The position numbers were made by a program, and so were the translations under genes. The notes beneath the pieces were generated by a model that saw only the letters and a program-made list of their open reading frames with translations, had not been told where the DNA came from and ran no database searches. Positions 1 through 64,000 of a stretch of 64,000 nt of DNA are shown in pieces; the first letter of the stretch is position 1; every line of letters starts with the position of its first letter. The DNA is from Siphonodentalium dalli (taxonomy: Eukaryota > Mollusca > Scaphopoda > Gadilida > Siphonodentaliidae), in NCBI GenBank assembly GCA_032622095.1, contig CP136061.1, positions 82,000,324-82,064,323 on the forward strand, given 5' to 3'.

Positions 1-872
1 CAAATTAATGGTGACCCAATTAAGTCACTTGAACAAATATATCTTCATAACTGTCATATTTATATGGGGATGCGAATCAGGGCATTCATATAATGAGCTA
101 GCAAAATAGATACATAGAAGAAAGCACTAAAATTATATTTATCATTCTATTTAAGAGATACATATATTCTTGCAAACTGAGAGACCTCGAAGTGTCAGAA
201 GATTGCATATTAGAAAGGCTGTTCCATTCAATATAGTGTCCAAAAATGTTACAATTTTCAGGAGATATGGAAATGTATGAAAAGCCTGTTCAAAAATAGT
301 GGTCACAGTGTGCAGTCAAATATAGTTTCTTCTGAGATGAAAGAAAACGCAGTCAGTAGCACGTGACTTTTCAGGATCCTCCAATACTGACATCTGCCAA
401 GGGTATATCTGCCCGATACAGCGGATTTAATTATTTTTTTAGAAGACTCATCGCCTAACAACTGAAAATCTCGCTGTGTCTGGCACATGTAGCTCATATT
501 CTGCATAGCAACATTTCCTTTAAGCTGATAATATTTAGCCAATATGTCGCACCATGGCCATTTCTTTAAAACATCTGTATCTTCGTGGAGATATGAAAGA
601 TAGGTGTCCTCAAGATCTTATCCTAACCCACTAGACTTATTGACACATCTCTATATTGAAAACCCAATGTCGTCATTTATTTTTGCAAACTAATATGTTT
701 ATGATGTTCATGTTTCATGTTGTAACGTCCGAAGTATACGCAGTTGTAAATAAATAAATACTTCTTTATTGGTGGAATTGATTAGTCGCGATAAACAAAA
801 TGACGATCGGCATGGTGAGTCGCTACTTATATTCCATGTGTAAGAGTCATGTTTTGTGATGCTATTTGAATA
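1..872. other. AT-rich stretch without a recognisable gene
   Basis: I see no supported gene here. A 79-codon minus-strand open frame (303-542) has no recognisable domain and no splice or homology support. A short TAAA-type run lies near 747-765. It is probably intergenic DNA or decayed repeat. Confidence 0.5.
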
Positions 873-989
873 CACAATTTATCAGAATACGTGTAACACT
901 TTGAGCAAGAGTAATCCCTATTCCCACCAAATATCCACAACAGGGTTTCATATCACTTTAACCTGGGCAACGACGGGTAACCCTGCTAG
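873..989 (+). mobile_element. Helitron-like 3' terminus (non-autonomous copy)
   Basis: The segment ends in a small stem-loop (ACCTG pairing with CGGGT) followed shortly by CTAG and a T at 986-990. That is the arrangement expected of a Helitron 3' end: a hairpin just before CTRR, inserted before T. A diverged copy lies in the opposite orientation at 26659-26790. The two share the word TTTGAGCAAGAGT about 90 bp upstream and the same hairpin and CTAG end. I did not find a 5' TC terminus, so the full length is unknown and the class call is inference. Confidence 0.5.
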
Positions 990-1018
990 TATATACATAT
1001 ATAGAGGATATGAAATGA

Positions 1019-1115
1019 GTGTTTCTCTCATATGATATTTATGAAACGAGTCTAAGAATTTTCAGTTTTCTCGAGCCTCGTGACGAGTTTCATAAATATC
1101 ATACGAGAGAAACAC
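1019..1115. repeat. Imperfect inverted repeat (34-bp arms)
   Basis: Arms at 1019-1052 and 1082-1115 are reverse complements at about 31 of 34 positions, around a 29-nt loop. It could be a foldback element or MITE core. No target-site duplication is obvious. Confidence 0.75.
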
Positions 1116-1397
1116 GAATTACATATTCTATTTATCATATGACACCTATAAATTGATTATGATGTCCAAAACGCACACAAATTACTAAATAGCTATATGA
1201 CATCGGCAGCAAAAGGTTAATGTGACGTCACTTCATTGCACCGGAAGCCCAATTACACCTGGTGAACTAGCAGAAATAATATGCACGCGAAGATATAGTG
1301 CGCTATTCTGTTCTCAGTTTGTGACATTATATCGTATGTTTATTAGATAAATACGAATTACATATTCTATTTATCGTATAACAATGTCCAAAACTAT
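1113..1397. repeat. Pair of diverged direct repeats, spacing about 238 bp
   Basis: The block at 1113-1175 recurs at 1351-1397. Both contain CGAATTACATATTCTATTTA and, further on, ATGTCCAAAAC. The first copy continues directly from the right arm of the inverted repeat at 1019-1115, so both may belong to one composite repeat family. A short palindrome centred on ACTAG lies near 1554-1577. Confidence 0.65.
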
Positions 1398-1399
1398 AT

Positions 1400-3485
1400 A
1401 TTTCAAGATTATAATTGCGATAATTTCGGCATCGCGTTGATAGACGCGCACGAATTTGACCTGCATTTAGTTAGAGATACGGCTCGGCACCGGCTGCCAT
1501 TCAGCCAATCAAAACACACTTTTGTCAGCAAACCAATCAAATTATCGGAAGGTGATATGAACTAGTAGTTCATATGAAATTGATTTATGACATACTTTCC
1601 AACGTAAATAATGATTGAGTCATATGATAAATATGTATACTTGAATGGAAGAACATTTAAATATACCTTACTTTTAGCATGTACGTGTATATGTAATGTT
1701 TTATACACGTGTAGCACATATTTATATATCTTTGTTTTAAAGTGTACGTGTTGGCCTATTCCTGATATGGTAGAAATAAAGAGCGTTCTTTAACTTATGT
1801 GAGAAAAAATTAAAACAGCTGGGAAATGGCTGTGGCCATGGCAAATACTTTTCAGAACATTTGACGCCGGTTTATCAATATTTCATGTGTTTGTCAACCT
1901 ATCTTATAACTGCTTCCGTATTACGTATGCACAATTTAGAAGCTCGGATGAGCCAAGTCCGTTTAAAAATGAAAAAAAAATTTAATCTATTTTTAATAAT
2001 ATTTTTTTTTTTTAGCAAAATGTTTAAAAGATCTAAATGTGCGCGAAGCGGACACGGGGATAACATTCCCTCGGCCTTTTGTCCAGCTCCTAAATCGATA
2101 AATAAATGGAGTTTGATTCAGCTAATATATACGTGTATATATGTAATGCATGTATACACGTATGCATGTATCATGTATTTGATTATGTCCAACATTGTAT
2201 AAAAACATGTATAATGATTTGTTATTTTTGGTTTAACGAGATTAAAGATTGAACATCTCATTAGATAGCGTGCGACCGTGTCCATCTTATTCGAGACAAT
2301 GGTAGTATAATAGCTTAGTTTGGAGTTTGGGATTATACCCGGTAAGATTTGAAAGGGCCGTCGGTCCTCTCCTACAACCCACGTTTGAATGACGTAATTC
2401 CGCTGAAGAGCTTTTGTAGAGTTTGTGAGATTGATATATACCCATGCACGGTAGGTGTTTGCCTACCGTGCCTGGGGTGGATGCCACCAAAGCAAGAAGC
2501 AAAGCCCCACCCCCATTCCGAACTAGGACCGGCGGAGACGACTTACCTTGATTTATATGTGTGAGTTTTATGCGTTGATATATATATTGTTTTCAGTTGT
2601 GAATAGTTGTACTTATTGTCCAATTTAGTGCTTGTATGGTCTCCAGTTGCCTTAGTCTGTTGTATTCCGGGCCTGTACTGCGGGGTCAACTCTAGGAAGA
2701 GGGTGCAATGCCAGTCGGTTGACTTAAGGTCCTTTGGGGCTCTTCAACTCTCGATGGGGCAATGCCCGCCTTCCACTCCAGTGCGAGTGTCAGAACCCGT
2801 TGACCTGGTTGTGTATGGCAGTCGCGGACGAGGAAGCAGCTGGGACCAGACTGTGTTTTTGGTGTATCTCTGAAGGTTTGGAGTGCCAAGTAGTGTTTAC
2901 GATTATTATGTCCCACCCGTCCTCTCATAGGCACGGGCGCGGGTGAAAACGTGTATTTGCAAATTGTAGTTGCACATGTAGTTGTTAGTAGTTTTGAGGA
3001 CATTCATCAGCGCCCTAGCTACCTTAGGTTTTGATATTATTGTTACTCTTGTTAGGTGGTCGATATGGCGAATTTTGCCTGTGTGTGGGTTAGTACATGA
3101 TAACTTATTATTTATATTATTGAGGATTTGCATTACTGCAGGGTGGCGTGGCCAATCCACTGTGTTCACCTGCCGATGATCACTACGCACCAAAGAGCCC
3201 TCTGAAACATAATTAATAATTACCTGTTTCCTAGGAGGGGATGACTGGTAGAATTACCTGTTTGGGGAGTTGTTCCGTGGGTATCTGAAAGAGATTTTGA
3301 TCATTAGACTTACCATACGTTTGACTGGACTGTGTTAGTAACCTGATCGACATCGCGTGTTTATTAGGTTCTTAAGGTGTATGTCTATTGGTTGTTTGTT
3401 GATTGTTAAGTATTATTAAATTATGGAAGTATAGGTGTGACCATTGAGGGATAACACATAACACATAAAGATCCGTGATCTCGCC
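1400..3485. other. No supported gene; dispersed-repeat fragments
   Basis: I recognise no conserved protein on either strand. Positions 1745-1793 carry, on the minus strand, a copy of the dispersed word CGCTCTTTATT followed by ACCATATCAGGAATA, which also occurs at 16553-16960. The word AAATGTGCGCGAAGC near 2035-2052 is shared with about 9885-9900. The less AT-rich part (2440-3000) lies just beyond the 3' end of the minus-strand LINE at 3490-4575 and could be its 3' untranslated region. Confidence 0.45.
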
Positions 3486-3489
3486 GGCC

Positions 3490-4575
3490 TGGTTTTTATG
3501 TTTTGTTTTTGGATAGTAGTGTTTTCCTGACCTCTAGTTCGTCGATTATGGTGCTGCCTTGTAGTCTGATGCGACTGTTTGCCGCTAGTGTTTGGAGTCT
3601 AATGTGGAATGTGGGTATGTCGGCTGTATTATGTAATGCCCTGATGGGGGTTCGTATACTTTCTTGGAGTGCCATTCTCAATGCTTTGTTTTGGATTACT
3701 TGGAGTTTGTTGAGTGTAGATTTGGGTAAGTCGGCGGTTATGATAGCCCCATATTACATGATTCGTCGTATAAATTGCTTATATAGCTTAATTAAGGTTC
3801 CAGGATTGAGTCCCCATAATGTGCCCCTGAGCATCTTTAATAGCCCAATTCTTTGGTAGGCCCTGTTTTTAATATGTGTTTTGAAAGATAGTTTATGGTC
3901 AAGAGTTATGCCCAGGAGTGTTGCCTCCTGGGTTTGTTCGAATATTTCCCCATATATGGACAATTTGAGTTTGTATTTGGTATTTTTTCTGCTAAAGAGG
4001 ATTAATTGCGTTTTTTTGGCGTTCAGTTTGATGCGCCATTTAGACTACCACCCTTCCAGGTCATTGAGTTGTTTTTGTAGTCTGAATTCCAGCGTTTTGG
4101 GGTCCCCCTATGGTCCAAAGGCCCAGATCATTGGCGAACTGTGAGATTTGTATGTTGTGTGGTGAATTGTTGGGTATGTCGTTGACGTATATTAAGAAAA
4201 GTAGCGGACTTAATACGGACCCCTGTGGCGTACTGGCTTTAAGGTTGACGCTGTCTGAAATTTCTTCCCCGACCCTTACTTTGATAGATCTTTGCATGAG
4301 AAATTAAGAGATAAGTCTTAACATTTTGGTGGGGAAGTCGGTTGTTATTTTTAGTTTGTATCGAAGGCCGTGGTGCCATACTGAATCGAAGGCCTTTTCT
4401 ACATCCAAGAAATGGCAGCCCCCTCCCAGCCCCGGCCTATTGCTGTGCGCATATCTTCTACTATTCTATAAACAAGTTCGGTTCCCTCTTTGCCTTTACG
4501 ATATGCACGTTGGAATTTATTGAAAATGTGTTGGTTCTTAAGGTGGGTTAATATTCTAGAGCTGATAATTCGTTC
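3490..4575 (-). pseudogene. Degenerate jockey-like LINE reverse transcriptase
   Basis: Read from 4575 downwards, the minus strand encodes ordered pieces of a non-LTR reverse transcriptase. They are a region ending FLDVEKAFDSVWHHGL (about 4420-4370), then STPQGSVLSPLLFLIYVNDI and a catalytic box FANDLGLWT (about 4297-4061), then a thumb segment with LLGITLDHKLSF (3963-3754), and a C-terminal helix-rich stretch down to about 3496. The FxDD box reads FAND, so the first catalytic aspartate is replaced by asparagine. Several frameshifts separate the blocks. The endonuclease half is missing, so this is a 5'-truncated, inactive copy. The jockey assignment rests on motif style only. Confidence 0.8.
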
Positions 4576-4746
4576 GATGGTAGTATAGTGGGTGTCAGTC
4601 AGTTCTTATATAACCTTTGATAGTTCCGCCAAGTCTATACGAGGTGTGAAATCTTGTCATGACGTGGTGTTTTTTTAAATCTTGAGTGACAGTACATTAG
4701 TTAACAAAAACAGTTATTTATTATCATGTCATCGAATCTGTGAAAT

Positions 4747-7316
4747 GTGACCTTGGCTAATCCTGCCACCAGACTAAACCGAGATCAGATGATCATTTGT
4801 CGTAGAAAATACAAAGAAACTATGATTTCAAGTAAACGGCGACACAACCATAAAGTGGCTCGTAAAATAGATATGCTCCTGACACATTCGAGTAGCGATT
4901 ACTGGAAGCTCATAAAAGGTCTCGATAAACATGATTCAAACCAACCTGCTCACGATACCGAAACATTTAGTGAGTATTTTCAACAAGAAGATGAAACATT
5001 ATCAACCGGAAGCTCAACTAATAAACCACAACAAGACGAATTATACATCGACGAATGGAGGCATACCGATAACACTGCACTAAATTCTGATATAAAACTT
5101 GACGAGATAAAGCCATTAAGCGTTTGAAAATGAATAAGTCACCAGGTTTTGACACCATATGTAATGAACACATCGCGAAAGCAATGCCACATCTTAGTGA
5201 ACAGTATCTGAATTATTTCAACCTGATATTCAGAACTGGCATTTTGCCCCGCGATTGGACTATACGTTTGATAGGACCCATCTATAAGAGAAAGGGGGAA
5301 CGTCTTGACCCAGCAAATTATCGGAAAATAACACTTCTGAGTTGCATGGCGAAACTTTTCACTATAGTATAATCAGCGAACGGTTGAGTGTATTCCTTGC
5401 CGAGAACCAAATCCAAGGGGAACCCAAAGCTGGTTTCCGAAAAGGATATTCAACCATAGACCATACATTCTCTCTGTACACGTTGGTTCACCTGCTAAAA
5501 TCCTCTAGAAAAAGACTGTACTGTGCATTCATAGAATTCACGCGAGCCTTTGACTCAGTCTGGAGGGTAGGATTATGGGAAAAACTTCTCAGATACAACA
5601 TCAGTGGGAATGTCCTTGACGTCATCAAGGCCCTGTATTCTGACCTTAAGCTTTGTGTTTGCGTCAATGACCAGCAATCAGATTACTTTAGCTGCAACAC
5701 GGGCCTAAAACAGGGAGACAACCTCTCACCGAAACTTTTCGCGCTCTACCTGAACGATCTCGAACGGTACTTACGCAAACAAGATTGCCGCGGAATTGAA
5801 CTGAACCTAGCTGAATCAGACTCAGAACTGTTCACAAAGCTCTGTCTGATAATATATGCTGACGATACTGTGTTGATTGCCCACTCCCGCCAAACTTTGC
5901 AAAACTCACTAAATATCTTTGCGATGTACTGTAGTACTTGGCGCTTAAATATCAATTCTGACAAGACAAAAATATTGATATTTGGCAAAACACAGAAAAG
6001 AGATAATTTATGTCAGTTTAAAATTGCAGATAACAAACTTGAATTAGTAAATAGCTACAAATACCTGGGAACCCTCTTTCATAAAAACGGATCGTTCGCG
6101 AAAGAGAGAAATAGTAGATGTTACAAAGCGAAAAGTGCTTCTCAATAAAATGAGGGCTAATAATTTAAGTGTGTCTACTTAGTAGACGATGGATTTCTCA
6201 TAGATTTCTATTATAGTAGACTCTACTATAATAGAAATCTATGAGAAATCCATCGTACCGATAATGACATATGGAGCAGAAATTTGGTCACATGAAAACT
6301 TTAAATGTTTTGAAAAACTTGAAATTTGGTTTTTTAAATTCATGCTGGGCATTAAATCTTCGACACCGACACAATTTCTTTATGGTGAAACCGGTATTTT
6401 TCCAATAACAGTCAAATTTACTTGACGACTCGCGCGCTGTCATATCGGGGCAGGTTACTAACGATGGAATGTCAACGTTTACCTTTAATACTATATTATA
6501 TTTTATATACTAGGCATTCAAGAAATATTTGCAACAACCCATGGATAATTGATATAAAAGAAACTCTGAATAGATTAGGTATGGGATATATATGGAACGA
6601 CCAATATATTCATAGCCTCAATATTTTTAATGCTTCCATTAAACAAAAACTAGAAGATATCTATATCCAAGAATGGAGGGGCTGTACCTCGACATCTAGT
6701 AAATATGCCTTCTACCGAATAATCAAACAAGATTTCGGCAAAGAAAAGCACCTTAGTAGTGTAGACAATAAACTCGTTCGAGTATTCTGCGAATCAGACC
6801 AAGAAACCACCACCTCCCAATTGAAACTGGATCCTGGAATAAAATAGACTACTCCGAGAGAAAATGTACTTTATGTCTATCAGAACTGGGCGATGAATTT
6901 CATGTCATACTGAAATGTCCAGCTTTACATGATCTCCGACAGAAATATATTCCATCATATTTCTACCGAAATCCAAACACTATTAAATTGAGAGAACTTT
7001 TCAATTCGGGAAAAGGAAGACAAACCACAAATCTGTCCATATTCATCAGAAGGGTTTTGCCGCTATTTAGGCTCTCCTGATGCTTCCACTGACTAATTTT
7101 ACCATATCCCAACATGGGTTGTCGCACCATATATCTTACAACTAATTTATTGCATATATACATGTATATGTACTACACATAACTGACGCATTATTTAAAA
7201 TGTATATGCTAGTACAATACAATCTGCACGCATGCGCACATAATTTATCATATTTATGTATTATGTATTCTCTGTATATCTATATGATGTTGAGAAAATA
7301 AATTGAATTGAATTAA
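4747..7316 (+). pseudogene. LINE reverse transcriptase remnant with C-terminal CCHC-like tail
   Basis: Three overlapping open segments (4747-5127, 5124-5372, 5342-6148) in different frames encode one RT broken by frameshifts. Visible blocks are KMNKSPGFDTI, DPANYRKITLLSCMAKLF, AGFRKGYSTIDH, LKQGDNLSPKLFALYLNDL, the catalytic IIYADDTVLIAHS, and a thumb with KYLGTLFHKNGSF. After a palindromic insertion (6180-6227) the frame resumes as the C-terminal part (6263-6847), then CTLCLSELGDEFHVILKCP (about 6865-6920) and a stop near 7079. The 3' end has a TTGAATTGAATT tail near 7299-7316, typical of LINEs ending in short repeats. The endonuclease is absent, so the copy is 5'-truncated. The clade is uncertain. 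Confidence 0.85.
6186..6256. repeat. Perfect 35-bp-arm palindrome inside the LINE
   Basis: Arms 6186-6220 and 6222-6256 are exact reverse complements with a single base (6221) between them. A smaller perfect palindrome, GTCTACTTAGTAGAC (6173-6187), sits at its left edge. The right arm is genuine LINE coding sequence continuous with 6257 onward. The left arm is its inverted copy, so 6180-6227 is an extra 48 bp in the gene and introduces an in-frame TAG. Confidence 0.93.
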
Positions 7317-7571
7317 ATATTGCATAGTTGTTTTCAATGTTGTTAGAACAAAGTGATGATTTTAAATATTTCCTAAAGCATGTACTTACACATACAACTG
7401 ATCTCTGGATCTGATTATACATGTAATAAATTATACAGAAATAGTAGATGTTACAAAGCGAAAAGTGCTTCTCAATAAAATGAGGACTAATAATTTAAGT
7501 GTGTCTACTTAGTAGACGATGGATTTCTCATAGATTTCTATTATAGTAGACTCTACTATAATAGAAATCTA

Positions 7572-8616
7572 ATGACATATGGAGCAGAAATTTGGTCACA
7601 TGAAAACTTTAAATGTTTTGAAAAACTTGAAATTTGGTTTTTTACATTCATGCTGGGCATTAAATCTTCGACACCGACACAATTTCTTTATGGTGAAACC
7701 GGTATTTTTCCAATAACAGTCAAATTTAAGACTCGAGCGCTGTCATATCGGGGCAGGTTACTAACGATGGAATGTCAACGTTTACCTTTAATACTATATT
7801 ATATTTTATATACTAGGCATTCAAGAAATATTTGCAACAACCCATAGATAATTGATATAAAAGAAACTCTGAATAGATTAGGTATGGGATATATATGGAA
7901 CGACCAATATATTCATAGCCTCAATATTTTTAATGCTTCCATTAAACAAAAACTAGAAGATATCTATATCCAAGAATGGAGGGGCTGTACCTCGACATCT
8001 AGTAAATATGCCTTCTACCGAATAATCAAACAAGATTTCGGCAAAGAAAAGTACCTTAGTAGTGTAGACAATAAACTCGTTCGAGTATTCTGCGAATCAG
8101 ACCAAGAAACCACCACCTCCCAATTGAAACTGGATCCTGGAATAAAATAGACTACTCCGAGAGAAAATGTACTTTATGTCTATCAGAACTGGGCGATGAA
8201 TTTCATGTCATACTGAAATGTCCAGCTTTACATGATCTCCGACAGAAATATATTCCATCATATTTCTACCGAAATCCAAACACTATTAAATTGAGAGAAC
8301 TTTTCAATTCGGGAAAAGGAAGACAAACCACAAATCTGTCCATATTCATCAGAAGGGTTTTGCCGCTATTTAGGCTCTCCTGATGCTTCCACTGACTAAT
8401 TTTACCATATCCCAACATGGGTTGTCGCACCATATATCTTACAACTAATTTATTGCATATATACATGTATATGTACTACACATAACTGACACATTATTTA
8501 AAATGTATATGCTAGTACAATACAATCTGCACGCATGCGCACATAATTTATCATATTTATGTATTATGTATTCTCTGTATATCTATATGATGTTGAGAAA
8601 ATAAATTGAATTGAAT
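7572..8616 (+). pseudogene. Second copy of the LINE C-terminal region
   Basis: Open segments 7572-7847 and 7884-8150, plus the C-rich tail reading CTLCLSELGDEFHVILKCP (about 8168-8223), duplicate the first copy. They start at MTYGAEIWSHENF. A stop (TAG) at 7845-7847 replaces the tryptophan codon found in the first copy. No RT domain precedes it, so it cannot encode a working protein. The TTGAATTGAATT tail recurs near 8604-8616. Confidence 0.85.
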
Positions 8617-8741
8617 TAAATATTGCATAGTTGTTTTCAATGTTGTTAGAACAAAGTGATGATTTTAAATATTTCCTAAAGCATGTACTTACACATACAA
8701 CTGATCTCTGGATCTGATTATACATGTAATAAATTATACAG

Positions 8742-10261
8742 TCTGCGTTTCTGTTTTCCTTACTCGGCATTAATAGATTATACATAAAGAGCGTAGTTTA
8801 AGCATATTGTCATCGTTTGACGACAAATTAACAAAAATTAAAACATGGGATAAATGGTGTTTTTTTTAATTATGAACTTTTGTGACGTGTTACTTACGGA
8901 TGATTGTGTCGATTTTCGCTACGCCTGCGCCATAAAACTATAGTTCAGGCGCAATTATAATCGTCTCAACTAAATATCGATAATTGTCCTGAACGTTGTT
9001 CAATCTTTTAGTGACCGTGACAATGTCCCCAGTTAGTTTTCTGGTTTTCCTTGGCGACAAAACTGACATTCCGCATGCGTATGCATGTGAATAATTTCCT
9101 ATCAATATGTACATGTAACATGGTGACGGAATCACCCCGAACCACGCAACATCCAATTTAGACAGATACATGTAGGCGACATACATGTGAATACATGCAG
9201 ATAAATATTAACGAGAATATACAACACATCAGCATACATGCACACACACACATGGCTTTAATTGCATGACATCGATAATCTATGCACATGTACATGGACC
9301 CCAGAGAAATTAGAATACGATATTTACTACAAATAACGATTTATAAACAAAAATTGGAATGGCGACTCATGGTAACCTGGAGATTGTCATTACGGTGTTA
9401 GTTTTACTAAAGTTTGAAAATGATATTATTATTATACGATTTGTTGATAAATGCACGGCATACTGATATGCCAGCTGACATGCTCTGAACAATACTTGTA
9501 TTTGACAATGTCAGAGATATTTACAAGCTGTATTCTGAGGTTTTCGCACAGAAGTAAAATTAATGCTCTTTATTTCTACCGCGTGAGGACTAGACTATAA
9601 CAAGCAATGCTCTTTATCGTTCCATGTTCGCGACCCAAACGTTCTCAAAGTCGATCGCTATAATTAATACAGAAAGAGACCATACATGTACATGTATAGC
9701 AATTTATCGACATACAATTGTACTTTATTGATCCCTGGAACCTGACCGCTGTGTAAAAAAATCGATCATAATTTTGAATTTTCAAACCACCTTTAAATTG
9801 AGCAAGAAGTTCAAAAGAAAAATCAATAATTCTTTTTTTAAATACTAAGAAAAAAATCATCATGTTAACATTTTTAAAAGACCAAAATGTGCGCGAAGCA
9901 CGCAAAGGGAGTATATAATGAAGTCTTCCGTTTAACAATATCCTGTTTCTAGTTTTTATATAAATATACTATTATACATTAATATGCTGGTTTTTTTTTC
10001 AAAAGGTTTTATGAAAACAGATAAAAAAGACAATTGCGGAAAATGCAATGCTATTCCCGTTGCGCAGATAAGAGTTTCGCGGTGAATGTCGGCGATGATT
10101 CGCGGTGGTTTGTAGTGAGGTATGAAGAGACTGCCACCACCAACAGATTGCACAATAGCACCTTGCCAATCCTCTGCACTCAAGCTTTTGGTGTTGAATC
10201 ACTCTCCCAAAAATATCCACACGGTGTTGAGTGTTTTCCTTATACCACACGCTTTCTATAC
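8742..10261. other. No gene recognised; dispersed repeats
   Basis: Several short open frames on both strands lack domains. Two copies of TGCTCTTTAT (9564 and 9607) belong to the dispersed CGCTCTTTATT family. The segment 9840-9905 shares an A-rich block ending in ATGTGCGCGAAGC with 2000-2052, which indicates an old dispersed repeat. Confidence 0.45.
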
Positions 10262-10683
10262 TGTATAGGAGAGTTATGCAATATGATGAATACGAGAGTA
10301 CACAGATAATTAACAAGATCATACATTAATTGTTTATGACTGGTTGTACTCATTGTACAACACAGGTATGAGTAGAAGAGTAAAATAATCCAGTAACAAT
10401 AGTGTGATGTACGCTATAGTGAGAGTATAGATAACATGGATATCATGATACCTCAGACCTTATATGGACACGCGATACCACCACTCCTGAAATAACTACC
10501 CGTTCTCGAGAGAGTGAACTTCACTTCTCCCTGAACCTTGCTGCCACCAACATCTCTATCTAACCTGTGCATAGTGCTTACCGGCAAAGACTTATTTAAA
10601 AATATAAAAAGTATCAAACCTTCTGGACTCTTCATTGTTCCCGTTCACGGCCAACTCTACAATCACCACCAGTCTACATGACA
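10262..10683 (+). repeat. 5' LTR of a Ty3/Gypsy-type element
   Basis: The block begins TGTATAGGAG and ends ATGACA, the TG...CA form expected of an LTR. About 90 percent of it recurs at 23554-23959 with only small indels, and the similarity stops at both proposed ends. It lies directly upstream of a primer-binding-site-like sequence and a pol gene in the same orientation, which fixes its role. It contains a possible TATATGG promoter box near 10461. Similarity and length were judged by eye. Confidence 0.82.
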
Positions 10684-10686
10684 AAC

Positions 10687-10700
10687 TGGTGCCGCGAGCT
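10687..10700 (+). promoter_or_regulatory. Putative primer binding site
   Basis: TGGTGCCGCGAGC starts three bases after the LTR end. A TGG start complementary to a tRNA CCA end, next to the LTR, is the standard layout for priming minus-strand DNA synthesis. I cannot name the tRNA from sequence alone. Confidence 0.6.
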
Positions 10701-10839
10701 TAAACAGAACCTGTGTTTCGTTCAAACGTGAGTACTTACGCCACCAACCAACCTGTACATTTCTTTTGATTTGATCATTTAAATTAAATAAACACAATAC
10801 CTGCATTATGTCATAATTCTATAATGCAACCATTAGAAT

Positions 10840-11439
10840 GTGCATGTGGCAACCCAACTCAAATTATTAATTTATCATATACCTGCAATTTTGCCTTCCT
10901 TATGCCCAATCACTTTTGAAATTAAAATAACTATGAATATGATACAAAGTGACCCTACCCGCACTTCCCTGCCAGATGACGTTAATTACAGTTATGCTAA
11001 AATCGACGGACCGGTAAAAACCACAGCTCCATTAGATACACAAAAACCTTATAATCAGGAACAAACGCAAAAGATAATACAGCACTAGGACAAGATTAAA
11101 TCAAATTTGTCAATTCCTGAATACGAAAATAATATGAAGCTTATGAAAGGTATAAATCCACAAGTGTCATCGTCCATATTAATTACAATAGGCACACAAA
11201 AATATCGTGCCATACTGGACAGTGGTCCAAACATTAGTCTGTGCTCACTACAATTTTATAACAATTTAAAATATAAACCGCAAATGCAACAGATACAGTT
11301 TAGTGCGACGTCCACAAGTGGCGATGCCTTGACCATAAATGGTTACATAATATTCATTTTCCACATTAATAAAATAAAAACATCACATACATTCTATGTT
11401 TGTTCTAATATGCATCGATCTAATGAAAATGAATGGTAA
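10840..11439 (+). pseudogene. Gypsy pol: N-terminal region and aspartic protease
   Basis: One frame runs from 10840 to 11439, interrupted by a single TAG at 11086-11088. The protease signature is ILDSGPNISLCS (about 11212-11247), where the retroviral-type DSGA motif reads DSGP. The usual beta-strand and flap region follows, with TINGYIIF. In an active element it would process the polyprotein as a dimer. The region ahead of it (about 80 residues) has no gag features such as a CCHC knuckle. The frame is lost after 11439. Confidence 0.75.
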
Positions 11440-11559
11440 TATAGTGCCATTAGTTCCATATATTCACATCGCAAGTTTGGTGAGAGTTCAATCAACACAA
11501 ATTATCCCGCCAAACACAACGATGTTAACTAGAGAACGCATAATAGGGAAATAAGTTAT

Positions 11560-12931
11560 TTGCCGCGCCTTTTTTTTTTACAAATTCAGCCAATAGACAC
11601 AGGTTTTATTGGTAACGAACCAGGTTTAACAGCTGAATATTCAACTGTTAGTACACAGAGTGAAATAATTCCAGTGCTTGTTAGCAATTATACAGATAAG
11701 CATGTTAATTTACGACGTGAGTGTATCGTGGCAAAAGTCGACGCAGTACAATGCGTGGATTTACCTGATCATAATAAAACATGTATCACCAGAAGAGATT
11801 AATCTAGAAGACTTACAAGTTCCAGATACATTTAGGGATGATTTAATAACATTAATAAGAGATAATAGTGAGATTTTTGCTACAACATTAACCATTTACC
11901 CAACAAAGCGGCCAAAAACGCCCAAATAAAGCTTCAACAGCCTAAAATATATTCGGTCTGTCTCAATAACACCATACAAATATGGATATCATTGGAACCG
12001 GTTCATTGACCACATTCTTTAACAATTTTATAATTTTTTCTTACATTTTTTATAATATTTTTCTACATTCTTTGACAATTTTATCATTTTTAATATGTGT
12101 TAAGCTAATGTATTCTCTTATATATGCGAGGCGACCTATGGTCGACTCGCATATATAAGAGACTGCATTGGCACAGGGCCGTTCTGTTGGGTAAAGGGTT
12201 AACCGAACTTAGATGTACTACTGCTGTAACCATGGAAATCCCAACAGGGGATCATGAACCAATTCGATTACTGCCTTATAGATGTCTTTTGCAAAAACGC
12301 AAACACCTCAGCAAAACAAAAGATGAATTGTTACAAGCAAAGATAATGTCAACGGCTCCAAGCAATGAATGGGCATATCCTTGTAAACTTTTGTGCAAAT
12401 CTGATAACTCATATCGATATATAGCAGATCTACGTCGTTTGAACGCTATTACCAAACCAACATTTGTCCCAATGGATCAGATAGAAGATATTCTGGCGGA
12501 AATGAAAGCTGTTAAATATATAACAGTTTCGATTGTTTTTCTGCATACAAATGTATTCAAATACACCACGCAGATCGAACTAAAGCCACTATTACTTGTT
12601 TCCGAGGTAATTTTTCGTTTAATAGTACATGTTTTGGAGCTATTGGGAGTTCCAGTGCGTTTCTTCAACTCATGGCGTGTTAGAGGGAGTTAAAGGATGC
12701 CACGCTTATGTCGACGATTTAATGTTGTATCCAGTCGACAAGCTTTCTCATTTACAGCTTATTCAAGAGGTATTTGAGAGACTTAGGAAGTTTAATATAA
12801 AATTAAAGTTAAAGAAATGTTATTTTTATAAGACCGAATGTTCATTTTTGGGCCACATCGTTGATCAACATGGGGTGAGACTAGATGCGAATAAAGTAAA
12901 AACAATTCAAACATTATTGCCGCCAATGTGA
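11560..12931 (+). pseudogene. Gypsy pol: linker and reverse transcriptase, split by a MITE
   Basis: The protease-RT linker (11560-11891, with frame changes) reaches the words NSEIFATT at the MITE insertion. The same frame resumes at 12203 with TELRCTTAVTMEIPTGDHEP, the usual N-terminal RT region. It continues through SYRYIADLRRLNAITK (about 12410-12457) to about 12525. After a frameshift come DCFSAYKC and an FGAIG-like segment, then a second shift leads into GCHAYVDDLMLYP (about 12697-12735), the catalytic YVDD box. The block LKLKKCYFYKTECSFLGHIV follows. All standard RT blocks are present but in at least three frames. Confidence 0.85.
11892..12198 (+). mobile_element. TTAA-flanked MITE, copy 1 (piggyBac-like)
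   Basis: The 307-bp insert is flanked by TTAA at 11888-11891 and 12199-12202. Its ends are CCATTTACCCAAC and GTTGGGTAAAGGG, which are inverted repeats. It shares an A/T-rich core and one large palindrome (12104-12172) with copies at 25389-25769 and 26987-27356. It has a single palindrome where the other copies have two, so it is an internally deleted version. TTAA duplication with CCC-starting ends is the piggyBac pattern. It has no coding capacity. Confidence 0.88.
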
Positions 12932-13450
12932 AGCAAGTCAGAAGTGTCATAGGATCATTCTCGTGGCTCAGGAAATTCATTCCTAAATTCAGCGAAATAT
13001 GTGGACCATTGGTAGAATTAACAAAGGAAATCACAAAATTTGTATGGACGGATCAGTGTGCTGAGGTATTTAAGAAATATTTTAAATTCTTTAACGGAGG
13101 TGACATATCTCGCATATCCAGACAAAAACAAACTCTTTATAATGTATATTGATGCTAGTGCCAGAGCTATTGCGGCATTAATTACACAGTCACGTGACCC
13201 AGGTGACCCGTGTATATCAAGATATAATACGGAAAATCCCATGCATTTTATTTCAGCATGGCTGAATAAAACTCAAATTCGTTCATGGAGTACATTGGAG
13301 CACGAATATTTTGCCATTTATTGGGAAATAACGAAATTACAGTTTTACATTAGTGGATCGCAACTAATTATAAAAGCTGATCATAAAGTGTTAACAAACA
13401 TGTTATCTGCTCCTATGGATAAAAAACGTCGCACGGTGGGCTGCATATAA
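12928..13450 (+). pseudogene. Gypsy pol: connection and RNase H domain
   Basis: The connection segment VRSVIGSFSWLRKFIPKFSE (from about 12931) is followed by LVELTKEITKFVWTDQCAEV. A frame change near 13100 leads to the RNase H start FIMYIDASARAIAALITQ (about 13135-13190), with the first catalytic aspartate in YIDAS. Next comes RSWSTLEHEYFAIYWEI with the conserved glutamate, then LIIKADHKVL, which carries the third acidic position. The domain is recognisable and its key acids remain, but its N-terminal join is out of frame. Confidence 0.82.
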
Positions 13451-13569
13451 GCCACAAACAATTGACATACCCGGCAAAGTGAATATATTTGCAGATGATA
13501 TAAGACCTACAGATGATGAACATTATGATATGTCGGTAGTACCAGAGCAATGAGATTTAACAGGACCTG

Positions 13570-14540
13570 ACCTTGAAGTACCAATGGATGTTGACATAAT
13601 TGATACATCAAAATTAAACACAAAACAATTTGCAAATTGTCGTATAGACAAAATTTTACATGAACAGCAGGAATCCATTCAGTTGGAAGGTTTTGACATG
13701 AAAGTTGAACAACAATAGGATGTGGAAGCTATATATATCATTCAGAAAATTGAATTCCACAAAACCACCCAAACAAATAGCCAATAAATATATTGTAATA
13801 AAAGATGTTCTTTATTTCATCAGTAATCATGGTGAAGATCCGAGTATTCGTCTATTTATTCCCGCAAATATTCGTCATGCTGTATCCAAACAATACCACG
13901 ACCTAGCCTGTAATTTTTCAACAGTTAAAACTTTTGCAACTGCAAAAATTAAATATTATTGGCCAAATATGTATAAAGATATACAAAATTATTGTTAGGT
14001 TTGCACGATTTGTAAGATGGGAAATTTATCACAACAGAAAGCTCCAATACAAGTGATGGACAACCCGAAATTTCTTGTTGCGACAATAAGCGCTGATATA
14101 CAAGGACCGTTTGAAACAACAAATTCCAATAACAAATATATTTTAACTTTTATTTGTTGTCTGACTAAATATGTCGAGGCATTTGCAATACCTGACAAAC
14201 GAGCAGAAACTGTCGTAATGCTATTCTTAGATGATGTAATAAGTAGACATTCTTGCTGTTTGAATTTAATAATGGACAATGGTACAGAATTCAAAAATAA
14301 ACATGGATCAAGTTTATAAATGAACTCAATATACATCATATTTATAGTTCCCCGTGTCATCCTTCTCCGAATGGTTCAGTTGAGAAACTGCGTGCAATTT
14401 TTAATTATATACCATCTAAATTGGTGTTACAGAATACCCACACGTTGGACATGTATATATCACAAGCATTGTTTGCGATGTGTGTTCATGTAAATGACAC
14501 TACAAAATTTAGTCTGTGTTTTTTATTATATCACCGGGAA
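13570..14540 (+). pseudogene. Gypsy pol: integrase
   Basis: The open segment 13705-13998 carries DVLYFISNHGEDPSIRLFIP and an HHCC-type N-terminal module (HAVSKQYHDLAC... then YC, a stop, VCTICK). After the TAG at 13996-13998 the frame continues to 14319 with the core domain: SADIQGPF (first D), a beta-rich stretch KYILTFICCLTKYVEAFAIP, and IMDNGTEFKN (second D). The glutamate region, SSPCHPSPNGSVEKLRAI (about 14346-14400), follows after a stop. The DD35E geometry is visible, but the gene is broken. Confidence 0.85.
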
Positions 14541-14697
14541 CCCACTTAAAGTCTGGATAATATTCTAAAACCTAGATTGCAATATGTAGGTAAAGATTTC
14601 ACATCATTAGCTTTACAAGAACACAGAAATTTCCGTTTAAGATCCCAAATTAGAGTGAACAAAAAGAATAAACAAAGAAAAGAAGTTTCCTTCGATA

Positions 14698-15261
14698 TAG
14701 GAGACGGGTAGAAAAACGGGTAAATTGAGTTTGTCTTGGCAAAGTCATTGGAATATAAGAGAAAAATATAGCAAGGTATCATTTTTAATTAAAGATCAGT
14801 TAACTGGTCGCACAGTACGGTGTCATGCAGACAATATTCGTAAGGCCGATCGTGCTAGGAAACTTCAACCGAAAGACACTATACGTCAATTACGACGACA
14901 GCGTTTCGTAGTTAATACTTCTGATGCAGACCCAGAACAACCTGCATCGTCAAATTTGTAGTCCAGTGACTAAATTCCACGTGCTCAGCTAATGGAGACA
15001 AAACTCCTCGAGTGACGTCGAAATACCACATCTTGAATGGGCAGATCGATTATGCGCTAATAATCAACATAACAATGAGTCAGAATCATTTGCGTCTGCA
15101 AATGAAGAAATTGAAAATGTTGTGTCTGAGAGTGTCAACCAATATGGACAAACAAATGTTTTTGAAATGGATATAAATTTAAATTTGCGTGCATATGATG
15201 AATATACGCAATCATGTGTGAATGATATCACTCGTGTTGTTAACACACCAGAAACAATATA
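14698..15261 (+). pseudogene. Gypsy pol: C-terminal GPY/F-like module and acidic tail
   Basis: 14725-14961 encodes KLSLSWQSHWNIREKYSKVS followed by TGRTVRCHADNIRKAD, which resembles the basic chromatin-facing C-terminal module of Gypsy integrases. After a frame change, an open stretch from about 15000 to a TAG at 15259-15261 encodes an Asn/Glu-rich tail (VEIPHLEWADRLCANNQHNN...). No domain is recognised in that tail. It is the last coding sequence of the element that I can follow. Confidence 0.65.
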
Positions 15262-16545
15262 GCTTATGTGTCAGAAAAAATTACTATCAGGACTACAATA
15301 AAATCGTAATTAACAGTATGAATATGTAATAGTAAAACATCCTTAAAGGAATATGATCCTGAAAAAAAATATAGTATTTTCTTTCAATGTACCGATAATA
15401 TATATAAAATGTCCATTAGGCGCATATAATCTAATATTCGGCCGCCAATCGTTATTTTTATAACGATTAAAAAAAATTCGAAGTTAGCCGAAGATTTTGT
15501 GTTGTAGACAAAGTCACGTGATCATCGGCCCGATCACATGATTGTCACGTGTAAACAGAAGCATAGCACATGATCGATCACGTGGTAACTCATTGACAAC
15601 GCATAGATACGCAATGGTGGTATTATAAAGTTTGCTCGCGCAAAGCGATCATGAATTTCGATCGCGGCTTTTGAAGTTTGTCGTGTTATGTGGGAACACT
15701 GCAAATGCAAAACTTCGCAGAAATACATCGCAGTTCTTGTAATTAAACGTCTTTATCGTGTTATTATTATTATATGTATCGCGATGTGTTGTTATTATAA
15801 AGCCATTTCCGTATATTACGTAGGACCTAGTCTACAACTGTTCCCGTGAAAGAATTCACAGATGAAGACTTTGGTATATTAATAAGTATATTCTACCACG
15901 ATGTATTAATAAATTATCGTATATTAATTATTTCGGTTTTGCGCGCAGTTATCTATATTAACACCTGCTCGTGATTATCTTTTTTTTTCGTTACCGGAAT
16001 AGTCCAAGTTATATTATATATTCATATAAAGATTGCATATATATGCGAAGACTTTCACAGTTATTAGACAATTATCATTTCATAAACATTCAAATTTCCA
16101 GATGCCCTTAGTTGTGTGACAATAAAGAGCGTTTCGGTTTAATTTATCGTAATGCGGTAAAACAAAAATAATTCGGTTTATTGCTGTCGGACTTAATAAA
16201 TTATAATCAAGCCATTCATTAGCAATATGATACGATAAGTTCATTTTCATAGCTATGAATCGTATATATATTGGGGCAATAGGGCGTTTAGGCCTATATA
16301 TATTTCGGAATATTGCCCCCCCCCCCTCAAAAAATAAAACAATCTTGCCGACTGTCACTGATGAAAATTCGCTGCGTCTATGCATGGTCAGTGGCCTATA
16401 AAATTAGCACTCTAGCGATGCGGTCTATTGAATATCCCGGTCATAAATCGTCAATAAGATTATAAAATATATAAACGTTCGCCATGGTTCGTTTAAACAT
16501 CCAATTATATATAAAAATGGAGGGATAATAATATGTAATCCCATA
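15262..16545. other. No gene; E-box cluster and C-run
   Basis: No coding signal is seen. Three CACGTG words lie close together (15515, 15547, 15579). An 11-base C-run (16316-16326) pairs partly with an upstream TTGGGGCAATA. A minus-strand CGCTCTTTATT word lies near 16118-16128. No copy of the Gypsy LTR is visible here. Confidence 0.5.
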
Positions 16546-16549
16546 TACA

Positions 16550-16960
16550 AGCGCTCTTTATTCGCACCATATCGGGAATATGCTTAACAGTGAACACTCT
16601 TTGTTGTGTCATGGTAAAGGAACATGGGGACTCGACAATAGTTGACATCGTGATTATTTACTGATTACACAAATACACGTAAATACATATACGCGAACTT
16701 GCGATACACATGCTTTATATATCCGTCAAAGTCATAACAATTTCCGGTTTATTAAACTCTTTTTATTGGCACCATATTAGGAATACTCTTAACATGGAAC
16801 GCTCTTTATTGAGTCATAAGGACAATGGGGACTCGACTTAGAATAGTTGTCATCGTGAATTCTTTATTAAATTATTCATCAACATACTCCCCACTTTAAC
16901 TGCAATTGTATGTATTCGTAACGATGACTGACTCGTCAAATTAAACGCTCTTTATTTGGT
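16550..16960 (+). repeat. Diverged tandem repeat, about 205-bp period (CGCTCTTTATT family)
   Basis: Two clear units start at about 16553 and 16757. Each has CTCTTT...ATT(C/G)G(C)ACCATAT, then AC(A/G)CTCTTT...TGAGTCAT or TGTCAT, then GGGGACTCGAC. A partial third unit starts near 16943. The core word also occurs at 1775 (minus), 9567, 16120 (minus), 41326, 45465 and 48190. Confidence 0.7.
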
Positions 16961-16989
16961 ATATGTATTCGCTTTTTAGCGATATGTTC

Positions 16990-17316
16990 TATTGGATATA
17001 CAGTTGACGTTTTTCTTGGGATGGCATTCTCGTCGGTGGTCCGTTTGTTTAATGTGGGGGTTGTCGTCGGTAGCAACTGTTGGGGCCAAGTGTATTCGCG
17101 TTGTGCTCAAAACACCTTTTTCGAAGTGGACGGAACAAATTCTGGAACATTTCGTTGGCAACCACTTCAATAGTTTCTGATTTTGCGAACTGGTTTCCCA
17201 CATAAATCCCGACAAATTTCACGTAAACGAACATCGTTTGGAAATGAATGCAGAATTATACCTAATTGAGGGTCACTATACTGGCCACAGCCGAAAACAC
17301 TGCATTTATTTGCCAT
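16990..17316 (-). pseudogene. THAP zinc-finger domain fragment, frameshifted
   Basis: A start at 17316 on the minus strand gives MANKCSVFGCGQYSDPQLGI, then LHSFPNDVRLREICRDLCGK. This matches the N-terminal C-x2-4-C part of a THAP domain. About 40 residues later, in another frame, comes WLPTKCSRICSVHFEKG (about 17155-17110) with the closing C-x2-H. The parts join only with a frameshift near 17190. THAP domains bind DNA and occur in P-element-type transposases and in host factors. No transposase follows, so the parent gene is unknown. Confidence 0.65.
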
Positions 17317-19010
17317 TGTCAGGAATGAATTATTGTAAATACGGGACACTCGGGGCATATATATGGAAAATTCAAACAACATCGAGAACACGCACCGAAT
17401 AGAGTTCATGGCGGCTCGTGTTTTTATAAGCTTTATTTTTGACACTCAATCGGCCTTCTATATTTTTTGTCAAAACAATAACTTTCCAAACAGCACTTAT
17501 GACAAATCACAAGTGAAGATAACTCAACGGGTGATGACAATTCACCACGTGTACACAATTCTATTGACATGTGCCGCAGTAATTCCATTACACTCACGCG
17601 CTGATGTCGATTCCGCATTTCCCATCGCCACTCATATGACGTCATATAGGTAGACACAATTAACTCCGATTTCGTGTTTTTAATTAGGTTACTCATTTGA
17701 CGTCATATGAGGATTTGCGACAGAGACAACCGGTGGGGTATTATTTATTTATTTCTCATCTTATAGGGGTGGCTTTCCGATAGTGTTTTGTTGTTTCATC
17801 AGGATAGCAATCCTTTAAATAAATATTTATTGTAGTCCTACCAGAAGAACAAACAACATATAACACAATCCTGACTGTTAAAAGTCAGTATAATAAAGGA
17901 ATATCTATGATAAACTAATGAAATAACTAACAAATAGACGCTTTAATTAGTATTAATAACCGCATAGTCTCTATTTGTATATCAAGATATCCCCGGGACA
18001 AATGCCAATGTAGGCAAATCATGAGGTTCAACTCGATTTACATATCCGGACAATGGGTCCACCGGTCCAGGTATCGTATTAGCCATTGAAATGATAAATT
18101 TGCACATACAATTGTAGGGACCAGCATGTGGTATGCAATAGACTACCAAATCAGTTAACATGCGTGTTAGATGGGTTATTGTATAGGTAGGCACCAATGG
18201 GTTTAGAACTGCCTATACATACAGTACAACAATCAATCGTACCCGTGGTAATAGGGATAGTTTCTCATCTCACATCTCTGACCAGCCTCAGTGTCACCTT
18301 TGTCTGCAGACAAAACATTGCCCAGATGATATGAATAGGTATCGCGGAATTCGAGTGGTGTGATCAGCCCGTCTTCCTGGTTTGATTGTTGATATGCAGG
18401 GATATACAACCATGATTCTGGCAATGCGAATGAAAAGATAATTTCAATCAGTATGGTCGTTAGATGGCATGTACCAAACACAGATATCATTCAATTTTAT
18501 TCAATATGTAAATCACATATTAAGTTTCCTCTATAATTTAAAAATATGTTCATATAATATAGAAGTACATGTGGTATTTACTTTATCACGTGATTGCTAA
18601 TATATAGCTGCGAGTATTCTAACGAAATCTCAATAGCACATTGATTGGTTCTAATTTTACTGGAATGATGGACGATATTCACCAGATTTTAGCACTAATT
18701 TCACACCATGATAAATACATGATTGTTTTATTATAAATGTAGTCGTGTGGTTATCACACTGTAATTGTCTTCAGCGAAACTTCCACATCAGGGAATGCTA
18801 TGTCATGATATATGTATAGCGGTTCCCTTAATGTCATGCATCAAGACATACTTTTTAAAATCATAGGGCCACGTGTTATTAATCGTATACCCAACCTCCA
18901 TAATGTGCATATCCCACATTTAGTGCATGCCCATTCTTCTTTACCTATTACATAAAAAATATCTAAGAACTCGTTTATTTACGTCGAACAATTTGGGTTC
19001 ATCCAACACG
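17317..19010. other. No gene recognised
   Basis: Short open frames on both strands (for example 17363-17653 plus, 18233-18490 minus) have no recognisable domains. The DNA is AT-rich and of mixed composition. Its right end (from 19011) is the target sequence duplicated by the LINE that follows. Confidence 0.5.
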
Positions 19011-19099
19011 ATCAATGGTTGGTATTGTAAGTCATTATAATGACGTCACATGGGGCGAACCATCCAATATGCACCTTGCTGACATGCCAGACACGCAGA
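19011..19099 (+). repeat. Left copy of an 89-bp target-site duplication
   Basis: The block ATCAATGGTT...ACACGCAGA is repeated at 22870-22958 with one obvious mismatch (GGTATTG versus GGTAGTG). The two copies exactly bracket a full LINE, so they are best read as its target-site duplication. Confidence 0.92.
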
Positions 19100-19157
19100 A
19101 ATAACCCTGACCGAGCTGTGGATTACTTTTCATCTGTCTTCCAAATTAACTTCAGTT

Positions 19158-19235
19158 CCGTCACGGTACGATGCTTTTCGGTCATGAACATCCCATAAAT
19201 GGGTATCTCTGCCGAGCAGCATCGTATAGTGACGG
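19158..19235 (+). other. Inverted repeat enclosing the LINE start codon
   Basis: CCGTCACGGTACGATGCT (19158-19175) pairs with 19218-19235 at 16 of 18 positions. The ATG at 19199 lies in the loop, itself within a small CCCAT/ATGGG stem. In RNA this would present the start codon in a stem-loop. A regulatory role is inference. Confidence 0.7.
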
Positions 19236-22200
19236 GAATTTTTGATTCAAAGAAGAAAGCCCCGTCGCAGAAAATAAAACATGTTACATGCAGCTTTCTC
19301 ATATTGAAATCATTCCGTGGATCAAGTATTAGGCTACCGTTGATCCTGGTTTTAATTACAGCGCTTCTTATAATTTCAGGTTCAGTCCATGTCAATCCGG
19401 GCCCTGTACTAGACCAGACATTAATAACTGAAAACCATCCCGACACTTTGACCATTTTCCAACAAAATATAAGAAGCATTCGGAATAAAATCCACAAAAT
19501 AAATCACATAATATCTGATTATGATATATTATGCTTTACCGAAACTCATCTGGACCCCTCATACCCATGTGAAAATATTCTTATTGAAGGATTCACCCCT
19601 CCTGTCCGAGCCGATCGGGATTGTCATGGTGGTGGTATTTGTGTATACTTCGACGATAACTTATTATACAAGCGCATCGAAAGTCTCGAATTTGACACGT
19701 CTGTAATGTGGTTTGAAATACGCAGTAAACTTACAAAATTTCTCTTATGTCTATCATACCGATCAGAGTACTTCTGTGCCCCAAACTATTGGACCCTCTT
19801 CGAGGAATCCATTTTTGAAGCGTTAGATATTTCCCATAAAGTAATACTACTTGGGGATTTTAATTCAAATTATCTAGATCCCTCGTCCAAACTTAAAAAT
19901 ATCACGGACTATTTTTCACTCAGAAATGTGATTACATCCCCGACCAGAATCACTGCTACATCCGCGACGCTTCTGGACCCCATCATTATAAGCCCTGACA
20001 TTCAAGTGAGGGATGCCGACATCCTTGACTTAGAAATTTCGGACCACTTAGGTGTTTATGCGACCATCTCATTTGATCAACTGTCATCCCCTTCCTTCCA
20101 AAGGAAAATATGGAACTATAATCGCGGCGACTTCCAAAAGGCGGAAATTTTAATAAATGATATAAATTGGGACGATCTCCTCCAGCCTGAAAACGACATT
20201 GATAGGGTAGTGCAAATTTTCTATGATAAATTCTTTGAAATAATGCGAATCACTATACCACAAACTACAGTTACGATAAGATCGAAAGACAAAATTTGGT
20301 TCAATAGCGACATCCGACGTGAGATTCGACGTCGAGATAGATTGCGATCGGTCGCCATCAAGTCTGGCACTGAAAATAATTGGACAAAATACAAAAAATC
20401 GAGGAACAAAGTCAACAACATGAAAAAGTATGCGAAAGCCAAATTTGAAAACAATATCGAAGATAGGGTAAATGACAGTTCTTCGCCCCGTGAATTCTGG
20501 CATCTCATCAACTTTCTTTTGAACAAAAAGAAGATAACAAAAATACCACCTATTTATTCTACGGATGGAGATATTAAAGTCAATGGTGTATCTTTTGTCT
20601 CAAACGATTTGGGAAAAGCCGAGTGCCTGAATACAAAATTCCTCTCAAATTCCACGATTGACCAGAAAGATCACAAACTACCTGATTTCAGTTCACGATG
20701 CAATAAAGAATTATCAGAACTTATATTTTCAGTCGATGATGTCATATCTGCGATCAGATCACTTAAAACGAACAAAGCCTATGGCTATGACGGAGTTAGT
20801 CCAAAAATGCTCCACGGCACGGCTAACGCTATAGCCCACCCTCTTTTCTTAATTTTTAAAAAATCTCTACAAACGGGAAAGTTCCCATCATAGTTGAAGA
20901 AAGCCAATGTGATTCCTATCTTTAAAAATGGAGATTCCGCAGATAGCGCTAATTACCGACCAATTTCCCTTCTACCATGCCTGGGTAAAATTCTTGAAAA
21001 GTTAGTTCTAAAGAGAATCTCGTCCTTTTTCGATGAGAATAAACTCCTATTTCAAAATCAGTCGGGTTTCGTTCCGAAACACAGCACTACATTCCAAATG
21101 ATTGATCTTTATCACCAGCTGTGTCAGACACTCGACAAAGGCTTATACACTTGTTCAGTATTTTGTGATATCTCTAAAGCCTTCGAGAGAGTCTGGCACA
21201 GAGGGTTGATTGCCAAAACTACCGCGTATGGGATAACAGGGTCGCTTTCTAAATGGCTGGAGGACTATCTCACTAACAGGAAGCAAAGGGTCCGAATCAA
21301 TAACACTTATTCTGATTTTGAAACCATCACAGCGGGTGTTCCCCAAGGATAAATCCTTGGGCCTTTCCTATTTTTAATATACATTAATGACATACCAGAT
21401 AACCTCACATCAACTGTTAGAATGTATGCTGATGACACATGTCTCACAGCTTCTCACTTCAATCTTAACATCCTACAATCAGAACTAAACGAGGACCTCA
21501 AAAGGGTCAGTCTATGGGCAGACAACTGGTTAGTTTCGTTCAATCCCAAGAAAACCAAGGCAATATCCTTCTCATTCGTGCCTCAAGATAATTCCCCAGA
21601 TTTAATATTCCAGGACGAAACTATTTCATTTAACGAATCGCATAAGCACCTTGGCCTTGAATTTCAATCAAACTTAAAATGGAACAAACAAATAGAATAC
21701 CCAGCAAACAAAGCTGCCTCTAGACTATCACAATTGAGGAAATTTAAAAACGATCTCGAAAGAAAGACACTCGAAAAATTTTACAATGCGTATATCCTTC
21801 CTATTTTGGATTATGCTGACGTCGTATGGGATTCAGCACCCGATTACTTATTGGAAAAACTCGACCGAATACATAAAGACGCCGCTAGAATCGTAACCGG
21901 CCTAAATCGTTCAGTATCACTTAACAAGTTATGGCTTGAGGTAGGTTGGCGGACACTACACAGGCGTAGGCAACATCGCCATTTGCAAGCAATTTACAGA
22001 ATTATCAATAAAGACGCCCCTTTGTATCTGACATATCTCCTACCGGCCCGCTCCAGAGAACGATCGGATTATAATCTTAGATTTCCAAATAAATTTTATT
22101 CCTATTTCGCTAACACTGAGCATTTTAAACAGTCATTTCTCCCATCTGTTGTTCTGGAATGGAACAAATTACCTGTGTATGTAATCAATGCAACCTCTAT

Positions 22201-22486
22201 TTCCGATTTCAAAGCCAATTTAGGGATTATAGATCCAATAATAAAACCACCCTCTTATTTTTATACAGGAAAAAGGAAAATTAATACAATACACTGTAAA
22301 ATTCGGAATCAGTGTAGTGATCTCCGTTCGGATATGTTTGATAATCACATATCAGATTCGCCTATATGCCCCTGTAACTTAGACATTGAAGACGCCAATC
22401 ACTATTTTCATGTTTGCCCTTTATTTGTAGATCAGAGAATTGACTTTTACCGAAATTTAAGTATTAATGGCTTTCAATCATTATAA
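19199..22486 (+). pseudogene. LINE ORF: N-terminal 2A-like peptide, AP endonuclease, reverse transcriptase
   Basis: One frame spans 1095 codons, broken by TAG at 20891-20893 (probably a former tryptophan) and TAA at 21350-21352 (in PQG-stop-ILG, where the family has serine). Residues 45-60 are hydrophobic and are followed by SVHVNPGP (62-69), a 2A-like NPGP motif. The AP endonuclease has FQQNIRSIRNK, FTETHLD, LLGDFNS and EISDHLG. RT blocks are KTNKAYGYDGVSPKML, ANYRPISLLPCLGKILEKL, QSGFVPKHSTT, FCDISKAFERVWHRGL, the catalytic MYADDTC (about 21422) and the thumb LGLEFQSNLKWN. The C-terminus has a Cys/His cluster, CPCNLDIEDANHYFHVCPLF (about 22368-22427), usual for LINEs. In an active copy the protein would nick the target and copy its own RNA. 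Confidence 0.92.
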
Positions 22487-22869
22487 GCAAATCATTTCTT
22501 ATATGGGGTAAAAGGTATATCAAATCAAAAGAACACTACTCTTTTCCGCATTACTCAATCTTTTATATCTAAAACAGAGCGTTTTGAACAAACCCATGTA
22601 TGGTAAATTTCGCTATTCATCTTTCAACTCACTGAGTTCTAGCGTTTTCTTCATAACCGAGATTGGAATACAGATGGAAACCCGACATCCGCAGCACACA
22701 CACTCTGCACTCTTCTTTATAAACAGTTTGCTATATCTGCTATGTATTTGTATGTATGTTCCATGATTGTATTAGGAGAGGGGCAAGTTTGTAAGTTTTG
22801 TAACTTGTGCCCTGATCCCTATGTATATTTTGTTTCTAAATACATTAAAATATGTTTAAAGTAAAGTAA

Positions 22870-22958
22870 ATCAATGGTTGGTAGTGTAAGTCATTATAAT
22901 GACGTCACATGGGGCGAACCATCCAATATGCACCTTGCTGACATGCCAGACACGCAGA
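22870..22958 (+). repeat. Right copy of the 89-bp target-site duplication
   Basis: It matches 19011-19099 and starts immediately after the A-rich LINE tail. The sequence beyond it (CCCGACCAGACATTC) differs from what follows the left copy, which marks the exact 5' end of the LINE at 19100. Confidence 0.92.
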
Positions 22959-23553
22959 CCCGACCAGACATTCATGTTTCAACCGCATCTAGCGACACCG
23001 TTTCTCATCATCAGCCGTTCCTGACACTGTCTTTTGCTGCCAGCGACCAGGTATCAACGATCTCTGATGCTGTTTTTAACTGTATTTAAGGTGTGTTTCT
23101 CTGGTTCGCACACACTGATGTTACGTGATGTTTTCATTACTCGACAATAGATACTCGTTTGATGATTCTACATTGGACATTTATCTCACTTTCTATTCGC
23201 CGGCAGGACTTGTTTTCATTCTCAGCCTCTTGGATAATTAACTGTTCGCTGGTAAACCAGTGCCCTATTGACACTGGTTAACCAGACTCGCCATGGTTAA
23301 ATAACTCTATTTTCGTTTGATGTTGATTGTTTGTTTATGAATATCAATGTGTTGATTTTTCAGGTTCGCGTTCGCGAGTATAGGTCCTAGATCCAACTAT
23401 CTTCTGTACACTCGGATTTACTAAAATTTTCAGTTTCCGCTACGTGGAAACTTTTGGAGTGAGGGGAGTCTGCCCAATAGTACATACGATAGTATAGTTA
23501 TTGTTAGATGTGTTCCTGGATCTATGATAAACTTCCTTTCCTAGTAAACACAA
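22959..23553. other. No gene; hairpin
   Basis: No coding signal is supported. An inverted repeat with 14-bp arms (about 23249-23262 and 23272-23285, one mismatch) surrounds a 9-nt loop within CTGGTAAACCAGTG... There is no visible link to the solo LTR that follows. Confidence 0.5.
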
Positions 23554-23959
23554 TGTATAGGAGCGTTATATAATATGATGAATACGACGTACACAGATAA
23601 TTAACAAGATCATACATTAATTGTTTATGACTGGTTGTACTCATTGTACAACACAGGTATGAGTAGAAGAGTAGAATAATCCAGTAACACTAGTGTGATA
23701 TACGCTAGAGTGAGAGTATAAATAACATGTATATCATGATACCTCAGATCTTATATGGACACATGATACCATAACTACCCGTTCTCGAGAGAGGGAACTT
23801 CACTTCTCCCTGAACCTTGCTACCACCAACATCTATCTAGCCTGTAGATAGTGCTTACCGGCAGAGACTTATTTAAAAATATAAAAGTATCAAACCTTCT
23901 GGACTCTTCATTGTTCCCGTTCATGATCAACTCTATATTCACCACCAGACTACGGGACA
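23554..23959 (+). repeat. Solo LTR of the Gypsy family at 10.3 kb
   Basis: It begins TGTATAGGAG and ends GGGACA, and aligns along its whole length with the LTR at 10262-10683. Differences include a 16-bp or so gap near 23774 and small indels. No internal element sequence lies on either side and no polypurine tract precedes it, so it is best explained by LTR-LTR recombination that removed the interior. The last bases are ambiguous (it may end at 23964). I see no clear target duplication. Confidence 0.82.
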
Positions 23960-25388
23960 GTGACATACACATATGCCGGTCAGTTTACCACCAACAAAAA
24001 GTACCGTTATATTTTTTTAATTTGTCTTTCCGTGGTGTTCCGATAATCTGAACATATCCAGGAAAAGCCATCAAACATTCAAAAACATATTTATTTCAAA
24101 GTTTTAATACTGGTTGTATTAGTTGTTGATACTCGACTATAATCAAGATGGTCATTCACATCATTTTAGAAACACCAGCGCAGGCATTATTACATATTTT
24201 AAAAATATATATGTCCTTGAAGCTTTCGTACAAACACTTCTTATTTCTCAAATCGCTCGAATCAACCACACACCGCGAAGTTGACGCTACTTTTTCGTAC
24301 CGGCATCATAGCAATTCAACAGGACCCCCAGCATCATATCATATTAGCAGGACCTCTTGACCAGGGGTGGTATTATGTTATTTATTGACAGCCCAGATCA
24401 CTATAAATAGTATATGCTCATCGCTGATAACCTTATTCTACCAGTACTATGGACGGCGGTCCGCCATCTGCCCTAATTGTAGTCACTGCATACGTAATGA
24501 TGCGTTGCTGTTGGCGTTGTTGCTACGGTATGTGCGTCGATATTGGCTGGTATTTATATTGGGTATTGTCTATTGATTCCCCCGTTACTGTGTGAGTCCG
24601 CTGTTATCTGCGGTATTAGATGGGGGTATTGTTTGGTGAATGTACTAAACACGTTTTGGTACTTTATATCTGGCCTCTGTCAATATTTGTTTTAATTATG
24701 TAGCCTTAGATATATGAATTGTTTCAACATTCAATTAATGTCGTAAGATAATTCTAAGAACTTATTTATTGTTATGTGCTTTCTGTCACAATGTAAAGTA
24801 TGTTTTGCTGTTTGTTGTTGTTGCAGCCTGATCATGACTCTTCTCGGGATACACCGGATGCCTCGGTGGGTTGCAATCTTCATCCCGACTTGGAAATGGT
24901 GATGGTGACGTCTCCACCCCCATACCGATGGCAAGGGAGACATGAGTGACGTCTGTCTCACTGGATCTGCTGCTGGTGGTTGGCGCGTCTCTCAACTTTC
25001 CCTTGTCTCCAATTGGCCCTCATGTCGGCGTACCTGTGGTGGCGTGAATGGGTCTCTCTACATCCCGCATTGTGTCGTCTGGCCAACCCCGGACTCGTCC
25101 ACGCCGCGGCCAGCAGAAGTTCTTCTGGGGACACTTGAAAATCCAAAACCACTTCCCACCGACCAGAATGAGCATGGAGAAACCAGCTTAAACAATTGAC
25201 CGACTGGAAGCCGCTCAGACATCGGTAGGTATAGTGGAATCCATTGTCCACCGACTTCTAATAAAACTGGGGAATATTTTAATACTCCCTGGTTGCTGTT
25301 GAGATAATTACCAGCTTTTGATGTCAGCTTAGCGAAGTCCAGATGGTGTGCAAGAGCGAGCAATAGAAAACATGGCGGCTGTGTTTAA
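23960..25388. other. No certain gene; GC-richer island at 24815-25200
   Basis: The first 850 bp are AT-rich with no supported gene. 24815-25200 is clearly richer in G+C than its surroundings and is preceded by a pyrimidine/TTG run ending in TTGCAG (about 24825), like a splice acceptor. From there one frame reads PDHDSSRDTPDASVGCNLHP and on to a stop at 24949. Another frame is open at 24942-25199. I recognise no domain on either strand. It could be an exon or the tail of a mobile element. Confidence 0.35.
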
Positions 25389-25769
25389 CCCTTTACCCAA
25401 CAAACCGGCCAAAAACGGCCAAATAAAGCTGCAACAGCCTAAATTATCTCAATAAAACCATACAAATATGGATATCATTGGAACCGGCTCCTTGACCACA
25501 TTGTGATAGTTACAGTTATGCCCTGTGCCAATGCATTCTCTTATATATCCGAGTCGACCATAGGTCGCCTCGCATATAAAAGAGAATGCATTGGCCTAAA
25601 AAAAATCTTTTTTTAACACTTTTTACCATTTTTTCTTACATTCTTTAACAATTTTATAATTTTTAATGTGTTAAGCCAATGCATTCTCTTATATATGCGA
25701 GGCGACCTATGGTCGACTCGCATATATAAGAGAATGCATTGGCACATGGCCGTTCTGTTGGGTAAAGGG
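25389..25769 (+). mobile_element. TTAA-flanked MITE, copy 2 (piggyBac-like)
   Basis: This 381-bp element lies between TTAA at 25385-25388 and 25770-25773. Its ends are CCCTTTACCCAACAAACCGG and, inverted, CCCTTTACCCAACAGAACGG. Two palindromes of about 69 bp (25527-25595 and 25675-25743) have arms of about 33 bp with centre GGTCG. It has the same orientation as copy 1 and no coding capacity. Confidence 0.92.
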
Positions 25770-25773
25770 TTAA

Positions 25774-26658
25774 GAGTATGCAAGTACCCGTCGATTCCAT
25801 TTGGTGTGTTAATTGAGAGCCGTTGAATGTTTCTGGCGACGAGTTCACTTCTTGATACAATTGTTAGTATCAATACACAAACGTAAACACATACTGGAGA
25901 ATATTATATTCACTTCGTATTTGAATACATAGGATAGTAGGATAGTATTGCCAAGGCGTTACTGTCGGGTGTGAAACCGTTTAATTTGAAGTGTCATGCA
26001 AAATTAAAAGAAGTGTTATAGCCATGGATAAATTTCCAACATCTCGGCGCAAATAGAAATTTCTGTACAATATGATTTGACAACAAAAAAATTGTTTGAA
26101 TATAGCCAATTTAACACTGAATTATGCATGAGATATCCAAATAAGGGTGAAAAAAGATGTCATCATAGTTTGCAATGTAGCCAAAGGCCGGCTCAGTCGC
26201 TGTTTTGTGGAAAATACCTGCTAATAATTATTTGATTGACAGTTGTGGAAAGGTATAATACCTTACAGCATCTGACCTTCAGCTTGAGTTTTGATGTATT
26301 CGGAAAGGAACTAATTGCTTTTTACACATCGCCGGTTATCGATCAAAGAGGGGAACGCGTTACCCGGCTAAAGTCATTGCAGAGCGTTCATATATTACCG
26401 GAGAAGGCAAGCATATATAGACGGCTACCACACTTATATTCATTTGTCTCATTTGCTTGTTAATAGTTTATCCTAGGTTCGCAGAAACTCGTATTTTCAA
26501 AATGTTGATACCCAGGTTTGACTCATATAGATACCCGTACGCTTATATTTGATTCCAGATTCTATTCGAATCGCGAATCTCACCTCTGATTCAATTTGAT
26601 ATTTGATTGGATTGTGAACCCACTATTCGCACGACCGTTACTTAGGCCGTATACGTTA
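25774..26658. other. No gene recognised
   Basis: AT-rich sequence between two repeats. Open frames such as 26236-26463 (75 codons) show no domain or codon signal I would trust. Confidence 0.5.
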
Positions 26659-26790
26659 CTAGCATGCATGGTTACCCAGGGTTGCCCCGGTTGAAGTGAT
26701 GTAAACCGCTCTGCTGTTCTGTGAACATTTTATGGGAATAGAGAACACTCTTGCTCAAAGGTTAGACGACGTATCTCATAAATTTGACAT
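26659..26790 (-). mobile_element. Helitron-like 3' terminus, second copy
   Basis: On the minus strand it matches 873-989: CTTTGAGCAAGAGT near its start, then an ACCGGGGCAACCCTGGGT stem-loop, then CTAG at 26662-26659. Sequence divergence is high, so both copies are old. Only the 3' part is recognised. Confidence 0.5.
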
Positions 26791-26986
26791 TTTAAAGATA
26801 GGGCATATTAAATATATGCATGCACTGTCGATGTCCAATAAGGAATCGGAATAGTTTGTAGAAATGACTCCAATTCTAATCACAGAAGAAACTATTCAAA
26901 CATATAGCATGAGGGAATTATAATTGGGAATGTTAGGTTGATATTTTGTGAGGTAAATGTACACATAGATATGTACAAGTCTTTAA

Positions 26987-27356
26987 CCCTTTACCCAACA
27001 GAACGGCCCTGTGCCAATGCATTCTCTTATATATGCGAGTCGACCATAGGTCGCCTCGCATATATAAGAGAATGCATTGGCTTAACATATTAAAAGTTAT
27101 AAAATTGTTAAAGAATGTAAGAAAAAATGGTAAAAAGTGTTAAAAAAAGGCCAATGCATTCTCTTATATATGCGAGGCGACCTATGGTCGACTCGCATAT
27201 ATAAGAGAATGCATTGGCACAGGGCATAACTGTAACTATCACAATGTGGTCAAGGGCCGGTTCCAATGATATCCATATTTGTATGGTTTTATTGAGACAG
27301 ACCCAAGATAATTTAGGCTGTTGCAGCTTTATTTGGCCGGTTTCTTGGGTAAAGGG
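26987..27356 (-). mobile_element. TTAA-flanked MITE, copy 3 (inverted orientation)
   Basis: It starts after TTAA (26983-26986) with CCCTTTACCCAACAGAACGG and ends GGTAAAGGG before GTAA (27357-27360), a one-base change from TTAA. Palindromes lie at 27013-27081 and 27150-27218. It is closely similar to copy 2 but reversed, 1.2 kb away. Confidence 0.9.
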
Positions 27357-29805
27357 GTAATAGGTCGTGAATAATATACAAGCAGCGTATACAAGTGTGA
27401 TAACCGATTACCCTAGTATTAGAATAGTCGAACCTCTACACATTAGAGGCTCGGAAGTGGAATAGCACAAGCATCATCTCTTGGGGAAATGCATTTACTT
27501 ATATACAATTTGGGTGAATACATAATGAGGTGTTTGGTAATACACATCGGGATTGGTCCCGCTGATATGGTCATTTCCCATGACCATATTTGGGAGCCGT
27601 CTTCATTGTGTGTAGGTCTTGGGAGTAAGATGTGTGAGGTTTCCTTAAGGAACCGAACACGGATATTCGAGTTTGATTTCTACATATATGGATAGTGATA
27701 TAGTATACACGTAGCAGTATATGTCCTTGAATCGAGTTATGGGAATATAATGGGGCACGGGTAGTTATGTCACAATTTAACTAATAGCTTGTGGGTCCGG
27801 AAAGGTTTCGAAAACTGTAACAATGAAAACTCTAGAGCTATTGGCGCTGTTATTGGCGGGATGAAGGAGCAAAACGGTGTTTGGCTCGGAATTATATGGG
27901 TAATCTCAGCGATAGCTTGTGAAAGAAATCGATGAGTGTAGTAGAGAGTATGGTTCAAACACAACGGTCTAACACTTTGCTGTCATTACAACAAAGTTAA
28001 TTGTAATGGATGTAGATAAAGAGGCTACGGTGTTAGTCGGTTATTGATGAATTGTGCACTGATTCCATTCCTAAACTATCCATGAAATAGCACCCCATTC
28101 GAACACCAATAATTATAACTTCAAGCTAAACATGTTACGACTAAATGGCCATCTTCATGGTAGGGGAAGTATACTGTTTCGCCCACAAGGTTGCCGCTAA
28201 ACAGCGTCAATACATAACAGCTATTAGTGGCGGATCAAAATCGTTTACAAGCTGAAATATGACTACCTCTGCAATATCACGCGAGAATAAACGGGTATAA
28301 TCGTATCCTTGTTGTATCGACGGTTGGAGAATTTGAAGGAATCCCGTATCGTCTGTGTGATTGCATGCTGGAAATACTCATATATTTAAAGGAGTACATA
28401 AAACGCTGAATCAGCTGCTGATCAGCAGGTTACCACCTAAAATTCTGGTATAACTCAATTATAACGGCTATGCGGTCGTGGGTTGTGTAACTAACACGTA
28501 ATATAAGTGATATATCTCACTAAGGAAAGGGACACATTTCTACAGCCCGCCATCCCCGTTCAGCAGTTCAAAATCCCGTTCAGCAGTACGGCGGCTGAAG
28601 TTCAGCAGATTATCGCGAACGCAGTTTAACTCAATTATAACGAAGATAGTAGAGTTTAGGTTGTGCAAATGACTTGTTAAATCAAATCAAATATTTAATG
28701 GTATCAATCCAACATGCGAATTATCACCAATTGTAACAAACATATAGTAACATTTATTGTGTAACACAATTGACCAACATAATTAAAAATGAAAAATAAA
28801 GATTATGTATTTGTGCTGAAGTGGTAAATAGATGTCTTTGATGACAAAACATGTAAAGGTGCATTTTGTTTTGGTAAATTATCTGATGATAATAATAAAA
28901 TATTAAATTTTAAAAAGCTTAATGTTGATTATTAACGATGCAATTAATTCAGAAATAAATTTTATGAAATTCAAGATGTCACTGCACATCCAATCAAACG
29001 TCATATAAAGTGGAGTAAAGGATAATCAAATACATTTCCTTAGAGCCAGTATTATAACTAGACCTTTATTAATACTGACAATTTAAGTTCTGCTATAGAA
29101 CTGGAAATTTTAATATCAATCTATTGAGCTAACTAAAGTAAATACCCAGTGGTTAAGATTTATTCAGATTGATTGGAATGAAGTGTCATAACTTGGGATT
29201 GGATGGATAACTTCCAAGCTCACAATGTGATTTAAAATCATCACCTCTGTATAACCCATTAATAACTAGATCATGTACACGTTAAATGTACCACAGCCAT
29301 GTTTCCTCACCAAAATCATGTTTCCCCACCAAAATGTTCAGATAAAATATATTTCCGTACTGGCGTGTTTGAAAGTGCAAAAGAAAAGAATAGAAAAGAA
29401 ATGTAATTTAAACGGTCCTTCTATATAACTTCCACTTAGGTTCAAAGTTAAAGGTCCATTGTGATCGGAGTAGCCTAGAATAGTATTATTAATGAATAAT
29501 ATGTATTAAATAATATGAGGAATAAGGGATTTCTGCTTCCTGTTTATATTTAAATGTAGTTAACTCAGAAAATTCTCCTGAGATTCATAAGGTTTTGCAG
29601 TACGTTTTATTGAAATTAGTTAAAATAAAACTTTTTTATCAGCTGCTCATCCATATAAGGAAATAGATCATAGGTTGAAAGGTATTTGTGAGCGAAATTG
29701 AGATCGGCATTGTCAAAGTTAATAATATCAGGTGTAAACGGACTATACTGCAAAATGTAATAAATAATGTTGTGTTCATATAACTCCGTTAGCTATGATA
29801 CCATG
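27357..29805. other. No gene recognised
   Basis: AT-rich DNA with stop codons in all frames at short intervals. AACTCAATTATAACG occurs twice (about 28455 and 28628), each followed by a loosely similar 30 bp. ATGTTTCC(T/C)CACCAAAAT is doubled near 29299-29337. Nothing else is supported. Confidence 0.5.
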
Positions 29806-29911
29806 TGGAGTACACTACTGGCTGGATGTTCTTATCAAACTATCTTTGGCTGCCTCACTGATATTGATACCATAGTTATGAAGGATCCCATTATTGTGAT
29901 ACTCAGTTACA
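29806..29911 (+). repeat. Dispersed repeat shared with about 50205
   Basis: GGATGTTCTTATCAAACT and TCTTTGGCTG(C/A)CTCACTGAT occur here and at 50205-50300 in the same order and spacing. In one frame both copies read VHYWLDVLIKLSLA followed by a hydrophobic stretch. It may be a fragment of a mobile-element gene or a non-coding repeat. Confidence 0.6.
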
Positions 29912-29963
29912 GGATGAGGCAATGGCAGAAGTGTTCGGCAGCAATAGAGTATCCACAAACTGC

Positions 29964-30100
29964 ATGTAGTTTTTACACAGATTTAAGGTGTAATTCAAAC
30001 TGGATGTAGTTTTTACACATATTTAAGGTGTATTTTTACACAGATTTAAGGTGTAATTCAAACTGGATGTAGTTTTTACACAGATTTAAGGTGTAATTCA
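29964..30100 (+). repeat. Short minisatellite, about 40-bp unit
   Basis: ATGTAGTTTTTACACAGATT and the next 20 bases recur about 3.5 times, with the second unit truncated. It is a simple tandem repeat with no coding role seen. Confidence 0.88.
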
Positions 30101-31380
30101 AAGCTGCAAAATAACACCACAGATTTCCTCTAACCTTGTATATAGACATCACAGTGGTATTTGATAGACATGTATATCATCGTAGTGGGAAAATCATGTG
30201 GTTTCGATGTTGGTGAGTACCACGCATTCAAAATGGTCGAGGTTAGTGAAAACGCACAAAACATATTATATGAGGATCTGGCACACAAAGGAAATTTGAC
30301 TGTTATGAACATATGCTAGATTATTTTTATATAACAAGTTAATACCTTATTTGTTCGGAAATTCTCAGTAGTTTTCTATAACATCTGACCAAAGTTGTCA
30401 GTCGGAGGTACGTGGAATACACCAGTCCATACATATACGAGAATCCTTCGACGGACATTGGTGAGTTTGGCAATCAGCTTGTTTGAAAAATGGTATAGCA
30501 TTTGTTCGTAGCTGCCAATATACTTTGTAATATATTGTTATCCTAGTTTATTATGCTTTCCTCGTTTCTGGTTGGTTTTGCGAGCGCCTCTGTAATGCTG
30601 AATGCGTGATATTCATCAACTCGAAACCACGTGATTCCCCACCGTATTTTATAAGATGAACAAAGTGGTGTGATTTTAAGTTCTAAATTTAACTGCGCTT
30701 CTGTCTTCAGTGAAGTCTATACTAAAAAAAACTCAATTGTGCTTGTTTGTTTGTTTGTCCGGTTATGGACGACCAAACGGCAGGACAATTGGAGCTGCAC
30801 ACGGAGATAATCTCGATGAAATATGCTTTTGTATGTTGTCGATACAAATATTGTTTTTATCTCTGGACTTTGGAAGTACAAAGTGTTCTTGCATTGAAGT
30901 GAACCAATTCATACCCTTGCAACCAGCTTCTCCGTAGAAAAAACTGTATATGCCCACACTAGTGTGTGCTTAAAACAATCTGTGTTTATCTCATTTCGAA
31001 GACACAATTTTCAGAATTAGATGTCATCCATATTTTACAGTCTAGCAGTTTGAAAACTAGAGAAAAGTAAAGGGCTCTGTGGACGGTTTAATAATTTCCT
31101 CGCTCAATTGTGCACACAAATGAGTACTTTATGCACCTATCATTGAGAAGTCACAATATCATTAAACCTAATGCGGGTTACATTACATGGATTTAGCCCC
31201 AGTTGCCTGTGACTAGACAATGGCATTATGGAATGCAATATTAGTGGTGATGTAACTCATGTACATGTATATCCATTTGCCCTGTTCACAAGCTCATGCA
31301 TGACGTTAACTGTGCCATTCAATCACTGGTCATTTGCCAGCCCACTGTTAGCAGTCGTTTCATTATTCTAACACTGTGTT
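30101..31380. other. No gene recognised
   Basis: No domain-bearing frame on either strand. A 75-codon frame (30710-30937) begins near a GTTTGTTTGTTTGT run and has no recognised motif. Confidence 0.45.
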
Positions 31381-31552
31381 CTCATGTATAACCTGCATAA
31401 TAACCCTTTCTATACTAAATACTCTCATGTATAACCTGCATAATAACCCTTTCTATACTAAATACTCTCATGTATAACCTGCATAATAACCCTTTCTATA
31501 CTAAATACTCTCATGTATAACCTGCATAATAACCCTTTCTATACTAAATACT
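31381..31552 (+). repeat. Perfect 43-bp tandem repeat, four units
   Basis: Units start at 31381, 31424, 31467 and 31510 with CTCATGTATAACCTGCATAA and appear identical. The lack of divergence indicates recent expansion. The units are contiguous, so this is not a spacer array. Confidence 0.95.
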
Positions 31553-33036
31553 CTTTGACGAGTAGTTCTCGTGATGTTTCTTATATCTGTTTGCATTATT
31601 TGGACTATGTATTTATATACTATATATTCATTATATATGGAGGATAAATAAAGATATATATGAATCGTTCTGCTCTTGTATTTCTTATTTTTCTGCCTGT
31701 TGTTTGCTTTATTACCCGAATACCCCTAGAAATGAATAATATACCGTTCGGTTGTACAATTTGATAACTGAATGAAGTCAGTATAGAAAATGTTAAGCGG
31801 GAGATCAGCATGGTGTCAGATCAATTTAGCAATACAACTACTACTATAATTTAAAGTGTCGTGTATAAATGTCATTATCATATTGCTTTATAGTGCAGAT
31901 ACAACACGTATTATTAATTTTCGTAACAAAACAAAGCAAATCGAAAACAACCATGAATGTTTTCAGTCTCAGCATCGCCAGCACGATTTCTTACTCAAAA
32001 CTCCACCTTCGGGCTGTCATATAATAGAGCAGTGGTTAGTTTTACACTTACGATTTATTTGTAAATTTGTTTTCAACTCAATTTCAGATCAGTGTTCAAT
32101 CTGGTCGACCTGCCATGATATTTTATATGAGGTAATCCCAGATAATCATAAACATGATCATACACATTTTTAATCTGGCAGAATATTCTTAGATCATGCC
32201 ATGAATATGTACTCTATCTAGTGGCTATATCCATAGAGATAATGTATTCCACCAGTACAAAACCTGGAAACTTTCTGTGGCAGCTGTTGTGACAGGGAAG
32301 TTTGTAACATTGAAAACAAACAGTGCTTGGGTAATAAATTTCTTAGGTACTGGTAACTATAATATACGCGCATGTTCCTTAATAATGTAATTTACGATAC
32401 GAGAACGTCCCACCTTGAAATTGCATGATTTCACTGACTTTGTGAGCGATTATGCTTTGCATCCATTACTAGTACACTCATGAAATCTTTACTGGGAAAT
32501 TATCTAATTAAATGTGTATATACAATTAGCAGCTCAGAAAAATCAGACAGACATGCAACTTCGAACTGGGACCACCCCTACTACGAAGTAGATTATTAAG
32601 GAACAAGTATCAATAAAGAACTTTATCCACCGCTCACTACTGAGCATACATAAAGCCTGCCTAATAAACGTTACGTTTATTACGTCAATGTAGCTTTATT
32701 AGGTCAACGTAGCTTTATTAGGTTAGTACTACTTTTATGACGTAATTTGATATGCAAATTGCGCAGATAACTAGGGACGTCAATTTTATTGTGTATAATT
32801 AACTAAAATAATTCCTAAAACATCTATAAATCCTCATAACAAGATCTGTTTATAATCAATGTAAAAATGCCAACGAACTGTTTCGCTCTAGGCTGCACTC
32901 CGGTTTTCCCACGTCATGAATGCTAATTGGTTTGCTTGACCTAACAAATGTAATGGCGTCATCGAAGTAACGAATGTAAAACTGAGGAAAATGAGATATT
33001 TACCTCACAAAATGTTTTGTGCGATGGATAAATAAA
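31553..33036. other. No gene recognised
   Basis: AT-rich DNA. GTAGCTTTATTAGGT is doubled near 32690-32722. A 105-codon frame at 31856-32173 has no recognised domain. Confidence 0.45.
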
Positions 33037-33171
33037 ATATGTAGCTAATGTCGTCGATTAAACTGTTTATGTCCGCTCGGGGGATTTGGCATCTATTGGA
33101 CTCGGCTAATAAATGCTCAAATCCCCTCACGGCCATAAACAATTTAAGCGACGACACTAGCTACATATTCT
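33037..33171. repeat. Long hairpin just outside the left inverted terminus
   Basis: About 50-bp arms (33037-33090 and 33118-33171) are imperfect reverse complements. They run from ATATGTAGCTA inwards to GGGGATTT, with a loop of about 27 nt. It lies immediately beside the left inverted repeat of the Mutator-YqaJ locus and may be a separate foldback MITE. Confidence 0.78.
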
Positions 33172-33288
33172 ATATATATATTCCCGGCCTTGTTTGTTCA
33201 ATTATGTATAAGCCGGATTCGTCATCTCCAGTTTAAACCTACATTGATTGCCCAGCCAAACCGGGTCTAAAGGGGCGTTTGTTGTCGG

Positions 33289-33320
33289 TTAAGGACTTTG
33301 CTAACCCATTTTGGACAAAA
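33289..33320 (+). repeat. Left terminal inverted repeat core
   Basis: These 32 bp match the reverse complement of 43603-43634 at 30 positions (TTAAGGACTTTG at the outer side, TTGGACAAAA at the inner side). Weaker similarity extends outwards to about 33184. Inwards, a shared TTTCGAACCCAA word occurs at about 33470 and, inverted, near 43430. Confidence 0.82.
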
Positions 33321-34460
33321 ATAAAGGGTCAAAAAACACATTCAAACTCATTGCAAGCACATGAATTGACTTTCATACAGATCTATGAACATCTTTGACA
33401 TGTTCAAACCATGTGTAACCTCACCTTCCATTAAAAATATGCTTTTATTCAGGGTTAAATTTTGCAAAATTTCGAACCCAACATCTAGAAAATTGCGCAA
33501 CCACTAAAATCATCATGGACACAGAAAGATGTAAAAATATGCCTTCTGTGATGAACAATTGAGATATCTGACGCATTGTCTGTTAATTGGCCGAAATCCC
33601 ATAATGTAAAAATCTGACTTGATTTCTCGGGTACGCGTGCTTTTACAACGAAGTTAGGTAAACAGACCGCGTTAACAACTAATTTCCAAGTGTATTAACA
33701 GCGATCGTGTAAATGCACAAATTTATATATTGACTAAATGAAGCAGAACTCGGGGGCATAACTTACGAATATGTACCAAGAGCGAGATCTTCAATTAGAT
33801 GCTTGAAAATGTAATATTATTTTGATAAAATTGCGATGGCGCAGCACAACCGTGTGATAACGAAAACAATCGCCTCGCTTTTCGAATTACAGGGAACTTG
33901 AAACTCGAATTTAATTATGCAATAGACAGAAGCGTAATTTGACATATTGCCATCATCAACTCACAATAAGAGTACGTAGAAGTAAAATTATATATACTAG
34001 AAACATGGAACTATATTGATTCACACAGTGCAAAATATCGCTATGCGGAGAACTGGTTTCAGGAATTGTCTTAGAAGTTCATGGCCAGAATTTCTTCCAA
34101 TGAGATTCTAAATATACCGTTGGTGCGATTGCAGATGTTTTGCACGTGATATATACATCGAGATATGTAGAAAATACACATCCGATTATTATTCCTGAAC
34201 GCTAATTGATTTAAGAAATAAACGTTTAGTAACTTGTCCGTTACAATTCCAGCACGTGTTTGTATATTGTTGTTGTTGATGTTTCCAGGTAAGAAATAAC
34301 ATTGTTTTATTACTAAAAATGTATTGTTTTTAGTCCTACTTGTTCAGTTGTGGTTTGTTAGGACAGGTATGTTTAGAAAATGAAAAATAATTATATTAGT
34401 AGAATAGAACGAAAATCCAGCGTGTTGGCACGAATTAAAGTCACCCACATCAGTATAGAC
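33321..34460. other. 5' region of the Mutator-YqaJ locus
   Basis: No domain-bearing frame is seen before 34380. The stretch probably holds the promoter and any 5' untranslated exon of the transposase gene. A possible donor, CCAG followed by GTAAGAAA, lies near 34289, but I cannot confirm an exon. Confidence 0.4.
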
Positions 34461-35678
34461 ATGGGGTCCTCTCAAAGATACCAATATACTCGAAAAGGAA
34501 AGTTTGGAAGAAAAAGTGGTCGATTCAAGAAGAATGTAGTTAGATCAAATGTTCCATCGAGCCATAAATCATTTCACAAGTCCCACCATGAAAAAAGTTA
34601 TACTATGACAAACATGAGTCAGGAATCACAGGATGCTCTTAAGTTTCGCATAAGCCGTGATGTTGATGATGATATGCAGGTTGTGACTGACCGGAATGTT
34701 TATCATGTGAAAAAGACTGTTGACAATGACCAGAAGGTTACATTGATTCTTCAGAAGAAGACAGCCATTGCATTAGAAGGTTACCGTGTTATTGACTTAT
34801 CCAATCTCAATGTCCACATAAATAAAATTGCCATACATGTAGCCGAGTGTCCTGCTGCATTGTCCAGAATTGCTTCAAACAAACAACCATACCAGTTAAT
34901 AACAGAATCTAAACGTTATGCCTTGGCCTCAATTCTACTAGCAAGATGCAGTTGTTGTCTGCAGAGCTTTTACTTTCATACAAGTAAAACAACTGATTTC
35001 CAGTCCAAAAAGTTATATGATGTTAATGCCAGGGCAGTTTGGGGGCAAATGGTGACAGGAGGTGGTGCCAGTTGTCTCAATGAGCTTTCCGCAACTTTCG
35101 ACATGCCAGGTATGAGCAGGTCTACATTTACCAAGATAGAGACTGGCATTTGTCATATTTGGGAAGAAAGTATACAGAAATAAATGTTGCAGGCAGGTTG
35201 TGAGGAAAGACAGATTGCAATAGAGAGTGGGAAGTTCTGTGATGGAATACAATCAATTACGGTCATCTGCGATGGAGGTTGGAGTAAGCGATCTCACAAA
35301 CATTCGTACAATGCGGCTGGTGGGGTTGCCACCATCATCGGTGCTGCCACTAAGAAGATTCTCTACATGGGCGTCCGCAACAAAAACGGTTCTATATGTA
35401 TTAAACATGAAAATCTCAACACCAATCCTCCTGATCATGAGTGCTATCGGAATCATACCACCAGCAGCCAATCGATGGAAGCAGACATAATTGTTGAGGG
35501 ATTTCTTGCTGCGGAAAAGATGCACGGTGTTCGGTCCAAATGGATGGTTGGCGATGGCGATAGTTATGTCTTTGCAAGAATTCAAGAAGAGGTTCCAAGA
35601 AGGGGTCCTCTCAAAGATACCAATATACTCGAAAAGGAAAGTTTGGAAGAAAAAGTGGTCGATTCAAGAAGAATGTAG
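34461..35678 (+). pseudogene. Mutator transposase 5' fragment, array unit 1
   Basis: From ATG 34461 (an in-frame ATG also exists at 34380) it encodes MGSSQRYQYTRKGKFGRKSG, a basic N-terminus, then the region shared by all units. TAA at 35181-35183 interrupts it after EESIQK; the frame then resumes as EAGCEERQ-like sequence through VICDGGWSKRS (catalytic D) and WMVGDGDSYVF. At the unit junction the reading frame shifts and ends at 35678, before the CxxH motif and the catalytic glutamate. It cannot make a working transposase. As the first unit, it keeps the natural upstream sequence. Confidence 0.85.
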
Positions 35679-35743
35679 TTAGATCAAATGTTCCATCGAG
35701 CCATAAATCATTTCACAAGTCCCACCATGAAAAAAGTTATACT

Positions 35744-36816
35744 ATGACAAACATGAGTCAGGAATCACAGGATGCTCTTAAGTTTCGCATAAGCCGTGAT
35801 GTTGATGATGATATGCAGGTTGTGACTGACCGGAATGTTTATCATGTGAAAAAGACTGTTGACAATGACCAGAAGGTTACATTGATTCTTCAGAAGAAGA
35901 CAGCCATTGCATTAGAAGGTTACCGTGTTATTGACTTATCCAATCTCAATGTCCACATAAATAAAATTGCCATACATGTAGCCGAGTGTCCTGCTGCATT
36001 GTCCAGAATTGCTTCAAACAAACAACCATACCAGTTAATAACAGAATCTAAACGTTATGCCTTGGCCTCAATTCTACTAGCAAGATGCAGTTGTTGTCTG
36101 CAGAGCTTATACTTTCATACAAGTAAAACAACTGATTTCCAGTCCAAAAAGTTATATGATGTTAATGCCAGGGCAGTTTGGGGGCAAATGGTGACAGGAG
36201 GTGGTGCCAGTTGTCTCAATGAGCTTTCCGCAACTTTCGACATGCCAGGTATGAGCAGGTCTACATTTACCAAGATAGAGACTGGCATTTGTCATATTTG
36301 GGAAGAAAGTATACAGAAATAAATGTTGCAGGCAGGTTGTGAGGAAAGACAGATTGCAATAGAGAGTGGGAAGTTCTGTGATGGAATACAATCAATTACG
36401 GTCATCTGCGATGGAGGTTGGAGTAAGCGATCTCACAAACATTCGTACAATGCGGCTGTGGGGTTGCCACCATCATCGGTGCTGCCACTAAGAAGATTCT
36501 CTACATGGGCGTCCGCAACAAAAACGGTTCTATATGTATTAAACATGAAAATCTCAACACCAATCCTCCTGATCATGAGTGCTATCGGAATCATACCACC
36601 AGCAGCCAATCGATGGAAGCAGACATAATTGTTGAGGGATTTCTTGCTGCGGAAAAGATGCACGGTGTTCGGTCCAAATGGATGGTTGGCGATGGCGATA
36701 GTTATGTCTTTGCAAGAATTCAAGAAGAGGTTCCAAGAAGGGGTCCTCTCAAAGATACCAATATACTCGAAAAGGAAAGTTTGGAAGAAAAAGTGGTCGA
36801 TTCAAGAAGAATGTAG
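35744..36816 (+). pseudogene. Mutator transposase fragment, array unit 2
   Basis: Same content as unit 1 from MTNMSQESQDALKFR onwards. It has the TAA stop at 36320-36322 and, in addition, a one-base deletion near 36456 that breaks the frame between the DGGW motif and IIGAATKKIL. It ends at the out-of-frame unit junction. Clearly non-functional. Confidence 0.88.
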
Positions 36817-36881
36817 TTAGATCAAATGTTCCATCGAGCCATAAATCATTTCACAAGTCCCACCATGAAAAAAGTTATACT

Positions 36882-37955
36882 ATGACAAACATGAGTCAGG
36901 AATCACAGGATGCTCTTAAGTTTCGCATAAGCCGTGATGTTGATGATGATATGCAGGTTGTGACTGACCGGAATGTTTACCATGTGAAAAAGACTGTTGA
37001 CAATGACCAGAAGGTTACATTGATTCTTCAGAAGAAGACAGCCATTGCATTAGAAGGTTACCGTGTTATTGACTTATCCAATCTCAATGTCCACATAAAT
37101 AAAATTGCCATACATGTAGCCGAGTGTCCTGCTGCATTGTCTAGAATTGCTTCAAACAAACAACCATACCAGTTAATAACAGAATCTAAACGTTATGCCT
37201 TGGCCTCAATTCTACTAGCAAGATGCAGTTGTTGTCTGCAGAGCTTTTACTTTCATACAAGTAAAACAACTGATTTCCAGTCCAAAAAGTTATATGATGT
37301 TAATGCCAGGGCAGTTTGGGGGCAAATGGTGACAGGAGGTGGTGCCAGTTGTCTCAATGAGCTTTCCGCAACTTTCGACATGCCAGGTATGAGCAGGTCT
37401 ACATTTACCAAGATAGAGACTGGCATTTGTCATATTTGGGAAGAAAGTATACAGAAATAAATGTTGCAGGCAGGTTGTGAGGAAAGACAGATTGCAATAG
37501 AGAGTGGGAAGTTATGTGATGGAATACAATCAATTACGGTCATCTGCGATGGAGGTTGGAGTAAGCGATCTCACAAACATTCGTACAATGCGGCTGGTGG
37601 GGTTGCCACCATCATCGGTGCTGCCACTAAGAAGATTCTCTACATGGGCGTCCGCAACAAAAACGGTTCTATATGTATTAAACATGAAAATCTCAACACC
37701 AATCCTCCTGATCATGAGTGCTATCGGAATCATACCACCAGCAGCCAATCGATGGAAGCAGACATAATTGTTGAGGGATTTCTTGCTGCGGAAAAGATGC
37801 ACGGTGTTCGGTCCAAATGGATGGTTGGCGATGGCGATAGTTATGTCTTTGCAAGAATTCAAGAAGAGGTTCCAAGAAGGGGTCCTCTCAAAGATACCAA
37901 TATACTCGAAAAGGAAAGTTTGGAAGAAAAAGTGGTCGATTCAAGAAGAATGTAG
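36882..37955 (+). pseudogene. Mutator transposase fragment, array unit 3
   Basis: Same content as unit 1, with the shared TAA stop at 37458-37460 and the same out-of-frame junction ending at 37955. It carries a phenylalanine-to-leucine-type change (AAGTTATGT near 37511) not seen in unit 1. No catalytic glutamate follows in frame. Confidence 0.88.
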
Positions 37956-38020
37956 TTAGATCAAATGTTCCATCGAGCCATAAATCATTTCACAAGTCCC
38001 ACCATGAAAAAAGTTATACT

Positions 38021-39913
38021 ATGACAAACATGAGTCAGGAATCACAGGATGCTCTTAAGTTTCGCATAAGCCGTGATGTTGATGATGATATGCAGGTTGT
38101 GACTGACCGGAATGTTTATCATGTGAAAAAGACTGTTGACAATGACCAGAAGGTTACATTGATTCTTCAGAAGAAGACAGCCATTGCATTAGAAGGTTAC
38201 CGTGTTATTGACTTATCCAATCTCAATGTCCACATAAATAAAATTGCCATACATGTAGCCGAGTGTCCTGCTGCATTGTCCAGAATTGCTTCAAACAAAC
38301 AACCATACCAGTTAATAACAGAATCTAAACGTTATCCCTTGGCCTCAATTCTACTAGCAAGATGCAGTGGCTGTCTGCAGAGCTTTTACTTTCATACAAG
38401 TAAAACAACTGATTTCCAGTCCAAAAAGTTATATGATGTTAATGCCAGGGCAGTTTGGGGGCAAACGATGACAGGAGGTGGTGCCAGTTGTCTCAATGAG
38501 CTTTCCGCAACTTTCGACATGCCAGGTATGAGCAGGTCTACATTTACCAAGATAGAGACTGGTATTGGTCATATTTGGGAAGAAAGTATACAGAAAGAAA
38601 TGTTGCAGGCAGGTTGTGAGGAAAGACAGATTGCAATAGAGAGTGGGAAGTTCTGTGATGGAATACCATCAATTACGGTCATCTGCGATGGAGGTTGGAG
38701 TAAGCGATCTCACAAACATTCGTACAATGCGGATGGTGGGGTTGCCACCATCATCGGTGCTGCCACTAAGAAGATTCTCTACATGGGCGTCCGCAACAAA
38801 AACGGTTCTATATGTATTAAACATGAAAATCTCAACACCAATCCTCCTGATCATGAGTGCTATCGGAATCATACCACCAGCAGCCAATCGATGGAAGCAG
38901 ACATAATTGTTGAGGGATTTCTTGCTCCGGAAAAGATGCACGGTGTTCGGTTCAAATGGATGGTTGGCGATGGCGATAGTTCTGTCTTTGCAAGAATTCA
39001 AGAAGAGGTTCCAATCTGGGGAGTGAAAGTTGTTAAGATTGAATGCGCTAACCACATGACAAAATGTTTACGAACCAGATTAGAGCAGCTAGTAGAAGAC
39101 AATCCCCATTATAAAGGAAAGAATAATCTGACCAAAGTGAAAAGAGTGAAGATCGTATCATACGTCAGATCATCTATCAAATACAGATGTGATAATCCAT
39201 CCACTGATTCTGCATCTACAATCTTAATGCTAAAAAATGACATCATGAATTCAGCTTCTCATGTTTTCGGGATCCATGATAAGTGCTCGGACTTATGCAA
39301 GGCAAAGGCAAAATAACAAAAAGAGATTGGTTCAACTCAAGGTAACAAATCTAACAATGAAGAGCAGGAAAAAAAAGCAGACAGCGTTAGTGATACGGAA
39401 CCGGTTGAACAGGAAATTCTGAAGGAGATGAAAGATTATTGGACAGAATGGATGTCACCAACAGAACTGACTGAGGTGACATCCCTTGATGCCGATGCTG
39501 TTGATATAGATCCATCACTTCATAATGATATCCGCTTCCATCTGAATCGTCTAGCTGAAAAGGCCGACAAACTTATTGGAAATGCCACAACCAACCTTGC
39601 AGAAAGCTGGATGAACATGCGAATGAAATTTGATGGTGGAAAGGTAAGAAATCGATGTAACAGAGGCTCGTGGAATTTCCGCTGCTATGGCGCACTGCTA
39701 CGAAATAACATGGGACCAAATTGGGCACCGATTGCATGGGGACAGGCGACAGGTACTCGAGCTTGTAGAGCCTTCAAAGATGAGTACTCTAAGAGGAGAA
39801 AGATGATTAAACAGGCAGCCGTGTACCAGAAGAAGAAAGATTATAAAGTGAAGCGGTGGAAAAGAAAGATAAGAGCACTGAAAACCAACATGACGAAGAA
39901 GGCTAGACTGTAA
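38021..39913 (+). pseudogene. Mutator-type DDE transposase, most complete copy
   Basis: One frame runs 38021-39913 with a single TAA at 39314-39316. It lacks the stop carried by units 1-3 (GAA here). Visible features: a Cys pair ARCSGC (about 38357-38374), VICDGGWSKRSHKHSYNADG (first catalytic D at 38687), WMVGDGDSSVF (second D at 38969 or 38975), a CANH motif (CxxH, 39044-39055), and ATTNLAESWMN, whose glutamate (39602-39604) fits the MULE third acidic residue. Then come GSWNFRCYGALLRNNMGPNW and a basic C-terminus. In an active element it would cut at the inverted ends. Downstream frameshifts (about 39914-40040) separate it from the YqaJ part, which probably once belonged to the same protein. 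Confidence 0.85.
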
Positions 39914-40040
39914 TATGGTCCTGATCCATCCAAGTGTCCAATGATTTAACACCAGAACAACTTCAAGACAAGATCGAATGGTACTACGAGAAAGAAATCA
40001 ATGTGTCTGAAAAAAATTAAAGCATGTCGAAGAACAAACA

Positions 40041-40723
40041 GTGGAACAGTCATTGTCCGGTTATTGGCTAGCTGAGAGAAAGAAGAGAATAACAGCATCC
40101 AATTTTTCAAGTATCGTCAAGCGTCGGACTACCATCCCTGTGAAGAAACTTGTAGAAAAGCTCTTGTACTCAACATTTGCAGGAACAAGACTTACTAGAC
40201 GAGGGCTTAGACTTGAAAAATTTGCCATTACGGAATACATCCAATTTAAGAAGGACAACAGTGAAGATGTAACGGTTAAGAAATTGGGACTGTTCATTGA
40301 TATGGCACATCCTTTCCTTGGTGCCAGCGTTGATGGTCATGTGACAAGTAGCACACATGGTGAAGGCGTGATTGAAATTAAACATGTTCTTCTGAACAAG
40401 GGTTTCATGTTCCAAGAAGCTGCTTTGAAATCAAAGGTATTCTGTTTACAATATGTCAATGGAGAACTCTCATTGAAGAAAACACATGCTTTCTACCATC
40501 AAATTCAAGGTCAACTCAATGTTTTGAATCTTGAAGTGGCTGATATTGTTGTGCGGCGGGTGGATCCCATCAACTTCTCGTTGAAAGAATCAATCGAGAC
40601 CCCATCTTGTGGAAAGACACTATGCTACCAAAACTTGAAGCATTCTACCATAAGGCTATACTTCCTGAGTTGGCAGCTCCATGTAATGGAAAGAAGCCTG
40701 GCATCCGGGAGCCAGGAAATTGG
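40041..40723 (+). pseudogene. YqaJ-type exonuclease domain
   Basis: The frame encodes SGYWLAERKKRITASNFSSI, then GLRLEKFA (glutamate 59 counted from the ATG at 40041), LGASVDGH (aspartate 98), IEIK (glutamate 112, lysine 114) and YHQIQGQL. This is the E...D...ExK...Q nuclease core of the YqaJ / lambda-exonuclease superfamily, which resects DNA ends. Proline of the usual GASPDG is valine here. The true frame shifts near 40590 into ILWKDTMLPKLEAFYHKAIL and reaches a GT donor at 40724 after a complete TGG codon. Upstream, a frameshift near 40015 joins it to KKLKHVEEQT..., so it was probably continuous with the transposase. Confidence 0.85.
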
Positions 40724-41866
40724 GTAATTAATTCACTTTACTCCTAGCAACCAATCAAATACTAACACAAATGCATTAAATTTGTAGCATGTTGCATGCA
40801 TAAACTATTTTCAGTTATGTGAACTAGTATCATGATGAATGTTTGAACCAAGTAAAGTGTCAATAACCACGAACATACCGGTATTACATGAGCTGCTGCA
40901 ACAATGTTACAATATAGTTTCACTACATATATATTGATTTTTCTTGCCATCTTTAATTAATTGTGTGTATTATGCCTTTCCATCACAAGACGAAAATCCA
41001 TATTATCATACATACATGTACATACATACATGTAGAATAAATGGTTTTCACACTTTTAAAATTAATTTATTCAATGTGTAAAGGTAAAAACCCATGTATT
41101 TTATGTATACCACACTTCAGACTTCTACACCGTGTATTGTAATAGTATCACTACCAGGGGTGCCCAGCTTGCTTACATGTAGGTAATGAATGAGCAAATT
41201 ATTAGTGTTCCTTCAAGTTATTTCAATCAATGATTGGTCACCTGCAGTCAATATCACCTGTTGCCTGAAACTCTCTACATGTAGATACATAACATGTAAC
41301 CTCTATCTTTTAAGTTGTGACTAAACGCTCTTTAGTGTTCATTATCACTGCCTTCATATATGTTATTATTATTTATTTGTTTCACTTTTAGTCAACTGAG
41401 GTAAAATGCACCTATTTACTAATATTCTCCTGGTTAGTTGACCCCTGTGGAACAATGTTCCTACATACCGTCTTCATCTGATAATGAACACTCATTATTG
41501 CTCATGTGCAGTACATGATCATTCTCATTTAGTGTCAACTGCAGCTAACTAACTGTTTGGTACTGGTGGGTCAATTTACCGGTACCTGTGTTTACCAATA
41601 TTTTGTACCAAAGGCAGCCGTTTACATTATATTAATCAGGAGTGCCTCTTCAAATCAACTGAGGTCAAAATCACATATCCCATGACACAGTCCTGGTCAA
41701 TTTACCCCTGTGTAAAAATTCCCAGGTCTGATGGTCTATTCGTTGCCCATAGTCACGCAGACAAACAAACAACAAAACAACCAAATGAAGTTTTATTAGT
41801 ATAGATCAATGTACATGCTGTTACAATTCGATTTGATATACATACTTATCTTCACTTTTCTTACAG
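40724..41866 (+). other. Probable intron containing satellite-like repeats
   Basis: It runs from GGGTAATT (donor at 40724) to CTTTTCTTACAG (acceptor ending 41866). Both boundaries are phase 0. Within it, 41320-41715 holds degenerate units of the CGCTCTTTATT / CAACTGAGGTCAA satellite family also found at 45.4-45.9 and 48.1-48.6 kb. Confidence 0.55.
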
Positions 41867-42288
41867 TACCCTGTAACGGCAGTCAGCTTGGCAAAAAAAA
41901 CTCCAGCTCCAAAGAAGTTCAGACCTCCTGCAGGACACCCAAAGACCAAAGTCAAAGATCCCCTGGTAAATGTAACAGAGCACAAGAAAGCCCTATCATC
42001 AAACACAGCAAAATCTGCTAAAGCCATATCACCCAGGCAAAAGGTATCAAAAGTAAAGAGACACGGACAAAAAAGACACAGGTTATTGCCAGCACCACAA
42101 GTGAAAGTGCAACACCCTCTGACAATGTGTTGTAAGACTCTGACTTCACTGAAGAAAGATCCTTATTATTCCTGCACAAGCATATTCTTCATGAATGGGA
42201 GGATGAGTATGGCAGAACAAAATGGTACAGTGGGATCGTTAGTGATGTCTTAGATGGTGAAGATGGAGATGAGGATGCTGCATATGAC
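41867..42288 (+). pseudogene. Exon for a basic linker and acidic C-terminal domain
   Basis: After the acceptor the phase-0 frame gives a Lys/Pro-rich linker (AKKTPAPKKFRPPAGHPKTK). A frameshift near 42060 and a TAA at about 42133 break it. The final frame reads FTEERSLLFLHKHILHEWED, then EYGRTKWYSGIVSDVLDGED and GDEDAAYD, ending at a GAC/GTAAGT donor (42289). Together with the next exon this resembles a small beta-barrel, Tudor- or chromo-like fold (W-Y-x-G-x-V). That fold is a guess from pattern only. Confidence 0.55.
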
Positions 42289-42825
42289 GTAAGTTGTCTG
42301 TATATTGTTGAAAGTGTTGAAATAACAGTGGTGGTGTTGTGGTGTAGTATGTCACCTATTTTCTGCCCGATACTGCGACTCAGAGTGTATCATAAATATA
42401 TATTTTTAATCAATGTTTCAGAAGTATACAGGTAGTATTTTTAGATATAAATTTGTCGACTACATGCATGATTATTATTGTTATGAAGTTCAGAATTCAT
42501 CTAGTAATTTCAGGTGCCTGATAATGGTGTCAGCACAATTATTAATTAAATATAAAATGCCCAAACCTGGCCCAACAATCATTATTTGGTAATGAGACAT
42601 AGAGTGAAATTGCTATCACTACTATTAATTTAAGCCTAAATCTCCAATCATCACAGAATTCGGCCATAACAATTATTAGGCATCTGAGAGTAAGAATATT
42701 GCATTTTCATTTTTTTGTTGGTGGCAATATATCGCTGCAAAGTGTGAGAAAATGTGCTGCATGTATTACACAGTGTTTCCTCATTTAACATGTGCTTCAA
42801 CGATCGGTGATTCTCTAACTTTCAG
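42289..42825 (+). other. Intron between the two C-terminal exons
   Basis: The donor is GTAAGT at 42289-42294, a perfect consensus. The acceptor CTAACTTTCAG ends at 42825, with a branch-point-like CTAAC just upstream. Both flanking exons are in phase 0, giving AYD joined to VMYDETGEND. Confidence 0.8.
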
Positions 42826-42930
42826 GTGATGTACGATGAAACTGGTGAAAATGACAAATATGAAGTAGACTACAGTGAGTTGGTGGATGACTATCTAGCT
42901 GGATCACTGAAGTTTGTTGATGATTTGTGA
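42826..42930 (+). pseudogene. Last exon of the Mutator-YqaJ gene
   Basis: It encodes VMYDETGENDKYEVDYSELV followed by DDYLAGSLKFVDDL and a TGA stop at 42928-42930. It is strongly acidic and continues the fold of the preceding exon (YDxTGENDxYEVDYxEL). The clean splice junction and open frame indicate a real exon. The whole gene is called a pseudogene only because of the upstream stops and frameshifts. Confidence 0.7.
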
Positions 42931-43602
42931 ATTTGCCTGCACCTGCTCCCCTACTACATGTAACATACCATTCATACCGTGAGTATTCATATGCTACGCT
43001 TTACTTGTGGTTTCTATTATTTGTTGGTGGATTGATAAAATATTTCTTTGTATGGGCAAAGTAATATCTTGCTTGTCTGCAACATTGTGATGATTTGGCA
43101 AGCATGGGGTTAACATGATGACAAATACATATTAATAATGCTAAAATGATCTTTTAGTTAGCAGAACTTGCAAATGTCCTCTGTTTGTATTAATTGTTTT
43201 GTGTTCTGAATGTCATGACTTTTTATACAATTGGGCCTCCATACCTTTGCTGTTGAAATAGTTCCAGCATTTGATATCTATTTAAAAATGCATACAAGTG
43301 TTACAACTTTCAATTTTAGTCAAGTTTAATCCTACGTTCTACATGTCTCAATTGTTCATCGTTCTTGGATATGTAATTCAACTTTTCCCTTACACTGTTT
43401 TCAGGTTTGATGTTGGACTTGGGTGATTTTGGGTTCGAAAACTTCACTTAAAATAATTGTGTTCAAAGACAACATTTTGATAATTTGGGTAAGATATTCC
43501 ATTAAATAACATCTATTTAATATCACAGAACATATTAGAACTGAGTTTGGGTTATATGGTAGTTGAAATCAGCCTGAATCACTTCATAATCGACCTATGA
43601 AA
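42931..43602. other. 3' region of the Mutator-YqaJ locus
   Basis: AT-rich sequence without a gene, from the last exon to the right inverted terminus. It presumably holds the 3' untranslated region. TTTTCGAACCCAA-type sequence near 43428-43442, inverted, mirrors the left subterminal region. Confidence 0.45.
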
Positions 43603-43709
43603 TTTTGTCCAAATTGGGTTAACAAAGTCCTTAATGACTAGCGGATTCGTTGAGATGAGCATGCAATCAATCTTCTACCCAGTTACCAGGCGGACAACAA
43701 ACAAGCCGG
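43603..43709 (-). repeat. Right terminal inverted repeat
   Basis: 43603-43634 is the reverse complement of 33289-33320 with two mismatches. Going outwards, GCAATCAAT (43663-43671) and AACAAACAAGCCGG (to 43709) mirror the left end. The last word is also the start of the adjoining 44-bp satellite. Confidence 0.8.
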
Positions 43710-44140
43710 AACAATGATGATTGACATGCCTTAAATTAGCGCGAACAAGCCGGTACAATGATGATTGACATGCCCTAAATTAACACGAACAAGCCGGTAC
43801 AATGATTATTGACATGCCCTAAATTAGCGTGAACAAGCCGGTACAATGATGATTGACATGCCCTAAATTAACACGAACAAGCCGGTACACTGATTACTGA
43901 CATGCCCTAAATTAGCGCGAACAAGCCGGTACAATGATGATTGACATGCCCTAAATTAACACGAACAAGCCGGTACAATGATTATTGACATGCCCTAAAT
44001 TAGCGCGAACAAGCCGGTACAATGATGATTGACATGCCCTAAATTAACACGAACAAGCCGGTACAATGATTATTGACATGCCCTAAATTAGCGCGAACAA
44101 GCCGGTACAATGATTATTGACATGCCCTAAATTAGCGCCA
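43701..44140 (+). repeat. 44-bp satellite, ten units with 88-bp higher-order period
   Basis: Units begin at ACAAGCCGG at 43701 and every 44 bp to 44097, with a degenerate start at 44141. Two types alternate: one with GATGATTGAC and TTAACAC, the other with GATTATTGAC (or GATTACTGAC) and TTAGCGC. This gives an 88-bp dimer for units 2-9. There are no non-repeat spacers. The array starts within the right inverted terminus of the Mutator-YqaJ locus. Confidence 0.96.
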
Positions 44141-44631
44141 ACAAGCTACCACTATCACATTATAGATACGCCGTCAATCGATATTGGAGTTATGTTACCA
44201 ACATCAAAGTAATTGCAATATGGGCATTACTTTTCTTTGTGAATTAAGTATGAATATTCATGTTACCTTTACCTTTCATTAAACTTTCACCTTATATTCA
44301 CTTTTGGTCGATTATCTTTTGCCATTCTTCGGCATGCACCCATGGCCGACAGGTAGCAGCAGAGATATAAAACAAACAATGATCGCAATTGACTCAAAAT
44401 AATTTATCCCCACATTATTGACTATTACATGAATTAGTGCTTCCTGCTTATACACATCCAATCAAAACATGCTTGTTGTTGTAATTATAAATTTCAGCTG
44501 TGGATAGAACGCGGCGGTTCGTATTCACTCCTTTCACGAGGATTGTGCGTTGCGGTGGCCCTGTGTATAGTGGCTCACCGGCGGGAAAACAGTGTTCACC
44601 ATCGCACCCGGTCAGAGTAAGTTTTTTGTTC
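44141..44631. other. No gene recognised
   Basis: Single-copy-looking sequence between the satellite and the segmental duplication. 44490-44620 is slightly GC-richer and open in one frame on each strand, with no domain. Confidence 0.45.
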
Positions 44632-46426
44632 CAAGTTGTTTTCGAGAAAGTTGTCTTGTTCCGTGTTAACACCGAAGATAGGTGCAACGAATGCAGTAAT
44701 GAAAAGCGGGCTTGTGCCAAATATTATAAAATTTAAACAAGTTCCGCATATTCAATGCATGCAAGTTTGATTGTGGACGATTACATACAAGCTCTCTGAC
44801 TGCTGTGAAACGTACGCGATATGTTTGGATTAACTGTTCGACCATTTAAGTTCCGTCGATGTTGGGTACCTTTATACCGCTATTCGAACTTATGAGACGC
44901 TCGTAGCGAATTTCTGCATAGACATGCATGTTAGCCTGATTTGTTGCGATAAAAAGTGAGCATATTGAACTTGGATTGGGTGCCATTGTATCAACCAGAT
45001 AATCACGCATTCGGAAAAGTGACTACAGTACAGGTTTTCTGAATGGTTATTACACACCTTCCAGATTTGTAAGATAAAACGTTTTTGTTGTTATTTGCAC
45101 TTTGGCCACACTTACAAGCAGGCTGTTACACCGAGTTTCGTAGTAAATGACGAGTTACGTGATAGCTCGCGTGTTATATAGTAAAAATCGCCGAGTTTTG
45201 TGCTAGCTCACGAGTTCTGAAGTATAATCAACGCGTTATGTTGTAATTTGAGGTCATGAGTTCTGGAGTAGAACATCAACGAATTGTGCGGTAAAAACAA
45301 GCTAACAAGTCAGCGAGTCTTTTATACCAATTTCCACCCGTTATTATTGCTAATTATTAGTTCATTTCTAAGTCTTCTGCGGTTAACTGCACCTATTCCA
45401 TGACAATCCCCGTTTCAAGCTACCACCGTGTACCACTATTCAAACGTATATTCTGAGCTGATAATAACCGCTCTTTATTTGTATTAATATAATGTATTAG
45501 TCTCAATTTAATTCAAAGGCGTCGATTCCATGGAAATCCCACGGTCAAATAACCCATGTGAAAAAATTTTCCTACATATCCTCTAAGCTGATAAGAAGCG
45601 CTATTTATTGCTAATAATTTAGTGTACCTTTAAATCGTCTGAGGTAAACGGCACCTCTCCTAAGCCATCTGAGGTCAACGGCACCTATACAATGATATTC
45701 CACATGCCATGTTACCTATGTATACACATTCCCCCACATATTCTGATAATAAACGCACTTTATTGATTATCTATGTAAGTGCTCATTTAAGACTCTGGTG
45801 TCAACGGAATTTATTCCATGACACTCCTCGTGTCAATGTATCCCTGTGTAACAATTGTCAAGTACCGAATCCGTCGAGAAATGGCGGATCAGAGTGTCGA
45901 ATGACCAACATCATATTGAGCGAGCTACAGCGTCAATAACATCCGCCTCACAATATTTCATATATAAACATTGTAATATTATATAACACTGTATAAACTC
46001 CATACTGGTCTTCAAAAAGAAAACTAAAAAATGTCACTACAATTCTCGATTTTTCACTCCATAACTGGTTAGCTTGTTTTTACCACACAACTCGTTGAAT
46101 ATTCTTAAATACGGTGTCACAATAATCGCTTGTACCAAATTTCACAAAGAAATGCCTAACAGATTTTGAGAAAATACATTTTGAAATACAAGGACATTTT
46201 GGCAAAACGTGAGCCTGAGTCTGACCCTTAAGTTTAGAAGGTCGTGTTAATTTGGTAACGTTATACAGGTTTATGACGTAGCACATACACATATGCCACC
46301 ACTTGATTGAGGAGTCATACGTATATATATAATACCAATATTCAGATCATAAGGCCAGACCCGAATATCAGACTCGGTTCCCACAGGGAACCTCGCGTGT
46401 TACTCCCCAGCCCATCCATGACTATC
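44632..46426 (+). repeat. Segmental duplication, left copy (1.8 kb)
   Basis: The block from CAAGTTGTTTTCGAGAAAG to CCATGACTATC recurs at 47358-49159 in the same orientation with a few percent divergence. It contains tandem satellite monomers (about 45380-45870). A 70-codon minus-strand frame (46080-46292) is kept open in the other copy (48812-49024) but has no recognised domain. Confidence 0.93.
45385..45870 (+). repeat. Satellite monomers, about 130-150 bp, CGCTCTTTATT family
   Basis: Three to four degenerate units. Each has TCTGAGGTCAACGGCACCTA, ATTCCATGACA, GTGTCAA, TGTGTAACA, ACATATTCTGA, GATAATAA(A/C)CGC(T/A)(C/A)TTTATT. Core words lie at 45460, 45589 and 45743. The same monomers recur in the duplicate (48110-48600), and a poorer version lies inside the intron at 41320-41715. 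Confidence 0.78.
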
Positions 46427-47357
46427 ACACAATGACGTCGGCTCCCATATATGATCATATGAAATAACCATAACAGCGGAAACAATCATTACTCATTAGT
46501 ATTCACACAAATAGTATATAAGTAAATACAATTCCCCAAGATATCATGTTTGTCCGGTAGGGCCCGGCGAAATCGGCCTTTTTGGTTCGACTCGAATCGG
46601 CCGAATGATATCGAATCGAATCGAATCTTCGAATCGAATCATAGAAAACCTGACTTCAATTACTGGGACAAATTTATAGTGAATAAACATCGATTTTATG
46701 AATAAACGTTACAAAATATTCGTTAACTAATTGATTTGTTTTCACCATGTGCGATTATCTCCCTGGAAAAAAATATTCACTGGGGTTTTGGAAAGCGTAC
46801 GAGACTCAACAAGTCATCTCTGCATTTACTCGCAAAAGCTGCGAACTTAGCAGTTAGCACATGTAATCGTGTATATACTTGGCATTTAAGCGACCAAACT
46901 ATTCACTCTTAATTGCATTGGCTTTTGCAGTTTGTACCAGTGACGGAAATAGTAAGTTTGAGTTGTTGCGGGCCCAGATTAACGCTTCCGCGTTATAGTT
47001 GGAGAGACTGTGCCTTTGGTCCGTTACTCTCTCACTGGAACAATTCGTCGCTTGAATACCGAGTATATCGGGACTATATCCTTCGCAGTTGTAGCGAGTC
47101 AAGGCAATGACGACTGGTTCGATTTCCAAAACTCCAGTGGAGAGTCATCCCTTTTTAATATAACCGAACACGCGAGTATGCCTCCATTTCCTTGGTTAGC
47201 CATACATATAATGAATTGTCACCAGGGTCCAGTACATTGTCCCTCTCGTGGGCAACTTCAACGTCATCAAACATAGCGTCAACTAAACTCTGGGTTGGTG
47301 GAGTTACCGGTTTATTAACTGCATTGCCCGTACTAGTAGACTGCTCTGTTTCATAGA
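46427..47357. other. Unique spacer between the duplicated blocks
   Basis: A run of TCGAATCGAATCGAATC-type sequence lies at about 46580-46640. From 46905 to 47276 one plus-strand frame is open (88 codons from 47010) and the region is GC-richer, but I recognise no domain. Confidence 0.45.
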
Positions 47358-49159
47358 CAAGTTGTTTTCGAGAAAGTTGTCTTGTTCCATGTTAACACCG
47401 ATGATAGGTGCAACGAATGAAGTAACGAAAAGCGGGCCTGTGCCAAATATTATAAAATTTAAACAAATTCCGCACATTCAATGCATGCAAGTTTGATTGT
47501 GGACGAATACATACAAGCTCTCTGACTGCTGTGAAACGTACGCGATATGTTTGGATTAACTGTTCGACCATTTAAGTTCCGTCGATGTTGGGTACCTTTA
47601 TACCGCTATTCGAACTTATGAGACGCTCGTAGCGAATTTCTGCATAGACATGCATGTTAGCCTGATTTGTTGCGATAAAAAGTGAGCATATTGAACTTGG
47701 ATTGGGTGCCATTGTATCAACCAGATATTCACGCATTCGGAAAAGTGACTACAGTACAGGTTTTCTGAATGGTTATTACACACCTTCCAGATTTGTAAGA
47801 TAAAACGTTTTTGTTGTTATTTGTACTTTGGCCACACTTACAAGCAGGCTGTTACACCGAGTTTCGTAGTAAATGACGAGTTACGTGATAGCTCGCGTGT
47901 TATCTAGTAAAAATCGCCGAGTTTTGTGCTAGCTCACGAGTTCTGAAGTATAATCAACGCGTTATGTTGTAATTTGAGGTCATGAGTTCTGGAGTAGAAC
48001 ATCAACGAATTGTGCGGTAAAAACAAGCTAACAAGTCAGCGAGTCTTTTATACCAATTTCCACCCGTTATTATTGCTAATTATTAGTTCCTTTCTAAGTC
48101 TTCTGCGGTTAACTGCACCTATTCCATGACAATCCCCGTGTCAAGCTACCAGCGTGTACCACTATTCAAACGTATATTCTGAGCTGATAATAACCGCTCT
48201 TTATTTGTATTAATATAATGTATTAGTCTCAATTTAATTCAAAGGCGTCGATTGCATGGAAATCCCACGGTCAAATGATCCATGTGAACAAATTTTCCTA
48301 CATATCCTCCAAGCTGATAAGAAGCGCTATTTATTGCTAATAATTTAGTGTACCTTTAAATCGTCTGAGGTCAACGACATCTCTCCTAAGTCATCTGAGG
48401 TCAACGGCACCTATACAATGATATTCCATGCACATGCCATGTTACCTATGTATACACATTCCCCCCATATTCTGATAATAAACGCACTTTATTGATTATC
48501 TATGTAAGTGCTCATTTAAGACTCTGGTGTCAACGGAATTTATTCCATGACACTCCTCGGGTCAATGTATCTCTGTGTAACAACTGTCAAGTACCGGATC
48601 CGTCGAGAAACGGCGGATTAGAGTGTCGAATGACCAACATCATATTGAGCGAGCTACAGCGTCAATAACATCCGCCTCACAATCTTTCATATATAAACAT
48701 TGTATTACTATATAACACTGTATAAAGTCCATACTGGTCTTCAAAAAGAAAACTAAAAAATGTCACTACAATTCTCGACGATTTTTCACTCCATAACTGG
48801 TTAGCTTGTGCTTACCACACAGCTCGTTGAATATTCTTAAATACGGTGTCACAGTAATCGCTTGTGCCAAATTTCACAAAGAAATGCCTAACAGATTTTG
48901 AGAAAATACATTTTGAAATACCAGGAAATTTTGGCAAAACGTGAGCCTGAGTCTTACCCTTAAGTTTAGAAGATCGTGTTAATTTGGTAACGTTATACAG
49001 GTTTATGACGTAGCACATACACATATGCCACCACTTGATTGAGGAGTCATACGTATATATATAATACCAATATTCAGATCATAAGGCCAGACCGGAATAT
49101 CAGACTCGGTTCCCACATGGGAACCTCGCGTGTTACTCCCCAGCCCAGCCATGACTATC
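47358..49159 (+). repeat. Segmental duplication, right copy (1.8 kb)
   Basis: It matches 44632-46426 from end to end, with single-base changes and short indels such as an extra GACG near 48779. The offset is about 2.73 kb. The flanks on both sides differ from those of the left copy, which fixes the boundaries. Confidence 0.93.
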
Positions 49160-50427
49160 CTCGGTTCGACTGTTTCGGGCCGTCATAATCGACAGTCCCA
49201 TACCGTCTCGTCAGTTTGACGGTTTTTTACCGTTATTTTATGTGCCCATGAAAATTGTCTAAATTAAATATTTTCGTGATTCAAAGTCATGCCGTCAAAA
49301 TTCAATAGTATATTTATCGGTGACCATATTATATACGGCAATGAATCCATACAGTATGACTGAATCTTACTCTGCTGATATTTAATATGCATTATTAATC
49401 CGGCATTCATTCTGTGTTATGCGGTCGGTACGTATATTGATGAGTACGTTATTCTCATTACGGGTTTAAGTTCACGCTTTAGCACTCAGATAATTTTTCC
49501 CCCATTTTACTTTGGCGTTGCATATTTGATCCAAACTATTGTTTTTTTGGGGGGGAAACTGTTACCTGTTCGATTGTGGACAGTTGCTAAGACAGTCTTA
49601 TTTCGGTTCCTTTGATAACTTGACAAGTTTCAATTCTGCAAAAACCCGCTTAATCATTGACAATTTCCACTAAATTAGAGAGATTCATGCCAATCGACTC
49701 ATAGCGTGATCCGGGGTCTGACTTCATTCGACTCAGTGATGATGTTGAAATTGACAGTGTTGTGACTTAGTATAAAAACACTGGCACATTTACTGACACG
49801 AGAGGATACAGGTACAATTAACACGAGCTTCGATGTCAACCAATAGTGGCAATAATAACAACGACTCAACGAGCAGCTATTACTATTAGAATGTTGACAA
49901 TCCAGTTGACAGTGTTCTGAATCTGATTGTTTCAAAGCACATGCATGTACATTTACAAGAGAGAATATACATGTCCATGTACTGTACGCACCAGTGTAAT
50001 TCACAAGAGCTTCAGTGTCAACAACAACACCGTAAACAAAGAACTGCCGCCGCGCAGTGACGGATGATCACATATCTACAATTCCAACTTTACAATTACA
50101 TGGACCAATTCATCCTGTGTTCATCAATGTTCATTGACACGTGTGGATATGAGACATTGTCATCATTCGCCATGTTATCGTCAAGTGATCACGACAATTT
50201 ACCGGGAGTACACTATTGGTTGGATGTTCTTATCAAACTGTCTTTGGCTGACTCACTGATATTGATACTAAGTGTTGTGATACCAGTATACAGTTTGATG
50301 CATCATGCTTAAATTTCATGGAAAATGTGCGACTACAGGAGAACATTGTCGCCAAGTCATTGCGCACAGTTATTATGGGAACTGCTGTTGTCTTGAAGGT
50401 TCCAATCACAACTAGCTGGTATTGATA
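49160..50427. other. No gene; dispersed-repeat fragment at 50205-50300
   Basis: AT-rich DNA with short words TTTGACGGTTTTTTACCGTT near 49216, related to the ACGGT repeats at 51.5 kb. 50205-50300 matches 29806-29911 and keeps the frame VHYWLDVLIKLSLADSLILI, which is hydrophobic and open to 50312. Confidence 0.5.
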
Positions 50428-50429
50428 TA

Positions 50430-50892
50430 CAGTATCAGTCAAAAGAAGTGGTATATTAAACGCGCTATTTTCGCGCCCAATATCGCAATAATATTGCAAG
50501 TGGAAACGCTTATAAGCATGTCGCATGTGATATTATTGCCACATCCTGCGCTCAAAATTGTGACATCTAAATCAAATTATTGCTTCTTCTATATTGTTTG
50601 TTGTATAAATAGAGACAATGTTTTAGATATGTATATAATTATAGTTGTAAATGCTATATGTACACTATATGTACACTATATGCACAGTATTTATCTAATA
50701 TAAATATAACACTATCCGGGTCTATATGAAATTTAGCGCGCTTAGTATCGCAATATTTTGTATTCAATATTGCAATAATATGCGCGACAGATTTTTGGTA
50801 TTGTGCTATAATCATGCCTTTTTCTAAATTAAGCATGCTCAATATCACAATAAATGTGCGCCTATAAATACCACTTCTTCTGACTGGTACTG
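50430..50892. mobile_element. Tc1/mariner-type MITE with TA target duplication
   Basis: The terminal inverted repeats start CAGTA(T/C)CAGTCA(A/G)AAGAAG and extend about 26 bp with few mismatches (50430-50455 and 50867-50892). They are flanked by TA on both sides (50428-50429, 50893-50894). CAGT ends with TA duplication are the Tc1/mariner signature. The 463-bp interior has no transposase and holds further AATATTGC-type inverted words. Confidence 0.85.
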
Positions 50893-50894
50893 TA

Positions 50895-51507
50895 TTGTCA
50901 TGATGTACGGATTCACCTGTTAAAACAAAAACTGTGTTTATAAGTGACTGGCCAATGTCAAGCCTTACATGTTACCTTCAAGTATGCCATTAAGATATTT
51001 AACTTTTACATGTACATAAATTTGAGGTTTCACTGTGAAACATGGAGCTTTGTTGTTCTTTTTATGGCTTAAAAGGGCATGCTGATTCATGTTTTAGAAT
51101 GGTCGAAATTGGTATTAATCATAACTGAATAGTGGTGTGTTGGCTTACTAGTATCTTTTTTCAATTACAGCCATATTTATACACTAGTTAGTGAAAGGCG
51201 AACACATTATGCGTGCGCAGCCTTTTCCGGATTAAATTCTATGGGGCAGATAACAAGCTTTATCCTCTGCAAACTGCAAAGTTTCATAAGTATTGTCTAT
51301 AACTTTATGTATTGAGGATTTACATTTCATCAAAACTATGATCGTAACATAAGAACTAAGATGTATTTTTCAGTTACGAATAATACTAGTTTCGAATATT
51401 CAAAAACATATGAATCGCAGTGCCTACCGGGAAATCATATTGTCACCATAGGAACCTGGCTAATTCTATGGTAAATTAGCAAATTAAGAGCAAAAAATTG
51501 GTGTTGA
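50895..51507. other. No gene recognised
   Basis: AT-rich DNA with no supported frame or repeat beyond short simple words. Confidence 0.5.
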
Positions 51508-51680
51508 CCCATGAAAAATACCATTGGTCTGACCTTTATTAGTTACGGTCTTGATATTAATTAAACGGTGCTGAACCGTAAAAAATACAACGGTCTGACA
51601 GTTACTGGTTACGGTCTGCCAGTTACTTAAATGGTTTTGTACCGTGAAACATGCTACGGCCTGACTGTATATTTAACGGT
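51508..51680 (+). repeat. 66-bp tandem repeat, under three units
   Basis: Units begin near 51508, 51573 and 51639 with AAAAATAC(C)A.CGGTCTGAC and contain GTTACGGTCTG and TTAAACGGT. ACGGT and its complement ACCGT recur throughout, so each unit can fold. Confidence 0.7.
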
Positions 51681-52200
51681 CAAATGTTGGCAGCGATGTA
51701 TTTTTTCTAACAGTATATACCATTTACATCACAGGTATATATGTTGCTCAGCTAATCAGGGTGTGGGCTGGATCTATAGATTTATCAAAATAATATATGT
51801 TTGTTCATTATGGAGTAAAACAATAGAAAGAAATGGATTGAATCTAGATCTAGTATAATATGCTACTAATATATTTATTGATGTTTGCCAACGCGTGCAG
51901 GGCCGGTACAGAGTTAACGAAGTTGGTCATTTGTTTGGTCATTCAAACTGGGTCACTACTGCGCCGTCTGAACGATGTTCAATGCAATCGTAACGATAAG
52001 CTCGTGTGAGCTTATTCACACGACTGATTTTGCATTGGTTCAACTCGCTTGACACGGCGGTTAAGCTTCACTCTACTCATGAAGTTCCGTGTTGTATCCC
52101 CCACCCAACCCCTGATTGGGAGATGCTTGAAATAATTGTAACACTTTAATATTCGTCATTTCATAATATCTTCTCAATCTCATTATATATTTTGAAGACC

Positions 52201-52234
<34 letters not shown>
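52201..52234 (+). repeat. TCTG microsatellite
   Basis: A run of TCTG/TTTG tetranucleotides precedes the 122-bp minisatellite. Confidence 0.95.
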
Positions 52235-52261
52235 CTTAATACAAATATACGATTCTAGACC

Positions 52262-52800
52262 GATCGGGACGAAACTTGGTACGCGTGTGTAGTTTAACCA
52301 GGCGGTGGTCGTTGTCGTATTGGCGAGCCCGTGCGACGCCCGTGCAGCGCATGCGCAGACGAGATCTCGGAAACGGGTGGAGCTATCGACTTGAAATTTG
52401 GTATGTGAATGTATCTTGCCCCGAGTACGAATTTTATCGGATCGCCGAGCCCGTGCGACGCCAGCTTCGCGCATGAGCAGACGAGATCTCGGAAACGGGT
52501 GGAGCTATCGACTTGAAATTTGCTATGTGAATGTATCTTGCCCCGGATACGAATTTTATCGGGTCGCCGAGCCCGTGCGACGCAGCTTCGCGCATGCGCA
52601 GACGAGATCTCGGAAACGGGTGGAGCTATCGACTTGAAATTTGCTATGTGAATATATCTTGCCCCGGATACGAATTTGATCTGGTCGGCGAACCCGTACG
52701 ACGCCAGCTTCGCGCATGCGCAGACCAGATATCGGAAACGGGTGGAGCTATCGACTTGGAAATTTGGTTTTTGAATAGCCCGGACAACGTCGGGCTCATC
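52262..52800 (+). repeat. 122-bp GC-rich minisatellite, about four units
   Basis: GACGAGATCTCGGAAACGGG marks units at 52358, 52480, 52601 and 52723 (GACCAGAT in the last). Each continues with GGAGCTATCGACTTG, ATCTTGCCCCG and GAGCCCGTGCGACG. Because the unit is not a multiple of three, similar open frames appear in successive phases. They should not be called genes. The block is far more GC-rich than its surroundings. Confidence 0.92.
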
Positions 52801-53269
52801 GGCTAGTTGTTATATATAACTGATCTTCTGCGAACGATATTTATCGCTACACTTCCGGTTTGTCCATTACAGTTTACATATAACATGATGCATTAGTTGT
52901 AGTTATTCCATAAATACTTTATGTTCGGTCGAGCTTCAAGCGAGTTAGAACATATTAGAGGTTTCGTAGTATAGAGAAGAGTGTGAGGTGTTATATCAAT
53001 AGTTTGGATGAGTCTCATATGCAGTACGGCAGAGAGATGCAGGGCATAAATGACAAGCTAGACCTTTGAATTATACAATGATTTTGTGTTCTGACCTACA
53101 ATTGTTGCATCCGAGCAAACATTTGGATTTGTATGAATATTTACTTTTATAGAAATATTAACGTAGACATTGATATTGAGACTATTTGTGACTATACGAA
53201 TCCCATTATGTGCATGAAAGATGGTAGGCATATATGTGGTTCAAGAAGGAGCCATTGTCTTTGTTGTGG

Positions 53270-53516
53270 AAGTTTTATTTGAATCTTTTGTTTCGAATTA
53301 TGTTTTTTTTACTTTGTTACCTTCGTGCGATAGTTCATTAGAACCATATAATAGTATATTTTGGCGATGATGTTACATAATATCAGGTACTTCATTAATA
53401 AATAAGACTCTCTGGGAACTGTATATTTGGCATTCAATTAGAAAATGTTCTGCGTCCTCTACTTCAAAACATGTACACATGGGTTCATAAAGCCAATAAA
53501 TTGTATAGTGCACATA
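53270..53516 (-). pseudogene. LINE C-terminal fragment
   Basis: The minus strand encodes CTCFEVEDAEHFLIECQIYS followed by SQRVLFINEV, then a stop and LLYGSNEL-like sequence. This is the Cys/His tail that ends many jockey/CR1-type LINE proteins (C-x-C...EDxEHFLxxC...Y...R). It stops exactly where the CACTA-like element starts at 53517. No RT domain is recognised on the far side, so the rest may be lost. Confidence 0.65.
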
Positions 53517-54823
53517 CACTCTAAGAAATAAGGGTTCTTTGTGGTTCTTTGGATAACTCAAGGGTTCTCTGAAGAACCCATAGGTTCCTCGGTGTCAGAA
53601 AAGGTTCTCTGTATTCGATAGGGTTCGTCGGTGTGTAATTAGGGTTCTTTAGGAGGCTGAAGGGTTCATGACCAAACAATAATGCAGTTGTTACATGTGC
53701 CATGGAGCCGAATTGAGTGATTAACATGAATAAAACATCAACCAGAGAGAAAGGAGGAGTATGTGTTTGTTCGCAGGGTTGGGGAATAGTAATGTATCAT
53801 AGTAATGCATTGCAATGCATTACATGTTCTCAAGTAATGCAAAGTGGTGTGTACTGTACACTTTTCCGCATTATATAATGCAGACTTTTACGCGTAGCCT
53901 AAAGCAAATAATGTAGGCCTACTACTAACCAAAAATGGTGAGTAATCTACTATATATTTTTAGACGTCCGTGTGTGTGTGTCTTTTATAGACTCGAAAAC
54001 TTGATATCTAAGGGTAAAAACCACAGGCAGTGCACTCGGACCATTAAAGTTTACGGAATGTCGCGATATACGCAAGAGCGAAAACATACTATATTATCAT
54101 CGTACGCTATTCCATCTGGAGTTCTTATAAAGGTTCTCTAAAGAACCATGTTGGGATAGATTATGGTTCCCTTGAGAACCCTGTTCTGATATATGAAAGG
54201 TTCTTTGAAGAACCCTCGTGTGATAACCGTAAAATACACACAAATATATGTTAAAGTGCAGACTAATTCACCACCTTCGTGTATTCAAGAATATGAATCA
54301 TACCAAAATTAAGCGAATTGTGTATGGAATGTGTAGGTATACGCTCCCTTGTGTATATCATTCCCCAAATGCTTCAATATTATGACAATCTATTAGTTAT
54401 TATAAAACACCTCAAGGTGTACTGGACGTCGCGATATATACGCAAGAGCGCAAACATACTATATTATCATCGTACGCTATTCCATTTTACAGGTTCTCTG
54501 AAGTTCTCTGTTGGGGTAGATTATGGTTTCCTTAAGAACCATGTTCTGACAGATGAAAGATTCTCTGAAGAATCCTCGTGTGACCCTTATGATTGTGTCC
54601 TCCGAAGTATCATATGGGGTTCTTATAAAGATTCCCTGAAGAACCATGTTCATATTATGGTTCCCTTAAGAACCATATTGGGGTTCTTCTGTTGAACCTT
54701 ATGATATGGTTCTTCGGTAGAACCTTATGATGGGGTCCTTTGAAGCACCAAATAAGGTGCTCCTATTGTGACAAGGTGAAGAACCTTTTTGGGTTCTCTG
54801 AAGGACTTCTGGTTCTAAGAGTG
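53517..54823. mobile_element. CACTA-like non-autonomous element full of GGTTC palindromes
   Basis: It starts CACTCTAAGAA and ends GGTTCTAAGAGTG, giving CACTCT(T)AGAA inverted ends, with TA on both outer sides (53515-53516, 54824-54825). The interior is packed with variants of GGTTCTCTGAAGAACC, especially 53530-53670 and 54120-54820. It also has a duplicated block of about 150 bp (about 54058-54215 and 54425-54580) and a perfect 22-bp palindrome at 53802-53823. No transposase is seen. CACT ends suggest the CACTA/EnSpm class, by pattern only. Confidence 0.75.
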
Positions 54824-54825
54824 TA

Positions 54826-55620
54826 GGACTTCTAATTGGGGCAGACCTGTGATTATTTTCCCCATTGTGGATTGACCAGTGGTTAAAACAACACGTTTCT
54901 GACGGTTATATATTGATAAGATCTGAATCTGTAGAATAAGGTATTGGTAAGGTATTCATATAGCATGGCGTTAGACGAGTAGGCCTGAATTATGATTAAC
55001 ATAAGCACAACCAAATGTTAATCTTCGACAAATCGAAACCGCTGACCATTTCTTACTGTCCAAAATATTTACGTATTAGAAACGGAACGAAAACCTTCTC
55101 TGTTTTAAATCGCGGTCTCTGGAGAACATATATTCTATTGGAATGATCCACTTCGTACTCGATAAGTCTTAACCATACCATATTCGAATCAACTCAATCA
55201 TTTATACCTTTTTACAAATAGATTCAGGTAACTCATTATCAAACGTCAAATAACATTTAAAAGTTATACTTTCGATATGTTAATTTAATTAATTGAATCA
55301 TTGAATCATGCAACCTGAGAGAAATAGCTGTGCTTATAGAGAAAGCGATTAAGTGACTCTTCTCGACTGGCAACTCGTTTGGCTAATCCATATGTAATAG
55401 TAAAATTAATCAACACGTTAATTTCAAATTTATAAATTGTACTGATATATACGAAGCAGTGATCATCTAATTTGTTTTTTATTTGTCTATATGCACTGTT
55501 TCCTTTTTAATTCCATAAATTTAACCTTTACTTCATCCATGCCTCTGTTTTTCACATCTTATTTTTTGTCTCCCACCTCTCGATTTCTAGTTCTATCTTT
55601 CCACAGATATGTAAATTATT
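54826..55620. other. No gene recognised
   Basis: AT-rich DNA with no supported coding frame. Confidence 0.5.
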
Positions 55621-55811
<191 letters not shown>

Positions 55812-56683
55812 TGCCAGGTATATATGTATAAACTGACAGCTGATCACTCTAGTGCTGTTAGTGGTGCGAATGGATTTTAGAATGAATGTATCTCTTACTG
55901 AACCCACATACCAACCACGCGATACTTATTTCATTGTCACCTGCTCGGGGATACATCGAGGATTAATATCGATCAAGGATGAGCTCTCGTTGTCAACAAG
56001 TTCCACCATATAACAGGTATACCTTCTTCACATGCCTGGGAATTATAGAGACTGTTATGTGTCACGAGACTCACGAATTTACTCAATAAATAAACGGGGT
56101 GGCTATAATACAGTAACCGCAAAACAGCTATAAGCAAATTGCATGAACCCCGAAGCGCCAAGTTTGTTAAATGTGTATCACGACCAAAACCAATGGCGAC
56201 ATTGAATCCACAATTTGTTAGGATACATACATGTATGTAATTTATGTATGTAATTTATGTATGTAATTTATCGCGTTACAGCAATAATTGATATCGTTAA
56301 TCAGCTCCGCACATGTCTTCTCTTATACATGGTACGGACGCATATAGTGATATCGATTGTTTGTTATAAGTCATTTTCTTAATGCATGAGCTTCTGAAGC
56401 GTCATTTTGACAGCAGGTGGGGGCGAGACCATGAATGATAGAGGGAAAGTTGAATACCGTAATAAACTATAAACTAAGGAATAAACAATCGACAATCAGT
56501 AACAACAATCGAGGTATAGAGGGACATGAGCTAGTTAATCCCGAACGTTTTCGCTGGTAAGTATGGAGTCAGGACCTCATCCCTAACGCCTTAGTGCCGA
56601 CACCCATGATACCACTCTTCCCGATCAAAAGTCGAACATTTTCTTTCTCTACTGTACTGGCAATCTAATCATATGGCATACTG
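55812..56683. other. No gene; small 13-bp triplet
   Basis: ATGTATGTAATTT is repeated three times at 56231-56269. Otherwise no structure or coding frame is supported. Confidence 0.55.
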
Positions 56684-56815
56684 TGCTGACACTCCATCCA
56701 CATGTCGTAATGTGCTGACATCCCAAACACACGACGGACTGTGCTGACACTCCAACCACATGGCGTAATCTGCTGACACTCCAACCACATGGCTCTCTTT
56801 TCTGACACTGGGGTG
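56684..56815 (+). repeat. 29-bp minisatellite, four to five units
   Basis: TGCTGACACTCCAACCACAT units start at 56684, 56713, 56742 and 56771, with a partial fifth. The units have diverged by several bases each. Confidence 0.88.
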
Positions 56816-56999
56816 GGGCTAACCCCGGATCCATACTACTTTCAAATACTCAATGTATGTGCCCTAAACTGGATATTATAGATGTGCAGAAACTAGCAAT
56901 GGTAAATAAGAGGTAAGTTTGTTCACCAAAACTTGGTTGAATGAGTCGATAGCTGATTCAGATATCCACTTTTTCTGGGTACCAACCCAGAATTCGAAA

Positions 57000-58767
57000 C
57001 GATCGAACAAATGTCAGGGGCGGAGTGTTCATATATTTACGCGACATGAATCGGTTCTGTATACGTAGTGACTTGCCATCCACAGGAAAAATAGACTCAG
57101 TATGGGTGGCGATTACGATAAATAGGAAATATCTTGTAATAGGTTGCTTCTATAGACCCCCAAACGCCCCCGCCAAACTATGGAATGATATTAATGAATG
57201 TATATCGTTAGCTCGTGATAACGACATTGATGCGATAATAGATGACGACTTCCACGAATATTACAAACCTAATGGGAACTGGAAAATTAATGATATGTGC
57301 TATGAACGCGGTCTAACGCTACTCGTTTCTGAGGAAACATTTTACTGAGAATGCTACTGCTATACTTACTTTGTTTATGACTAGAAAATCTGAACTAGTG
57401 GAGTTTCCGTTTGTCATTGGTAATATGTTTCGTGTTCACTGCCCTGTTGTTTTGAAACTTAAGCTCAATAAACACCTCATCCCAATGTGATAACAAGAAC
57501 GATTTGGAACTATAATCTAGCAGACTATGACACAATGCACGAATATATTTTACAATGGAATCGCGGGGAAAGTACAATGCTACCACGGGAATGATGGGTA
57601 CATGACATAACTAATAAATTTGACGAGGTGTGTAATGACAATATCCCACAAAAACAGTGGTAATTATGAAAGATGCCACCGTGGCTCACTCCAAATGTCA
57701 GGAAACTCATGAGACAAAGAAAGACAAACAACAGGCTTGGGCCAACTTCCAGTTAAAGCGCAATGAGACCATCGTACCATCAGAAAAAGCAAGCGGGAAC
57801 TTGATGAAAAAACGAACCTATACTAATCAATGGAAGTAATGATCAATCAACGTGGCGGAAAACTCTTCAAAGTATACTGTTCTACGATCATGCACGCACA
57901 ATTCCACCTCTGACAGGTGATTGTTTCCTGAATTCATCGACTGAGAAAGCAAATGCATTTAACTCCTTTTTCTGTGAAATGTCCTCAGTCGATGGTGTCG
58001 GGGGGGTTTCTGACTCGCTTTAATTTCAACACAGACGACCATGTGTAGAAAGTATTTCTATAATGTCTGTTGATGTTTATAAGGCTCTAAATTCTCTGAA
58101 GGTCTAAAAATCATGTGGTCCTGATAAAATAAGTCCTAGAGTACTGAAGCATCGTGCCTCTTTTTCTTTATGTGAACCACTTGCATCTTATTTCAAATTA
58201 TTTGTTGAAAATAATCACTTTCCGCACCAATGTAAGATATCTAATGTGACCCCAATTTTGAAAGCAGGTAACCCTAGTATAATGTCTAACTACCGTCCAG
58301 TCTCACTACCTATATCTGCGTATCAAATTCCTGGAAGACAAAAGCTACTGTCAATTCACCTATTTGGATTTGTGAAAGGTGACTCAACTGTTTTGCAACT
58401 GACAGAAATATAAAATAATACATGCAGGTCCCTAGATGATGCAACATAAATAAGATGTTTCTGTGATGTTAGTACAGCGTTCGCTAAGGTATAGCACCGC
58501 GGAATACTTCACTAACTATTGAAGATATAAATTACACGGGATTTGCATAAACTGATTGACTCATATCTTGAATGCCGACAACAACGTGTAATTATCGATG
58601 GATCATGTTCTCAGTTGCATCATGTTTTTGATGGAGTTCCTCAAGGATATCCTCGGACCTCTCTTGTTTTCCTGATCTACACACATGACATAACTGAATC
58701 GATTACATGCAACATACGCCTTTTCGCTGATGACACTTTCCTAATAATTGAAGACCCCAATCTTTGA
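57000..58767 (+). pseudogene. Strongly degraded LINE (endonuclease and RT traces)
   Basis: 57025-57348 encodes an endonuclease piece with SVWVAITINRKYLVIGCFYR then PPNAPAKLW. The usual GDFN is DDDFHEYY, so a catalytic position is lost. Around 58090-58310 are RT blocks CGPDKISPRVLKH, VTPILKAGNPSIMSNYRPVS. 58543-58767 has RQQRVIIDGSCSQ, FDGVPQG and the catalytic box RLFADDTFLI. Many stops and frameshifts lie between, and the thumb and C-terminal tail are gone. It is related in motif style to the LINE at 19.1-22.9 kb but far older. Confidence 0.82.
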
Positions 58768-61700
58768 ATTTAATTTTGGTTGCTGTTGTTTGATCATTTA
58801 CAATAAATGACATAACATGAGGGGTTACGGAAATGGAATATCGGCCCTTTTCGAGAATCCGGGGTTATAGTGTAAACATATTTTATTCCAATCCTAATAA
58901 CATATATAAACATTTAAGAGGGAGGTAAAGTGGCACAATTCAAGAAATCAGGGCCAGTTGAAATCTATGTATTTTTGTTTTAAATGACCAAACAATTTAA
59001 AATATGTTTGTTCATAGACATATACAATAATCCAAGATTAAGTATAATCTGATAAGAAATAAATTTGTCATTCCCAAAAAGATGAATTTCAACGTCAAAA
59101 CAAAACAAAAAGTTTGAGACGAAAATACTCACTGGCAAGAATATCAAATAGCCAACAGGAGGTATCAACATGCAGCGAATACTCCCGTGCAGTGACAACG
59201 CGTAGCGGATTTCCTAGTTTCAAACATAAAACTCAAGAAATTTGAACTTAGTATAAGCAAACAAACCACCCAAAAAGATATCCATTTGCAAGAACTATTT
59301 CAGAAAACTATGGAACACCACTTTACTATCAATAATACATGTATGCAAAGATGAACAGTCCCTAACATCATGCACAGCGAAATAGCTTTTCATACTTCCT
59401 GTTTACCTTTCGTCATGAGTTTCGATTTCGGCTGGAAACAAACAAGAAATTCCCCTTTTAATCTTCAGCTGTACGTGTCGATCAAAGAAGCGATCGTCAA
59501 TACCTTTCTGATGTATCTAACACAAACGTATTATACTATTTTTTTATCAATATATTGATTCCTTATCGGTCAAACGTTGACAATTTATTAGCTTGAAGTT
59601 TAGTTTGCGGGCAGAATTTATCAGGTTGGCGGAAGTCAACGAACAACTTCCATTACGTAAATAATCTACCCATTGTCATCAGACTCAGTACTTTTAGAGT
59701 CTGAATATGGTTTTAATCAGAACTGAGACAAGATGGAATGATTTGAAATTGGTGGTAAGCCGTGTGCCTGCGTTTAGTGATTTTTTAAAATAATCTATTG
59801 TATTACAATTGCGTGTGGGGTCAGGTAGAGAGTTCAACTCACTTAATGTAAATAATATATATAATAAATAATAATAAAATAAAATATAAATAAATTATAA
59901 TACCCGCGAGGAAAGCAGCAATTCGTGCCGTTCCCAAGCTAAGAATAAGTTGTGTAAATATCACCTTTGTGTTACAATAGATCAGAACGAAATGACAGAA
60001 CCCGTGACTTTATAACTACATAAATTGGCATAAATAATTAAAAGAATTAGTATTCCGTTAATTAGCTACCAATGATATAATTTAGTTAATATTATACTGA
60101 TTACAGTAGATATTAAATACAACTGAAATGTTATAAATTATTACCTCAGGAGGCAATGCATAACCGAACTGTCCGAAGGTCAATACAAAAGAGAACGCAG
60201 TCAACAACAATCGCCTGTGTGCGTGAAAGCGTGACAAAGATAATTTAGCAAACTGTGGGAAACAAAATGGAAAGGTGATAGCGGTGCAAAAATATGATAT
60301 AATATATATGGTTAAGCATGCATACTCTCCCACATAATGAAAATTAATTATTAGACTGCCTTCACCACGTTCATTTTGATATATGACACACTTGGTATAA
60401 GACGATCACTGTCAACATGTTACATTTAATTTATATATAATCACATTTTAAGTATTAGGTTTTTTTTAATTTGTGGCAATACATAAGTCAAGATACATAA
60501 CCATCAAGATACCATCGTACCAAAATAAACACGATTGTATGCCTTTGGTAACTAAAACACGATACTTCACATACGATATGTAGCGTAGTTATAGTGGAAA
60601 CAGTTTTGGTACAATATTTGTACCCAGGATCTCTAAAGAACTAATCCTCCACAAAAATATGAATATTGCCATAGATTTATTATAAGTCGTGTCGCTATTA
60701 GGCTCTTTGCGGAATATGGGACCAGCTTCTGGTTGATAGTTATTCGGGAGTACTTTTTATGACGAACTAATTTGATATATCAACATGATAACCACATATA
60801 TACATCATGTCTATTATGTTATATGACAGTGTAGGATGGGATTGCCCATCTTGGAGCATCTTGTCCCCATAACTCCAAAAGTGAACAACTACAAAATTGA
60901 CCAAAACCAATTTCAGATATATAAGATACTTATATATATAGTTCCCATGCCAGCTTTTCATATTGTACATGTGTGGTTTAATCATCAACATATATCCACA
61001 CAGAGTATTGAACGTATAGACCCTTATATTTATCAAAATAAAACGAAATACTGACATATATTGTGCAGGTGGCGCTCATATATCGCTGAATATCTTCCTT
61101 CCATCGATCGAATGCGACCAGGGCGCTCACAAAGTAATATTGACCCATAAACTAATTACCTTTGCGCGTGTATGACAAGTGCTTTCTCACCAAAACGAGT
61201 GTGGATGAACATATGATACAAAACAGGTTTGAAAGAAGCCAACGCCATCGATCCCAGAGATTCAACGTATATTTGTATAAACTTTATCTGCCCTATAACA
61301 CAGACAAAATATCAATCTAGTTATAAAGGATAGTTTATAGACTGAATCAGTGCACACAAGTTTTCAAAACTCGAGTAGTCTTTTTACCTACATACACACA
61401 GTAGGTATCACAACATAGAAATAATTGAACTTTCCTCAATCATGTTCAAGTACGAACACAGGATGGACTTGGTAACTGACGACTGAGATATAACAACTAT
61501 CAACGGATAAATCTGAACAATGTAATCAGATATTCAGAATCGAAAAACATTTTAACCTTGTTGGTATGACATCTTAAGTTTGCGACCGTGGTACTTGTGG
61601 ATATGTTTGAGCCACATTCGACATGACACACATCGATTTCTTGCTCAAACTATCGCTGGGAGCAACTGTAGAATTCCGAACCAGAGCACCTTGCTGTTCT

Positions 61701-62405
61701 TACTCTGGCCAATATATTGATCTTGCGTTACCAATGAGCATTCGGCACTGATAAGAGTACCAACCTGATACATTGTCACTCATACAACAAACTTGATGTT
61801 TTCAAATCCTTATAAAATACAATAAAATTTTATTTTTAAAAAGTTGCAAACTTTGGTTCGATATATTAATTTGCAGGTTTGAATGATTGATATCAGCTGC
61901 TATCTTTGCTATGCTTGTTACATTGAAACGATTGCATTCACAATAAGCAACTGGGCACATTTATTTTGGAATTTATGAATATATCAATGTTTCATTCTTG
62001 AATATTTCGCATGACAGAAATGGGAAATTGTTAACACTCCCCAACCAATATTCACATATTTTTATTTAACTGAAATATGCACCTCGAGGATTTGCTATAG
62101 CATAAAATGATCACCTCGGATTCTAGTGGACTTTTAGTATGTTCTAAACATATTCGCCTACAAATTCTGAAAAAATATCTTCATTGGTGTTTTTTCCTTA
62201 GTTTACTCTAATGTTCCTGGACTATATTCATAGATATAAATGTTGCCCCCGTGAGTCTGACAGCTATGACATTAAACAATAAATGCCTGTGTTATCGGGA
62301 GTTACATATTGGAAACTTGATGAGAGTGGAGGCTTTTTCGCTAACGTGAGACGTCTGCCGTAAACATCGCTTCTCAAGAATCAGCAAGTCAGAATTGAGT
62401 TAAGT
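58768..62405. other. Long stretch without a supported gene
   Basis: AT-rich sequence with short open frames only. One possible minus-strand exon is 60252-60145: a CCCACAG acceptor, then 36 codons (FAKLSLSRFHAHRRLLLTAF, then SFVLTFGQFGYALPPE), then a GAG/GTAATA donor, both phase 0. It is hydrophobic and could be a signal or membrane segment, but no partner exon was found. An ATAATAATAAAATAAAATA-rich patch lies near 59850-59900. Confidence 0.4.
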
Positions 62406-63015
62406 ATATTGTGGATTTGTTCAAATGGGGTCGTCTGACCAAAAAGGGGCAGAGCTTGGGGAGTAACTTTTTCTGTCCATGGTAATTCTAAAAACATCTC
62501 CTAAAAAACCATCAGGGCTATTTGGCTTATATTTGGTATGGATGGTCATTGAGCGAAAGGGGTACAGATTTGTTCAAAATGGATCACCCGGTCAAATAAA
62601 GTCAGAGTCAGGGACATAACTGCTTTAGCCATGGTAATTTTTAAAATGTCTTCATGAATCAAGAACCATCAGGCCTATTCAGCTTATATTTGGTATGGAG
62701 AGTCATTGGGTGACGGGATTCAGATTTGTTCACATGGGGTCAGCAGATCAAAACGGAGTGGAGCCAGTGACATAAATATGTATTTCTTAAAACAATTTCT
62801 CAAGAACCATCGGACCTATTCAGCTTATATTTGGTCTTCGGGTGACTGATTCAGATTTGTTAAAATTGGGTCACTGTGTCCAATATGTGCGGAGCCAGGG
62901 GCAGCAATTATTCTTGAAACATTTTCTTGGGAGCCATCTGTCCTATTTAATCTATATATAGCATGGAAGGTCCTTGGGTTAGATTTGTTAAAATGGGTCC
63001 GACCAATCAAGAAAT
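62406..63015 (+). repeat. Degenerate tandem repeat, 125-160-bp spacing
   Basis: CAGATTTGTT(C/A)A(A/C)A recurs at about 62415, 62567, 62726, 62851 and 62982. Each copy is followed by GGGTC..., then GGAGCCAG or CAGAGTCAG, AAGAACCATC(A/G)G and TTCAGCTTATATTTGGT. Unit length varies by internal deletion. Stops occur in all frames, so it is not coding now. Confidence 0.8.
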
Positions 63016-64000
63016 GGCGTCTTGGTGTGTCGGGTCCACTTGACAGTTGGGAATCAAATATGTTTAATATTAAAAAAGGAAGGGGTGTGTCAATTTGGAT
63101 GCATCACTTCTATCTAATGGGGATGTGCAAAGGAATTTAACGAACTTGGGAGTATGTTTGCTCCAATTGGGATGAGACGTCAATATGGACTAAGTGATTT
63201 TGACATGTCGTAACTGATGTGATCTTCAGAGTCCGAGTCCCCTCAGTCTTTATTATCAGGTGATCGACTCAACAGTCATTAATTGACTATCTTGTATAAA
63301 TAGTCAACAGCAGTGGCCTCACATTATGCCAGTAGCCTTTCACCAAATAATAAGAGTCTCAAAGCGTCATATTCCCTCAATCCATGGTACCATAGGCCAC
63401 TCAATATTCATCATATTGCACACGACCTGATAACACAGCCGTTTTGCCACACACAGATCCCAGCAGTCCATGGCTAGCTTCGGTATTTGAATTGGACAAG
63501 GAATATTCAAAAATATGCACAAATTGTGGCTGTTCAAGTTATTTGCCAGCCGGGTTTTGTGAATGGTCTATGCTGTTGGAGAATGTTCAATATATCCCAC
63601 ATTTCAATTAAACACCTGCAAATGATAAAAGTGTTAAGGGGAAATGTTCACATAGATTATGTTGGCCTGACCTTGATCAATCTCATCCCATCCCGGTAAC
63701 CACCTCCAATAATGTTCAGCTTGGTGTCATTCGACCAATATGCCAAGTTTCGTGCTTTGGAAAATATTGTCACGATTCATGTTATTATTAAGGGACCCCG
63801 CTATCTGTGATGATTAGGAAATACATTCCTTAAGGAACCCCGCTATATGCAAGTTATAAGAATGTGCATTGATCCCAGTTAGATGTGAGCATAGAGTAAA
63901 AGTGGCATGATCATTCCTATCTCTAATATTGACTCTGCATGGTCGTGTTTCAAAAACATATGCTAATGTGGCTCCAAAAACATTCCCCCCGTTAGTAACC
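63016..64000. other. No gene recognised
   Basis: A two-unit imperfect repeat, TTAAGG(G/A)ACCCCGCTAT, lies at about 63789 and 63832. A 70-codon frame (63487-63699) has no domain. Confidence 0.45.

Follow-up and report, generated by a model that had tools for sequence, protein, structure and literature searches.

The window, a stretch of 64,000 nucleotides from the scaphopod Siphonodentalium dalli (contig CP136061.1), contains an element of 10,338 bp (33293-43630, + strand) that is very probably an autonomous KolobokE DNA transposon in decayed form, a placement based on the published features of that group. In KolobokE, a DDE transposase with a CxxH motif and two zinc fingers is fused to a lambda-exonuclease/YqaJ nuclease (Kojima and Bao, 2022; PMC9587614). 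The original prediction of a DNA transposon joining a DDE/CxxH transposase to a nuclease of this type was borne out, and the elements on which it was built are present: the motifs DGGW, GDGDS, CANH (CxxH) and NLAESWMN, a nuclease of the form E...SVDG...EIK...Q that follows downstream in the same orientation, a pair of C-terminal exons and inverted repeats at the ends. Its assignment to the Mutator-like elements (MULEs) is not supported, the element having a 4-bp TTAA duplication, GG...CC ends and both KolobokE zinc fingers, and the limits that it gave, 33184 and 43709, fall outside the element. The features are collected in Table 1.

Table 1. Features of the KolobokE-like element, in positions of the window.
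Feature	Position	Strand	Basis or remark
Left TTAA target-site duplication	33289..33292	.	sequence; single 4-bp segment at paralogous empty sites
Left terminal inverted repeat, GGACTTTG...	33293..33320	+	arm comparison
Exon 1, transposase and nuclease, interrupted in the window copy	34461..40723	+	GT at 40724; sister-copy frames
Three additional 1,139-bp tandem units, repeating part of exon 1	34463..37878	+	one unit only in L083 and L084
PF20700 transposase core, in the fourth tandem unit	38291..39289	+	profile match
Catalytic D codons	38687-38689, 38975-38977	+	alignment, sequence
CxxH (CANH)	39044-39055	+	alignment, sequence
Third catalytic residue, E of NLAESWMN	39602..39604	+	alignment, sequence
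Lambda-exonuclease/YqaJ nuclease domain; E, D, E-x-K and Q retained	40065..40523	+	profile, alignment, fold of relative
Intron 1, GT...AG	40724..41866	+	predicted from sequence
Exon 2, encoding a linker and the N-terminal portion of the predicted Tudor-like domain; frame broken in the window copy	41867..42289	+	sequence
Intron 2, GT...AG	42290..42825	+	predicted from sequence
Exon 3, second part of the predicted Tudor-like domain and stop	42826..42930	+	sequence; fold of relative's domain
Right terminal inverted repeat, ...CAAAGTCC	43603..43630	-	arm comparison
Right TTAA target-site duplication	43631..43634	.	sequence; paralogous empty sites

Termini and target site

The limits of the element are given by its terminal inverted repeats (TIRs) and by the same end bases in two sister copies, L083 and L084, of 6,936 and 6,815 bp. 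The termini are inverted repeats of 28 bp bracketed by TTAA target duplications, and the arms including these (33289-33320 and 43603-43634) are 94% complementary. TTAA flanks both ends of the window copy, L083 and L084, as well as two members of a related family. The GG...CC ends of the first three recur in those members; the copies read thus have, in both families, the 5'-RR...YY-3' termini and the 4-bp TTAA duplication that characterize Kolobok.

Empty and filled sites were compared, as proposed at the outset. In a search with the joined flanks the junction was spanned in 38 of 43 matches, and all six paralogous empty sites that were fetched lack the insert and carry one 4-bp segment at the target, which confirms the 4-bp duplication. 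The target position in these six sites reads TCAA, TGAG, TCGT or TCAG, not TTAA, so that the TTAA state before insertion is something we only infer. The element likely moved by cut-and-paste at TTAA.

Transposase and nuclease

Exon 1, whose ATG at 34461 was picked by analogy with the N termini of relatives, matches the transposase profile PF20700 at 272.7 bits (cut-off 26.5) and the YqaJ profile PF09588 at 49.3 bits (cut-off 22); the nuclease part is also matched by the Viral_alk_exo profile. In an alignment of the window copy with 40 relatives (41 rows), the first D, the last D of GDGD, the CxxH and the E are present in 41/41 rows each, giving the Kolobok arrangement of a DDE triad with C/DxxH between the second D and the E, and the same holds for the E, D, E, K and Q of the nuclease. 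The CCHC finger after the first D, a KolobokE feature, is retained in 40 or 41 of the 41 rows at each position; it is complete in all 40 aligned relatives, and L083 and L084 have all four residues, while in the window copy Gly replaces the first Cys. The HHCC finger after CxxH is conserved in 38/39 to 40/40 of the rows with a letter, and its third position, located as in Kolobok between C/DxxH and E, is Cys in 38 of 39.

The fusion with a lambda-exonuclease/YqaJ nuclease that distinguishes KolobokE is indicated by the profiles, the alignment, the fold and the frames of the sister copies, each of which has one uninterrupted stop-to-stop frame (984 and 990 aa) encoding the transposase and then the nuclease, with C-terminal exons after it. 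The fold of a relative's nuclease matches LHK-Exo (3syy; TM 0.74 by target length) and lambda exonuclease, and that of its transposase part matches, more weakly, the ISCth4 transposase (E 6.6e-4; TM 0.37 by target length). Among the matches listed, 53 of 120 database relatives have the transposase-nuclease fusion.

It is very unlikely that the element is a MULE that acquired a YqaJ nuclease. The profile search proposed in the original prediction did match both domains, and Pfam names PF20700 'Mutator-like transposase'; however, no profile of another transposase type matched at E up to 1 in the Pfam scan, the duplication is 4 bp instead of the 8-11 bp of MULEs (PMC6446971), and the window transposase has between CxxH and E a zinc finger that PMC9587614 describes as absent from MuDR, P and hAT. 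Still less probable is a relative of ISL2EU, which likewise has a YqaJ protein alongside its DDE transposase and termini usually starting with GG, but in which, according to PMC4482050, YqaJ is a separate ORF and the target is A|AT|T, whereas here we find TTAA and, in the sister copies, one fused frame.

The family in the genome and the damage to the window copy

The search of the 2.23-Gb genome for other copies with the same termini, also suggested beforehand, revealed a multi-copy family. The 27-nt left terminus, with up to 3 mismatches allowed, occurs 13+14 times against 0+0 for the reversed pattern, and the 12-mer TTAAGGACTTTG 717+703 times against 304+300; the termini of the element are not due to chance. 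Seven facing TIR pairs lie at different places of the genome, while, as a point against the placement, a repeat of about 106 bp is common to the left flanks of L083 and L084, at non-corresponding places. In the related family two copies of 7.6 kb are identical except at 2 bases, indicating that such elements moved recently. For the SGNH-like ORF of this second family, a single distant relative came up at E up to 1e-3. The protein of the family shows at most 49% identity among the best 120 of 145 matches, a search that did not suggest a recent horizontal transfer.

Similar termini are also found on short elements, apparently nonautonomous relatives. The original prediction had regarded termini without the gene as evidence against a transposon; they do occur, yet on short elements of the kind expected for one. 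Counting TTAA at the 20 short elements that could be paired gives a biased figure, because TTAA formed part of the search pattern. At 20 loci where just one perfect end was listed, the second end could be identified, allowing at most 3 errors, in four cases, and beyond it lay TTAA in two, TTTA in one and TCGA in one; two of the 20 loci, L045 and L048, mark where older copies of the large element end.

The window copy is damaged. A unit of 1139 bp is present in four tandem copies (34463-39017), the fourth of which (37879-39017) continues into the remainder of the gene; the joined parts meet in the same way at all three junctions, with GAA in between, and each of the three extra copies contains an identical in-frame TAA. 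In comparison with L083, the frame of exon 1 breaks near 39925, 40014 and 40568. The lesions comprise tandem copies, in-frame stops, frameshifts and the lost zinc-finger cysteine. The TTAA duplications, the four tandem units and the stops and frameshifts had not been part of the original prediction.

A transposon gene domesticated by the host, as the two uninterrupted sister frames could suggest, is extremely improbable: the gene is multi-copy, not single-copy, and on this point the host-gene reading fails; moreover, facing TIR pairs lie at seven places, each of the three copies read is bordered by TTAA on either side, an empty site exists and the window copy is broken. An equally poor case can be made for an endogenous viral gene adjoining or fused to the transposase, in the sense of the YqaJ expansions of one clam genome interpreted as viral genes (PMC7826175): the YqaJ and Viral_alk_exo profiles both match, and the nuclease domain may ultimately be of viral or phage origin, but in the sister copies and relatives it forms one open frame with the transposase, inside the TIRs, and at 84 of the 97 transposase loci of the genome it lies downstream within 8 kb on the same strand (opposite strand, 0/97). 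On the opposing side, among the matches listed no nuclease accompanies 13 of the 97 transposase loci, and no transposase accompanies 63 of the 150 matches to the nuclease. The fused frame, its position inside the TIRs and the co-location make the nuclease a part of the transposon now, whatever its origin.

C-terminal domain, proposed mechanism and known systems

The last two exons are predicted to encode a Tudor-like domain, resembling Spindlin in its modelled fold and present in 12 of 172 relatives. The model of a relative's domain, built on a 7-row alignment with block pLDDT of 85-96 across the domain, has the Tudor-like beta-barrel; Foldseek ranks 1-46 are Spindlin chains (many of them repeats of one protein), the best match has E 8.2e-4 at 17% identity, and 2 of the 726 matches reach E 0.001. 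Fold comparison was the only informative search for this domain: the two C-terminal exons gave no Pfam match at E up to 1, a PDB profile search with the domain alone gave no convincing match, and the Spin/Ssty profile PF02513 matched two of seven members below its cut-off (best E 0.021; 10 bits against 25 for the first member). The main text of PMC9587614 mentions no Tudor-like or chromatin-reader domain, and this module of KolobokE is apparently undescribed in the literature searched.

From what is known of the family, the transposase would bind the termini, and its DDE/RNase H-fold core would excise the element and insert it at TTAA. The lambda-exonuclease-type nuclease could resect the 5' strands at the donor break, or trim the ends, and so steer repair to homologous gap filling, which would restore the donor copy and sometimes leave internally deleted copies; we regard this role as plausible, though not as the favoured outcome. 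With similar reserve, the Spindlin-like Tudor domain might keep the complex on modified histones and bias the place of insertion. More tentative, and on balance unlikely, is the whole picture of KolobokE as a three-part single-chain machine made of a transposase, a lambda-type 5'-3' exonuclease and a Spindlin-like histone reader, in which the reader domain would direct the complex to selected chromatin, the exonuclease would compel homologous repair at the donor gap and so convert cut-and-paste into net copying, and the four-fold tandem would be a possible scar of such repair.

The placement in KolobokE corrects a likely mis-filing, both under the 'Mutator' name in Pfam and in the clam genome paper that took YqaJ expansions as viral genes, and KolobokE would gain a chromatin-reader-like module. 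Two questions become testable in this genome through the near-identical copies of the related family and the many short elements with similar termini: for what reason an end-resecting nuclease would be part of a transposase, and whether histone marks guide a DNA transposon to its landing place.

Among known systems, the Spin/Ssty Tudor proteins are similar in the predicted fold of the C-terminal domain and differ in sequence, the domain of the window type matching none above the curated cut-off. ISL2EU, of the PHIS group, shares the DDE transposase and the GG termini, and most of its autonomous members have the YqaJ exonuclease ORF; in addition to ORF arrangement and target, its PHIS-type transposase sets it apart (PMC4482050). 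KolobokP and KolobokD are likewise Kolobok elements with an accessory nuclease, but of the His-Me finger or DEDDh type, and KolobokP has long terminal direct repeats (PMC9587614). Closest is KolobokE itself, which has the same transposase-nuclease fusion and both zinc fingers; the window element differs from its main-text description in the predicted Tudor-like C terminus, and the window copy also in the internal four-fold tandem.

Bounds and target site of the element

The element has terminal inverted repeats, as the original prediction held, and its ends are inverted copies of GGACTTTG...; the bounds then proposed, 33184..43709, give way to those in the table. Including the TTAA present at both sides, the inverted arms measure 32 nt with 94% complementarity.

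Features of the element in the window
Feature	Position	Description	Basis
Element	33293-43630	10,338 bp, TIR-bounded	
Open frame, transposase	37841-39313	within exon 1	
Open frame, nuclease	40011-40724	within exon 1	
Exon 2	41867-42289	preceded by canonical GT-AG intron	read from sequence
Exon 3	42826-42930	preceded by canonical GT-AG intron	read from sequence

The insertion lies within a dispersed repeat (flanks 33214-33288 and 43635-43719) that matches at least 38 further places in the genome searched (2.23 Gb, 9 contigs; the window is C1:82000324-82064323). When the flanks 33214-33292 and 43635-43719 were fused around a single TTAA and searched for, 43 places were listed: 38 cross the junction, 2 correspond to the flanks in the window itself and the other 3 are pieces of 27 bp. 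Empty and filled sites could be compared, as had been suggested: an insert at the junction is found in none of the six sites fetched out of the 38 (one has a 1-base gap adjoining), and this establishes the 4-bp target duplication. The four target bases in these six sites are TCAA, TGAG, TCGT or TCAG, and not TTAA; the repeat copy hit probably carried TTAA before insertion.

Next to the element, at 43700-44146, a 44-bp unit is repeated in tandem (10.2 copies). Elsewhere in the window, RT-like frames at 19199-22486 and 5309-6148 appear to be pieces of non-LTR retrotransposons, the first interrupted by stops.

A fused gene for transposase and nuclease, with a predicted Tudor-like module

HMM profiles confirmed the predicted pairing of a DDE transposase with a YqaJ nuclease: the first open frame matches PF20700 ('Mutator-like transposase') at 272.7 bits and the second YqaJ PF09588 at 49.3 bits and Viral_alk_exo at 26 bits. 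A protein search found 248 database relatives (best identity 47% among the fused relatives listed), and 53 of the 120 listed carry both PF20700 and PF09588, as counted from precomputed domain annotation. When 40 of these 53 were aligned with the window (41 rows), the first D, the last D of GDGD, the C and H of CxxH and the E of the transposase, together with E, D, E-x-K and Q of the nuclease, were found in every row, and the other D of GDGD in 40/41. All 40 relatives have an intact CCHC finger downstream of the first D, in which the window copy is without the first Cys; conservation of the HHCC finger, located between CxxH and E, ranges from 38/39 to 40/40 of the rows having a letter. A structure predicted for the relative P0007 (mean pLDDT 79) resembles LHK-Exo, lambda exonuclease and mimivirus R354, presumably in its nuclease part, with a TM of 0.74 by target length for LHK-Exo. 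Its match to the ISCth4 transposase is weaker (E 6.6e-4; TM, again by target length, 0.37).

Downstream, a profile built from the C termini of four relatives matches the product of 42139-42288 and 42826-42927 (E 5e-21, three-sequence search). The domain was detected in 12 of the 172 relatives gathered, five of the 12 being seeds of the profile used, and is only partial in the relatives P0067 and P0126. Many relatives without it may be frames stopping at the end of exon 1; the GIREP motif, which ends this exon, occurs in 54 proteins, of which 12 continue for at least 70 aa, 11 of them with the domain. For the corresponding domain of a second, related family, modeled over 144 aa from a 7-row alignment (block pLDDT 85-96 over the domain), Spindlin chains occupy ranks 1-46 (best E 8.2e-4, 17% identity), many rows being one protein, and only 2 of 726 fold matches are at E 0.001 or better. 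Pfam matches of 7 members were all sub-threshold (Spin-Ssty 0.021, Tudor_5 0.032, Agenet 0.043 and three weaker names), and a profile search of PDB sequences did not find Spindlin. We call the domain Tudor-like, with a predicted fold most like Spindlin. It may already be recorded in Repbase. Kolobok and a tudor domain are both mentioned in PMC6128900, whose excerpt concerns piRNA clusters, and in PMC11673608.

The window copy is damaged. As assembled, exon 1 contains a 1,139-bp unit four times over: units 1-3 differ at 2-5 positions among themselves and at 16-19 from unit 4, which differs from the sister copies at 27-29. All three unit junctions have the same sequence, GAA separating the parts that are joined, which suggests a single joining event and later amplification. 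Units 1-3 have stops in common, a further stop lies at 39314, the frame is broken near 39925, 40014 and 40568 relative to the sister copy L083, and exon 2 also has a frame break.

Copies, a second family and short elements

Other copies with the same termini, for which the original prediction suggested a search, do occur: the 27-nt terminus (at most 3 mismatches) is found 27 times in the genome vs 0 in the control, giving seven facing pairs 6.8-10.3 kb apart. Six enclose transposase matches, and the pair at C2:189985444-189994064 has none among those listed. The transposase query gave at least 109 matches, merged into 97 loci, and the nuclease query at least 150; among the matches listed, a nuclease lies downstream within 8 kb on the same strand at 84/97 transposase loci and on the opposite strand at 0/97, and 63/150 nuclease matches are without a listed transposase. 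The aligned pieces of the sister copies L083 (6,936 bp) and L084 (6,815 bp) show about 95-97% identity to the window. Both copies are flanked by TTAA, and their stop-to-stop frames, 984 and 990 aa long, run from transposase through nuclease. Uninterrupted frames do not make them functional, as in L084 exon 1 ends without the splice-donor sequence. A repeat about 106 bp long is common to the left flanks of the two, at non-corresponding positions; comparison gave no match between their right flanks, nor between the left flanks of L083 and the window. L049 and L051, partly read, are older copies (about 86-93% identity by piece).

The second family, whose transposase shows 56% identity, gave six genome matches of near-identical score. 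Two copies fetched share 7,579 bp with 2 mismatches, a length that includes the TTAA on either side and 4 bp matching by chance, so the family has moved recently; the element itself, 7,567 bp, runs from GGCCTATGGG to CCCATAGGCC. Upstream of the transposase gene, its loci L085 and L086 contain an additional 238-aa ORF (Pfam Lipase_GDSL E 0.015, under the cut-off) with SDSKG, GTCD and DGVHP, which we take to be SGNH/GDSL-hydrolase-like motifs. It has one distant relative, P0122 (28% identity), and a literature search did not find Kolobok and SGNH together.

Twenty short loci on C1 between perfect 12-mers that face each other, picked from the first 100 places listed, span 238-2,806 bp (14 of them 873-961 bp) and have the terminal GGACTTTG, in most cases GGACTTTGCTAACCCA, in common with the window element, to which blastn (1e-5) gave no further match. 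Their 12-nt flanks differ, and since TTAA was within the search pattern, these loci alone do not prove duplication. For another 20 loci, where one perfect end was listed, the opposite end could be recognised in 4 cases, and the bases after it were TTAA (2), TTTA (1) or TCGA (1). As termini and target are shared, the short elements were probably mobilised by the large one. Long inverted arms are apparently present in the elements of about 950 bp; blastn coverage against family members, when summed, is greater than the element's own length in many of the twenty.

At C7:18.8-24.0 Mb lies a cluster of 13 YqaJ-like matches (29-34% identity to the window nuclease) with open frames of 380-484 aa, 9/13 of 484. 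The one such locus read that is without a listed transposase (L095:1111-2565) encodes a different protein, with a SWIM-like C-x-C...C-x-H motif ahead of the YqaJ nuclease. The accessory proteins of ISL2EU have a SWIM-like motif ahead of the nuclease.

Proposed mechanism and comparison with known systems

Beyond the marks of mobility, the fused gene of the sister copies and the conserved active-site residues, all directly observed, we propose that the transposase would cut and paste at TTAA and the nuclease would resect the donor ends. Such resection could favour homologous gap repair, with net copy gain and internally deleted copies, and the Tudor-like domain, by putative histone binding, might tether the complex to chromatin.

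A literature search did not find Kolobok and YqaJ together. The MULE identity originally predicted is rejected, the 4-bp target duplication being at odds with the MULE feature in the excerpt of PMC6446971, and ISL2EU, as described in the excerpt of PMC4482050, differs in both target and gene layout. Each KolobokE feature tested from the excerpt of PMC9587614 is present in the element or its sister copies. In the excerpt of PMC7826175, a YqaJ expansion in a clam is listed among endogenous viral elements; transposons such as this one would be a simpler source of this expansion than viral elements.
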